Assembly (NCBI GenBank): GCA_937944145.1
Contig: CALDZK010000004.1
Span: forward strand, 124,001-188,000
DNA length: 64,000 nucleotides
Reading direction: 5' to 3'
DNA from: an uncultured Candidatus Altimarinota bacterium
GTDB taxonomy: Bacteria > Patescibacteriota > Gracilibacteria > BD1-5 > UBA6164
Numbering within the stretch: position 1 is the first letter of the stretch; every line of letters begins with the position of its first letter. Made by a program: the position numbers and the translations under genes. Positions 1-64,000 of the stretch are shown in pieces. The notes beneath the pieces are model-generated. The model made no database searches and was not told where the DNA came from. It saw only the letters and a program-made list of their open reading frames with translations.

Positions 1-631
1 GTATAAACACGTATTTTGAATTGTAGTTATCTTTGAAAGAAATAATATCCCGCAGCTTAAGAGGAACTTCTTGCTGTTTTTTGCTGCGGATTTTGAGGTC
101 TTGTTCGTACTTGAGGAAATGCCATAGGGAAAAGAGACTGATAGCTGTCATCAGAGCAAATATATATCAGTAGACATCATACTCTAGGAAAAAAGAGGAA
201 AATAATATCCCTACCTTTACGAGTATAAATCAGAGAATTTGAATATTTCCAAAAGCGTTCCCTACTGATTTTTTTTCGGTGTACATAGAAAATATATACC
301 TCTTTGTAATCCAAAAGAAACAATTATAAAACCCATAAAATATTGCTAGAATGATGAGAAAGAAGATGTTTTTTTCGAGATATCATAAACTGACTAAAAT
401 AATCTGAAGTACAAAGGATATAATGACAATAGGACGGTATCCGTACTCATATCGTATATGATCCCAGATATACATGGCAACGAGGAAACTCACTCCAGTA
501 ATAGCTATAAACGTACTGATATGAGTTATGTTGAATCCATTAGTATAGAGAAATACAGGAAGAAAAAACAAAAAAAGCCCCCCGAGAAATGAATGAGTTC
601 CAACAAAGTTGTATAGGAGGCTATTTTTCAT
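1..631 (-). CDS. MFS-like multi-pass membrane transporter, 3' end cut by window edge
   Basis: The protein is almost entirely alternating hydrophobic helices. It opens with a short polar start (MKNSLLYNF), then several membrane spans containing a charged cytoplasmic loop typical of MFS carriers (WDHIRYEYGYRP between helices 2 and 3), and later an FFWITKRYIFS segment. It ends in a polar tail. In-frame UGA codons (for example 383-385) are read as Gly; UAA/UAG do not occur. The stop lies beyond base 1. It is the last visible gene of a minus-strand operon, starting 3 nt after the UAA of the ATP-grasp gene at 635, so it may export or import the product of the two ATP-grasp enzymes. The substrate cannot be told from sequence. 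The family call rests on topology and the loop motif, not on a search. Confidence 0.6.
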
Positions 632-634
632 AGT

Positions 635-1537
635 TTAGAATATATCAGTATTATCTATATTTAGGGCATTGAGTTTGTCATACATAGGTTTGAGATTGTG
701 AGGTTTTCCATATCTTGGGACATGGTGCATCTTGAGATATGGACGAGAGTTCAGTTCGAGAAAGATAGTTTTTTGTTTGTCATAATTTGTTTCTATTCCT
801 TTTTCCATGATGACATCTATCCCAAAGATATTTGCTTCAAATCAGTCGAGTATCTTGAGGAAGAGTTCTTTGTTTTTCTTGCTAATGGTTTTGAGGTCTA
901 TAGTCTCGAGCACTCACCCTGGAGCAAGAGATACTCTATGGAAGAGTTGTACTTTTTCTCATTTTTTTGGTACCGTTGAAAAGTTTTTTCCATGTTTTTT
1001 GAGGTGAGCTTTTACCACTCATTTTTTTTCTATCTCGTGTATGACAGGAGTCAGTTCCATGTCTCTACGGATTTTGTTTTCTTCATCGATAAGAGTAGAG
1101 ATAGTCTTTTCCCCGTCCCCGATAACAAAACTCGGCATACGCTCAATCGCGCTATTTACTTCTCAAGCAGTCACTACAACCCTATAGTTTTTTCCAAGGA
1201 GGTATTGTTCTATAACACTATTTGGCCACCATACTTTTACCCATAATGCAGCATACCAGAACTCTTTCCAGGTCGTAATAGGAAAATAACTTCCTCTTGA
1301 GTATCCTCCAACATTTGGCTTGATACACACAGGGAATCAGTGTTGTTTTACAAATTTGTAGGCTGTGTAGGGTGAAAAAAAAGTTGTTCCTTTTGCGTGA
1401 GGAACTCAGAGTTTTTCAAACATATCTCGAGCTTGTTTTTTTGATCTCGAAGCTTTTCTGACGGGTAGGGGATTGTAGGCACTACATCCATCCATAAATG
1501 TATCAGAAATCCATTTGTAGAGTATTTTTTTTATCAT
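635..1537 (-). CDS. ATP-grasp ligase, cyanophycin-synthetase-like ATP-grasp domain
   Basis: A 300-aa protein consisting of little more than an ATP-grasp fold. Visible landmarks are a lysine-containing nucleotide site (FPVCIKPNVGGYSRG), a central strand resembling the cyanophycin synthetase ATP-grasp (YRVVVTAGEVNSAIER followed by FVIGDGEKTI), and a C-terminal metal/ATP site (GIDVIMEKG, then FLELNSRPYLKMHHVP). Such enzymes activate a carboxylate with ATP and join it to an amine, often adding amino acids to a peptide. There is no Mur-ligase half, so it is not a full cyanophycin synthetase. The ATG at 1537 overlaps the UAA of the upstream ATP-grasp gene (ATGATAA), implying translational coupling. 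A longer start at a TTG (1579) is possible because the frame stays open to about 1603. In-frame UGAs encode Gly. Substrate unknown. Confidence 0.75.
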
Positions 1538-2376
1538 GTTTTTTTTGAGGTAAGGGAATGGATCTTCATCATATTCCAAAATATTTTTTTCTTTTGTATG
1601 TCTTTACTATCTGGGATGATGCAGACGAGTTGTTTTGCAAAGTTTTTTGCCATGAGATTCCTGGTTTCTGAGCTGAGTGTCTCATCCATAAGAGCAAGCA
1701 AGAGAGGGAGAAATATATTTATTTCAAATACTTTGAATTCTCACCTAGCTATAGATGTGAGAGAATCTGCTTTTACTCCAACGCGAGCCATAGAATATTC
1801 TCACATTTGTAGCATCATTTTTTTGATCTTGTTTTTTTCTAATGAAGATAACTGTGAACTATAGTCTTTGTAGATCGAACCATTATGAATGCCTTCTATA
1901 TGGTACTTTTCAGGAATTGTGTTTATTGTTTCGGTGATAGAAAACACAGAAAATTCCTGAGGATTTTTTTGGGATCTGATATAGTATATCTCAAATTCTT
2001 TTTTTCCTAGAGCCCCCTCTTGGCAAGTATATGGGATCTGAAGTTCTTTTATCTCTGTTAAGAGATAGTCAGTGTTTTCTATGATATCAACTCTGTGAAT
2101 CCCATGAGAATTTTGCCCCCACTCTGGTTTGAGAAAGACGGGAGATTTGAAGTTTTTTGAAATAATTTCTTTCCGATTTGTAGTACTTCTTTTAGGATCC
2201 AGACGAATTTCTTTGAGTCTCCATTTTTGGGGAATTCTTTGGGTGATATCAAACTTGGAAAATATTCCTTTTTCTTCATTAAAAAAGTTTTTGTGTATCT
2301 GAAAAAAGTTCCAGGGGTTTTTTCCTAGGGAACAACAGTACCGTATAAAGTATATAAAAATTTTAATTCGAAGCAT
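1531..2376 (-). CDS. ATP-grasp-like enzyme, probable carboxylate-amine ligase
   Basis: A 281-aa protein. The segment SPVFLKPEWGQNSHGI looks like the ATP-binding lysine/glycine loop of ATP-grasp proteins, and ARVGVKADSLTS followed by GEFKVFEINIFLP resembles the C-terminal Mg-ATP site (Asp ... Glu-x-Asn). This end of the protein is read only if UGA is Gly (codons at 1801-1803, 1741-1743 and others). It directly precedes a second, different ATP-grasp gene with overlapping stop and start, so the two probably act in one pathway, for example stepwise amide or ester formation on a peptide or cell-wall precursor. The N-terminal ~60 residues are basic and not recognised. Family call is from motifs; the reaction is not determined. 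Confidence 0.6.
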
Positions 2377-2438
2377 ATATGTTTTCCTTGCTCTTGTATT
2401 TGAGAGTATGTAGTATATTTATTGGGAACTTTTGATTT

Positions 2439-2900
2439 TTAGAAGGACCATATTTTTTTGTTTTTAGATTTTTTGGGATTTCTTTCAGAGATGTATTCTA
2501 TTTTTTTTCGTATAACTTTTCGTATGATAAATGATTCATATAGTAAAATAAAGACAGCTAGTAGAGCACAAAATATTCACATACTAAAAAGAGATATCAA
2601 GATCAAATCAGTGTTTGCACCTCCTCATGTTAGTGTACTTATAGAACTCGAAGTAATCCCAATGAAGCTCGATAACAATAGAAATGATATAGCCAGATAC
2701 AAACTGACGATAGCGTTTGTAAATAGTCGTGACCTTAAAAGTTGTTTCTCTACTATATAGTCACTGTGGTGTAGTTCAGAGAGATACAGTTTGTTTATCT
2801 CCGAAGCTACATAGTTAAACCTGCCTGCAGTAGAAGACAGAACTAGGGCTACTCCAGGAATGATAGTGAGTGGAATGATGACAAGAGAAAAATCTGACAT
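2439..2900 (-). CDS. Small membrane protein, DUF2721-like
   Basis: A 153-aa protein with an N-terminal hydrophobic helix (FSLVIIPLTIIPGVALVLSS), the segment TAGRFNYVASEINKLY, a polar middle (HHSDYIVEKQLLRSRLF), two further hydrophobic helices and a lysine-rich cytoplasmic tail. The order helix, AGRFN-x-LAS-like motif, helix pair resembles the DUF2721 family of bacterial membrane proteins, whose function is unknown. UGA codons at 2625 and 2577 read as Gly inside the second half. It starts 4 nt after the stop of the upstream gene, so they are co-transcribed. The tail contains two CGA codons (2508-2510, 2520-2522) that read naturally as Arg in a basic juxtamembrane stretch. Confidence 0.5.
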
Positions 2901-2904
2901 AGGA

Positions 2905-3405
2905 TTATTTTTTTATAACGATAAGTTTTTGTGCTATATCAAATACAGATTTCCCATGAACTCCTGCGAGTATTACTCAGAGTATGAGTATAGAGACCGC
3001 AGCTTTAAAGAGACTTCCTCCATCTCCATTTACTTCTATCCCGAGTGGGGTTCCAAGATGAAAAAATACTGCTCATGTCATCATAGCTGCTGATCCAAGA
3101 CCTCCAATTGCAAAAAGATATTCAGGAGTGTCCTTGGATTTCATAAATCATATGGCTTTTCCTATATAGAAAACAATAGGGATAAGTAGTATAATAGAAA
3201 TTACTACTTCCCCTGCTCCTATTATATATGGTCCATATGCTGAGAATCCAGCTCCTATAGATTCTCCAAATATTCATTTCATCCAATCTCATATAGGTCC
3301 AAATATATTTTGGGTTTCTTCGTGTCCAGTGAGTTTATATGGGATAGACGTGAGAAATACTCTGAGTATCCAAATACTTGCGATGATACTAAAGACTTTT
3401 TTCAT
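2905..3405 (-). CDS. Four-helix membrane protein, DoxX-like
   Basis: A 166-aa protein. It begins MKKVFSIIASIWILRVFLTS, then IPYKLTGHEETQNIFGPIG, and has about four membrane helices. UGA-Gly codons fall in the conserved-looking first loop (PIGDWMKGIFGE). The layout of helix 1, a short loop with an IFG/LxG element and three more helices recalls DoxX-type proteins, but the match is topological only. First gene of the minus-strand operon ending at the MFS-like gene. A promoter-like pair (TTGATT, 15 bp, TATAGA on the minus strand, 3464-3438) lies just upstream. Function not known. Confidence 0.5.
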
Positions 3406-3437
3406 GATGTATGTATTATGATATAAAATTATTTTCT

Positions 3438-3464
3438 TCTATATTAGGAGTACACCTTAATCAA
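3438..3464 (-). promoter_or_regulatory. Putative promoter of the five-gene minus-strand operon
   Basis: Reading the minus strand, TTGATT and TATAGA are separated by 15 bp, about 35 bp upstream of the start at 3405. Found by eye; weaker than the 16-bp-spaced promoters elsewhere. Confidence 0.35.
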
Positions 3465-3556
3465 GCCTTAAAGACAGAAGTATATTCTCTAACAGGGGTA
3501 TTATAAGAAAAGTTATATATTTTCAAGTGTTTGATAGGGGGTCTCTTACTATTATC

Positions 3557-3584
3557 TTGCCCCAAACACGAAAATAGGTAGTAT
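3557..3584 (+). promoter_or_regulatory. Putative mutL promoter
   Basis: TTGCCC and TAGTAT with a 16-bp spacer, 35 bp before the mutL ATG. A second TATAAT-like hexamer lies at 3591-3596. No Shine-Dalgarno site precedes the ATG. Confidence 0.35.
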
Positions 3585-3619
3585 TATTTTTATAATGTTT
3601 TTAGTAAAATACAGAGCTT

Positions 3620-5407
3620 ATGTCCCAGATAATCACACTCGATGAACATCTCGCAAATCAAATAGCAGCTGGAGAAGTCGTAGAAAGACCAGTCTCTGTC
3701 GTAAAGGAACTCGTAGAAAACGCGATAGATGCTGGAGCAAAGAACATCTCTGTCTGTATAAAACAAGGAGGGATAGATTCTATAGAAGTAATAGATGATG
3801 GTCGTGGAATAGAAAAGAACGATCTAAAAAAAGCTGTAGAAAAATACTCAACTTCAAAAATACAGACTTTAGAAGATCTTCATAATGTTATGACTTTTGG
3901 GTTTCGTTGAGAGGCTCTTTGAGCTATTGCATCGGTGAGTCGCTTTACCTTGAGGTCTACTACTAATTCTCAGGATAGAGCTTGTGAGCTGACTCCAGAG
4001 AGAGAGATACAAGAATCTTCTCATGCTCAGGGAACAAGTGTTCTGGTAGAAGATCTCTTTTACAATACTCCTGCTCGTCTCAACTACCTCAAAAAACCAA
4101 GAACAGAGTACCATCATATATATGACTTTCTCCATAAAATTGCTCTTTCTCATACAGAACTGGGGATTCATTTTATCTCTGACGATACAGAAGTATTTCG
4201 ATTTCGTGCAGGAGAATCACAAAGGGATAGGATCTATGGAGTGTATGGATCTGAGGTATCAGAAAATCTTTTAGAGTTAGAGTTTTCTTACTGAGGGATA
4301 TCTCTCAAAGGATATATAACTGATCCAAAGGTATTTTTTACCAATAAAAATAGACAGGCACTCTTTGTAAACAAAAGAGGTATAGGATCAGGACTGATAT
4401 ACAAGGCTATTTCTGATGGATTCAATAGATTTATTCCTCCCAAAACATTTCCAGCATATGTTCTAAATGTGGAGATAGACCCGACACAGATAGATGTAAA
4501 TGTTCATCCTCGAAAGCTCGAGATACGTTTTGCCAATGAGCAGAGTATATTTCGTCTGTTCTATCATGGAGTAAAAGATGTCCTAGAAAAAGTTAGTTTG
4601 GTTTCTGGAGAAAATACTATTGCAAATGATTCCCTTCCTTCCCTCCATCAAGGAGGGAAAGAAGATGGGATTAGAGAGCCTGAATACTACACTGGTTCGG
4701 GAACCAAGTTCAAATCTTATTCTCCTTATACCAATACAATCGCAAACCCAAAACAATCACAAATTTCAGAGGCTCTTGAGTTTTCTAAAAAGATGATGGA
4801 TGTTCCTGCGTTTGAGAAGTCTCTAGACCTGCATGATACTCCTCTGGGGAAAATAATAGGCCAAATGCATAATAGTTATATCATTCTGGAAACTTCATCT
4901 GGAGTGAAAATACTTGACCAACATGCCCTTGCTGAGAGGGTGATATACGAAAAACTCGTACATACCAGCTATACTCCCATGATTCAACAACTCTTGATTG
5001 CGGAGAATTGTCAGCTAACACCAGCAGAGTCAGATATATTTGAAAAATCCCAAGACACATTTGGTGATATGGGGTTTGATATAGAGCTACTCTCTGGAAA
5101 TGTAGTTTTGATCCAGGGAGTACCAGACTTTGTAAAAAGAGAAAATACAGTAGACGTGTTTCGTGGGATACTCGCTGATCTATCTCAGGGCTCTGATGTA
5201 TCGACTAACCTCTCAGAAGTGCGTCATCGTATATGGGCATATACGGCTTGTCGTAGTGCTATAAAGTTCTGAGACAAACTCTCGATTTTTGAGATGAACC
5301 AGCTTCTGCACGATGCTGCACTTGACTACTCTGCTACCTGTCCGCATGGAAGACCAGTGGTATGGGAGATAGGTTTGGAGGAGTTGCAGAAAAAGTATGA
5401 GAGATAG
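3620..5407 (+). CDS. mutL: DNA mismatch repair endonuclease MutL
   Basis: A 595-aa protein. The N-terminal GHKL ATPase shows [32 protein letters not shown] and GFRGEALGAIASVSR. In the last motif both underlying UGA codons (3908-3910 and 3920-3922) stand where every MutL has Gly or a small residue, which is direct evidence for UGA = Gly. [12 protein letters not shown] closes the ATPase half. The C-terminal half carries the metal-binding endonuclease motif [12 protein letters not shown] (DQHA-x2-E-x4-E) plus [10 protein letters not shown] and CPHGRP, so it should be a nicking MutL acting with MutS and the clamp. Length is normal for the family. Ends at UAG. No mutS in the window. Read with the standard code this gene falls into three or more fragments. 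Confidence 0.97.
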
Positions 5408-5409
5408 AT

Positions 5410-5437
5410 TTGACAAAAATAAATTAATTATTATATA
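5410..5437 (+). promoter_or_regulatory. Putative promoter of the secreted protein gene at 5525
   Basis: TTGACA, 16-bp spacer, TATATA, starting 2 bases after the mutL stop. Predicted transcript has a leader of about 80 nt. Confidence 0.5.
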
Positions 5438-5524
5438 TAAAGAGTGTAGCTCTCTAATATGCTCTGATTCTTCCACTAATCTTTGCCTATCAGAACTATT
5501 ACCTAAATATAAATAATCCCTATT

Positions 5525-5944
5525 ATGCAAACTATAAAAAATAATATTTTAGGACCAGCGATTGCTGCTAGTGTGATTCTGTCCTCAAGTATAGCTCAAG
5601 CTCAAGAAAAAGTACAAGGGCTTATCTGTACTGTAGTAGAGTCTTGTGACTTGGATAAAAGTTCGCTTTCTACTTCCTATAGACCTTTTGAAGATAATCT
5701 CCTGACTGACATACCAGAGAGACTAAATATAAATATTCAGTGTGTTGGAGATAATGGTCTAAGATCTACAGCAACACAGGTTTTGAAATGATGGGAAATT
5801 TCTAAATATGGATGAGAAAATCTTATCCCATACCAGCTAAGGCACTCTTCCAAAGAAGATAGTTTTTTAAAAAGATTATCGCATAATCAAGATATAAATT
5901 GCTATTTTGGTGACATAGAGGTTCCTGAAAAGATAGAGGACTAG
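5525..5944 (+). CDS. Small secreted protein of unknown function
   Basis: A 139-aa protein with a clear Sec signal peptide (MQTIKNNILGPAIAASVILS then SSIAQAQ, likely cleavage after AQA). The mature part has at least four cysteines (LICTVVESC, NIQCVG, INCYFGD), which could form disulfides outside the cell. Two UGA-Gly codons follow VLK and KYG. No domain recognised. A weak hairpin terminator follows the UAG stop. Confidence 0.7.
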
Positions 5945-5958
5945 CAATGATAATATAC

Positions 5959-5992
5959 AAAAAAGAGGCTTTGAATTTTGAAGTCTCTTTTT
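5959..5992 (+). terminator. Rho-independent terminator after 5525-5944
   Basis: AAGAGGCTT pairs with AAGTCTCTT across a 9-nt loop, with one G-U pair, followed by TTTTTATTTA. Confidence 0.65.
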
Positions 5993-6017
5993 ATTTATTA
6001 TAAATCCGAAGATGATA

Positions 6018-6045
6018 GAAAGCCCAGCATGGTAGCCGGGCTTTC
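6018..6045 (-). terminator. Hairpin downstream of the minus-strand gene at 6067
   Basis: GAAAGCCC and GGGCTTTC form an 8-bp stem. It sits just past the stop of the 6067-6486 gene. The T-run is short, so the terminator call is moderate. Confidence 0.5.
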
Positions 6046-6066
6046 GAAGAGTGTTGTTTGCTAGCT

Positions 6067-6486
6067 TTAGGCGAAGTCACCGTCACCAGTATCTGCATCA
6101 TCTACAGCTGTGATACCACGGTACCAGTGCCATATTTTTGCTGCATTTGTCCACCAGCCGATGATTATACCGAAGAAGAAGATTCCTGCGATAATCCATT
6201 GGTGAGTGTTAGCAATATCAAAGTATCCAGCCTGCCAGATTTTATAGTACATCGCTGCGAACATTACAGCGATGGATATAGTCGATACTCTGGCAAACAT
6301 CACTCTTGTGAGAGGAAGGTTCAATGCAACAGCACCAACCCATAGTGCAATGATGACACTATAGCCAGCAGGAAAAGATTCAAAGCTGTTGAAGATGTAG
6401 ACTCCCAGTCCATTAGGCCAGAAGGCTAGAGCTAGAAGCCCTATTGCAAAAATCATTTTTAATAATCCAACAAAAAATGTAGTCAT
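6067..6486 (-). CDS. Small four-helix inner-membrane protein, possibly DUF6524-like
   Basis: A 139-aa protein with about four membrane helices and a C-terminal tail rich in Asp (WHWYRGITAVDDADTGDGDFA). An N-terminal WPNG motif after helix 1 and a tail of the form W-x-H-x-x-RG-x-x-VDD resemble DUF6524 membrane proteins, which I know mainly from Proteobacteria; this is a tentative match. All its glycines use GGN codons and none uses UGA. A Shine-Dalgarno site (GAGGT, 4-5 nt before ATG) is present, unlike most neighbours, and lies in a perfect CCTCGCGAGG palindrome that could hide it in the mRNA. The gene follows a long structured leader shared with the gene at 6828-7796. Ends at UAA. Function unknown. 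Confidence 0.7.
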   Translation of the reverse strand: MTTFFVGLLKMIFAIGLLALAFWPNGLGVYIFNSFESFPAGYSVIIALWVGAVALNLPLTRVMFARVSTISIAVMFAAMYYKIWQAGYFDIANTHQWIIAGIFFFGIIIGWWTNAAKIWHWYRGITAVDDADTGDGDFA

Positions 6487-6712
6487 TTTTACCTCGCGAG
6501 GTTGAACGTAACAATTCGCGTCACGCTTTCATCATCGACCTCCTAGGATAATAGATCGATGTTATATATCTTTTATATTTCTAAAAAACATATAACATCG
6601 ATCTATTCACGAAACAAACAACACTTCTATTTCTCATAGTATGAGCATAATTGCCATAGATATGTAGAAACAGAAAACTATTTGTTTCGCTCAGATTTAT
6701 GTAAAAGAACTA
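6487..6712 (-). promoter_or_regulatory. Structured 5' leader (copy A) of the gene at 6067-6486
   Basis: About 225 nt of predicted untranslated RNA. In transcript order it holds a small hairpin (GAAACA/TGTTTC), a block containing TCTACATAT, a GTTTGTTTCGTG block, a perfect 16-bp stem (arms 6552-6567 and 6590-6605; TAGATCGATG...) with an A/T-rich loop, then AGGAGGTCGATGATGAAA, a hairpin CGTGAC/GTTACG, and CCTCGCGAGG overlapping the Shine-Dalgarno. The same elements in the same order occur in the leader at 7797-8050. Likely a cis-acting RNA or operator region; ligand or regulator unknown. Confidence 0.6.
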
Positions 6713-6717
6713 AGTAT

Positions 6718-6745
6718 ATAATATATAAAATTATAAAAAAGTCAA
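6718..6745 (-). promoter_or_regulatory. Promoter of leader copy A
   Basis: On the minus strand TTGACT, 16-bp spacer, TATTAT. Predicted start near 6711, giving the long leader described above. Confidence 0.55.
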
Positions 6746-6773
6746 AAATAAAAGTATCTAAAAGTACAAAACG

Positions 6774-6812
6774 AGGAAACCCCCAGCTTTTGGCTGGGGG
6801 AATCTTTTTTGT
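6774..6812 (-). terminator. Strong hairpin terminator between the two leader-controlled genes
   Basis: CCCCCAGC and GCTGGGGG form a perfect 8-bp G/C stem around a TTTTG loop. It follows the stop of the gene at 6828 on the minus strand; the plus strand side also has a T-run, so it may work both ways. Confidence 0.75.
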
Positions 6813-6827
6813 AGTGGATCGTGTGCT

Positions 6828-7796
6828 TTAGAGCTTATCAGCTGCAACATCTGCTGCTTGCTCTGCGAGTTCTACTGCTGCATCCATTCCTTTTTTGCCA
6901 GCTTTCTTCAGGCCGCTCAAGAGTTTTGCAAAGGCGCTCGCTTGAGGTAATAAATCATTGCGACTTGCCCCTTTTAGAGCAGCAACAATATCTGGAGCTT
7001 CGTTACCGGGCCCAGTTGCAGTGAGAATAGGTGTACAAGCTGTGGTTACGACTTGGTCAGAACCCCAGCCGTCGATAATAGTTACATCTTGGCAAAGTTC
7101 GTATGGTAGCAGGTCAGTTCCTGGTATAGGAGCAAGACCTTTCATAGCTCTGCTAATGACAGGGATGACCGTTAGGTTATTATCATAGATGTATTTGAAG
7201 CGGGGATTTTTTGGATTAGCACTTTGCACAAAGAATGCGACTTGAGCTTTACCGTTAACCACCATTTCGAGAGCTGCATCCGTACCACTTGCATACACAG
7301 GTTTTGCTTTCCCAAGACCTTCCGCATCTTTTTGCATCAACTCCTTTAGAGTTGCGCCCGACCCTGAACCTTCGGACCCAGTTGCAAACTTAACACGATT
7401 TGCAACACGTGATAGTTTTGCCCAAGCCGAAGATACACCTTCTTTGCCACCAAGACGCTCCAGTGTTTTATCGTTAATGACTGCCAATAGCAATTCGTTT
7501 CCGGTGTCACCTCTGATGATGTTTAGGTCACAAGGACTGCCTTGCGCATAAACATTACCTTGTAAGAACCCAACACCAGTAGGATTTTTACACAGCCATT
7601 GCATAGTATCAGGTGTCCCCTTACCAGTTTCAATGGGGTAATCATACCATGCAGATTGTAGTACCTTTTGTGTCGGAGGAGCGAAGTGCAGATTGTAGTC
7701 ACCGTTTTTACCACCAACTTTCACAGCGTTTGCAGATGCGAAAGTTGAAGTTGCCAGAATAGTTGTTGCGAGAGCCACAGTTTTCAAAATTTTCAT
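6828..7796 (-). CDS. Periplasmic/extracytoplasmic solute-binding-like protein
   Basis: A 322-aa protein with a signal peptide (MKILKTVALATTILATSTFA, cleavage near ASA-NA). The mature start VKVGGKNGDYNLHF, then IETGKGTPDTMQWLCKNPTGVGFLQGNVYAQ, resembles TAXI/NMT1-type solute receptors (GG-x-G-x-Y near the start, later a GxGFxQ strand). The C-terminus is Ala/Lys-rich and helical. No permease gene is adjacent, so its transport partner is unclear. All ~35 glycines use GGN and none UGA. Base composition around 6961-7020 is about 53% G+C against about 40% in mutL. I chose ATG 7796 (AAGGGA upstream) over 7826 because it begins the signal peptide. Acquired origin or very high expression would both explain these traits. 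Confidence 0.7.
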   Translation of the reverse strand: MKILKTVALATTILATSTFASANAVKVGGKNGDYNLHFAPPTQKVLQSAWYDYPIETGKGTPDTMQWLCKNPTGVGFLQGNVYAQGSPCDLNIIRGDTGNELLLAVINDKTLERLGGKEGVSSAWAKLSRVANRVKFATGSEGSGSGATLKELMQKDAEGLGKAKPVYASGTDAALEMVVNGKAQVAFFVQSANPKNPRFKYIYDNNLTVIPVISRAMKGLAPIPGTDLLPYELCQDVTIIDGWGSDQVVTTACTPILTATGPGNEAPDIVAALKGASRNDLLPQASAFAKLLSGLKKAGKKGMDAAVELAEQAADVAADKL

Positions 7797-8050
7797 TTGT
7801 AGTTTTCCCTTAAGGTTTTTACGCAAGCGACATGCTTACGATTTCATCGATCAAACTAGTATAACTAGACCGATGCATACCATCTTTTATTATACATAAA
7901 AAACAAGACGCATCGGTCTAATATTTGCACACGAAACAAACACTACATCCACCTCCCATAGAACGAGTTTCTACTATAATCTTGAGAAACCGTTACCATA
8001 TGTAGAGACAGATGATTGTCTGTTTCTTTTATGTTAAAGAGCAATTTACA
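7797..8050 (-). promoter_or_regulatory. Structured 5' leader (copy B) of the gene at 6828-7796
   Basis: About 250 nt. Homologous to leader A block by block: ACATAAA, a hairpin starting GAAACA, TCTACATAT, GTGTTTGTTTCGTG, then an 11-bp stem (arms 7866-7876 and 7910-7920; TAGACCGATGC) around a loop containing TTTTTTA and AAAAGAT, then TCGATGAAA. Compared with leader A the stem carries two compensatory pair changes (T-A to C-G at stem positions 5 and 11), which argues that pairing itself is conserved. A short hairpin CGTAAGC/GCTTGCG precedes the Shine-Dalgarno. Confidence 0.6.
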
Positions 8051-8056
8051 AAAATT

Positions 8057-8084
8057 ATTCTAAATATAAAAAATAAAATGTCAA
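8057..8084 (-). promoter_or_regulatory. Promoter of leader copy B
   Basis: On the minus strand TTGACA, 16-bp spacer, TAGAAT: a near-consensus sigma-70-type promoter about 260 nt upstream of the ATG at 7796. Confidence 0.65.
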
Positions 8085-8146
8085 ACAATTTATATTTATT
8101 TCAGAGAAAGAAGTATATTTTTTTCTCTGTATATGTAACTAGAAAA

Positions 8147-8178
8147 TAAAAAAACAGCCCGAATAATCGAGCTGTGAA
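8147..8178 (-). terminator. Rho-independent terminator of the gene at 8203-8742
   Basis: ACAGCTCGA/TCGGGCTGT stem with an A/T loop followed on the minus strand by TTTTTTTATTTT. A second small hairpin (CAGAGAAA/TTTCTCTG, 8102-8130) lies just beyond. Confidence 0.7.
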
Positions 8179-8202
8179 GTGTAGGAGACCAAGGTAAGAG
8201 TA

Positions 8203-8742
8203 CTATCCTTCCTTGTTTCTCCAGTTTCGAGCAACAGAAATTGCTTCTTTTATAATAGATTTTTTTCTTTGGTATTTTCTTCGTATAACTTTCCAGATAC
8301 GGAAAATACGAGATGATCGAAACCAAAGAATCATTTTTTCCTTGTACTCTTTCAGTGGCTTGAGTTTTTCTCCTACCCAGAGAAATGCTTGGTCAATCCA
8401 CTGGTATGACCGTAGTTTTTCAGACCCATGAATCATGAGCTGGAGTGAGAAAAAACTGACTCCCATATACACGATCAGAGCTATGAGTCCTGGAAGAAAT
8501 CCAAAACCAAATGCTACAAAAACCATAGGCTTTGCGATGATTTTTATAATTTCTAGAATCACAAAAGTCACTGCTATCATCCAGGCTGGCAGGATCTGAA
8601 TAATCCACGCAATACCAGGAAAGAGTATCTTTTTCATGGGAGCTAGAAGCAGCTCTTCATAAAAAAGAATTAATAAGAAAAAAGGTAGAGCAAGTGTTTT
8701 TATTATAACACCTGTATTTTTGTTTGTATTTTGGGTCGACAT
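8203..8742 (-). CDS. Membrane protein of unknown function with basic tail
   Basis: A 179-aa protein: polar N-terminus (MSTQNTNKNTG), three to four hydrophobic helices, then a strongly basic cytoplasmic tail (WKVIRRKYQRKKSIIKEAIS). It has a Shine-Dalgarno site (GGAG, about 7 nt before ATG) and no in-frame UGA. It is divergently transcribed from the membrane protein at 8899; both have hydrophobic cores and Arg/Lys-rich ends, so they may form one complex. Ends at UAG. No family recognised. Confidence 0.65.
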   Translation of the reverse strand: MSTQNTNKNTGVIIKTLALPFFLLILFYEELLLAPMKKILFPGIAWIIQILPAWMIAVTFVILEIIKIIAKPMVFVAFGFGFLPGLIALIVYMGVSFFSLQLMIHGSEKLRSYQWIDQAFLWVGEKLKPLKEYKEKMILWFRSSRIFRIWKVIRRKYQRKKSIIKEAISVARNWRNKEG

Positions 8743-8776
8743 CGTTGGTCTCCTGTTTTTTTGTCGCGTATGTGTA

Positions 8777-8804
8777 AATATAATGTTTTCATATATATAA
8801 TCAA
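8777..8804 (-). promoter_or_regulatory. Promoter of the gene at 8203-8742
   Basis: Minus strand TTGATT, 16-bp spacer, TATATT. Nine bases away on the other strand is the promoter of the divergent gene. Confidence 0.5.
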
Positions 8805-8812
8805 AAGTTTAT

Positions 8813-8840
8813 TTGACTTTTTATTAAAATAAATTATAAA
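8813..8840 (+). promoter_or_regulatory. Promoter of the gene at 8899
   Basis: TTGACT, 16-bp spacer, TATAAA. Back to back with the minus-strand promoter at 8777-8804, a compact divergent pair. Confidence 0.6.
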
Positions 8841-8898
8841 GTACTCAGTACATTCGTGCTACTAAAATCTCAATTTTTCAGAATATAAGGAGAAAGTG

Positions 8899-9828
8899 AT
8901 GAAGTATTTCATCAGACGTTCGCGTCGCAAACTCCAGAGATTCTGGAGAACTGAGTATAAGATCTTTGGGAAGAAATGGTATCTTGGTTCATTCATTGCT
9001 GCAGGATTGATATTTGCAGTGGTAGGATTTTCTATATATCATTTTGGAGTCATTGGTTTCCTAGTATTTTGGTTCAAGCAGGGGATGCGTTTTGTGTTTC
9101 TCTGGGCTTCAAAGGTAACACTGCAGTGGTTGCTTTTGACAGGGATCAAAAGAGGATTTATAGATGGAGTCGTGACCCCTATGTTGAAGTCACATGTATA
9201 CCCTTACCTGATCCCAGCTGTTATTTCCCGAATCAAATACGTTGGTAAGAGAGTAGGAAAAATTCTAGCTATGATTTTTGGAGGAACCATCGTAATAGGT
9301 GGAACAATAGGAATGTTTCTCTATCAAGGAGTTGCATTTCTCTGGGCCATAGGAGGATTTTTATCGACTAAGATTGCAACTATCTTTGGATTTAAAACTC
9401 TTTGGTTGTTTGCAGGGAATGCTTGGATCTGGATAAAAACTACCTCTATAGGGACCTTTGTCCAAATATATCTTCTTTCTTGGATATTTGATTTTCTGGG
9501 GAGGCTTATCCCAAAGAGATTCAAACGGAGACTTAGACCTCTCTGGTCTTGGACTATCGATGTATTTTGGTACTTTCAATCATTTATGGACAAGCTTCTA
9601 GGCTTTAAAATCCAAAAATGGATTCGTGGTATATCCCGTTGGATAGAACCAAATGATGAAACTCAGAAGCGTCGCAAAAATCGCTTGAAGGAAATACTCC
9701 AAAAAATACAAAAACAAAAAAAGTTTCAAAATCCAAATGCAAGGATCACAAGATTCCAAGCAAAGGATAAGAAATCACCCAAATCCTTTCGAAATCAAAT
9801 TTGATTTATGCAAGGATTAGAAATTTAA
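8899..9828 (+). CDS. Membrane protein of unknown function
   Basis: A 309-aa protein with a basic N-terminus (MKYFIRRSRRKLQRFWR), about five hydrophobic helices rich in Trp/Phe and Gly, and a long basic C-terminal tail (QKRRKNRLKEILQKIQKQKK). ATG 8899 is preferred over GTG 8896 because AAGGAGA sits at proper distance. The only in-frame UGA is at 9802-9804, near the end; read as Gly it adds eight residues before UAA. Under the standard code the gene would simply stop there. Divergent partner at 8203-8742 has a similar make-up. Followed by a strong terminator shared with the convergent pilin operon. Confidence 0.65.
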
Positions 9829-9856
9829 AAGGCCTCCTCATGAGGCCTTTTAATAT
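9827..9856 (+). terminator. Bidirectional terminator between convergent genes
   Basis: AAAAGGCCTC and GAGGCCTTTT form a perfect 10-bp stem with a 5-nt loop, followed by TTTTAATATATTT. It sits between the plus-strand gene ending 9828 and the minus-strand gene ending 9859. Confidence 0.8.
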
Positions 9857-9858
9857 AT

Positions 9859-10296
9859 TTACACCACATACACCCAAGGAGCTATAGCGTTGAGGATAAG
9901 TCCTGAGAGGAGGAGTACTACGAGTCCAAGAAGAGTTTTGACGATACGTTTTTTGGCTTCGTCTTTGAGTCCAGCGTCCATACCACTCATAGAGTAGAGG
10001 ATCCCATTTATCACGATAAAGAGTACTCCAGCGAGAGATGCGAGAAATGTCGCGTAGCGAATCATACTCCCGATGATCTGCATAATAGCTCAAAATCAGC
10101 TTTCGAGGTTACACTCATAGAGGTTTACGATGATTTCCCCATCACCGTCTCTTTTTGCCGTACAGTTTGCTCCTGGAACTTTTTCGGTTACTGTTACTTT
10201 GATGCCATCATTTGCGTAGGTAGTCGCAGGAAGAACAAGGAGAGTTGTTGTTCCGAGTGAGAATACCAGGAGTATAGAGAGGAGTATTTTTTTCAT
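9859..10296 (-). CDS. Pilin-like protein with T4SS-pilin two-helix module
   Basis: A 145-aa protein. Signal peptide MKKILLSILLVFSLGTTTLL with cleavage near TYA, a short extracellular stretch with two Cys (GANCTAKRDG, YECNLES), then a UGA-Gly at 10096-10098, and a two-helix module with the loop GLKDEAKKRIVKTLLGL. The helix, acidic/basic (D/N)E-x-K-x-x-(K/R) loop, helix pattern is that of VirB2/TrbC-type and CPR T4SS-pilin domains. Under the standard code it splits into two ORFs exactly at the UGA. Last gene of an operon 12178 to 9859. Confidence 0.7.
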
Positions 10297-10306
10297 AAGT
10301 ATGTTT

Positions 10307-11203
10307 TTATAGTGTAGCAAGATCAAGCAGGAATGTATACGCAGCAAGTATCAGTACTGTTGCGATAAAAGTATTTACAATAATACTCTTTGCTTTTTTG
10401 ACACGTTCTTCGTCTCCGTTTGAGGTAATATAATAATATCATGCCAGAGTCATGAAAAATAGCGCAATCGGTCCAGCAAAGAAGAGTGCAAGGTTGGAGA
10501 GGTTTTCGATAAGATTGATTCCTTCGTCGAGACTTCCCCCAAAAGCTATACGTTTCCAAGCCTCAATAATACCAACAAATATGAGAGCGAGTACGGTGTA
10601 GAGGACTTTGTTTTTTGCTTCGGTGAGTTTTTCTTCTCTTCCTCTAGAAGTAAGGACGTTTATCCCTGCGAGTGTCAGCATAAATACAGCCAAGATAAAA
10701 ATCATAATCTCTAGAAATCCAACGATATTGTCGTTGAGCGTATTTCCAAATACAAAGAAATCTACAAAGAGGTTTGAGCTACTTCCTTCGCTGAGAAAAC
10801 TTGAGTTTGAGACGTTTTGTCCGACACTTTCGGTTCCATCTATGAAAAATGCCTCATACAGAGTTCCAGGAATATTTACAAATATAATCCCAATAACACT
10901 ATACCAGATTTGTCTTTTTCATTTTGAGAGTTCCTCTTCGTTGTCCCCGAGAGAGTACATCATGAGCCATCCACTATAGACGATGACGATGACGAGTATT
11001 CCCATAAGTATAAGTTTTATGGTGGTGAGAATACTAAACCCTACGTTGTTAATAGCTGATACTGCTTCCCCTCCACCCGTATAGTTGATAGATACGCGTT
11101 CTATTTCACTTGATCCAGGAATATCTACAATACCAGCAGAAACGCTTGTATAAGAGAGACATGCTAGTGCAACGAGGCAGAGTATTTTTATAAAAAGTTT
11201 CAT
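10307..11203 (-). CDS. Three-module pilin-like membrane protein
   Basis: A 298-aa protein. After a signal peptide (MKLFIKILCLVALACLSYTS) come three copies of a two-helix module, each with a charged loop: GDNEEELSKGKRQIWYSVIG, GREEKLTEAKNKVLYTVLAL and NGDEERVKKAKSIIVNTF. The modules match one another and the single-module pilin-like genes here, so this looks like an internal fusion of T4SS-pilin units. UGA-Gly codons at 10919 and 10439 sit between or inside modules. Upstream gene ends 15 nt away. Likely a membrane component of a secretion or pilus apparatus. Confidence 0.7.
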
Positions 11204-11218
11204 GAGAATAAGGTATTT

Positions 11219-12178
11219 TTAAATAGCAGATTGTGGTATAAGGAAAAATGTCAGTATCAGAAAGTTTGCTGCGAGTACGAGTAGTCCTATAAATATATAG
11301 ATAATGGCTTGTTTTCATTTTTTGAGTTTTTCTTCGTCTCCGGCAGAGAGAAGTATCTGCACTCATACATAGATGATCATAATCACCACAGCGATACCAA
11401 CAAAACCATTCATCCAATTAATAATCGTGACGATGATATCGACTCATCCAGAGAGATTTGCTCTGTTGAGACAATTTCCTCACTCTATGACGATGATGTT
11501 TCCCACATTGTTACAGTCAACTCTTCCATAGAACGCTTCGACGATAAACCTCGCAAAACGCACTACGATAAAACCGATAATTGCGTAGAGAATCGTTGTC
11601 TTTGCTTTGGTAATATTTTCTTCGTTTCCGTTTGCAGTGATCACTCTGTAAAATGCAAAGATAGCCATAGCGAGGAAAAATATAGAAGCGAGGGTCATCA
11701 GGAGATCTATAAGTGGTTGTACTAGGTTTTCTAGGAGACTAAAAGCAAGTGTCTCTCCGACTCCTCTATCAAATATGATTTTTACAAAGGCAAATGCGAG
11801 TTGCATCACGATGATACCAACAGTGATCCATATGATTCATTTTTTGAATTTCCCTACTTCTTCATCTGTATTTGATCCGACAATGAGTCTGAGAGATATC
11901 CAGAGAAATAGTACTGTTGCAACGGCAAAAAAGAGGTTTTTGAGGTCACGAGCGAAACGTACGAGTGTATTAAACAGTCATCTTTCTCCTCCTCTTGCTA
12001 CATCGATAAATCTTCCCCCATTTCCAAATGATTCGAGTCTATCATTGGCTGTGGCTTGGGATCATTCTGACTGAAATGAACCTATGTTGAGATTGTTTGC
12101 AGATGCAGAAAATACGGGTGTTTGTAGTGCGAAGAAGCAGCTACAAATCAGAGCGAGGGATAGAAGTATTTTTTTCAT
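11219..12178 (-). CDS. Three-module pilin-like membrane protein, first gene of operon
   Basis: A 319-aa protein with a signal peptide (MKKILLSLALICSCFFALQT). Three two-helix modules carry the loops SNTDEEVGKFKKG, NGNEENITKAKTTILYAIIG and GDEEKLKKGKQAIIYIFIGL. Several UGA-Gly codons lie between modules, for example after FKK and before VQILLSAG. It is a paralogue of the downstream protein with the modules diverged. Read with the standard code it yields only fragments. Role inferred from module family: assembly platform or polymer of a type-IV-secretion-like system. Confidence 0.7.
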
Positions 12179-12263
12179 ACGAGAGGGATATCTATATATA
12201 GTATAATTGTATCAGATTATTTATTGTGAAGCAAAAAATACATATTTTAAATATTTGAAATCA

Positions 12264-12291
12264 TTGACTTTTTGTTTTAATAAAGTAATGT
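12264..12291 (+). promoter_or_regulatory. Putative promoter of the small gene at 12337
   Basis: TTGACT, 16-bp spacer, TAATGT, about 45 nt before the ATG. Confidence 0.4.
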
Positions 12292-12336
12292 TTATATACT
12301 TGTATTGTATTCTTGTGCAGAAAGGAGGTGACTCTG

Positions 12337-12582
12337 ATGAAAAAATATCCTATTTTTGTTTTAGCTTGGGATATATACAAGGGAAACAGAGGAAATATAC
12401 TATTTGCTTTGTTTCATTTACTGGCATTGATTATAATGGTTTTTACAGCTTTTGTTGTAATAGATCTTATTTTTGATGTTCAAGATATATATTCATTCAA
12501 TTGGATATATATCATTGTAGCTATGATTAGTTATTTCCTGGTAGAGTTTTTTTATGCCCAGGTACTTATTTATTGGTGGTAG
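12337..12582 (+). CDS. Small two-helix membrane protein of unknown function
   Basis: An 81-aa protein (MKKYPIFVLAWDIYKGNRGN..., ending LIYWW) with two or three hydrophobic helices. It is preceded by AAAGGAGGTGA (12321-12331), a full-length Shine-Dalgarno with 5-6 nt spacing, the best in the window. It lies alone on the plus strand between two minus-strand secretion genes. Nothing identifies its function. I chose the ATG over an upstream TTG because of the ribosome site. Confidence 0.65.
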   Translation: MKKYPIFVLAWDIYKGNRGNILFALFHLLALIIMVFTAFVVIDLIFDVQDIYSFNWIYIIVAMISYFLVEFFYAQVLIYWW

Positions 12583-12600
12583 CTACATTCTTTTACTGAG

Positions 12601-12635
12601 TAGGTTTTCGTGTTTACACGAAAACCTATTTTTCT
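12601..12635 (+). terminator. Bidirectional terminator
   Basis: TAGGTTTTCGTG and CACGAAAACCTA form a perfect 12-bp stem with a 4-nt loop, then TTTTTC. It separates the 81-aa gene from the ATPase gene converging from the other strand. Confidence 0.8.
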
Positions 12636-15471
12636 ACTTTTTATCTTCATCATTCATTATCCCGAGTCTTGCTTCGATCTCTATATCTACGTATTTCTTT
12701 TTACGTCCATACTTTTTACGAGAGTATTCTTTGATGATCTGTGCTGCTTTTTCATTTTTATAGTTATTATCCCAGATAGTTTTGAGATCAAATGGACGAG
12801 TGGTTGCATTATCAATATTGAGTTTACAGTAGGTTGTATAGTTAGCTACTCCGATAATATCCTGTTGACTGAGGAGAGGAGCATATTCTTTTTCCATGTA
12901 TTCCGCGTCATCAGCCCCGACTTTGAATGATTGGATCGTTCCGGCATTCCCAAATACAGCATCTTTGATAGAGGGTTTGTCTCATTTTTTTGAACCTCAT
13001 CCTATCTGCGCGATAAACTGGTGAGCCATGATAAGTGCGAGACGATACTTACGAGCCTCGGAGAGTATTTCTCCAAAAGTCTCTGTGGCAAAGTTCTGAA
13101 ACTCATCGACATACATGTAAAAATCTTTTCTCTGATCTTCTGGTATATCCGCGCGACTCATTGCTGCCATGTTTACTTTGGATACAAATATCAGCCCAAG
13201 TAATTGTGCATTGAGATTTCCAATTTTCCCTTTTGAGAGATTGACTAGGAGGATCTTTCTGTTGTCCATTATCTCTCTGATGTTGAAGGCTGATCTTGGT
13301 TGTCCGATAATATTTCTAATAGTTGTATTGGTAATAAATGGACCAAATTTTGCAGAGAAGTACGGAATCATTTCTTGTTTTTCTCTTTCTCCGGTATTTG
13401 CGTATTCATGTTCCCAAAATGCTTTTACTACTGGATTTTTGATTTTGCGAGTTTTGTATTTCATAAATGCTTCGTCGACAAAGAGTCTCGGTACATCGAT
13501 GAGTGTTCCTCCGTCTTCTTCGTCTTCCATGAGTGTTAGACACCCATTACGGAAGTAGTGCTGGATACGAGGACCAAATATCTCATCTCCAAATATCTTG
13601 ATAAATATTTCTGTAGCGTCCAGTGCAGCTCTATCCATTTCTTGTTTTCTGAGCTCTGGATCAGTCGAGATGATATCGAGCATGTTGAGTCCCATTGGAC
13701 GACCGTTGTCAGCTGGATCAAAGACAATTACGTCTTTGGCTCTTTCTTTTGGAACGAAACTCAGTACGTCTTCTACGAGATCTCCATGTGGATCTATGAC
13801 ACAGAGTCCATCACCATTCCAGACATCCTGACGTGCGAGATATCCTATATATACGGATTTACCTCAACCAGATTTTCCGATGATATATTGGTGTCTTCCT
13901 CTGTCTTTTCTATTGAAATAGATAGGAGTTTTTTTGTTTCTGTATTCATTCCACCCGAGAACCACTCCATCTTTGTAGACAGGGAAACCTCATAAATGCC
14001 TATGAACAGCTTTTGTTTCATAGATTGGATTTCCATCTTGGTCTTTTCCCGTTTCTACTTTTTCCTCGAGCATAGTTGGCTCTGATGGACTCTTGATGTT
14101 GTGTGGGACTGGGAGTTTTTTGTACCCCAGCCAGTTGATGAGAGGGGATCTGTTGTAGGTTACATCTGGAAGATGATAGAGTGTCGATACTTCATCTGCA
14201 GAGAAAACAGATACGTTTTGGAAGAATCCTACGAGTTTATATTTGTAGGCTATATATCTTAGAGGAGTAAATATCTGTGGCATAGAATCCTCTATGATTT
14301 GGGGATTATCTAGGGAATTATTGTATTCATCTGTAAATATACTGGCAGCTGCAACGATTGCGTGCACGGCATGTTCTGCTTTTGAGTAGGATTTACTACT
14401 GACGAGTATCCTGATAGAGGAGCGAAACGATGGCTGAGCTGCAGCTTCCCCCATCACTTTTTGTGCTTCTGTTTCTGCTTGGTTAAATATCTTGTAGGCA
14501 TCACCTTCTGATGCTCCTGGAGCACTATTTCCTCCGACCATGTCTTCTGGTCATTCGACCATCGCTACGAGAGGATTCCATAACCAAAAAAATGGAGCAA
14601 ATATAATGCGAAATATTCAGAGTTTTTTATTCTTTTTGTATTTTCCTTTTGCGATCATTCTCGCAGCTTTGAGAGCTTTTTTGTTCCAACGAGAAGTGGT
14701 CGGTTTTATGACCATTTGATATACAGCTCTATCTCATTTATTGAGACCACCAAATACATTGGTGAAGTTATTTATTGGATCATCCTCGAGGTACTTAAAT
14801 GTCTTAATCGGAAATACGTCATCATGTTCTTTTCAGAGCGATGCTGCACGCATCTTGTATCCTGCAGGCTTGAGGTCTATGTACTCGGCTTCTTTGACCT
14901 GGAGTATCTCAGCATCGTTGTAGATAGAAGTGATGTGTTGAGATACGAGATCTACATAACTCTGATAGGTCACGATGAAGAAGCTGACTTCTCCGTCTTT
15001 GTATACGAGTTCGAGACTGATCTTACTATGTCCGAAGAAGAAGTTGAGTAGTGTGTCGCGCAGACCAGCTTCTGAGAGTTTGTGAATCGCTTTATAAAAC
15101 ATACTCATGATCCCGATTTTTTCTTTGAAATCTTTTTTTGTCTCTTTTTCTTTATCGAGTTTTGAGTCGGCTTTTGGGAGGGTGATTTTGAGATATCTGA
15201 TGTTTTTTGCGTAGTAGACCTCAAAACAGAGACGAATAGCTTTGAAAATACATACGACTATAAGAAAAACTATCAGTCCAATAATTGCGTAATGTAAAAC
15301 GTTTCCTAGGAAGTCTACAAATCCAGCGAAGAACCCTCCAGAGGAGCTTTCAACTTGATTTTTATTTCACTGCTTAAGAGCAGAGTTTAGCTCTGGTCTG
15401 CTCACGAGAGCCGAGTGAGCTTGATAGAGTGAACTGATCCAGACGAGTACAACGATAGAGAGTTTTTTCAT
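12634..15471 (-). CDS. Large type-IV-secretion-type ATPase (HerA/TraG-like AAA)
   Basis: A 945-aa protein. A signal-like N-terminus and one membrane helix (about residues 45-70, IIGLIVFLIVVCIFKAIRL) precede a soluble ~430-residue region and a C-terminal ATPase. Walker A is GKSGGGKS at about residue 532; its second-to-last Gly is UGA (13864-13866). CVIDPHGDLVEDVLSF and FDPADNGRPMGLNML, then DFYMYVDEFQNFATETF (Walker B) and ALIMAHQFIAQIG are typical of VirD4/TraG-like coupling or HerA-type ATPases common in CPR secretion loci. It could power DNA or protein transfer by the apparatus made of the neighbouring pilin-like proteins. Ten or so UGA-Gly codons; ends at UAG. No relaxase or VirB4 in the window. 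Confidence 0.8.
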
Positions 15472-15581
15472 AAATTTCTTTCAAAAATACTTTATACAAC
15501 TCTATCATACTTAGAATAACCCGACAAAATAAAGGAGTTGACTTTGGGATAGAACAAGTTGTATCTCAATATGTATAAAAA

Positions 15582-15609
15582 TTGACTTCTCTATGTATAT
15601 ATTTAATAT
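15582..15609 (+). promoter_or_regulatory. Promoter of the gene at 15640
   Basis: TTGACT, 16-bp spacer, TAATAT; predicted start about 24 nt before the ATG. Confidence 0.55.
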
Positions 15610-15639
15610 AGAAATATATATACCACTAAATAATAAATT

Positions 15640-16014
15640 ATGAGAGAAGTTGTTTCTAATAGAAGAGGTCAAGAAATAGGACCTCAGGAATACTATAACA
15701 GGAAGGAAAAACTTGTACTTTCTCAACTTGGCTATACGCGTAAGGAAGTAATAGATTTATTAGATGATGGAAATCACGAATATACAGGGGAACAATTGTT
15801 GATAGCTTGTATAGAGCCATCTATGTGGAGTAATGGAATAGTAGATAATTCCGTGGTTGCAATAAATAATATTATTGATATGGCTCTCCAAGGAGAAAGT
15901 ATAGGCGACACTGATATAGTATTTTCCCAAACTCTTAATAGGTCTGTAAATCAATCCAAGACGTCTATTAAAAAATTTGCACAATGACTAGAACTACCAT
16001 GAAGAAATCGTTAA
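15640..16014 (+). CDS. Small soluble protein of unknown function
   Basis: A 124-aa protein, polar and probably alpha-helical (NRKEKLVLSQLGYTRKEVID). UGA-Gly codons at 15985 and 16000 near its end; stop UAA at 16012. The next gene starts inside it (ATG 15999), a 16-nt overlap in another frame, so translation is probably coupled. No signal peptide and no family recognised. Confidence 0.55.
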
Positions 16015-16451
16015 TAGTAACTTTAGGAGCCCTTTCTCTAAATCTTAGCTCTCCCGATATTTCCATGGCAAATAACGGAGATACTTGTACAGGAGAAAGA
16101 GTGTTTTCTATTATTTCCTGAGGTGATAGAGTAGACTTTCCCCTGACCTATGATATTTGTACTTCCCCTGATGGAACACACTATGTTCGTGACTTTGATA
16201 CAGGAGTTCGAGAGAGTATAACACAAAAACAAAAACATGATCTCGTATATACGAGAAACTGCGCCAAAGAAGTCGCATATAAGAGGGTATGAAAGGAAGA
16301 ATCGCTCAAACAATATAGTGTATCTATAAAACGAGATAGAGATATGAGAGAGTATAATAGTGCTATACACACTATTCTCTATTTTCAGGGAACCAAGCCG
16401 TATCAGGATGTTATGAAAGAACTAGAGCATCTTTGTCCACAAGTTGGATAG
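15999..16451 (+). CDS. Secreted protein of unknown function
   Basis: A 150-aa protein with a signal peptide (MKKSLIVTLGALSLNLSSPD, cleavage near SMA). The mature part has Cys in DTCTGE, DICTSP, RNCAKE and HLCPQ, suggesting disulfides. UGA-Gly codons after SIIS and RV. Coupled by overlap to the upstream gene. Followed by a terminator. Function not recognised. Confidence 0.6.
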
Positions 16452-16470
16452 AAAACCTTTTTATTAGAAT

Positions 16471-16498
16471 TTCACTTTTACCTGAAAATACATATTAT
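16471..16498 (+). promoter_or_regulatory. Putative lysS promoter lying across a terminator hairpin
   Basis: TTCACT, 16-bp spacer, TATTAT. The -10 box is in the loop of the terminator hairpin at 16479-16507. Confidence 0.4.
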
Positions 16499-16515
16499 CT
16501 TCAGGTATTTTTATT
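16479..16515 (+). terminator. Terminator after 15999-16451
   Basis: TACCTGAA and TTCAGGTA form an 8-bp stem, followed by TTTTTATTATT. Confidence 0.65.
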
Positions 16516-16532
16516 ATTAGAGAACACATCTC

Positions 16533-18563
<2,031 letters not shown>

Positions 18564-18567
18564 AACT

Positions 18568-18819
18568 ATGAATTTTAGAGGAGTTCCAGAAAAATTTCAA
18601 AACGAATGAATTTTTGTCTATAAACAAGAAAAGGTTGTTGCTGGAGATATGGTTCTAGCAATGAGAAATTTGGAAGGAACTAATATACAAAAATGAACTA
18701 TGTATAAGATTGAAAAAATACTTATTTCTCCAAATGGTAACACGAGAGGATTTACAAAAAGATTACAATTAGAATGATGTCCTGGAGAGTATAACCCTAA
18801 GAGGTTTAGAAAATTCTAA
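18568..18819 (+). CDS. Small protein, SH3-like fold suspected
   Basis: An 83-aa protein starting 4 nt after lysS. The pattern VVAGDMVLAMRNLEGTNIQKG then YKIEKIL and LQLEGCPGEYNPKRFRKF resembles small SH3-like proteins of phages and bacteria that end in a G-x-Y-x-P-x-RF motif. Function unknown. Four UGA-Gly codons in 83 residues make it invisible to standard gene finding. Confidence 0.6.
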
Positions 18820-18832
18820 CCTCTTTTTTGTT
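18798..18832 (+). terminator. Terminator overlapping the end of 18568-18819
   Basis: AAGAGGTTTAGAA pairs with TTCTAACCTCTT with one bulged base, then TTTTG. The stem includes the last codons and the stop. Confidence 0.65.
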
Positions 18833-18837
18833 CTATC

Positions 18838-18865
18838 TTGAAATCTTACCTTATCTTTTTATACT
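18838..18865 (+). promoter_or_regulatory. mscL promoter
   Basis: TTGAAA, 16-bp spacer, TATACT, about 38 nt before the ATG. Confidence 0.5.
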
Positions 18866-18902
18866 CTTTTTTGTAGCATTTTATATTTTTAATGTTTTTA
18901 TT

Positions 18903-19313
18903 ATGTTTCAAGATTTTAAAGCTTTTCTGATGAAAGGAAACGTTGTAGATATGGCCGTTGGGTTCATATTTGGTGCTGCGTTTGGTACGGTTGTGAAGTC
19001 ACTTGTTACCAATGTTGTTATGCCTCCTGTTGGTCTGGCTATGGCCGATGTAGATTTTGCAAATCTATTTTACGCACTTGATGGAAATACCTACGCAACT
19101 ATTGCAGAACTCGAAGAAGCTGGTGCTCCAGCAATTAAGTATGGTCTATTTATCAACGATATGATAGGATTTATTATCCTGGGTTTCGTGATTTTTATGC
19201 TCGTACGTATGATCACAAATATGCAAAAGAAAGAAGAAGCAAAACCAGCTGCTCCAGCTGCTGATATCGTTCTTCTTACAGAGATCAGAGATGCTCTTGC
19301 AAAGAAAAAATAA
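18903..19313 (+). CDS. mscL: Large-conductance mechanosensitive channel MscL
   Basis: A 136-aa protein: MFQDFKAFLMKGNVVDMAVG then FIFGAAFGTVVKSLVTNVVM (helix 1 with the conserved gate), MPPVGLAMADVDF, a periplasmic loop, helix 2 (NDMIGFIILGFVIFMLVRM) and the C-terminal bundle ending LLTEIRDALAKKK. It forms a homopentameric pore that opens under membrane tension to release solutes in osmotic downshock. Length is standard. I start at ATG 18903, which matches the family N-terminus, not at the earlier in-frame codon at 18828. No UGA codon inside. Confidence 0.95.
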   Translation: MFQDFKAFLMKGNVVDMAVGFIFGAAFGTVVKSLVTNVVMPPVGLAMADVDFANLFYALDGNTYATIAELEEAGAPAIKYGLFINDMIGFIILGFVIFMLVRMITNMQKKEEAKPAAPAADIVLLTEIRDALAKKK

Positions 19314-19337
19314 TTACTTGTAACTATTACATGATAG

Positions 19338-19371
19338 ACACTCTTTTACTTTTTTAGAAGAGTGTTTTTTG
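19338..19371 (+). terminator. mscL terminator
   Basis: ACACTCTT/AAGAGTGT stem, 12-nt loop, then TTTTTTG. Confidence 0.75.
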
Positions 19372-19388
19372 TAACTGTATTTTGTTCA

Positions 19389-19416
19389 TTGACAATTTTA
19401 TATATAAGTATATAGT
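19389..19416 (+). promoter_or_regulatory. Promoter of the repeat protein at 19445
   Basis: TTGACA, 16-bp spacer, TATAGT. Predicted start about 22 nt before the ATG, leaving no room for much leader. Confidence 0.6.
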
Positions 19417-19444
19417 GCGTACTATATATAATTATTTTTTTATT

Positions 19445-20650
19445 ATGCCAAAGAAAAATACTAATACCCCAGATCAAGAAACACCTGATATACTCACTCG
19501 TTTTGAGACTTGTATAGAGAGACTTTTACCACTTACCGAGGATATAAATAAACTTCTGGAGCAGGTATGAAAAAATCTAGAAGTAGACGAATGAGTAAGG
19601 AAAATATACTATTCCACTATTGAGAGTGATTCAGAAGAAAATGTTATCTCTACCCACCGTGAGGAGATATCATCTACTAAAAGACTCTTTGAAATCTGGC
19701 ATGAATTGCAAGATGAGGAGATAGAGTTTCCGAAAAAAACTACAGAAACTATAAGACGTCTTGCGGAGAAGATATCTGATACCTATGCAGGAGAGCTGGT
19801 ACAAGAACATGTTTCTACTTCGAAACAAAGAGTTATTGATAGTGTCACCACACCACCAAATGACGCTTTTAGCTCAGTTATTTTAGGGATACAAGGAGAA
19901 GAAAAGAGAAAAGTCTTTCTAGAGCATATTCATACAATTGATGCAGAAAGGCTCCAGAGTTTTTTTTCGAGTATCGATGACATACAATCGTTAGCATGGG
20001 TACTCAATGGAGTAGAAGATATTTCAAAGGTTGCGGCTCTTATAGACGGAGTAAAAGACACTACTCAGCTAATAGATATTATATACTTTTACCGCAAATT
20101 TATTCCGATATTAAACGGGGTACAAGATGTCAGAGATATTATCAGGCTTTTAAATACATTAAACAGTAATTATAACTTTGGGTTTCTTATTAATAATAAT
20201 TATTTCAATTCGAACTCTTTTATAAGCATTATCAATAACATTGATGATAGTACGAGTGTTTCTTTACTACTTAATAATGTTGATAATCTTAATAATGTTG
20301 ATAATCTTTATAAGATTTATACTGTTATTAGGATTGTACATACTGACTCAATGGTCTCTTTGTTAAATAATGCTCCAGTGAGACTTGGTTTACTTATTCA
20401 GGCTATAGATAATCCTACAGAGTTGGCATTGATTTTAAATAATCTAAAATATATCTCAGATTTCTGATATATATTGGATAATGTCAATCAAAATGATCTG
20501 GCTTATTTTCTTGATTCTTTTGACTCATCAGAAGAGACTATAGGCTTTTTAAATAATACAGATCCGGCTAAGATTGTAAAAGTTCTTGATGATTGAAAAA
20601 ATCCTGCTAGAAGAAATGTATTTGGAAAGTATACTCTACTCGTGTCATAG
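19445..20650 (+). CDS. Helical tandem-repeat protein of unknown function
   Basis: A 401-aa soluble protein with no signal peptide. After a charged N-terminal ~150 residues it consists of degenerate units of about 20-30 residues with the pattern Asn-Gly/Asn-Val-x-(D/N)-x-(S/T/N)-x-(V/L)-x-x-L-(I/L): VLNGVEDISKVAALIDGVKD, ILNGVQDVRDIIRLLNTLNS, LLNNVDNLNNVDNLYKIYTV, LILNNLKYISDFGYILDNVN. Such short helical repeats usually make a solenoid that binds protein. Asn content is very high. UGA-Gly codons at about 19568, 19589, 20465 and 20597. No known family recognised. No obvious terminator follows the UAG. Confidence 0.65.
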
Positions 20651-20748
20651 TCTCTCAGGAGATGAGACCAAAAATCTATATAACACATAAAAATGCTATT
20701 TTTGTCATACTAAAATAGTTTATGTACACGAAAATTGTACATTTTTGC

Positions 20749-20776
20749 TTGCTCGACTCGACTTTTTAACTATTAT
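20749..20776 (+). promoter_or_regulatory. Promoter of the giant surface-protein gene
   Basis: TTGCTC, 16-bp spacer, TATTAT, about 47 nt before the ATG at 20824. Confidence 0.4.
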
Positions 20777-20823
20777 GTTAAAAAGTCTTTTTTGTGCTCT
20801 TTCTTCCTAAAAACTCGAGTTGT

Positions 20824-23800
20824 ATGCAGTTTTCTTTTTTCCAAAAAATTATATCTTTTTCTCTTATTTTTTTCTTGCTTTTTGGTTTTACGATTCGTGT
20901 TCCTTTCGTTGCGTTTTTTGGATCTCAAACCTACGCTGAATCTGAGGATTTTTATAATCTTGTTTCTATCATCGTGGACGAGGATATCTATGATGACATC
21001 AGGAGTAAACTCGTACGATATACTCAGGATATCCAGTGAGTACTAGAAAATACAAGAGTAGTGATACTCCCTACTCCTTCTACTGCAACGGCTTTTGATA
21101 TCGCTTCACTCAATGAAAAACTCTACTATGAGTGATACAAATGAGTGAGGGATGTCGACTTTGAGTCAAAACTCGTTGGGACCCTGCTGGTAGGGGATAT
21201 ACCCGTTCCAGTAGTTTTTGATGAGAGTAGTTCTTCGAGGACTATCCTACCCTATACAGACTTTGAAGATAAAAGTTATATCTATGATCATAACAGTGAT
21301 ACCTATCAGCCAAATCCCGACGCAGCAATAGAAGTCACTCCTGAAATATGGCATGGAGTTATCTCTCCTCATTCATGAGATTCTGATACTGACGTAGAAC
21401 TGATCCGAGACTATCTTGATAAAAATCATGATTTTTATCGTGGGCAATGAAATTTTTCTGAAGATCTAGGTGTCATAAATGCAAATGCAATTGACGATGT
21501 ACCTGCAGGGTATGAACCATATGTATTTTATTATGATCAGTTTCGTGAAAGTCAGGCTCTGAGTTATGAGAGATATCAGTGATACCAGGCATATACTCAA
21601 AATATAGAAGATATTAGCTACAACCGTTTTACCCGTGAGCTCGCTGATAAAGTAAAAGACCAAGTCCTATGAGTACAAAATGAAAATCTCAGAGATCTCG
21701 TAGAAAAGGCAATACCAGGTTTTGATATAGGTCAAGCTGGTGATGGGCCAGATGTCACAAATACTCCTGATATACAGACTCGATTTCTTATCAATGAGTC
21801 TACGAATAAATTTTTAGATATCTTCAACGAAGGAACCCTCTCGGATATCCGTAAGTATGTCTATAATGCTGGAAGATATAATGGACAAGGAAGCGAGGTT
21901 AATGTAGATATGGCTCCTTTTCTTATATCTCTTCTTGACGAAGTCAGTGCTCAGATAATAAAAAACACTAACAATCAACTCGAAGACCAGATAGATACGC
22001 TCGTACAATCTGGTCTTTCACGTAATCTCATCATACCAACCACCAGACAGATAGGATCTTCGGGACAAGTATGTAGATCAACGTATACAAATTTTTATTA
22101 TGGACAACAAGGATCAGATATAAACTCCGCAGCTGACTGTAGTATATATAGAGGATCTCTAGACTCTGAGTGAAAACTCGTAGAGGGAAATAGGGGCCTC
22201 AATGTAGACAATGTCCAAGATGATCTAAGACTCTGTACTACTGATATTCGTAGTGATTCAAACGGAGTGGTTACCTCAGGAATTTCTGGATACTGGGGAG
22301 GGAATACTCCTATCAATCTAGACAATAATTCTTTTGATTCTGTATTTACAGAACTTGGAGATCATAATGTACAGTGAGGGATTATTCCGGTGTTTGATAT
22401 AGCTGGAGCGAGAGAAGTCTCTGACTCTCGTCTTGTTCCTTCTCCACTTAACTGTTTGACTCCCAGGTATATACTGACTGCTGAGAGTAGACTTGTCAGG
22501 AGCTGAGGTCCTGACGGAGAAAATACAAATTGTCAGTCAAGTTATAGGGTTCCTATATCTGGACAGACAGCGCAAAACTGGAGTTGTAGTACTGTTAATA
22601 GAGTCTGAAACTTTTCTGATGATTTCGCTTTTCAGTATGAAAATATTCCTAATAATTCCTGAGGAAGTTGTGTTCTAGATGTAGTGAAACTATGAAATGA
22701 TGTCTTGAGATCCCATAGTGTGGCTCCAAACTGTAGGACAGTACGTACTCCTGGATCGGGCTGACCAGATGGAGATCCAATAGGAGGAGGATCGAGGCAA
22801 GTATGTAGTTGTCCAAGACCGACTTCGACCTATGAGTATAAAAAGATCCCATCATATATAGAACATAAGTCCCCAACAAACCAAGAGTTTGGAGAACAGT
22901 TGCAAGCTCTAACAAGCCAATCTCTGCCAGTAGATGTTGATAGATATATAGATTTTGTTGCTGCAGATGGAGAGTATGCTAGAGTAGACTATCCTCACCT
23001 GTTTCGTGTAGATGTAGGGAGTGAGGCAGATATCGATCTGGAGAGTGTAGATATCTCTCTCAAGTCGTATCTCGATAACATCTCTACAGATATAAATACT
23101 CTTATCTCAGAGCGAAATCCTGAAAAACTCTCAGGGATAGAAAAAACTCTCTATGATCTGACGACTACGGGAAGTTTCCCAGGTGCTGATGTGGATCTAT
23201 ACACTTCTCTCAGTGATAGAGAACTCCAGACACTTGATCTTGATGGAGATCAAAAAGAGATATCCTACTATGATACTCTCGTTTTTGCTGTATATTGGAA
23301 TAGTCTCAAGACAGCATCTGGAAAATACAAGTTTATATTTGAAAACTATCTCTCAGATCAGTTTGGAGATGAGAACCAAGCATTTCCTCTTCCAAGAAAT
23401 AAAAAATTCTATGAAGTTACCTATATAGCAGCTCCAGGTGATACTCAAAATGCCTACATAAAACTCGATCCCGAGAGTAAAGCAGACAACCCATTTGCAG
23501 AAATTATCGCAAGGAACATAGCCCTTAGTACAACGCTTCTTTCGGCAAATGTCATATGACCAGAAGATAGAGATGGAGTGTTTGCCTGTGCTCCTCCTGA
23601 TGGAATTCCTATTTGGGAGTGGATTCCAGCTGTTATTTGTTGGCTCCAGTCAAACCTCCCTCCAACTATTAGTATCTGAGAATGAGCCTGTGGTCCGAGC
23701 CTCTTGACCAAAGAGGAACAAGAACTCTTGCACGTCTGTCAAGGAGATGTAAACAAAAACGGAATCAATGACTGTATAGAGTGAAAACTCACAGATGGGA

Positions 23801-26800
23801 GTCTAGAACTCGAGAGTGATAGCTCAAAGTACCACTATAACTCTGTTGGGACACTTTGAGTGTCAGTGAGGGACAAGGATGATAACCTCGTAGCTTTTGA
23901 TAATATTAGTTATGTGGATTTTAGACTCAAACGCCTCGAGATACCCCTAGATACAGACCAAGAGTTTGGGGGAAATAATATACAAGTTATCTATGATGAG
24001 GCAGATACTGCAAAGAGTTCTAAGCAAGACTATCAAGCAGCGCAAAAGTATATACGTTTCCGCGAATCTCGTTCTCGTGTTTCTGGAGGGACAGCGCTTA
24101 CGTATTTTTCTACTAAAAATAGTGACTTCAATGCTGAGTTTATCTCAGACCTTCGCTATAGTGATAATCAGGATGTAGAGAGTATATTTTTAGAGAGCAA
24201 TACTCTCCCAGTTCAAGTACGTGGAGATAGGCTGTTTCTTAACTCGTATTCTCTCAGTGAACAAGATGATATATCTCCAGGAATCTCTCAGAGAGAAGTT
24301 TCGGATCTAGAGACCTTGTTTCTCATAGATACAAATATATCTCGAGTAGAGGATCTGGAGCAAGAGATACTTGAGATCAATGAGAGTCCTGAAAAAGGAA
24401 TTCTTGCTATTACCAATTATTCTAAATGAGGAAATGTTCTCTCGCTTGAGTATCCATTGACACTTCGTCTGAGTCGAGATGAAGAGATACTCTATGAACA
24501 ATCGGGTATTGTTATCTCAGATCTAGATCCGTATCTCGCTCTGCCTCCCATAGAAAAATCATGAAAGATAGAGATATCTGTTGTCGATGCGAGTGGATAT
24601 CAGGCAACAAAAACTATAGAGTATAGACCTACTGTTCCTTCTCAACTAGATGTTGAGCTAGGAACTACTATATCTGAAACATGAGGAAACCTTACTACAC
24701 ATATACTCACGATTTTGGACAGATTTGAAAACGTAGTAAGTGGAGAAGTTTATAATCTCGATCTAGAGATAGATGGAGATGGGCTCGTATTTCAAGAGAC
24801 AGGAGACAGGGATATATCTACAAATACTATTGAGTGATACAAGATATTTCGTACTCTCTCAACTGATGAGACTGATCAAAACACTCTGAACTTTCAACTC
24901 CGAGATCCTGCTGGAAATACTCTCGTAGAGACAAGTCGTAGTATAGATACTCTGAGTGATATCACGATAGATATAGAACCTACAACTGGACCTATCGTTG
25001 TTGGAGGAGGAGAGTATAGTTTTGATATAGAGCTCCAGGATGGTGGAGGAAACCTATTGACAGACTTTGACTCGCGCGCGTACCTGACTCTCAACCCACT
25101 CTATGGATCAACGAGTAGTTCCTATGTAGATATAGTAGATGGAAAAACTACAATAACCCTCCAAACTAGTACCATTGCAGCGAGAGATGTAAAACTCGAG
25201 TTTCAGGTGGAGGGGATTGCCCGTATCATAGAGGAGTATATAGATATTCTTCCAGAGGAGCCGATACGTATCGATCTCTCTCTCAGTCGTGATCAGATAG
25301 AGGCGAGTTCAGATGACTCCACTTTTGTCTACGCAACCCTCAGAGATAGGTATGATAACGAAGTCTTTACAGACGACTCAACAGAACTTTCTCTCGAGGT
25401 AGAGAGATCTTCGAGTTCTATTATCACTATAAATCAGGACACAAAAACCGTAAAAGATGGAAAGACACAATTTCAACTTCAAGGAACAAATATTCCATGA
25501 ATTGGATATTTTAAAGTAGACTCATCACCTGATATCTCAGAGAATTCTTTTGAAATCATTGGACAAGCTCCATTTATAAAAAATCGTCTTACGATTCCAA
25601 CGATGACAAATGATTCTGGACTGACAGAGCAAGGAGAGGCATTTTTCAAAGAATATAATAACCAGACATATATAACGAGGTTTGCGAGTAGACAATGACT
25701 GCTGTGAGACCGAGCATACGCAGAAATGTCTCCTGTTTTACAAGAGAGAATTCTCGAGTTTTGGGATGAGACAAATAGTCTGCAGGTAAATGGAGTTGGA
25801 GAAAATGCAGGGAGTATAGAAACGTTTTATTTTTGGAATGAGGATGATATACGAGGAAATTCTTATAATGGAATCTACTCTATATTACTAGGAGCACCAT
25901 ACGGAGACATCACTCAAGAAAAATACCTTGCATGAGCAGTACTCTTTGATAGAGATAATAGATCTCTTGCAGTGAGTTCGACTCTGAGCAATCCCTATGC
26001 CTATCACGACATACTTCGTATTGGGTCTGCTGGGAGTATAGATCAAGTCCTCTCAGGAGATATCACTCAGGATATAGAACTTAGACCAGAGCTTGACAGA
26101 GAGGGACGTATTTCTCTAGATATCTTCAACGCTGCACTTGGAACGCACGTTTGAAAACTGTATTATAACTTTGGTAACGTGTGACCAGAGATATGTTCCT
26201 CTGATATAGATGTGTGTGTTTGACAGGAGAGTGGAGTATTTATACAGTCACTTGATAGTCAGTACACTCTGGAAGAGTCCTCAGGAGATACCTCTCTGAA
26301 AAATGCTTTTTGAACTTCACTTTTAGAACTCAAACAATGAGGCTCTATAGAGAGACACTCAAATTTGTATTTTGAGGTCAACACTGATCAGCTGCGTGAT
26401 TACCTGCTACTTGATGTGATGTCAGGGGATCAGACGATTGCTCAAATAGCTCTCAGTCTCAGAGAAAATCCTGTTGATATTACTCGCGATCAGACACTTT
26501 TGACCAATAAACTGAGTACTTTAAAAAATACACTTATAGCGCATCTCAAGACAAACCAGTATGGATCTCGTGATATATTTCAAAAAAATGGAGCAACACA
26601 AAAAGTACTGTTTTATAATGATCCTTTTGGAGACCCGGGTCGTCTCGATAGTTTTCATGAATCATCTGATCTAGGTTTTGAAAATATCTCTGAAGAAAAA
26701 TGACTCGGATGGGAAGAGGCCAATAAATCACTACTTCTCTTTGCTGCAGGAGAAACTATCGGAGAAGCTACAAGACAGTATGCTTCGTTTTCACTCATCA

Positions 26801-29800
26801 ATCTCGGAGATCCTGTAGTGAGTATGAAAAAAATACCAGAAAACTTTATCAATGCTCCAAGTATCGAAAAGTCGTTTGACTCAACTCTATGAAAAAAAAT
26901 ATCAGATACAGATAATGTTCTTTCCTATCAAGTGTTTGATTACAATAACGATCAAAGACAAGATGTTATTCTCGTGAAAAGTGATGGATATATAGAACTT
27001 CTCGAAAATATAGATACTGCTTCGAATTTCTTGGAAAAATGAAATCTTGTATATGCAGTAGATGGTGGACCAACAAGACTTGTAAAAGTTTGAGACTTTA
27101 CAGGAGATAACTATGATGATATATTCTTTGTGAGTCAGGATGGAGAGCCAGTTATCTTCAATAATCATGTAAAAGACTTTCGTCGTATTTCCCTGAGTGA
27201 GCAGTTTAGTTTGAGCGGGGCTATTATTCAGGCAGAAGTATTTGATATGGATAATGATTCGAGAAGTGATATCGTGACACTCGATGATGCAGGGCAGATA
27301 CATATATTTTATGGGTGAGGAAATCCTCAAAGTCCTCGTTTTGAGAGTCTCAGTGTCGGAGACTGATATGGTATAGAACTATCAGAGGCAACGATCTCTA
27401 GATGAGGGGCTTTGTATTTTGATGGTTTACCTCAGATAGATAATTCTGGAGACCTCTCATCACTGGCATCTGAAAATACGGCATTTGCAGATGCAATAAA
27501 TAGTGCAAATAGTAATGGAGTTGGGGTTCCAGCACCAGAGTTTTTCCCAGAACATTTGGCTGATAGACTTTTGTTTATTGATCTTCCATATACTCCTGTG
27601 TGATTTGATCTTGAGGATCTCAGTGATACGGAAGTATTTGAAAGGGCTGTTGATGCAGGAATAGATACTTCAAATTATGCAGAGTTTGATGGGTTTCTCA
27701 GAGAGAGTGGAGACTCACTCAAAGATTTTGTACAGGAATATGGTTCTTTTGTTGATTTTAATAACTTTTCAGGCCAATCAACTCAGACTTCTTTTCTCCG
27801 TAGTGAGTACGCGAGTAGTCAGGATATAAGTATTGAAAAGAAGTTTACAGATCTTTCCCCGAGTGTACTCCAGACAGGAGACAAGGTTGCTGTAGAAGTG
27901 CGTATAAAAAATACTGGCAATCAAATAAGAAATAATGTTGCGTTTGTTGATACAATAGCAAAGAATTTTGTACTTGATTCTACAGAAATCACAGTGTTGT
28001 CACAAGACAATAAAACTCTCCCAGTGAAGCAATGACCGGGGATATATGATCTTCTTATAGATTGATTTTTCCTCATTCCTGGAGAAGAAATAATACTCGA
28101 GTATACTCTTGAGACGCTTCCTCTCAGGTATGGATATATACAGGTTGGACTCTTTGAAGAAGGAGAACTCGGAGATGATATATATGGAGATATCATACTA
28201 AAACCAGATCATTTTAACTGTGGAGATGAGGCTGATATTTATACTTCGGTTTCTGAGAGGTCTTATGTAGAAGGGATCACTAACCCAGTTTGTGATGAAA
28301 ATACACAACGACTCCCAGACGATCTTACGAGAAATACGATTGATACGAATGGGAATGGTGTTCCAGATTATATAGATGATCTCGTAAATAACGAAGATGA
28401 TAGACTCGAGTACGCAGAGAGTATTCTCGAAGAGTTTCACCAAGACAGTGATAATGATGGAATTCCTGATAGAGATGACAGACTTCCAAAAACAAATGAT
28501 GATGACACAGATATCCTTTGAACTATTAACCAGATCAATGAAACAGTTGATGAGATATCGGAGGAACTCGATACGGTGATAGAATGACTGAGCTGTGGTT
28601 TTGGAGGAGGGAGTTGTATCGCAACCCCACTAAACTGGGCTCCACTTGCTCCATGAGGAGATCCAACTCTATTTGGTCTTCCGATAGGAAATGGACTCAG
28701 AGTAGATGAAGGGATCCCTATCCTTTCAGGACTCACGGGGATAAATATTCCTAATCCTTCTGGATGTTTTCAGGTTCCAACAGTATATCCTGCCTCTCCT
28801 TTTGCTTTTCGTGGAACATGTACTACTTCGCTTGGAGCTGGATGATCTCTCTGAGTCAACTCTCCTACGAACTTTTTTCGTCTCTTTGCAACACCAACTC
28901 TCACAGGTGGATTTGGTATAGCTGCGTGTTTTTGAGCTCCTGCGAGTGTTGTTTGAAATACTCCACCTCCAGGTGTTTCTCCTATTGCTCCAGGATGAAA
29001 CTGTGTAGTTGCTGCTGTACCACTGCTTTGATGTCAGGGAGAGGAGGGAGACCCACGTGTGACAGGGATACCGTTTCAGTATCCAAACTATGGGATTATA
29101 CATGCAAATTGTCCATCTGGCACTGTGGATAAAAAAACACTTCCTCCAGAAATAGATGAGGATTTTGTAGAGCAGTATATAGACTATAAAGAAACAGGAA
29201 ATAAGACCCAGAGTCTCGTTGACAGTTTTAAAACAGCATTTCAAGAGGTAGCTGAATGAGGAGGAAATTGGAATATCCCATCATGACCTTTGGTGAATAT
29301 TGGCTGAGGAGGAGACGTCGATCTCGGGCTCAATGTTCAGTTTGATGCTTCGGCTCTTGGGAGTTGAAATTTTGAGGACGTGATACAAGTCCAAAACACT
29401 AGAACAGCTGGTTTTCCAAGTTTTCTCATGGACTGGGTAACACGTCAACTCGAAGAAGTGGTAAACAAACTTACAAACCTTCCAAAGATATTTGTGATTC
29501 TCCCTGATTTTTCAGGTATATTTGATGCAGGGTGGGAGGACTATTCCTCAGAGTTTGATCAAGCATTTGAAAAACAACAACAAGTATCAGATCAAAATAG
29601 GCAAAACATCCAAACACAGATAGACGGACTCAGATGACAAAAACGTGCTCTTTCATGTAGTGGTCAGGATAGAGCGAGGTGTAGGATTCTTGACCTACAA
29701 ATATCTGGACTCGAGCAGCAAAAAAGAGTTTCTCAGCCTGAAACGCTCTCAGGAATCAAAGCTGCCTATGAGTTCCTGGGAAATATCCCTCTTGTACAAA

Positions 29801-32800
29801 TAGAGTCAGAAACTATCAGTATCAATGTCCCATGGGCCGATGCGTCGAGTCTTGATAGAGCTCTGACGGACTGGAGGTTTGCTCTGGATCAATGGAAATC
29901 AGAGATTGCACGCGCAAAATCTGAGTGGGATATCAGTGATGGAGATCTCAGAGACAAGTTTGATAGCGACGCTGAAGGTCTACTACGCTCGCTCGAGAGA
30001 AATATAGAGATTCTGGAGGAGTACAAAGAGTTTCCAGAGAAACTCAATGAACTCATCAGTATCAAAGAAGTATGGCTCGAGCAGATACTCTGTAATATCG
30101 AAGCTATTTCTGGACTTATTGGAGGTTGGATTTCGAGTAATGGTGAGAGATTTAAGGCTTGGGTAGAGTTGTTTATCCTTATAAAATCTATTCTCAAATC
30201 ATGGCAACTTCTCATAGATGTATTTCAGTGATATGAAGAAGAATGTCATCAGTGTAAAAATGAACGTCAGGATTTACAGAACTTTATTTGGACACTTATC
30301 GGTGGAGTGATACCACAACTTCCGATTATTCAGTTTCCAAAGTGGCCAGATATTATCCTCGATCTTCACAATGTTCGTGCTGGTATGACTGTATATCTTC
30401 CAGATTTTCAGGTAAATCTTAGACCAATAGTTCTCCCGACTCTTCCGACACTCAGTTTGCCAGACACTCCAAACGCGAGTCTCTCACTCCCAGAGCTTCC
30501 TATTCTTCCGACTTTTGAACTTCCAGAGCTCCCAGAGCTCCCAACTCTTCCATCAGTAGAACTCCCTGATCTCCCACCACCACCACAGATTCCAAAACTT
30601 TTTGGAGCTGTAGAGGGAATTCTCAATATTCTCAAACTCGTTACAAGAGTTATGTGTATCGTAAAACAATCTCCATTTGTACCGGAGTGGAGAGTAGGTG
30701 ATCAAATAGCATTTATCACAGAGAGAAATGGAAATATTCCAACTGATTTTATAGACCTCACTTTTCCTCAGTTTAGTTATCCGGTAGTTGACGCGATCAA
30801 AGTAACGACTTTTGTAAATTTTGAATTTGAAACAGAATTTATTCTCGAAACAGTGAGACAAATAACAGCTCCTCTGGATACATTTTCGAGTGATATAGTA
30901 AGTCTTTTCAAGATCCAAGTTCCTGATGTAGATGTCGCAGGAGCTGTGATAGATGATATAAATGTAGATATAGAGATAGATGGCTCAGTTGATGTGAATG
31001 GTCAGGATATTTCTTCTCTTAGAGGAAATTCAAAATGATTTGCTTTTCTCTCAATACTTTTTGCAAAAAAAATCCAAGATCTCTTTGTATATGTTCATGA
31101 CAATAAAGATGCCACAGTTTCAAATAGAGAGTTTATTTCTTTTGTACAAGAAAACCTTGCTTCACCAGCTGTCACGTCGAACCCTCGTCTAAACGAAGTT
31201 CGTAAACTCTGGGAAGAAGTAGGAAACCTAACCTATTCAAAAGAAAATAAACTCATACAAGCACTACTTGATAATAAAAATGCAAAATTTGATGAACTGC
31301 AAAATATCATCACTACAGAGATGCGTCTTACTAAAGAACTCAGAGAAGACCTCAGAGATTTTGGTACTCCAACAAACATCACACAAACGAGCATATTTGC
31401 TCAGTCACAGGTAGAAGCTTATAATCAGAGATTGTCATGATATAATGAAAAGCTCGTAAAATCAGCTATAAATCTCATCGAGTGATGAGATGATAGTTAT
31501 AGGGAAACCCAAATCAGCCAAGTAGCTGGAGAACTCAAGAGTGAAATCCGTCAAGGAATTACCTCCTATAGTGATTCTATACAAGAGCCTCTCTATGCGT
31601 CTCACAACGGAATACCTCATAGCTCAAGTGAAGTAAACTCATGTAGTTATGGAGGTTCTGGTTCTGGATATCAGTATAACTATGAAGGCATCTATGTTCT
31701 TGAATTTGATAGACACTATAGACTCTTTGAGTATCTTGATGAACTCAGAGGAGATGAGTATACAACTCCTCTTGATGTAGATCAGGATGGAGATGAAGAT
31801 CTCTTATATATGGTTGCTGGAGAAGTATTTCTCAAAGAAAATCTCAAAAATACAGACACAAAAAGTTATGTAAACCTCCCCCCTCTGATTCTCACCGCAG
31901 ACAATAACAGTTTTTATAATGGAGATGTGTACTATGAAGCTATAAATGGATTTCAAGAGGCAAATGTCAGCGATAGTCATATCAACATACAGTTTCAAGC
32001 CCCAACTGACGAGAGTAGAGATAACTTCCGTATGGAGTTTTATACGATTGTAGATAAATTTCGTCATTTGGGAGACCAGGAATATATTCCTGCAAATACA
32101 AAAAAACAGATCGTAGACGCATTTGCTGATATCCCTAAAAATACTCTTATCGGATCAAACCAAAATTATACTCTTGGTAAAAATCTTGCCTATATAAAAA
32201 GTGCGTGAGTTATTCCTGGGGCAAAACTGACTACCAGAAAAATGCTCAATATCAAAGATGATCTCAGAGAGAACAACCTTGTGACTTTGACAACAAACTC
32301 TGAGCTCTATGCCTGAAGAAACAATTTTACTATAGAGTACTATACTACAGACCCAGAAGTTACAGAGAGAGTCACGGTAGAAAAACATACACATATATCT
32401 TTCCCAGAGTTGACTTCTATCATTGGTCTGACGGGAGACGCATATGTTGCGGGTTCTATAGATGAAGATATAGAAGGAGCACGTATCCTCCAACATATAG
32501 GAAAACCTCTCCTTGCATGAGCGACTCTTGAGTACACAGGAAATGACCAAAATCTCACAGAGTCTTCTCATATAGATATAGAGTATTATGATGGATCTGA
32601 AGTAGAACTCCATATGTCAGAAGTCTCTCACTATAGACTCTATGAACTTGGAAATAATGATACTCAGCATCTGATTCGCCTGAGAGTTGCAAATGATTTT
32701 TACTACGCAAAAATACATACTTTTCGAGACAATATCCCCTGAACTCAGTCTCGTCAGATACTATTATCTCCTCAAAAACAAGCTGATACGCAACCACCAG

Positions 32801-33849
32801 AGATAGGACTCAATCAAAAAATACGTATTCCGGTATATCAGAAAAAAACTATTGATCTGACCCCATATATTTATGAGGATTCTGGTATCGGAAATATACG
32901 TGATGTTGCTATAGATTTTGATTTTGAGACAGATAATGATAATGATGGAGATCCTCGTAATGATAGAGATACACAAAATATAAATATCCTCCAAAGTCCT
33001 AATAGTATCAAGGTTGAGTTTTGAGAATACGAGGAACTATTCTCTCGTCAGATACGTATCTCCCTGACAGATGGAAATGATAATACGGGGCATAAAGATA
33101 TCGATTTCGAAGTGTACCCACCAGCTCCTCAAATACAATGATATGATGAGAGCACGATAGAAGGAGTAATAGATGAAACACTCCAAAACGAACCAGTGAG
33201 GATATATAGAGTGAGATGATGAGCGATAAAGAAACTGGAAAATACTGAAGGAAGTGATGTAGTAGAGACAACAGGAACAGGATGATATACTTTTGGTATT
33301 CCAGATACAACAAAATGACTTCTCCTAGAAAGGGATGATGTAGAAGTGGCAAGTGTAGATGAAGATTCGTGAGCTATATCACTTCTCTCTCCACTGGCTC
33401 GTGTTCAGGTACTTGCGTCAAACGATACGGGTAACGCAGAATGATTTCCGAGAATCTCGATAGAGTATTTGGGAGACGAGATATTTTACCAATACATACA
33501 ACCAGAAGTGGACCCAGATATATCTATTATTCGATCACGTGATGAGATAACGGGAGAAGGAATTTATGTTCGTATTCTTGATCAGGATGCGTACAATTAT
33601 TTCAAAGTTCCTCTAGGAGTTAGATTTAACCCCGGGGCTGTCGTGTTATATCTCCGAGGTGATGATCAAAAAAATAACGTGTTTAGCGTCTTTCGTGATG
33701 GACGTGTCTACTCTGAAGATACGAGCAGATATACTCTCAAATATCAGGTACTCGATGACACGACGAGTTATATACTCCATGACTCTGTGACTCAGACAGA
33801 TATTGCTGAGGTAATTTTAGAGATAGATGGAAGTTATATATTGAGGTAG
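20824..33849 (+). CDS. Giant (4341 aa) secreted multidomain surface protein
   Basis: One reading frame of 4341 codons broken only by dozens of UGA, ending at UAG; all long standard-code fragments share its phase. Residues 1-40 are a signal/anchor helix. About 70-260 (VGTLLVGDIPVPV, EIWHGVISPHS) weakly resembles gingipain-type C25 folds without a clear catalytic pair. About 1280-1560 holds invasin-like Ig domains (VYATLRDRYDNEV). About 2030-2200 has FG-GAP/VCBS-like repeats (DYNNDQRQDVILVK, DFTGDNYDDIFFV, DMDNDSRSDIVTL). About 2340-2460 is DUF11-like; about 2500-2565 is rich in Ca-binding DSDNDGIPDRDD. About 3200-3260 is a Leu-Pro repeat (LPELPELPTLPSVELPDLP); near 3650 another DQDGDEDLLY unit. 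Probably an adhesin or attachment fibre. No SLH, LPXTG or C-terminal helix, so its anchor is the N-terminus or unknown. Confidence 0.85.
30430..30600 (+). repeat. Leu-Pro coding repeat inside the giant gene
   Basis: Repeated xxLPxLP units (LPTLPTLSLPDTP, LPELPILPTF, LPELPELPTLPS, LPDLPPPPQIP) encoded by reiterated ctcccagagct/cttccgac blocks. Likely an extended stiff linker between domains. Confidence 0.8.
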
Positions 33850-33859
33850 AAAGGAGGTA

Positions 33860-35524
33860 TTATTTTTGAAACTCATACAAAATAACTTTTTGATTTTCTT
33901 GGTTTTTAAACTCTTGTATTTTACTCATTTGATTTGGGGTATTTTCTAAGAGCTTGGACAAGAACGGACGATAGGTCAGGAAATCCATAGTATCGACTAC
34001 GAGGTACTTTATATCGTTATAGTTTGCATACTCGACTATATGATTTATCTCTGTTTCATAGGGTGTTATCCATCTATTTTTACTTCCAGAGTAGTAGGTT
34101 GCTATGGGGAATCTTTCGAGTATATTGATATCTAGAATATTGCCATCATGATTTTCTCTGAGCCAACTACCAGCTTCTTTTTTGAGTTTGTAGTAACTAT
34201 CTTTTGTTTTTTCAGTACTGATATATACGGAGTTAGAGAGGAGGAGGACTCAGAGGATATTCCCTACTAGTATTAGTGAAACAGTAGTACTTCACATAAT
34301 ATTTTTTTGTTTTTGGAGTTCTTGGAGTCAATATACAAATGCTACTAGTAGCAGAGGGAGAAATATCAAAAAATATCTATTGAGGGTAAAAAATAGAGTA
34401 AAAAATACTGATGCTGGAATAAAAAATGACAGACTGAGAAAGAAAAAATCTCTTTGTTTTGAGTATATTTGTACTGTTCCATACAAAAGTATCAAGAGAG
34501 GAAAGAGTGAGAATCCTAGAAATATTATATTTGAGCCAAATCGTGAATCATTTGAGAGGTAGAGTTTTGGGGATTTTCAGAGAAATATCTCAGGAATATT
34601 TCTGCTATAGAGTTTTTGTTGATTGGTTAAAAAACGTTCTATAAATCCTGATGGATCATTTTTTATAAATGATACTAGTGATCATTCTATACGAGGAGCA
34701 TCGTATTTCATTCCTCCTGCAAAGCCTGCGATCAAATGATGTTTGTCAGCAGTGAGTTCCGCAACAGCTCGCTCAAAACCGGAATCGTCGAGCTTTTTTG
34801 TTCCTCTGAGTTCTGCTTGTCTGAGGTTACTCGCTCATTTATTGGTCAGTCCCCACTCTCCTGTGAGAGTATGGAGGTGGTATATATATGGGCTAATACA
34901 CACAAAAAATGCAAGGAGAAAAATACTCCCGTATTTACAAAACTCTTTGGGTGAGAGTCTCTGGCTTTTCATGAGATAGAGCGAAAATCCAAAGATAGAA
35001 AGTATATATATAAATGCTTCAGCTCTCGTGAGATACATACAAGCTACAATTACAGCCAGTAGAATAGTATCCTGAGTATTTTGGGATTTTGCATATGACA
35101 AAATTTTGAGTATCAAAAACAAAAACAGAGGAATATAGATATTTTCTGAGAGTATATGAATATTGAAATGCAGGAGTGTTGGGGAAAGAAAAAAGAGTGT
35201 GAGAACAAAATATGACCAATTTTTTGAAAGGAATTTAAGAGATATTTTGTAGAGAAGGACTGCGGATATATTGAAAAGTATAATATTTACTATCTTGGCT
35301 GAGAGAAAATCATGTCCTACAAAGATATTTACAAAAGCTATAGGCAATGAATAGAGAAAACCAAACCAACCGTTTCCAAGTCCTTCCTGAGAAAACCCCT
35401 GTAAAAAATAACCCATTTGTAGATAGGCAAAACTATCTGCAACTTTTAGTATATCGTTGAGTCACATGCTCCATATATGAAAACATGTCCCGAGAATAAA
35501 AATACAAATGAGTTTGAGAGGCAT
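33860..35524 (-). CDS. Multi-pass membrane glycosyltransferase, GT39/ArnT-like
   Basis: A 554-aa protein with about ten membrane helices and a soluble C-terminal domain (ending VILYEFQK). The N-terminus MPLKLICIFILGTCFHIW then ADSFAYLQMGYFLQGF places an Asp in the first luminal loop, as in protein O-mannosyl- and ArnT-type transferases that use polyprenyl-phosphate sugars. ILSENIYIPLFLFLI and CMYLTRAEAFIYIL fit the same class. Several UGA-Gly codons. It follows the O-antigen-ligase-like gene in the same frame after a UAA, 12 nt away. Its stop is 11 bases from the stop of the giant gene on the other strand, and it may glycosylate such surface proteins (inference). Confidence 0.7.
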
Positions 35525-35536
35525 AAAAATGAGTTT

Positions 35537-36886
35537 TTAGTTTTGGGTGTTTTTTCACTTTTGTTTGAGTATATCTGATGATATATATATACCGATAATG
35601 AGAAACAAACTATAACTCGTTGCTGCTTCTTCAAATGCGTGTGTAAAATTTGCCATAAAACACAGTGCTAAAAATGCTGTGAGTATACCAACTCCGAGAT
35701 AGTCTTTTTGTTTTCTTACCTTTTTCCAGAGTGTATATCCGATGATGAGTAGGATACTTATAAAGAGAGAAAAACCAACAATTCATTGTTCTAAGAGTAT
35801 TTGAACATACCAGTTTTCGGGTAGGAACTTATGTACGACAGAAGTATTAGAAGTTGCTATTTGCCAACTCCCAGCTGATTCTATAGAGTTTCCTATTTGG
35901 CTTGCTGGTCCAGCTATCCCGAGACCATATCCGATAGGATTATAAAAAAACATTTCAACAGATTTTGAGAGATTATCCCAACGATTTATCACAGCTCATA
36001 GGTGCAAAAACAATTCTGCTTTAAATACAGCAACAGCAATAAGTGGGAGAAAAATAGCTCCAGAGAGTCACTGAATAAATCTCTTTGAGATTTTCTTTCC
36101 ATACACAAACCTGCGTGAGAGATAAACAAATACTCATAGCGCGAATAGGAATCCAAGGAGAGATGTTTTGGAGTATGAGAAGAATATAGAAGGAATTACC
36201 AACAGAGCAAAAACTCCAAGAAGTGCGTACTTATGGTTTGCTTGTATGTTTGTGCGAGATAGTATATATCCAGAAAATAAACAGTATACAATAGTTAAAA
36301 ATACAGAGAAGCGTATAGGTCCACCAAAGGTCCCTTGAAACCTGTATTGCCCTTCTACTCATTGCGCAAAACTGATACAGCTATTAGCAGTGTAGGTAGA
36401 TACCTCTGCAGAGTATCCGAAACTCGCAGCCAGAGCTGAGATATCCCCAAATAAATACCATGGGAGAAAGATGGAAAGTATACCAAAAGTAGAGATACAA
36501 AGTGTACGAATATAGAAGCTGATATTTTCTTTTCCCTTTGCTATATAGAGTCCTACAACCAGAGCTAGAAGAAATATAACATCGTAACGAAATCATAAAA
36601 CAGAAGCTGCTCTGAGTTCAAAAAATGGAAACCAAAGGTACACAAGAGAAGAGAAAGTAAAAGCAGTAATAGTTCCAAGTAGATAGTTTCCCTTATATAT
36701 AGTACTGAGAGAATATTTATTTTTTATAAGTTGTTCTATAAATACAGTGATGAGGAGCCCGAGAATAATAAGTTCTTTCCAAAACCTCAGGAAACTTACG
36801 TCGAGTCAGTATTTACACTTCAAAAGCGTTACGAGGAAAGCGTGGAGTGGAAGTAAGAATAAGAAACTTCCTATAAGAATTCTCAT
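35537..36886 (-). CDS. O-antigen ligase / Wzy-like membrane protein
   Basis: A 449-aa protein with about eleven helices and one large periplasmic loop (NRWDNLSKSVEMFFYNPIGY then GLGIAGPASQIGNS, later VHKFLPENWYVQILLEQGIV). The loop layout with a G-Y-G-x-G segment and an E-x-(W/x)-Y-(V/L)-x-x-L-x-E-x-G element is characteristic of O-antigen ligases and polymerases (Wzy/WaaL), which join lipid-linked glycan to an acceptor. Some CPR relatives act on S-layer glycans; which acceptor is used here is not known. Start ATG 36886, with a 16-bp-spaced promoter about 30 bp upstream. UGA-Gly codons include 35783 and 35555. Confidence 0.75.
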
Positions 36887-36916
36887 AGTCTGATAAATAG
36901 TAGGATATATGTTTGA

Positions 36917-36944
36917 AATATACTTTAAAACCTTTAAGAGTCAA
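36917..36944 (-). promoter_or_regulatory. Promoter of the glycan operon 36886-33860
   Basis: Minus strand TTGACT, 16-bp spacer, TATATT, ending about 30 bp before the ATG. Confidence 0.6.
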
Positions 36945-37193
36945 AAGTATCTAGTTTAGACTTTATATATAAAATAAGCTATTTTATCCATAAATAAAAA
37001 CTTAAATTCTAGACGTAAAATGCACATAAAGTCTTTTAGTTTCGTAATATTTATTAGAGTCATTGAAGAACTATGTTAGATTTTAATTTTAACTTCCTTT
37101 GATGTTATAGAATATAATTACGTAGATTACTGTATTATCTATAATTACTCTACTCTTTTTATTTTTACCTGAGGTAAATACAATATATAATTA

Positions 37194-37223
37194 TTGTCAA
37201 CTTCTTTTCCTGTTCTGGATACT
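37194..37223 (+). promoter_or_regulatory. Putative promoter of the SLH surface protein
   Basis: TTGTCA, 18-bp spacer, GATACT, about 48 nt before the ATG. Confidence 0.4.
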
Positions 37224-37270
37224 TTTTTTCTGTTAGAATTAAATCCTAATTTATATATTACTTATTTCTT

Positions 37271-40200
37271 ATGACAAAAACGGTTGCTAAATTACTCTTG
37301 TTTTTCTTTGTATTCTCTTTACAAGGAAATAGTATCTTACATGTTTTTCATTGATCTCTAGCATTTGTGCCAGAAACATATGCAACTTTTACAGATCCTA
37401 CTGGGGCCTGAGATCCAACTATTGATCTTACACCAAATCTAAGACTATGGTTAGATGCTAACGACAGATCAACACTCTATAGCGATGCGAGCTGTAGTAC
37501 ACCGATCTCAGGATCTAACGGTGATAGTGTTGCTTGTTGGGGTGATAAGTCTACTTTTTGAGATGATGTTTCTCAGGTAGATCCTGATAGTCGTCCTGTT
37601 TTTGATACGACCTCCTCTCTTTTTAACGGGAACTCAACTCTAGATTTTGATTCAATAAATGACCATTTACTGAATGATATTACCGATTGGGAGGATGATA
37701 TGACTATTTTTGTAGTTATGTCTAGTGATACGACAACTCCAGCAAATCTTGAGTCTTTCTTTTCAAATGCTCGTTCTCCAAGTTTAGATTGAGCTTTTCA
37801 ACTTGATTATCGTAGTGGTTCAGACTCATTTAATTTTATATTGAGAAACTCTTGAGGGAGTACCACCAATCAATTTGCTCCGTTTCAACCAAATATACCA
37901 CTACTATATTCAGCAACGCGCAGTGCAACAGATCTTACATTATTCTCTGAGTGAGCAGAGGTAGTTTCTACCCCCACAACTGCCAGTCGTTTATTTCGTG
38001 AATATCGTGTCAATATAAATCGTGCATCGAGTAGACATCATGATTCTCATATTGCTGAAGTTATTCTTTATGATAGAGCTTTAGATAGTTGTGAATTAAG
38101 TAATGTAAATATATATCTTGGAAATAAATATGGAAGAGATTTTACTGGACTCTCAGCAAATTATGATGAGATAAGCACACATAATGAAAATATAGCATGA
38201 CTTTGAGTAGTTCCTTCGTCGTGTAGCTCACCAATTATATTAAGTGAAGCAGTATCAGGAGAAGTGACGGTAAGTATAAATGAAGGATGAAATAACTATG
38301 CTGACCATGATCTGGATGTAGCATGACAAGATGAGTTTTTAACTATTGCTCATGATACGACTGCTTTTGCGACGTCAAGTATTGATTTCGGACCATATAA
38401 TTCTATCATTTCTCGTACTTGGAGAGTAGATCTAGATGATGGAGGAAATGATACGACTGCTTCAGATACAGACGGAACTCCTATATCAAATGTAGATATC
38501 GCTTTTGATCTCTCTTCTCTGGGTATTACGAGTGTATCAGATTTGAGTGATTATGCACTTGCAATTGATAGAGATAATGATGGAGATCTTTCCAATGCAG
38601 AGTTTATTAATGAAAATCTTTCTTTTGATGGGAGAAGTATCGTATTTGAAGATGTAGACTTTCTTGATGGGAATTATTTTACTCTCATTACAGACAGAGA
38701 TGATGATATTTCTGTCAGTATAGAACAAGAAGCATCACAACTTGATCCTACGAATGTTGATAATGCGAGATTCAGAGTTTCATTTGATACTCAGATTGAC
38801 CCTAGTACTTTCACTGTAGATGATATAAACATCGTTGGTACAACTGGAACGGTGACTTCATGACCTACAGATATATGAAGTGCAGCGCAATGATTTGAGT
38901 ATGATTTTTTTGTAACAGGTATGACGAGCTGAGATACAGTTACTGCGAGTATACAATCAGGTCAAATAAATGCATTTGTCTCGGGATTAACAAGCTTAGC
39001 ATCTACAAGTATTGATAATGAAGTGACTTTTGACGACACAGCACCGACTACTCCTACTGCTTGAACTATATCTCCAAACCCTGCTCAGACAGGAACGACA
39101 GTGACACTTCCACTTACATGAGTGGAGCCAGGTTCGACAGTGACGATCCCAGGAATGATATGTAGTCCAAGTCCTGCAGATGCTACTGGAAATGTTGAGT
39201 GTATATGAACAGTATGAGAAGATGGATTTGATGGAACATCACAAACAATTACAGTTACAGACGCAGCTGGGAACACAGATACATCAGCGACTACTCCAGC
39301 TGTTACAGTAGACGACACAGCACCGACTACTCCTACTGCTTGAGCTATATCTCCAAACCCTGCTCAGACAGGTACGACAGTGACACTTCCACTTACATGA
39401 GTGGAGCCAGGTTCGACAGTTACGATCCCTGGAATGATATGTAGTCCAAGTCCTGCAGATGCTACTGGAAATGTTGAGTGTATATGAACAGTATGAGAAA
39501 ATGGGCTTGATGGGAGTGATAATACAATTACAGTTACAGATGCAGCAGGAAATACAAATACGAATCTAAACACAGGACTCACGGTAGACACTACTCCACC
39601 AGCTATCACTGTTGTATGAAATAACCCTATTACTCTTGTTGTAGGTTCTACGTATATAGACGCTGGAGCAACAGCGATCGATGATGTAGATGGAGATTTG
39701 ACTTCAGCTATTGCTTCACTTAATCCTGTAGATACTTCTGTAGTAGGAGCGTATGAGATAGTATATGCTGTGACAGACAGCGCTGGAAACGTAGCAGAAG
39801 CTAGTAGAATAGTAAATGTAATACTTGGGAATCCACCAAGCCTTAGTCTTGTAGGAGGAGCGAGCATTCAAGTGATTCAAAATACGACCTACACAGATCA
39901 ATGAGCTTCAGCTACAGATATAGAAGATGGAGATATATCATCATCAATTACAAACCTAGGAGATATAGACACTTCTGTTCTTGGAACCCAGACTATAGAG
40001 TATAGGGTCGTAGACAGTTCTGGAAATAGTGCTGTTCCTGTGAGGAGAGAGGTACAAGTAGTATTTAGTCCCACAGATTTTGATGGAGATGGTCTTTCAA
40101 ATGAGATAGAAGAACAATTATTCACAGATCCTAATGCTTCTGATAGTAATTCAGATGGAGAATCTGATTTCAATAATGATTTTGATAATATCAGCCCTCT

Positions 40201-41644
40201 AGTAGAACTATGAGCTAATAATTCCGGGGATGGAAATAATGATGGAGTTCTCGACGCGGTTCAAAACGCTGTATCGAGTCTCCCAAATATAGAAACGACG
40301 AACTACAACACTCTGGAAGTGTCTAATACATCGTCTTGTGATCAAGTAAATTTCTTTGCAAGTAGACCTGAGGGAAGCCTCTGAGCACAAGATAGTCAGT
40401 TTGACTACGACCTTGGACTCTGGGATTTTGAGATTCAGTGTGGTACTCCAGGAGCAACAGCAGATATAAAAATATATCTTGAGAGAGAGTATGATACTAC
40501 TGATTGGATATATAGAAAATACAACGAAGTAACACAAACATACACGAATATATCGAATATCGTAAACTATACAACCGAGACTGTTGGAACAACACCTGTG
40601 ACAGTAATTAATTATTCTATCACTGATGGATGAGTATATGATGAAGATGGTATAGCAAATGGAGTTATCATAGACCCTGCTGGACCATCGACTCCGATCC
40701 CTGTAGTATCTAGCTGATGAGGAACTTCACCCAGAGCGTGTCGTGACCCTGAGGCTCTCAATTACGAGAGATTTGGAAGAGCTGATAACAGTTTGTGTGA
40801 ATACGCACAAGAATCAGAAACTGTATTTGAATCTGCTCCAGAAGAACCTCAAGATCAAGAATCTGAGAATAGTGAAGCGAGTGAACCAGATACAAACAGT
40901 GAAATAATAGAAGAAGAAGGAGTAATAGAAGGGGAAGAAATAATAATCAATACTCCTACTGTTCCTGAGGAAGTAGTAGTAGAAGAGATAGAACTTGTAC
41001 TAAACGATGACCTAGACCACACCCTCACGAACGATTTTAGTTTTTGTTCAATAACCAGAGATATCCAGAACCCGAATTATGTATATAATGAAGGAGTCTT
41101 TACAGATGAGAATACATCGATATATAGAGAAGAGATTCTGAGATTTGCTCAGATAGGGATAGTAGATGGATATGATGATGGGACATTTAAACCCCTCCAA
41201 GAGATGACCAGAACAGAGTTCCTGAAAGTTGCTCTGATATCACATTGTTATGAATATATAAACGAAGATACATCTACACTCAGATACACTGATGTAGACC
41301 AGAGTAGCTGGCAAGCAAGAGTGATAAAAAAAGCAGAGAGTCTCTGAATGATTAATGGAGATGAGACAGAAGACGGGACCTCTATTTTTAGACCAGATGA
41401 TATTATCACGAAAGCAGAGGCTATAAAGATATTGATGAATATATCTCAGATCCAGTCTAGGGAGCTCCAAGATCTAGAGTATACAGATATAGAGATAGAC
41501 TGGCATAAATGATATGTTCAAAACGGACAATCCCTTGGACTTTTTGATCCAGAGACAGATAACAATAGTTTTAGACCAGACTCTGGAGTGACCAGACAAT
41601 ATATGGTAGATCTCATACAGAGACTCGTAGAATTGTATAAGTAG
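37271..41644 (+). CDS. S-layer-type surface protein with LamG-like, Ig-like and three SLH domains
   Basis: A 1457-aa protein. Signal helix at residues 1-37 (cleavage near TYA). Residues ~45-290 look like a concanavalin/LamG-type lectin domain (LTPNLRLWLDANDRSTLYSD, EVILYDRALDSCELSNVNIY). Residues ~585-775 contain two near-identical 93-aa Ig-like repeats (PTTPTAGTISPNPAQTGTTV). Residues ~775-940 are two HYR/DUF5011-like domains (VVGSTYIDAGATAIDDVDGD). A Ca-binding DFDGDGLSNEIEE stretch and a Glu-rich linker precede three C-terminal SLH domains (FAQIGIVDGYDDGTFKPLQE, AESLGMINGDETEDGTSIFR, GQSLGLFDPETDNNSFRPDS). SLH domains bind secondary cell-wall polymer, so this is a cell-surface anchored protein. 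Ends at UAG. Confidence 0.9.
39032..39499 (+). repeat. Tandem 279-bp repeat within the SLH protein gene
   Basis: The ~189-bp block starting GACGACACAGCACCGACTAC at 39032 recurs almost unchanged at 39311, period 279 bp (93 codons). The UGA codons inside (for example in PTAGTISP and in ECIGTVGE) are preserved in both copies. Recent duplication or gene conversion is likely. Confidence 0.85.
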
Positions 41645-41653
41645 TTCTGTTGT

Positions 41654-41694
41654 CATATAAAAAATACTCTCATTTAGAGAGTATTTTTTATATG
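41654..41694. terminator. Bidirectional terminator, 18-bp perfect stem
   Basis: CATATAAAAAATACTCTC (41654-41671) is perfectly complementary to 41677-41694 around a 5-nt loop. It serves both the SLH gene (stop 41644) and the GT4 gene, whose stop codon lies in the loop. Confidence 0.85.
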
Positions 41695-42807
41695 ATCTTG
41701 TAATTGTTGTTCGAACTCTGAGATGTCATATCTTTGTGCTTGTTGTTTACAGTCCTCATGTTTATATGCTCAGGAAGTGTTTTTGTTATGAAACTGTGAA
41801 AACGCTGTTGTAAAATCAGATCACTCAGGATCATCAAAGAACTCTCAAGTTTTTCCTGGGATTACTGTTTCAGTGAGTCATCATCTTCTCAGGGCAAATA
41901 CGGGTTTTCCAGCTGCCATAACTTCTATAGGGACGATCCCGAAATCTTCTTCTCCTGGAAATATAAGCCCAAGAGAGCTTTGTACTAATCCTACTAAATC
42001 ATCATTATATTGCGCTCCGAGGAAATCTATATTTTTTCCAGCGATAGACTCGAGTTGTTTTTGGTATTCTCATGATCCTATGATAGCGAGTTTGAGGTCA
42101 TGAGTATCTGGGAAATTTTGTATTGCGATTTCTATTTTCTTAAACTCTGTCAGGGCAGACAGGATGATATAGTAGGGAGTTTGTTTGTTTGGTGACTTTT
42201 TTCACAAGGACTTTGCAAATCTCTGGGTCTCTATCGGGGGATAGAGAATGGGAACGTGTATTTTATAGTATTTTTTGAGACGTTTTTGTGTGGTTTTACT
42301 ATTGCACAGAGCGATATCATGTCTCTTACTCGCGATAAAATCCCATTGTCTCAGTTTTAAAAACAGAGAATTGAAAATATATCCCTTTATCCCTGATTGT
42401 GCGGAGAGTTGTTTTTTGTATTCGTTGGTCCGATCCCATATATAACGCATAGGAGCATGATAGTATACTATTGTCTTAGTTTCAGGTTTTGTGATGACTC
42501 CATGAGCAAAACCTGAGCTGCTGACTAGTACGAGATCATACTCTGAAAGATCTAAGGACTCTATACTCGAAGACATAAATGGTAGGCAAAGCCTCTGCTT
42601 TTTGAGGAGTTTATATATTTTTTGAGTTCTGAGTTTGTGTACTTGAGGATGGATTTTATTCCTCGGAAAGACGCGAGATACTTGTTTTTCATCATACATA
42701 AGTGTGAAAATATCTGCCTCAGGAAACATCTTTACAAAAGTTTCTACGACTTTTTCTGCACCTCCGAGTTTGATGAGCATCTCATGTACAATAGCGACCT
42801 TTTTCAT
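41674..42807 (-). CDS. GT4-family glycosyltransferase (GT-B fold)
   Basis: A 377-aa protein. N-terminal MKKVAIVHEMLIKLGGAEKV has the GGAE loop of GT4 enzymes. FAHGVITKPETKTIVYYHAP then MRYIWD is typical of the mannosyltransferase/WbaZ-like group. The C-terminal donor site reads LGLIFPGEEDFGIVPIEVMAAGKPVFALRRGGLTE (E-x7-E type). UGA-Gly codons in the donor site (RRGGLTETVIPGKTGEF) are at glycine positions of the family. Probably transfers a hexose from a nucleotide sugar during surface-glycan synthesis; donor and acceptor not determined. Sits beside the SLH protein and near other glycan genes. Confidence 0.85.
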
Positions 42808-42839
42808 ATACAGTATTTGTAGGCAAATGATATACCCCT

Positions 42840-42867
42840 AGTGTAGAGGCTTTCGTGTCTTTGTAAA
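42840..42867 (-). promoter_or_regulatory. Putative promoter of the GT4 gene
   Basis: Minus strand TTTACA, 16-bp spacer, TACACT, about 35 bp before the ATG at 42807. Confidence 0.35.
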
Positions 42868-42924
42868 GAAAAACCTGGCTGCGAGCTTTTCGTGCAAAAC
42901 GAGTTTGAGATTTCTAGGTTTTTC
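42868..42924. repeat. Inverted repeat between GT4 and pilin genes
   Basis: GAAAAACCTGG (42868-42878) and CTAGGTTTTTC (42914-42924) are complementary with one mismatch across 35 nt. Could be a hairpin in either transcript or a protein-binding site. Confidence 0.4.
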
Positions 42925-42959
42925 ACTACACTACTTCTAATATCTGACATACTGTATAT

Positions 42960-43373
42960 ATGCTATTTTCTCGTATTTTTTGTATTTTTGTTCTACTCGT
43001 AGTATTTTTTGTAACTATGGCTTTTCAAGTTCGTGCTGATGAGTGTACGGGTTCTGATTGTATTAATAGTACAAATTTTTCTATCAATGTCAGTACTTTT
43101 ACCCCAGGGAGTACAGCCTTGGCCAATGGATGAGGTTCAGCGAGCACAGTAAATGGAGTACTTGGAAAAATCATAGATAGTCTGATAGTTGCATTTTGAG
43201 TGCTTTCACTTTTGTTTATGACTCTTGGGGCTGGATATATGATTATCCATCATGGAGATGATTCACTACTTTCCAGGGGTAAATCTATATTTGTAGCGTG
43301 ACTCATATCTCTGGCTATTGCACTCTCTGCGTGAATGATCGTCAAGCTCACAGCGTATTTCCTCTATCAATAA
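42960..43373 (+). CDS. Single-module T4SS-pilin-like protein 1
   Basis: A 137-aa protein with signal peptide (MLFSRIFCIFVLLVVFFVTM, cleavage near VRA), two Cys (DECTGSDC), and a two-helix module (ILGVLSLLFMTLGAGYMII-like first helix, loop GDDSLLSRGKSIFVAG, second helix). UGA-Gly codons cluster in the glycine-rich middle (NGGGSAS) and in the helices. First of four similar genes separated by only 3-4 nt, so one operon. Probably a pilus or secretion-channel subunit. Confidence 0.65.
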
Positions 43374-43376
43374 ATT

Positions 43377-43724
43377 ATGAGATATATATACATATTTTTG
43401 TTGTCATCATTTCTATTTAATGCTACAGTGTTTTGAGCTCCAGCTATCGATTGTGGAAACCTTCCTGGATGTGGAGACAATGGATGAGCAAGTCTTGATA
43501 CACCTGTAAACTTTATAGCAGCTCTTATTGCTGAGGTCATCAAGTATGTTGCAGTTATTGCAGTCATTGCTATGATGCTCAGTGGGTTTATGTATTTACT
43601 CTCTGGAGGAGATGAGGAAAAAGTAAAAAAAGCAAAAATGTGGATAACATGGTCACTTATAGGAGTGCTTCTTTCGGTGTCTTCTTGGTATATTATAAAT
43701 ATTATTAATAACTTTCGTATATAG
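43377..43724 (+). CDS. Single-module T4SS-pilin-like protein 2
   Basis: A 115-aa protein: signal peptide (MRYIYIFLLSSFLFNATVFG), a CGNLPGCGDNGG stretch, helix, loop SGGDEEKVKKAKMWITWSLI, helix. The GDEEKVKKAK loop is the clearest match in the window to the T4SS-pilin family signature. UGA encodes Gly in FGAPAIDCG and elsewhere. Stop UAG is 2 nt before the next ATG. Confidence 0.75.
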
Positions 43725-43726
43725 TT

Positions 43727-44092
43727 ATGTATCGCTCAATATACATATTTACCCTGGTTTGGTTCTCTAGTGGATATATTGCGTTCGCAGATCTCAGAGA
43801 TAGTATTATCCCAACTCAAAATCCTGGAGTTTTGACGGGAGGAACAGGTGCTCAGGATGGTACTTCTCTCCTTGATGCTATCTTGGCTTATATACGAGAT
43901 TCTTTATTTGGTCTGATGGCTCTTGTTGCTATTGGGGTATTTTTGTGGATAGGAGGTAGGTTTCTTGTGGCAAGAGGAAATCCAGAAGAGTTTAAAAAAG
44001 CGTGGACACAGTTTCTCTACGCGATTATTGGTATATTTATTGTGGCTTTTGCGTGGGCTGCTGTGAGACTTGTAGTAGGACTTAACTTTTAG
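43727..44092 (+). CDS. Single-module T4SS-pilin-like protein 3
   Basis: A 121-aa protein with signal peptide (MYRSIYIFTLVWFSSGYIAF), short mature N-terminus, helix, loop RGNPEEFKKAWTQFLYAIIG and second helix ending VVGLNF. It has no UGA. Same module as its neighbours; probably a different subunit or alternative pilin. Confidence 0.7.
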   Translation: MYRSIYIFTLVWFSSGYIAFADLRDSIIPTQNPGVLTGGTGAQDGTSLLDAILAYIRDSLFGLMALVAIGVFLWIGGRFLVARGNPEEFKKAWTQFLYAIIGIFIVAFAWAAVRLVVGLNF

Positions 44093-44096
44093 AAAT

Positions 44097-44663
44097 ATGA
44101 AATTATTTATACTTTCCTTTGTTGTGTTATTCCTTTCTCTTTCTACAGTGCAGGCAAGAGAAGAAGGGATTTCTGTGAGAGAAGCGAATTCTCGTATTTC
44201 CACTCCATCAACTCCAGCACCCTCATCCGTGCCCGTACCGACACCAGCTCCGAGGTCAGATATACCCATTCCGACACCAAGACCAGATAATACAGATGAT
44301 GAAGATATACTGAACTCATCTTGAGCAGGTTGTAGCTATAGTGGGAACGGAGATATATGAGATGCTCTTACCGGATGCCTCTCTGGGACGAACCTCGTAC
44401 AGTCGGGAGATTTTCGTGTAGAGTGAGACTTCAAAAATAAAATCAACTCATGGACTCGTGCGATCGCGTGAATTCTCTGACTTCTCGCCGTTGGAGCTAT
44501 AGTCTATGGAGCACTTTTGATGACGATTTCTGCAGGAGAGGATGAAAAAATCAAAAAATGAAAGGACGTTGTAAAATGGTCAATTATTGGTTTTATAGCA
44601 GTTGTTACAGCTTCTGCTCTTATATCCGTAGTGGTAAACTTTATCTTTGCAGTTGCATCTTAG
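44097..44663 (+). CDS. Pilin-like protein 4 with Pro-rich linker
   Basis: A 188-aa protein: signal peptide (MKLFILSFVVLFLSLSTVQA), a Pro/Thr/Ser-rich linker (TPSTPAPSSVPVPTPAPRSD), a Cys pair region (AGCSYSGNGDIGDALTGC), then the two-helix module with loop SAGEDEKIKKGKDVVKWSII. The linker would hold the module away from another domain or the wall. Four UGA-Gly codons in the middle split it under the standard code. Confidence 0.7.
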
Positions 44664-44673
44664 ATCTCAGGTT

Positions 44674-45576
44674 ATGTTATTGTTCCAAAGTCTCTTAAAA
44701 CTCACGGTATTCTCTACATTATTTGCAGGGATTATTTTTCTCGTTTGACAGTATATTCTACCGACTTATAGTTCCGCGTCTCTAGAGGAGATTCACATCG
44801 AACCAACACTCCCAGGAGACTTTACGCAGATACATGATAAAGGAGATGGACATATCCATGATCAGCAAGAACTTTCATCTCCCCTAGAAGAACCAGCCAT
44901 TATCCCTAAGGTGCCAGAAATTGTTGAGTCTTTGGAAGAAGAATCTTTCTTATTTTCTTATATTCCAGAGTTTTTTGCTTCAGAAGTTTTGAGCTATGAG
45001 AATAATTCTCGAGAGGTTTTGACAACTCCAGTTTTTGCTCCAAAAATACAAGATCTGAAGGTAGAACTCTATAAAGACCTCATAGATGTTCGCTGAAAAA
45101 TGAAACAAAAAACTATCAAGATGTTTGGAGTTACTGAACTTGATCAGGACGAATTTCTCTCAGTGTTTACTCATGAGTTTGCACATTATCTCGATATTTA
45201 TTTCTTTTCTCGTGACCGTGGATCGGATATAAGTAACAGATTTTATGATATTTCATGGAAGACTACGAGTATTATACTCCCGTGACAGAAACAATCCGAT
45301 TTTGTTTCGGGCTACGCTATGACCAATAAATACGAAGACTTTTCAGAGAGTTTTACCTATTATGTTTTACATAACGATGATTTTCTTGAAAAGTCTAAGC
45401 AGAGCTTAATTATGCGAGAAAAATATAATTTTTTTAGAAGATATCTTTTTAAAGGGAATGATTTTTTTGGAACGGATTTCTCAGACCAAAACGTCATCAG
45501 GTCGTATTATCGGGATATCACCAAGATTCCATTTGATGTAAATAATTTTTTGCAATATATGAAAAATAACATATAA
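44674..45576 (+). CDS. Membrane-anchored zinc metalloprotease-like protein
   Basis: A 300-aa protein with one N-terminal helix, an acidic linker and a C-terminal domain holding FTHEFAHYLDIYFF, a HExxH zinc site, and about 60 residues later NKYEDFSESFTYYVL, whose Glu fits the third ligand of gluzincin-type proteases. UGA-Gly at 45095, 45284 and 44741. It starts 10 nt after the pilin operon, so it may process or trim those surface subunits (inference). It could instead be a wall or host-protein protease. Ends at UAA. Confidence 0.75.
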
Positions 45577-45779
45577 TTATATACATAAATACAACTTGTT
45601 TCTGACACATATCACACATATTTTGCTTTGGTTCTAGCTAATTATTAGGTTTAAAAAGTTATTAAAAGACACTTTTTTTCCAAGTATTTATGGAAACATT
45701 TTCATAATTAATGACTTTTCACACCCTATAATTTCATTTTATAGAGATATATCACTATTTATTTACATAATTTTTTTTT

Positions 45780-47765
45780 ATGAAAGATTTTCTAGATGAG
45801 CTTGATAATGAGCTTTGATCATTATCACGTTCTCCTTCTTCGTCTGATAAGACTCCTGCTGACAAACCAAAAACCCAGGATCCAAAACCTCAGACAAAAA
45901 ACCACAAAAAGCCAGCTCATCACTCTGGAGGAAAACGTCCACAAAACAACAATAGACGCAACAATAAAACCCAAAGTTCTGGGAATAATTCGAGAGCTGT
46001 TCCTACTTCCCGTGCCACATGAGAGAGAGAAGGAATTGTTTTTCCAGAGATAAAGTTCTATCTCCCTTCTCTGAGAGATAATTATACTCGTTATATCCCT
46101 ATCGGGGGAAATAATGAAATCGGGGCAAAAAATATGGGAATGTTCCAGTATAAGGATGATCTTATTCTCGTAGACTGTGGAGTACAGTTTGCAGAACCAG
46201 AGATGCTCTGAGCAAATTACTCGATTCCAGATGTATCGTTTTTGACCAAGTATACCAAACAAATCAAATGATTTCTCATTACTCATGCCCATCTGGATCA
46301 TATTGGAGCTATAAAAGATATTCTCCCAGCTCTCGATTTCCCGACTCTCTATGGGACAAAACTAACGATTGGTCTTATCAAGAAACAACTTGCAGAAAAG
46401 AAACTTCTCAATAAAGCTACACTTGTTGTAGTAGATGCTTCAGTACCGAACTCAAACAAGATAGGAGAATTTAAAGTTGAGTATTTCAATGTGAATCACT
46501 CAATCCCTGACTGTGCTGGACTCTATATCGAGTCTCCAGGAGGAACAAAGATAGTTCATACGGGAGATATAAAAATAGACTTTACTCCTGCTATAGACGC
46601 ACCTGCAGATCTCAAGAGATATCATGAAATCGGGAAAAGAGGTATTGATCTCTTGCTCGCAGACTCGACGGGATCAAATAGGAAAGGTTTTTCTATGAGT
46701 GAAAAATATGTCGGAGAAGAACTCGAAAAAATCGTGAGAGAATGTACAGGAGGAAGACTCTTTATCGCGACTTTTTCGTCATGGATTTCTAGAGTACAAC
46801 AACTCGTGTGGATCTGTGAAAAATACGACAAACAAATATTTCTCACAGGGAGAAGTATGGTAGAAAATATCGCTATCGCGAAAGAACTCTGATATATAAA
46901 ATCAAAGCCAGGGACAATCAGAAAAGCAACTCCAAAGAACCTCAAAGAAGTCCCAAACAATAAACAGGTAGTGATAACTACTGGAAGTCAGGGGGAAGAG
47001 TTCTCAGCACTTACAAGAATGGCAGAATGAAAACACGCACAGATCGAAATACAATCTAATGATACGGTGGTATTTTCTTCTAGTGTTGTTCCAGGAAATG
47101 AGAGAAGTGTTTCTCTGTCTATCAATAAACTTGTTGCGTATGGAGTAAAGGTTATTACCAAAGATAACGCAAATGTACATACCTCAGGTCATGGATATCA
47201 AGAAGAACAAAAGATGCTTATTCGTCTGTTTAATCCAAAATTCTTTTCTCCTATATTTGGGGATTTGTATTTCCGTTCTATCCATAAACAAACAGCTATC
47301 GACATAGGTTGGAAAGAAGAAAATGTTTTGATGCTCGATAATGGAAATATCGTAGACTTTGCTCCTGGAGGAACAGTATTTCGTTCGAAGATAAAAGTCC
47401 CTATCCAAGACCTCATCGTCGATGGACATGGTATAGGTACAGCTGATAGTCATGTACTCAAAGCCCGTGGAAAGATGATGAACTCTGGAGTGCTTGTGAT
47501 ACTTTTCAAAGTTGATAAGAGAACCAAAGCGATCCTTGGACATATAAAAATAGAAACTCGTGGACTAGCCTATCTCGATGAAGTACGCTATATCCACAGA
47601 ATCCTCATCAAAAAAGCCCGTGAAACCTATGAAAATACGGTAAAAGATGTACCAGATATAGAGGAAAAAGACCTTCTCAAACTTCTTCGCACAGACCTAG
47701 AAACATTTCTCCTCAAACGTATTGATAGAGAACCGATGATTATTCCAATCGTTATTGAAGTGTAG
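45780..47765 (+). CDS. rnj: Ribonuclease J
   Basis: A 661-aa protein. Residues 1-90 are a low-complexity basic/Asn-rich extension (PKTQDPKPQTKNHKKPAHHS). From residue ~100 come the metallo-beta-lactamase and beta-CASP domains: YIPIGGNNEIGAKNMGMFQY, the zinc motif THAHLDHIGA at about residue 168, VNHSIPDCAGLYI, HTGDIKIDF, DSTGSNRKGFSMSE, TGSQGEEFSALTRMA and HTSGHGY. RNase J degrades and matures RNA by 5'-3' exonuclease and endonuclease action. The first zinc motif is HAHLDH where many relatives have HGHEDH, still HxHxDH. UGA-Gly occur at several conserved loops. No Shine-Dalgarno; the leader is A/T-rich. Confidence 0.95.
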
Positions 47766-47774
47766 TTCTTGTTC

Positions 47775-47802
47775 TTTCAAAACTTGTATTTTTGGGTACA
47801 AT
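47775..47802 (+). promoter_or_regulatory. Putative promoter of the lipoprotein at 47837
   Basis: TTTCAA, 16-bp spacer, TACAAT, 35 nt before the ATG. Confidence 0.35.
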
Positions 47803-47836
47803 ACTTGTGAGTAAATATTTTTTAAAATATAGACCT

Positions 47837-48859
47837 ATGAAAAAAAATATACTTGTACTTTTATGTGCTTCGATACTGCTTGCGTCTTGTGGTTCACAAA
47901 ATGTCGATATAGATGCAGCCAAGAAACAACTACTTTCAGAAGAGTCATCACCAGAAGTACTGCAAGAGACTCCTGTAGAAAATCTCACTGAGTCTGTTGA
48001 TACCACTATTTCAGAGCCAGAGCCTCAAGAACCTGAACCAAAAACTATACAGATAGAGTCGCTTTCAAAAGAACAATTTGTAGAAATAAATCCTATAGAT
48101 GAAGATATCGATCGTGACGGATCTGTCGAAATCACAGGAACGACACTCACAGAGGTTGATAAGATAGAAGTATCTTTTAGGAACTGAGATTCTGTATTTC
48201 CTGATGATCGCTATACACTTCAGACTTTCAAGAAATGAGATGACGCATTCAAATACATCGCGTCTCCTAAGTTTCAAGTACTAGATTTTGGGACCAATGT
48301 ATATACAGTAACAGCTCATAAAGGAGATACTGTATCCCAGACACAAATCACGATAGAACTCCAGGATCCAAACGCTACAAAAGTAGAGTTTGAACCAAGT
48401 ATTATAGGTACAGAAGAACTGAGTCTTGAGATAGATCTTCCCAAAAGTGCTGAGTTTGGAGACCCTGTTTCTCTTGGTGCTACGAGTTTTACCTATAGTA
48501 ACATAGATACTCTCGAAGTTTCTCAAAGAGCCGCAGAAGTGAATTGTGATGGATTGACAGAATTCCTTACAGAGGAGATAAACACGTGGTTTTTTTGGAA
48601 TACTTGTAGAGATATCATAAAGGATAAAGGGATATCTTTTAATGTTATTACTCTCGGAGATGAGGATAACTACGTATATACGAGACATTATGTAGACTTC
48701 GTTCATGGACTTTATGGAACCTATCAAATAGATACAGGGACAGGAGTCACAAAAGAAAATATCTCTGACAAAAATACTGAACTCAAAGAACAAGCAGATA
48801 GTTTTCAAAGTATTGCTATTGTCGATCGTCTTATGAGAGAAATCGTTTCCCAAGACTAA
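47837..48859 (+). CDS. Lipoprotein of unknown function
   Basis: A 340-aa protein with a lipoprotein signal (MKKNILVLLCASILLASCGS, lipobox LASC), a Glu/Pro-rich linker (PEPQEPEPKT), a predicted beta-rich region (VEITGTTLTEVDKIEVSF, resembling a small Ig-like fold) and a C-terminal domain with two Cys (VNCDG, NTCRD). Two UGA-Gly codons only. It is attached to the membrane surface by lipid. Function unknown. Confidence 0.75.
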
Positions 48860-48880
48860 TTTTTTAACAGATCAATTATT

Positions 48881-49582
48881 ATGACCAAAAGAGTTCTTCT
48901 CAAGATATCGTGAGAAGCATTACAATGAGAAAGAGATAATGGTATTGATCCTCAGTTTCTCAGAGATCTTGCAGCATCTATAAAAGAGATTCAAGACCAG
49001 GGAGTAGAGCTTGCGATTGTATTGTGAGGAGGAAATATATTTCGTTGACTTGCTGCCTCGGCTAATGGTATGGATAGAACGGCAGCTGACTATATGGGAA
49101 TGATTGCTACTATTATGAACGGAGTTGCATTCAAAGATGCACTTTCTGTTGCTGGAGTCGATACTCGCCTTATGTCTGCACTACACTTGCCAGAAGTAGC
49201 AGAGTACTACGTCACTCCAAAAGCTGTACATCACCTCAAGCAAAAAAGAGTAGTTATCTGTGTAGCAGGGTCAGGAAGTCCATTTTTTACTACAGACAGT
49301 GCAGCAGTTCTCAGAGCACTTGAGATGCAGTGTGATATGTGTATCAAAGCTACAAAAGTAGATGGAGTCTATGATAGTGACCCAAAGACCAATCCCGGTG
49401 CTCAGATGATACAGTCAGCGAACTATGACGAAGTTCTTACAAAAAATATCCGTGTCATGGACCATACAGCTATTACTCTTGCAAAAGAAGGAAATATGCC
49501 TCTCAAAGTCGTAAATCTGTATAAAAAAGGAGCTATGATGCGAGCTATAAATGGCGAGAGGGAAGGGACAGTTATATCATAA
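48881..49582 (+). CDS. pyrH: UMP kinase
   Basis: A 233-aa amino-acid-kinase-fold enzyme that phosphorylates UMP to UDP with ATP. The N-terminal KISGEAL uses UGA for its invariant Gly (48911-48913). The nucleotide loop VLGGGNIFRG uses UGA at 49025 and 49046. DRTAADYMGMIATIMNG, DTRLMSALHLPEVAE, CVAGSGSPFFTTDSAAVLRA and KATKVDGVYDSDPKTNPGA are canonical. The C-terminal MMRAINGEREGT contains CGA (49541-49543) at a position that is normally Arg, supporting CGA = Arg. Length is normal. Confidence 0.97.
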
Positions 49583-49637
49583 AAAGATATAAGTTTCTTT
49601 CGTGAAAGAATAAAAGAGCAAAAGTTAATTTATTTTT

Positions 49638-49665
49638 TTGACTTTCTACTATTTCTCTATAGAAT
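49638..49665 (+). promoter_or_regulatory. rpmH promoter
   Basis: TTGACT, 16-bp spacer, TAGAAT, about 43 nt before the ATG. Confidence 0.6.
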
Positions 49666-49707
49666 CACGAGGCAAAATTTTAATACATACCTATTAATTG
49701 TTTACAG

Positions 49708-49950
49708 ATGTTAGGAAAACTCAAGAAAAGAAAGAGACTCAGAGTACATGGATTTCTCAAAAGAAGTTCTACTGCGAGTGGGAGAAAAGTGCTCAAAAAT
49801 AGAAGAAGAAAAGGAAGACACCAACTCACTGTAAGCTATCCAAAAAGATATCAAGAAATTAACGGGAAGGCGAAGATGCATATCATCGCAGGAGGGACTG
49901 CGAGGAAGTCACCGTTTGACGGAAAAGGAAACTATACAAAGAGAAAATAA
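49708..49950 (+). CDS. rpmH: Ribosomal protein bL34 with C-terminal extension
   Basis: An 80-aa protein. Residues 5-42 ([20 protein letters not shown] then [18 protein letters not shown]) are bL34, which lines the large-subunit RNA. The usual protein is ~44-46 residues; here a basic tail of about 38 more ([37 protein letters not shown]) follows. The order rpmH-rnpA-yidC supports the call. No UGA codon. Confidence 0.88.
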
Positions 49951-49979
49951 ATTATAACCTTGGATTTCATCGTCAAAAT

Positions 49980-50028
49980 TATACTTTTTCGAACAGGTAC
50001 TTCATCGTACGCTTACCTTAAAAGTATA
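49980..50028 (+). ncRNA. Hairpin element in the rpmH-rnpA spacer
   Basis: TATACTTTT (49980-49988) pairs with AAAAGTATA (50020-50028); inside, AGGTA (49995-49999) pairs with TACCT (50014-50018). A nested two-stem structure, with no T-run after it, so not a simple terminator. May be an mRNA processing or control element. Confidence 0.4.
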
Positions 50029-50115
50029 GTTTCTCCTTGAACTCCTTGTTCTAATATGCTTCTAGTAAGGTGCTATCGTTAATAAGTAGAGAATCTAAAA
50101 CTCCTAGGAATTAAG

Positions 50116-50454
50116 ATGATCCAAAAAAAATACAGACTCAAAGAAAGAGAAACACAAAAGGTTTTACGAAAATGAAAACCTTTTTTTTCTTATAATACTG
50201 TCAGTAATTCTCTCCCAAACAGGCTCTGATACAATAGGTTTGCTATTGTTATCGGGGGGAAATCTGTAAAGACCAATGTAGAGAGAAACTATTTTCGTCG
50301 TTTTTTTTATGATTTGGTTACCCCTCATCTCCAGACAGGGAGCTTTGACACAGTATTTGTGGTCAAGACGAAGACAAAACTCGATAAAAATGAAAAAAGA
50401 ATTCACGATAGTTTCAAAAACGATATACTTTTTCTGCTCAAAAAACGCAAGTAA
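50116..50454 (+). CDS. rnpA: Ribonuclease P protein component
   Basis: A 112-aa basic protein between rpmH and yidC. The core NRFAIVIGGKSVKTNVERNY then FRRFFYDL matches the RnpA K-x-(A/S)-V-x-RN-x-x-(K/R)R helix, slightly diverged (Asn-Tyr-Phe-Arg-Arg). It binds the RNase P RNA and helps remove tRNA 5' leaders. UGA-Gly codons at the ends of LRK and RL split it under the standard code. Gene context makes the call firm. Confidence 0.88.
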
Positions 50455-50496
50455 ACCTCCTCTTATTTATAGACTCTTATATTTTTACTCTCTCTT

Positions 50497-51666
50497 ATGA
50501 AAAAAGTTCTCGATTTTCTCCTTATTTTCTTCCTTATATTTTTTACATTTCAGTTCTTTTCTTCTTCCAAAGAAACACGAGTCGTCTCAGGAATAGACTT
50601 ATCTCCATCTAGTTCGAGTTATACTATACCTGCAACTGTATTTCTCAACATTACCAATAATACCTCTGAAAATCTCAATTTTGACTGATGTAGTGCCCTC
50701 TCCATAAACTATGCAGGAAGCAAGGTTCCTCTTCCAGAAGGGTATTGTGGAGATGTAGCTCTGGCTCCCTCAGAAAGTGCAAAACTTGATTATTCGGAGC
50801 TTCACGATACTTTTTGAGAGCCTGGAAACTATGTATTTGAACTGGAAGTAGATGACAAAAAATACATATCACAGATAGAAATCGCTCATAGAGGAACCAT
50901 CGGAAAGATATTTGTAGGACTGTTTTTTGCTCCTATTTTCAATGCTACAGCTTATCTTATACAATTGTTTTCTTACTCTCTTGGGTGGGGAATTATTTGT
51001 ATCACTATTTTGATACGTATTTTGCTACTCTATCCTCAGCACAAGATGATGGTGAGTCAGAGAAAACTCCAAAAAATTCAACCAAAAATTAAAAAGATTC
51101 AAGAACAACATAAAGGAGATCAACAGAAACTCGGTCTGGAGCTCATGGCTCTTTATAAAAAAGAAAAAGTAAATCCTCTCGGGTCTTGTGGTTTTTTGAT
51201 TATCCAGATGCCAATACTTCTAGTGATTTATAATATTATCCTCAATATACAAGACCCTTCCAATGCGTTTCATCTCTATGGTTTTTTACAACACTTTGAG
51301 ATATCACAGATATCACAGTATTTTTATGGTATTGATCTCTTGGCTGCAGGAGGCATAACTGGTGCTATTTTGGCTATAACTATTGCAATTATACAGTATA
51401 TCCAGATAAGACTCTCGCTTGCAAATAATCAAGCAAATGCGTCAGATAAGAAATGAGTTGTTCTTGAAAAGAAAAAATGAGAGAAAGACTACAATAGTAT
51501 GATGCCAGATCCAGAAATGATGAATAAGTTTATGCTCTATGGTATGCCAGCTATGGTGGCTGTATTTACCTTTACACTCTTTGCTGGAGTAGGACTCTAT
51601 TGGGGAATGTCTACGATATTTGCTATATTTCAACAATTATTTGTAAATAAAACAATAAAAAAGTAA
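50497..51666 (+). CDS. yidC: Membrane protein insertase YidC
   Basis: A 389-aa protein. N-terminal helix, a small extracytoplasmic beta domain (residues 35-140, with Cys pairs CSALSI and YCGD), then the conserved five-helix core: NATAYLIQLFSYSLGWGIIC then ITILIRILLLYPQHKMMVSQ with the conserved Arg in the groove, a cytoplasmic coiled pair (KIQPKIKKIQEQH), QMPILLVIYNIILNI and LFAGVGLYWGMSTIFAIFQQ. It inserts membrane proteins with or without SecYEG, and the many small pilin-like proteins here are likely clients. UGA-Gly at 50687, 50816, 51455 and 51476. khpB, often next in other bacteria, lies 10 kb away on the other strand. Confidence 0.94.
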
Positions 51667-51688
51667 AGATATTTCCCTTGTTTATACT

Positions 51689-51717
51689 TTGACAGTAGGT
51701 AGGAGTTTTATTAGTAT
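51689..51717 (+). promoter_or_regulatory. Putative promoter of the LPXTG protein
   Basis: TTGACA followed by TTAGTA at 16 bp or TAGTAT at 17 bp, about 45 nt before the ATG. Confidence 0.4.
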
Positions 51718-51759
51718 TGCTTGCGTTACACCGTATTTTATCTTTTATATTACTCAGTT

Positions 51760-52449
51760 ATGAAACTTGCAAAAGTTATCGCAACATCACTTCTTGTTGC
51801 TCTCTCAGTATCGTCTACATATGCAGCACTCCCAGAAGTAAGCTGTGATACTGATCCAGCATTTGCTGGAAATGCTTGTAGCCAATGTTTTGATGGAGGG
51901 TCTGTTTCTGTTGGAGACAACCTCGGACTTCTTACAGATGATCTTCTCAATGATAAGTCAGGAGATATCATCGTATATAAAGAAGAACAAGAGTTCCCAG
52001 AACTTGTTTCTCTCTCTTGAGATGTATCTTGGTCACAAACTCCTTCAGGAGATGGGTTCTGGCAGTATACAGATGCTTTCAATAACCTCTATAGTGAATC
52101 AGAGGATGGATACATCGTTCCAAGTGGATCAGAAGTTACATGGCTTGAGTCTACTCTTGGGTACGCATATACTCTTGATTCAAACAATGCTCCTACAGGA
52201 TCAAACGTAGGACTTCTCGTCTATAAACTTATCTCTCATGATATATCTGCTGATGGAGATATTACGATAGAAGGAGAATCTCATAATGAGTGTGTACTCT
52301 TCACATCAGGAGATACTCCAACAGAACAACCACCAGTTGTAGTAGAACAACCAAAACAACTTCCAGAAACAGGAGCAGAACATATCCTTCTTATACTTCT
52401 CGCACTTCTTCTTGGATTTGGATTCCTCAAATTTATGAGAAGAGCATAG
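51760..52449 (+). CDS. LPXTG-type sortase-anchored surface protein
   Basis: A 229-aa protein: signal peptide (MKLAKVIATSLLVALSVSST, cleavage near TYA), mature part with a CDTDPAFAGNACSQC region, and a complete wall-sorting signal: LPETG, hydrophobic helix (HILLILLALLLGFGFLKF), basic tail MRRA. Sortase would cut between Thr and Gly and link it to a wall or glycan acceptor. One UGA-Gly. No sortase gene in the window. It implies a monoderm-like envelope. Confidence 0.85.
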
Positions 52450-52472
52450 TTTGAAACTATGTATATCCTTAT

Positions 52473-52507
52473 AAAGCTCTCAGTACATGCTACTGAGAGC
52501 TTTTATT
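52473..52507 (+). terminator. Terminator of the LPXTG gene
   Basis: AAAGCTCTCAGTA and TACTGAGAGCTTT form a perfect 13-bp stem with a 5-nt loop, then TATTG. Confidence 0.8.
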
Positions 52508-52528
52508 GTCCATTCACTATAAAAGTGT

Positions 52529-52558
52529 AAAAAGGCAAGCTATTTTCTTGTCTTTTTA
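52529..52558 (+). terminator. Second hairpin with T-run
   Basis: AAAAAGGCAAG pairs with CTTGTCTTTTT (one G-U) with a 7-nt loop. A backup terminator 25 bp after the first. Confidence 0.55.
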
Positions 52559-52610
52559 TGTTTTGCTCGTTGCAATATATATTTTTGTGTGATACCGTTT
52601 TAGTGTACGT

Positions 52611-52689
52611 CAAATTGACGAACAAACAAAAACGTTAGTTTCTTGAGCGAGGACAGATCGATATGTTCCTTACCCGAGAAAGTAACACA
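52611..52689 (+). promoter_or_regulatory. Palindrome and hairpin upstream of the gene at 52721
   Basis: CGTCAAATTGACG is a perfect 13-nt palindrome (52611-52623), a plausible repressor-binding site. Next, GTTAGTTTCTTG (from 52634) can pair with CGAGAAAGTAAC (ending 52689) with one G-G mismatch, a hairpin near the start of the message. Confidence 0.4.
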
Positions 52690-52720
52690 CTACTTTACTT
52701 TATATTTTTAAAACAAAAAT

Positions 52721-54772
52721 ATGAAACACATACAAAAAAGTCTTCTACTCGAAAGAAACCTCGCAGGTGGTCTAGAAGGGGGAGCAGGATCTGCTGAGTC
52801 AAGTTCTGTAACTCCTCAAGAAGTTCTTGATAAAGAATTTTACAATAGTCTTACGAAAGAATCTCAAAAGGCTCTTTCTCGTGTACTCAAAGGGTCTCAA
52901 ATACAAAAGATTAAAAATGGAGAACAAGCAGTCAGACTTAACTCTGTTTTGAAGATGGGATTTATCCCAGAAAGAAAAGCAGTAGTACAAGAAGCAAAGG
53001 TCGCACAACAAGATCATAGATCTGAAGTTGGTGAAGCTAAAGTTGTTACTTTGAGTGATAATGATAATGCTTCTTACGAATCATCTGAAGTTCAATCAGG
53101 AAATGTAGAAGCTCTTCAAACGCTTATTGGAACAAAAGTAGATGGAGATTGGGGAGCAAACTCTCAAAGAGCTCTCAATACATACCTAAAAAAAGGTAAA
53201 AATGCAGTGAAAGATGTTCAAAGAATTATTGGAACAAAAGCAGATGGAGCTTGGGGGCCAAACTCGAGAGCTCAACTTACGGCTTTTATAGATGGAGGTT
53301 CTGCTGAAGGAGGACATAGTGAACTCGGAAAAGAAGTTATCACGCAACTCAAAGATATCCAAGAATACCTTGATGCGTATAATAGGGTATATGGGGAACA
53401 GAAAGAAGACGGAAAGGTAAAACTTTTTAGTAACAATAAAGGACTTCTTGGTATTGCAAATCAAGTAGTGAGCCCGAATTACAAAAAACTTGCAGGAGAG
53501 CTCGGAGTTACAAACAATCAAGTACAAGAGATCACTGGAGATAAAGGGATCAATAAGGCAGGTCTTACGAGATTTGCAACTATCGCTGTTGTTTCAGCAT
53601 TTGTTTCTGGGGGAAGTAGCGTAGCTCTTGAACTTTTTGGGATAAACGTTTGAAAGGATTTCCATAAAGGACCAGAAGTTCAAAAAATACTTAAACTTAT
53701 GGATAGTAGAGGAGATCTCGATGCAAACATGAGAGAACTTATTATCAGTGATGAGGCTACCTCTAAAGATGTAACCGGAGTACTAGATGAGCTGAATAAT
53801 CCATATCTTCTCCCTGCAAATCTCAGAAGACAACTAAAAGGTCTATTTGTAAATGATGGGTACGCGTTTCTTACATGAGGTTTAAAAGATAAAAAGAGAA
53901 TAGAAAAACTTATAGATACATTTGAGGATACAAATGATACAGAAGGAGCAAAACAAATCCTTCTTGAGATATATAAAGTTGCACTAAAAAGATTAAAAAC
54001 AGTAGAGAAGAGAGTTTGAAAATCAAAAATATGGGAAAAGCGTACTAATGAAATAAAAGAATCTTTGAAAAATGTTGGTATTGAATCAGGAAGAATAACT
54101 TCACTTGACGCAAAATACGATAGTATTGTAGGAAATGATACCAGTGCAGAGAGAGCAGCTACAGCTAAAACTGTTGCAGAAGAAATAGGGTATACAGACG
54201 AACTTACTTCTATCTCAGCGAGTAAATTGGATTCTCAAAATGCATATGGATTTGAACTTCCAAAAAATCCAACTCCTGAGCAACTTGGAGAACTCCTTAC
54301 TCGTATGGAGTCTACAAAAGTAGCTGGAGACAAACACTCTATCTTGACTCATGTTATAGCAGGAGTACGTACTCATACAGGACGTCCTATCAGTGTTGCA
54401 GATTTCAAAAAATGATTTACATCTATGAGAAGTCTAAATGCAAAAGAGATGGCATCTATTAATAAAAATATAGAAAGTAATACGGGGAGAACACTCGAAG
54501 CATCTTTCCAAGGAGAGGTAAGTAGTGATAATATTACTGCAATGGAAGTGAATGGTTCTACTATCTATTTTAGAGGAGAGTGTACAAATGTACTGACAGT
54601 GAATGAACCTCTTCAAACAACTATTACTTCTGCGAAATCTATTCCAGTAGCAATTCCGATATCTCTAGGGGGAGGAAGTGGCGCTATAGCATGAAATAAC
54701 GATTCTTCATTACCTATAGATGACGCTCCAAGAGATATTATAGATGCTGTACCTTTACCTAAATGATTATAG
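52721..54772 (+). CDS. Peptidoglycan-binding-like domain protein of unknown function
   Basis: A 683-aa protein without an obvious signal peptide. Residues ~130-155 (VEALQTLIGTKVDGDWGANS) and ~165-190 (VKDVQRIIGTKADGAWGPNS) are two PG_binding_1-like units (x-x-Q-x-x-x-G-x-x-x-DG-x-W-G-x-x-(S/T)). A hydrophobic stretch (FATIAVVSAFVSGGSSVALE, ~285-305) may cross the membrane. The rest is charged and helical; the end has a beta-like segment with one Cys (GECTNVLTVNEPLQ). UGA-Gly codons are rare and mostly in the second half. It may tie a structure to the wall. Ends at UAG, followed by a strong terminator. Confidence 0.65.
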
Positions 54773-54787
54773 AAATATATTAAATAA

Positions 54788-54826
54788 TATAAAATGTCAA
54801 AAAATGTTTGACATTTTATATTTTAT
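54788..54826 (+). terminator. Terminator after 52721-54772 with an embedded promoter
   Basis: TATAAAATGTCAAA and TTTGACATTTTATA form a perfect 14-bp stem (54788-54801/54807-54820). The 3' arm contains the TTGACA -35 box of the next gene. Confidence 0.75.
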
Positions 54827-54835
54827 ACCTATTAT
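54808..54835 (+). promoter_or_regulatory. Promoter of the lipoprotein/adhesin pair
   Basis: TTGACA, 16-bp spacer, TATTAT; predicted start about 21 nt before the ATG at 54863. Confidence 0.55.
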
Positions 54836-54862
54836 CACTTTTAATTAAAATAAAAATACATT

Positions 54863-54994
54863 ATGAAGTTCTATATACTTATTTTATTTACTTGCATTTT
54901 ATTGGTTTCTTGCGGAAAGAGCGCTGCTCCTGAAGCAGTGCTAGACGGAGAACCTAGAGATATACCTGAGATTACCTCGGGAGCTAACTTTTAA
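54863..54994 (+). CDS. Very small lipoprotein (43 aa)
   Basis: MKFYILILFTCILLVSCGKS has a lipobox (LVSC); only about 27 mature residues follow (SAAPEAVLDGEPRDIPEITS...), acidic. It starts 21 nt after its promoter and ends 9 nt before the ATG of the 1629-aa adhesin gene, so the pair is one transcript. It may be an accessory lipoprotein of the adhesin. Confidence 0.65.
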   Translation: MKFYILILFTCILLVSCGKSAAPEAVLDGEPRDIPEITSGANF

Positions 54995-55003
54995 TATTAT
55001 ATT

Positions 55004-58000
55004 ATGAAAAAAATTGTACTATCATTGTTTTTTCTTGTAGCACTCCTTTTTACTCATAGCACATATGCAGTACAATTCTCAAATTCAAGTAGAGAAGAAT
55101 TTTCTTGTACTGGTGCAGATGTCGATAGAATTTTCTATATCGATAACAATAGAGTGACAAGATTTATAGGAGATACCTATACTCCAAGTCCGACTAGAAG
55201 AGCTATTTCAAGTGGAAGATCTACTGTAAGGCTTTGGCAATCAGATAATAATCTTGTATCTGGGTGTACAACTTCAGATTCTTGGAGGACATCTAGTACG
55301 ATTGCTCCTGCAAATACTACAGTTTTAGCATTCTCTTCAAATTGTACGTTTAATAGACCAACAGATCCAAATAACAGAAATGTACAATTTGTCTATAATG
55401 TCTGAAACTATGCTATAGGAACTACTGGTATAAATATATGAGATTTTACCTTTTCATATATCGGACCAGGACGTGACCCTAGAGTTAATAATGTAAGGGT
55501 AAATAATGCTCATCTTTCAGATTTTCGTTTTCATGAGAATGAATGTCAAAATATAGAACTTCAGTATTGTGGTGATGGAATTGTAAATCCAGATTTTGGA
55601 GAAACATGTGACCCACTTGCTCCAGGTTTTGATGAAACAACTTGTAGCACAGTGAGTTGTACTCCTATCGCTCAACCAACTCCAAGAATTACCGTAGACA
55701 AAACAGATGCAAATCCAAATGATCTCGATGCAAATGAAGATGATTCTCAAACGGTAAATCAATGAGACCCAGCAGTATTTAGAATCACAGTCACAAACGA
55801 CGGGGAAGAAGACCTTACAAATGTAATTCTTACAGATCCAAGAGCTCCAGCGTGTAATAGATCTGCTTCTCAAACAGCAGTTCTAATTAGAGGAATCGGA
55901 AACAGAGATGCTATTTTCAACATCGGAGAAACATTTACCTATATATGTGAGGCACCAAACTCTCAGTCTAACTATGTAAATACTATTTCTGTAGTAGGTA
56001 CAGGAGTAAACTCGGGTACAGTTGTAGATGACAATGATCCTACAAATGTATTTGTCCTCCCAGTTCCAGAGATGTTTGACCTCGCACTGAGAAAAACTCT
56101 TGCAGCTTCTACTCCAGGACCATTTGCTCCTGGAGATACTGTGAGATTTAACATCCAAGTTATCAACCAAGGAAATGTTGTTGCGACTAATACAGAAGTA
56201 ACAGACTTTATCCCTGAAGGACTTACATTTGTTCCAGGAAATGGGTGGTCGGTAGGAACAAATAATACAGTTACAAGAACAATTCCTGTTATTGAACCAG
56301 GAGAGATGGTTATACTTCCTATAACATTTACAATAAATGCAGGAGTTACAGGACCTATTACAAATCTCGCAGAGATCAGTTCAGATAGTGGAGATGATTG
56401 TGACTCTACTCCAGATAACAATCCAAATAACGACGGGGCACCAGATGACAATGCTGTAGGTACTGGATGTAATCCAGGAGGAGACGAGGATGATAGTGAT
56501 CCAGAAACGATTATAGTTATGGATCCAGTATTTGACCTTGCACTGAGAAAAACACTCTATCCTAGTACTCCAGGACCATTTGTGGCAGGATCTACGGTAA
56601 CATTTGATATAACAGTATTTAACCAGGGAGATATCGAAGCAGCAAATGTAGAAGTAACAGATTTCATTCCAGAAGGATTAACACTCAATGATTCTGATTG
56701 GACACTTTCAGGAGACGAGGCTACTATTGTTATTCCAGCTATTGCAGCTGGAGACTCAGTAACGGTGCCTATTACTTTTACAGTTGATGCAGACGCATCA
56801 GGAACAATAGTAAACTTTGCAGAGATATCAGAAGACAACAATGATGATTGTGATTCAGTTGCTGATAATACAAACGGGAACCAACCAGGAGAAAACGATG
56901 GAACACAAGTCAACGATGATATCGGAGACGGATGTAACCCAGGAGGAGATGAAGATGACAATGATTTAGAACCAATAATGGTTGATGGACCAGTATTTGA
57001 CCTCGCACTCAGAAAAACAGTTTCTACGTCAACCCCAGGACCATTTGCAGTAGGAGATACTCTTACATTTGATATAGAAGTATTTAATCAAGGGACAATA
57101 GATGCAGTAAATGTAGAAGTAACAGACTTTATTCCAGATGGACTGACTCTAAACGATACTGATTGGACGCTTTCAGGGAACCAAGCAACAATCGTTGTTC
57201 CAAGTATAGTTGCAGGGCAATCAGTCATAGTACCTATTACATTTACTATAGACGCTGATGCTGCTGGAACGATAGTAAACTTTGCTGAAATCTCAGAAGA
57301 TAATAACGACGATTGTGATTCAGTGGCTGACAATACAAATGGGAACCAACCAGGAGAAAATGATGGAACACAAGTTAACGATGATATCGGAGATGGGTGT
57401 AATCCAGGGGGAGATGAAGATGACAGTGACCTAGAACCGATTGTGATTCCAGGACCAAGTATCGCAGTAGATAAAACAGATAACAACCCAGTTGACCAAG
57501 ATGGAGTTGTGAGAAATGATTCACAAACTATAGATTCAGGAGAGAGTGCAGTATTTGAGATTACAGTAACAAATGATGGTACGGAAGGACTTACAAATAT
57601 CGTACTTTCTGATCCTCTTGGACCAAATTGTGCTGGAAGTGTCACACTTCCTTCTACTTCTCCTACTACATTTCTCACGTTTACACACGTAGGAAATAAT
57701 GACGCAATATTTGATCCAGGAGAAACATTTACCTATACATGTGATAGACCAAACACTACAGAAAGTTTTGTAAATACTGTAACAGTAGAAGCAGACGGTG
57801 TAGATAGTGGAACGACGGTAGATGATGATGATCCTACAAATATTCTCCTAGAATGACCTATGTGTACGAATTTGACAGCTTCTCCATCAACGGGAGTAAA
57901 CTCACTCAGTTCAAACGTAGTATGTACGGGTGAAAATGTAACAACATTTCAGATTGACTGTGGAAATGGAGTAACATTTACAGGAAGTGGTTCAAACAAT

Positions 58001-59893
58001 GGAACAGAAACATTTGCAAGAACTTGTAACTATACGACAGTTGGGTCATTTACTCCAACATGTACGATAGATGATACTATTACAAACAATAGTTGTCAGC
58101 AAACCGTTACAGTAACTCAATGAAATAATCCTCCAGGAGGAGGTGGTAATCCAAATACTTGTCTTGCGATAGATAGAAATGGGAATAATATAACGTGTAC
58201 TGGTAATGCTATAGCTTCACAATTTAGACTTGATTGTGGAAATGGAACACCGCTCCAAATTCTCCCAGCTCAACGTGATCCAAGTAATCCAAATAGAACA
58301 GAAGCTACATTTGATTGTGGATTCTCAGGTGGAGATAATCCATCCCCACAAGTAAATACAGCTATCTGTGAAGCAGCTATCTCACCATGAGCCTTTACGT
58401 CAAGACTCGCATGTGAACTCACAACAGAACCACTTGTATGTGGAGATGGAGTGATCCAAAGACCAAATAGTAATGGAGTTCAAGAACAATGTGAAAGAGT
58501 AGTTATTACCAATGAAGATGGAACAACTACACTTGGAGATTTCCCAAGTGGTTGTACCTCTACGTGTCAAATTAGTGGATGATGAGGTGGATGAGGTTGA
58601 GGTGGATGAGGTTGAGGGTGAGGTTGATCTAGTTGAGGTTGAGGTGGATGAAGTTCAGGGTGAGGTTGATCTAGTTGAGGATGATCTACTCCAACTCCAA
58701 CTCCAACTCCGAGTCCTACTCCAGTAACAGGAAGTATATTTACCTTTCCAGACCAAGGTAGTATCTCATTTGGACCTGTCTGAAACGTAGTAATTTGAGA
58801 TAGAAAAAATCCACTTGTGGAAAATGGAGAACTTCCATTTATTGTCAATAACTCTAACTACGATCTCTTCTTTGATGATCTTTGTGTGAGCTTGACTGAT
58901 GGAAATACTCTTGATGGTACTACAACACAATGTACACCACTCAACGATATTCTCTATCCAGGAGAGAGAGTTACATTTGATAACTTTCCTCAGTATACAG
59001 GAAACAAGGATAGAATCCCAGCAGGACAAAGTTATGGATGAAACACTCTCGTTACTACGATTAGAACTGATGGAAGACTCTATGATGATGCGTACTTTGT
59101 AGCTCCTCTTAATGTAAGAGTTTCAAAACCAAGTATTGCAACTACTGGTGGAGGTACGAGTTTTGTAAAAGACACTTCTTCTATTGCCAATATTGCAAAA
59201 GTAGCGTTTCAAGAGCAAGCAAAAAATAAAAACTTTGTCGGAAGCTCGGTCTCTACAGGTGATGTATCAAGTTATACTGCAGAAGTTACGTCCCAGACAG
59301 CTGTACAAGAAATACAAGAAACAACAGCAATAAACCAAACAGTAGAAAATATAGAAACAACAGCTCCAAAAGCGAGCAGAACAAATGTGACCAGTCTCAC
59401 AAGTACGAAAGTACAAAACTATAACGGACTTGAAAATGTATTTATCGTAAAAGGAGAAAATCTCGTGATTAACTCTATACCGGGAGCATTCTCAGGACCA
59501 AGAACCTACATAGTTCAGGACGGTAACCTCGTTATCGAAGGAAATCTCAGCTACAGTGATAATATAGCATTTGTAGTAAGAGGAGGAGATATCGTAATAA
59601 GAGAAAATGTTACCGATATCACCGGAACATATATCTCTATCCCGAGCTCTTCTGGAGGTGGAAGTATAGAAAGTGACTACTCAGATAGTAATACTCTCAG
59701 AGTAAAAGGATCTCTCTATGGTGATCTCACAGAACTTGTAAACAATAGAACATACATCTCAAATGACACAACTACAGGTCAGATAAGTGTAGGTACTATC
59801 GTAAGTTTTGGATCACAAATATTCCAAAAACCAGCTCCTCTGGTAGGACAATTTATATCAGAATACCTATCGTCTGATAAAGTTGCACAATAA
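55004..59893 (+). CDS. Large DUF11-repeat surface adhesin with UGA-rich polyglycine linker
   Basis: A 1629-aa protein. Signal peptide at 1-23 (TYA cleavage). An N-terminal Cys-containing domain to ~220; then five DUF11-type modules (ITVTNDGEEDLTNVILTDP; FDLALRKTLAASTPGPF and two close copies; ITVTNDGTEGLTNIVLSDP) to ~950; two Cys-rich PKD-like units (FQIDCGNGVTFTGSGS; FRLDCGNGTPLQ); a Gly/Ser tract at 1192-1227 followed by TPTPTPTPSPTP; a further beta domain; and a C-terminal repetitive beta region (NLVIEGNLSYSDNIAFVVRG, LRVKGSLYGDL) resembling a beta-helix. DUF11 modules are common in surface proteins of bacteria. No clear wall anchor. UGA-Gly occurs throughout; stop UAA at 59891. Confidence 0.88.
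56074..57440 (+). repeat. Three tandem DUF11 coding repeats
   Basis: Units beginning TTTGACCTCGCACTGAG (56074), 56531 and about 56995, period about 460 bp. The second and third are nearest in sequence, sharing an acidic DDCDSVADNTNGNQPGENDG region (about 56830-56970 and 57300-57440). Confidence 0.85.
58577..58684 (+). repeat. Gly/Ser tract, half of its Gly codons UGA
   Basis: Thirty-six codons: 30 Gly and 6 Ser. Fifteen Gly are UGA, the rest GGT, GGA and GGG, arranged as reiterated GGTTGA and GGTGGATGA units with an internal duplication around TCTAGT. Likely a flexible linker; the DNA pattern suggests slippage growth. Confidence 0.9.
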
Positions 59894-59901
59894 TACCATA
59901 T

Positions 59902-59935
59902 AAAAAACACTCCCAAAATGGGAGTGTTTTTTTGT
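59902..59935 (+). terminator. Terminator of the adhesin gene
   Basis: AAAACACTCCC/GGGAGTGTTTT stem around AAAAT, followed by TTTTTTG. Confidence 0.8.
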
Positions 59936-59986
59936 GTATTTACTAGAATACTATTTTTTCTATCTCATTAAATATAGCATTGTAAA

Positions 59987-60014
59987 TTGTATTCACTGAG
60001 AGTTCTTATATAAT
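59987..60014 (+). promoter_or_regulatory. trpS promoter
   Basis: TTGTAT, 16-bp spacer, TATAAT, 35 nt before the ATG. Confidence 0.45.
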
Positions 60015-60049
60015 ACGCAAAATAGTTTAGTTTTAATGACGTGTTATAT

Positions 60050-61015
60050 ATGAGAATACTAACAGGAGTAAAACCAACAGGAAAGTGAATGCATCTTGGA
60101 AATTATCTCGGTATGTATCAACCTTTTTTAGAAAAAGTACAATGACAAGAAGGGTTCTTGTTTCTTCCCGATTTTCATTCACTCACTTCGGTACATGACG
60201 CAGATACTCTCAGATCCAACAAGCATCGTCTCGCTGCTGAGCTTCTTGCTCTTATGCCGAACGATGCTCCTTTTACGATATTTGAACAGTCCCAGATGTC
60301 ATATATAAACGATATCACCTGGATCCTCTCGAGTGTGACTCCCTATAGTCTCATGCTCAGAGCTCATAGTTTCAAGGATAGTCAAAATAAAAACTCTGAA
60401 ATAAATATGGCTGTGTTTAACTATCCTATACTTATGGCAGCTGACATCATCGGCTATGATGTCGATATGGTACCAGTAGGAAAAGACCAAAAACAACATC
60501 TCGAGTTCGCGCGTGATATCGCAGGAAATTTTAATAGGACCTATGGAGTAGAGTTTTTCAAGCTCCCAGAACCATATGTCTCGGATACTGTGGCTACAAT
60601 ACCAGGAACTGATGGACGCAAGATGAGTAAGAGTTATGATAACTTTATCGGAATATTTGATGATGAGAAAACACTCAAGAAAAAAATTATGTCTATTGTC
60701 ACGGATGATACTCCACTAGAAGATCCGAAAGACCCAGATACCTGCAATGTCTACGCACTCATGAAGTATTTCACATCTGGTCAGAGACTCGAGGAAATAG
60801 CAGCAAAATATAGAGCTGGAGGCTACGGATATGGGCATGCAAAGCTCGAATTACTTGATATACTTCTCGAGTATTTTTGACCAGCCAGGGAAAGATACCA
60901 AAAATACATGGATGATTATAGTCTTGTACAGGCAGAGCTTGATAGAGGAAACGCTCTTGCAGAGAAGATTCACAGTGATAAATATCTAGAACTCAAAGAA
61001 ATAGTAGGGTTGTAG
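60050..61015 (+). CDS. trpS: Tryptophanyl-tRNA synthetase
   Basis: A 321-aa class I synthetase that charges tRNA-Trp. TGVKPTGKGMHLGNYLG holds the HIGH-type motif HLGN with its preceding Gly encoded by UGA; FLPDFHSLT follows after another UGA-Gly. MAADIIGYDVDMVPVGKDQKQHLEFARDIA and GTDGRKMSKSYDNFIGIF (KMSKS) are canonical. Length is normal for bacterial TrpRS. Because the cell must not read UGA as Trp here, the enzyme's tRNA set matters, but no tRNA is visible. Stop UAG lies 3 nt from the stop of the convergent gene. Confidence 0.96.
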
Positions 61016-61018
61016 GAC

Positions 61019-62155
61019 TTATCTGTATTCCCCGTTTTCATAATCATATCTTCCTCTCTCATAATCCCATGCGTAGATGATACCGTAACTTGGGAGTTGT
61101 TGATAGTCAGTAGGAAGAAAATCTATATATCCCGTTTCAAATAGTGCTTTTGCGTGTCTTGCAGGGAGGTTTTGCTCATGATCGTTCATGAATTTTTGAT
61201 TTCCTTGTGCTATATAGAGGAGATTGAGTTCACGAATAGCCTTGTGGAGAAAATTTGTACAGTTTGTATCATCGAGTATCTCGTTTTCATTTTCTTCTGT
61301 CAGTACTGGAAATACTTCATTTCGAGTTTGCTCTACTGCGGCAATGAGCTCCCCATTTAACTGGACTTGTCCACTGGTGAGACCGAGATAGATATCTTGC
61401 AACTGAGAACTCACCTCCTTACACAGAGGTTGGCTGGTTGGAGCATTTTCTGCCAGAGAGAGGAACATAAACAGAGACTTTTCCCTATTTCCTCATTTCC
61501 CTTGCATGATTGCTGTGAGTATCTTTGCTCCTTCAGGAGCATCTTCCTGAGTACTTGCTACTTTGTAGTACTGAGACGCAGTAGCAGGATCGTTTAGGTA
61601 AAAGAAATATATATACGCAAGATAATACGGTATAGTATAGGATTGACAGGGATTTTTGAGACTATCATTTTCCCAGAGCTTCCCGAGATCGTCTTGGGCA
61701 AATATTGCTTCTATCTTTTGTTGATCACAAAAGTTCTCTACTCATTTGAGTCCGAGTATTTCTGCTTGGTTGATATTTTCTTCTTGTTCTCATGTACTTC
61801 GATTTTCGTATCTATCATTGTGATCAGGGAGGAGGAGTTGTCCTATTATATAAGGACTTTCAAAATAGGGATTGAGATCAGTGATTAGATCAAGAATAAC
61901 AAACAAATACTTCTTGTACTCGGCTGAGACAGCATTTCCACCTACATACTGTATAGCTTGTAGCCAGTATAGATCTGCAACGAGATTTTTAAATCCTATA
62001 CTTGTAGCTCTTGCAGTTTTACTGTCTGGTAAGAGATCGGGATGTTCTATTATCTCATCTTTTATAGTTTTATGTAGGTCATAGTTTTGATTATTGACAA
62101 AATAAAAAAAACAACTACATACAGCGATTCCTATGAGAGTAACAAATAACTTCAT
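61019..62155 (-). CDS. Membrane-anchored TPR-like protein of unknown function
   Basis: A 378-aa protein with an N-terminal helix (MKLFVTLIGIAVCSCFFYFV) that anchors or exports it, then helical pairs: ATSIGFKNLVADLYWLQAIQYVG, then YKKYLFVILDLITDLNPYFE, and later YLAYIYFFYLNDPATASQYY resembling TPR units. Similar proteins with a 'NLVADLYWLQAIQY' helix are, to my recollection, frequent in CPR genomes, role unknown. UGA-Gly at 61790 and others. It follows khpB by 9 nt on the same strand. Confidence 0.65.
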
Positions 62156-62164
62156 ACACTTTGA

Positions 62165-62653
62165 TTATATATCATCTCCATCGATATCGATGGTCATTTT
62201 TTGATCTTTCTTGCAGAGATGAATTCTTCTCTCAGCTCCTTCACCAACACTTTTAGTATAGACGCTTTCTGCTTGTTCTCCGACATAAGAATGTACTTTT
62301 TTTCTCTCGTATGCTGTAAAAAATGGAAGAGTGATTTCTTTTCCCGATTGTTGAACGTACTGGATTTTTGACTTGATGTAGGTGTAGAGTTTTTCCTCTT
62401 TTTGTTTCATATAGTCGTTTATCTCTAGGTGTATGATGATATTTTCACCTATCTTTTTCCCGATAACGAGCTTGAGGAGTGACTTTAGTACTTCTATATT
62501 TTTCCCATGTGGACCGATGAGAATACTCGAGTCTTCACTTTGTATTTCTATAAGATAGATCTTTTCGGCTTCTTCTTGTATAAGTAGGTTACTATAATCT
62601 ACTTTTAGGAGGTCAAAGAAGCTTGTTGCTATGTCTTGTATTTGTTGTTGCAT
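62165..62653 (-). CDS. khpB: RNA-binding protein KhpB/Jag (KH + R3H)
   Basis: A 162-aa protein. The KH domain shows ILIGPHGKNIEVLKSLLKLV (GxxG as GPHG), and the R3H domain shows PFFTAYERKKVHSYVGEQAE then GEGAERRIHL. No Jag N-terminal domain, so this is the short form. It binds RNA with KhpA in other bacteria and influences cell-division and envelope genes. No UGA codon. Confidence 0.88.
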   Translation of the reverse strand: MQQQIQDIATSFFDLLKVDYSNLLIQEEAEKIYLIEIQSEDSSILIGPHGKNIEVLKSLLKLVIGKKIGENIIIHLEINDYMKQKEEKLYTYIKSKIQYVQQSGKEITLPFFTAYERKKVHSYVGEQAESVYTKSVGEGAERRIHLCKKDQKMTIDIDGDDI

Positions 62654-62737
62654 TACATCTCAAAAGCAAATAAAAATTTCCATCAGACTAACGAGTTTTT
62701 AGGTTTTTACAAGTTTTTCATGGAAGGGACGTTTTTT

Positions 62738-62765
62738 TTGACAATGAAGCAAAAAAACTTATATT
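62738..62765 (+). promoter_or_regulatory. infB promoter
   Basis: TTGACA, 16-bp spacer, TATATT, about 45 nt before the ATG. Confidence 0.55.
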
Positions 62766-62809
62766 GGGGGCTATATTTTTAATTTCTTCAAAAAGGACAT
62801 TTTTCGCTT

Positions 62810-64000
62810 ATGATAACGAAGGTAGATGACTATTATTCTCAGCTGCAAAAATCTGATAATGACTCTGGTGCAGCAAAAAAGAAAGTAGTTATAAAAAAGA
62901 AAATCAAACTCAAGGCTAAACCAGTAGTAAAAAAACCACAAGCACCAGTAGAGCTAGTGAGAGAAGACTCAAAACAGCAAGATAATACTCCTGATAAGAT
63001 ACCAGAGAAAAAACCTACATATCAGGTTATTTCTAGTACTCCTGTTTCTTGAAACAATACAAGTACTACTGTGAGATCAGTTGGCTCACAGTCTTCTTCT
63101 GATGATAAAAAACCTCTTGTGAAGTTCAAGGCTGGTTTTTGAAAAGCAGCAGGAAAGATATCTGCTCCATCAGCAAACAAGGATACTAACTCAGCAGCAT
63201 CTAAAAGAAAGCCAAAACTTTCTCCATACCATAAGTCTCGCAAACACAAATGAGGATATGATGATGATGGTTTTGTAAGGTCTAACAAGATAAAAAACAA
63301 GAAAAAACAAGAAAAAAATATAGAAGATATCAAACAACAGCTTATCGATCGTACCGGAGAAACTATCGTAGTCCCAGAAGTCCTTTCTCTCAAAGAATTT
63401 TCAGAAAAGATAGGGGTAGCGCTCCCAAAGCTCATCGCAGAGTTCATGAAAAATGGACTTATGGTAAATATGAATTCCCCAGTAGATTTTGATACTGCTT
63501 GTATTATTGCGGAAGCATTTGAAGTCACTCTTAAAAAAGACGATTCAGCAGGAGTTGGAATAGATGAAATTCTCTCGGGAGATATATCTGAGTTCCTCAA
63601 AGAAGATGATACCTCATCTCTCGAGTCTAGGCCTCCGGTTATCAGTATTATGGGGCATGTAGATCATGGAAAAACTTCCCTGTTAGACCATATTCGTAAG
63701 GAAAAAGTCGCAGAAGGAGAGGCTGGAGGAATCACTCAGAGTATCTGAGCTTACCAAGTCGAGTATGAAAATCAAAAAATTACTTTTCTTGATACTCCAG
63801 GGCATGAGGCATTTACAGTAATGCGTTCGAGAGGAGCGAAGTCTACGGATATCGCTATTCTTGTAGTAGCTGCTGATGAGTGAGTAAAACCTCAAACACT
63901 TGAGAGTATCTCTCACGCAAAAGAGGCTGGTATTCCTGTGATTGTGGCTATCAATAAGATGGATAAAGAAGGAGCAAATCCTGATCATGTAAAAGGGCAG
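62810..64000 (+). CDS. infB: Translation initiation factor IF-2, 3' end cut by window edge
   Basis: 397 residues visible. Residues 1-160 are a Lys-rich variable region ([20 protein letters not shown]) with UGA-Gly codons. [20 protein letters not shown] and [20 protein letters not shown] are the IF-2 N domain. The G domain starts at ~280: [20 protein letters not shown], then GGITQSIGAYQVE (Gly of the switch region by UGA), [33 protein letters not shown] (UGA) and NKMDK. IF-2 is the GTPase that joins initiator tRNA and subunits. Confidence 0.97.

Follow-up and report, generated by a model that had tools for sequence, protein, structure and literature searches.

Why do two unrelated genes stand behind the same kind of promoter and the same long, structured leader? 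The question is raised by two neighboring minus-strand genes, here called A and B, in the window (the whole 64,000-nucleotide stretch of DNA analyzed) from the genome of an uncultured gracilibacterium (G000, ~1.18 Mb; relatives are numbered G011, G012, G014, G015, G016, and G018). This genome reads TGA as glycine (code 25), as judged from the in-frame TGA codons within long reading frames, including that of ribosomal protein S19. An earlier note, made from the letters alone, had described both genes together with their leaders, and they are present as described. The genes and the element between them are as follows.

6067..6486, minus strand: gene A, encoding a 139-amino-acid multi-pass membrane protein; TGA-free (0/13 glycine codons)
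6772..6800, no strand assigned: GC-rich terminator hairpin CCCCCAGC/GCTGGGGG, 3′ of gene B and before promoter A
6828..7796, minus strand: gene B, encoding a 322-amino-acid secreted solute-binding-like protein with a signal peptide; TGA-free (0/32 glycine codons)

Proteins A and B are unrelated to each other by sequence comparison, and the terminator hairpin between gene B and promoter A indicates that the two genes are separate transcription units. Protein A resembles DUF6524 over nearly its full length at a subthreshold score (E = 0.075), while protein B is similar to a phage protein family of unknown function (PHROG 6856, E = 6e-9) and weakly matches PF12974/phosphonate-binding proteins. 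No homolog of protein B was found in 428 genomes (48 of the family and 380 of a phylum sample), and its AlphaFold model, made without relatives, has a pLDDT of 34. One possible relative of protein A elsewhere (E = 1e-3) has a frame broken by two TAA codons and one TAG codon and was rejected as a chance match. For A and B, neither tblastn nor a pattern scan pointed to an origin in phages, plasmids, or viruses. Elsewhere in the window, a 247-amino-acid open frame (51745-52488, minus strand) has TGA at 12 of its 12 glycines and is probably an antisense or noncoding frame, not a gene.

The two leaders can be aligned over ~190 to 215 nt, and the ordered blocks previously recognized in both are real. 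Their parts are the following.

6487..6712, minus strand: structured leader A, ~220 nt, untranslated; fold z score of −10.3; hits of covariance model R2 in the class of 141-137 bits
6611..6688, minus strand: domain 1 of leader A, helix P1 (6680-6688 with 6611-6619) around helix P2 (6667-6675 with 6625-6633) plus a small apical hairpin
6552..6605, minus strand: domain 2 of leader A, long stem P3 (6590-6605 with 6552-6567) with a P3b cap
6507..6525, minus strand: P4 hairpin of leader A, 7 pairs, 2 of them changed on both sides between A and B
7797..8050, minus strand: structured leader B, ~250 nt, untranslated; fold z score of −7.1; matched by the model
7933..8026, minus strand: domain 1 of leader B, P1 (8018-8026 with 7933-7941) around P2 (8005-8013 with 7947-7955)
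7866..7920, minus strand: domain 2 of leader B, long stem P3 (7905-7920 with 7866-7881) with a P3b cap
7822..7840, minus strand: P4 hairpin of leader B

In a hand-set structure of four helices and 41 pairs, 98.8% of the cells are paired between A and B and nine pairs are changed on both sides, compared with 30 to 52% paired cells and 0 to 3 such pairs when the partners were slid by 1 to 3 columns. The earlier note was thus right that pairing is kept but had undercounted the compensatory changes, of which it saw two. Its "GAAACA hairpin," formed with a nearby TGTTTC, did not hold: the conserved partner is a distant TGTTTC in GTTTGTTTCGTG, and the pairing forms P1 around P2. The local GAAACA/TGTTTC alternative gives 86% pairs with none changed on both sides, and a two-state switch between such local hairpins and the nested P1/P2 was rejected on the same figures.

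With a covariance model built from leaders A and B (R1), G016 gave one clear match beyond the two source copies (E = 2.6e-11), and G011 gave a weaker match that was split; both genomes belong to another genus in the same family as the window genome. A further R1 match, in G015 (E = 0.038), spans a coding region, was not recovered with the four-sequence model (R2), and was set aside as chance. R2 found only G000 (two copies, the only ones in that genome), G011, and G016 among 353 genomes of the class and only G000 in the 380-genome phylum sample, large searches that score few candidates per genome and in which diverged copies can be missed. A degenerate pattern had no match in viral contigs, and its sole real match across 84,980 species genomes was the G016 contig (MAG LH_M94, JAGXIV010000038.1); five other matches (Flavobacterium, Spirosoma, and others) were not matched by the model and were discarded as chance. 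Hence, the further copies anticipated earlier do exist, but they are not many and do not precede the same two gene families. In the window, no Rfam 15 family reached its gathering score, a permissive Rfam search on the leaders gave chance-level hairpin matches only, so that the suggested Rfam check yielded no family, and a limited literature search found no description of this leader. It is a real structured leader RNA, so far restricted to three genomes, and apparently undescribed before.

With four sequences, more covarying pairs also appeared, which the earlier note would count as support: 14 of the 44 pairs show changes on both sides and 96% of the cells are paired, versus 1 to 4 such pairs in slid controls. 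RNAalifold, left free to choose the fold, returned the same architecture (53 pairs, 20 covarying). These counts are to be read knowing that pairs were chosen partly from the alignment, that A and B are the source of R1, and that four sequences are few; independent of the alignment are the single-sequence folds, which recover P1/P2/P3 in each leader, and the conserved distances to promoter and start codon. Each leader also folds 7 to 10 standard deviations better than its shuffles (z scores of −10.3, −7.1, −7.9, and −7.0). The leaders have diverged to 59 to 74% identity with their pairs kept, and the covariation supports a conserved secondary structure; P4 is common to A and B only and absent from the G016/G011 alignment. 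In domain 1, mean pairwise identity is 81% at paired and 64% at unpaired positions, and for the P3 stem the paired figure is 67%, against 53% for the second set of unpaired positions; no part of the leader is better conserved than the paired positions of P1/P2. P1 and P2 share a motif in opposite orientation (GAAAYAGA/TCTRTTTC).

Both promoters described earlier lie where they had been placed, each with a 16-nt spacer.

6718..6745, minus strand: promoter A, TTGACT-16-TATTAT
8057..8084, minus strand: promoter B, TTGACA-16-TAGAAT

Single promoter-like matches are frequent in AT-rich DNA (9 found versus 6.5 expected); the promoter call gains weight because TTGAC[AT]-16-TA stands before the first stem in all four homologous leaders, 37 to 46 nt before P1. 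The start codon lies 211 to 214 nt after P1 (211 nt in G011 and G016) and 242 nt after it in B, which carries an insert. Neither promoter nor start codon was included in the covariance model. All four copies therefore occupy the 5′ untranslated position between a promoter, with a predicted transcription start, and a start codon, and the predicted 5′ end leaves roughly 10 to 25 unpaired nt before P1. In G011 and G016 (loci L017 and L016), the −35 element lies within an inverted repeat, TGTCAATAAATATATTGACA in the former and AGTCAATAA...TTATTGACT in the latter, which could be an operator; no such repeat precedes A or B. Between P3 and the gene, leader A has AGGAGGTCG-ATG-ATG-AAA-GCG-TGA (6521-6535, minus strand), in which a perfect AGGAGG precedes a possible tiny upstream frame. 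This frame has a stop only under the standard code; read with code 25, it would continue into gene A, overlapping its start. A second possible frame, ATG-AAA-TCG-TAA, overlaps P4 in leader B (7836-7847, minus strand). Such frames are absent from the G011 and G016 leaders.

What, then, does the leader precede? Directly 3′ of ruvC in both G016 and G011, it precedes genes for secreted small glycine-rich lipoproteins (MSLKTVLIMTTALVTLAACTPP..., which has GNGGT repeats, and MRRIILPLLVLTILGACHKPN...). These show no resemblance to each other outside glycine and none to A or B; the G016 product is a repeat-rich surface-type protein whose contig ends inside the gene. In three sister species, G012, G014, and G015, a convergent ppk2 directly follows ruvC with no leader unit; the two genes abut there, which makes the unit of promoter, leader, and gene in G011 an insertion. 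The cargo comprises four proteins unrelated to one another: two carry lipoprotein signals, a third has a signal peptide, and the fourth is a multi-pass membrane protein. This upholds the initial picture of unrelated genes behind a shared covarying leader and extends it to two further genomes. The accompanying idea of a coregulated two-component system fails, since the G011/G016 leader stands alone before different, single lipoprotein genes and protein B has no homologs in the 428 genomes. The common factor is the leader together with an abundant-looking envelope protein. Downstream of ruvC in G018, at the site where G011 and G016 have the leader unit, lies a gene (locus L046, minus strand) whose product resembles by eye those of two frames in the window (8203-8742, minus strand; 8896-9828, plus strand), multi-pass membrane proteins with basic C termini that are TGA-free or TGA-poor.

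A second shared feature concerns the reassigned codon. None of the 112 glycine codons of the leader genes is TGA (0/45 in A and B, 0/24 in G011, and 0/43 in G016, whose gene is repetitive and incomplete). The TGA share of glycine codons is 20% in bulk genes of G000, 51% in G011, and 48% in G016, falling to 8%, 13%, and 10% in their ribosomal protein genes (loci L037, L051, and L052 compared with the bulk genes of the three genomes). Ribosomal protein genes shift from TGA toward GGT and NNC, and leader genes go further that way, with NNC/NNY values of 0.50 versus 0.39 (G000), 0.45 versus 0.25 (G011), and 0.76 versus 0.29 (G016); their leucine codon choice stays host-like. The GC content of the leader open reading frames is 0.43 to 0.54, against 0.31 to 0.38. 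TGA-free genes without a leader amount to 5 of 68 glycine-containing genes examined in G000 and 3 of 88 in G011/G016. A gene of this kind in G011 (L053:13880-14191, plus strand) encodes a small Asp-rich lipoprotein, is GGT-rich, and is probably highly expressed, which fits TGA avoidance as a general trait of high expression.

Highly expressed genes thus seem to be under selection against the reassigned TGA, which suggests a codon that reads less well and that selection for expression removes. As a simple gauge of its use, its share of glycine codons drops from about half in the bulk genes of G011 and G016 to about a tenth in ribosomal genes and is zero in leader genes. The codon signature would be the expected outcome of extreme selection for expression, although acquisition from a standard-code source could give it too.

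We consider it about an even chance that the element is a cis-acting mRNA leader, ~200 to 250 nt long, that accompanies a strong sigma-70-type promoter. Acting through message stability or translation, it would serve the very high expression of a few envelope or secreted proteins in one family of code-25 Gracilibacteria. A leader for abundant messages is favored because strong-looking promoters, rigid rods, envelope cargo, and extreme codon bias coincide; the high expression of these genes is itself deduced from such sequence features. The transcript would fold into two stacked rod-like domains, P1 around P2 and then the long capped P3, followed by a variable stretch with the ribosome-binding site. 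The leader would most likely prolong the life of the mRNA and promote its translation, the rods shielding the leader from ribonuclease and/or a protein holding the sequence-conserved P1/P2 helix; stabilization or protein binding is thus a presumptive mode of action. Several observations count against this reading. The ribosomal proteins are highly expressed as well, yet their genes have no leader and keep some TGA; recent lateral acquisition would also yield TGA-free, GC-richer genes, so high expression is not the only possible source of the signature; and there are four copies in three genomes only. Known stabilizers, moreover, have a flush 5′ hairpin, from which the unpaired stretch before P1 differs.

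The conservation of P1/P2 bears on a related, rather doubtful alternative, in which a protein or small RNA acts at this helix to turn the envelope genes on and off together. That these pairs are the most conserved (81%) and share a motif in opposite orientation suggests that the helix sequence matters. No regulator has been identified, however, the competing local hairpins lack any pair changed on both sides, and Shine-Dalgarno occlusion is in the range of 43 control genes. Sequestration of the Shine-Dalgarno sequence (ACCTCGCGAGGT in A, CCCTTAAGGAGGG in G016, and long-range in G011) was rejected in that comparison, the unpaired probability being normal except in G011.

The location of the unit raises the possibility, which we regard as unlikely, that the leader marks or mediates the insertion of acquired standard-code genes, its fold acting at the DNA level. 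The unit sits between ruvC and ppk2 in G011, and its open reading frames are unrelated, TGA-free, and well above the genome in GC content. Yet no integrase, transposase, or border repeats were seen by eye, the covariation with G-U pairs and asymmetrical loops is consistent with RNA, the leader-to-start distance is conserved when a DNA-level site would not need it, and the genomes' own ribosomal genes show a parallel codon bias. Similarly improbable is that leaders and genes were simply acquired or duplicated together, with zero TGA inherited from standard-code donors and no special role for the leader. The lack of a protein B homolog in 428 related genomes, the higher GC content, and the adjacency of A and B would agree with this. 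The leaders, however, have diverged with their pairs kept and so are neither recent copies nor unconstrained, and searches of phages and plasmids turned up no donor. The ribosomal gene codon comparison weakens the view that recent foreign origin alone explains zero TGA.

The ligand-binding riboswitch that had also been considered is very unlikely. The leader is long, conserved, and compactly folded, but it has neither a conserved junction of several helices nor an invariant loop, and its unpaired positions are less conserved than the paired ones, leaving no conserved ligand pocket. No terminator lies at the 3′ end of the leader, P3 being followed by TCTATTATCC instead of a T-run; Shine-Dalgarno occlusion does not exceed background; the downstream genes have no common pathway; and there is no Rfam match. 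Attenuation and a Shine-Dalgarno switch are disfavored along with it, because of the missing terminator, ordinary Shine-Dalgarno access, unsupported hairpins, and poorly conserved unpaired positions. That the leader marks code-neutral messages (no TGA, ribosome-compatible, rod-shielded), readable by standard-code ribosomes as well and meant for decoding also inside the prey or host of an episymbiont, is far-fetched.

If the leader for abundant messages is what it appears to be, it would be a structured leader RNA that is new and confined to one lineage, in uncultured bacteria about whose gene control next to nothing is known. It would also single out envelope proteins made in bulk by presumably host-dependent cells. 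Rfam cis-regulatory leaders and riboswitches are alike in kind, as structured 5′ leaders, with no family at gathering score here. The ompA-type leader of Escherichia coli is a stabilizing structured 5′ leader of an abundant outer membrane protein mRNA. The likeness is one of functional analogy only: both would be structured, cis-acting, ligand-free 5′ leaders on messages for abundant outer membrane or envelope proteins. There is no sequence relation, and the present leader differs in its two long rods, ~200-nt length, several unrelated genes, and unpaired 5′ tail.

Code-11-compatible phages of Gracilibacteria likewise have genes without in-frame TGA in and around code-25 hosts (Liu et al. 2023, PMC10746230). 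That work deals with entire phage genomes, whereas the leader genes are single chromosomal genes between housekeeping genes, with no adjacent phage genes and no matches to phage records. The nearest published hint comes from a BD1-5 gracilibacterium whose hypervariable repeat gene encodes a secreted-type repeat protein, avoids TGA in its repeat region, and has stem-loops of 14 to 15 bp with 4- to 6-nt loops in its 5′ and 3′ untranslated regions (Sieber et al. 2019, PMC6851277). Compared by description, those hairpins are single, without family, covariation, or other copies; the two cases share a gracilibacterial host, a TGA-avoiding secreted-type protein, and long stem-loops in untranslated regions, and the G016 leader gene is also repeat-rich.
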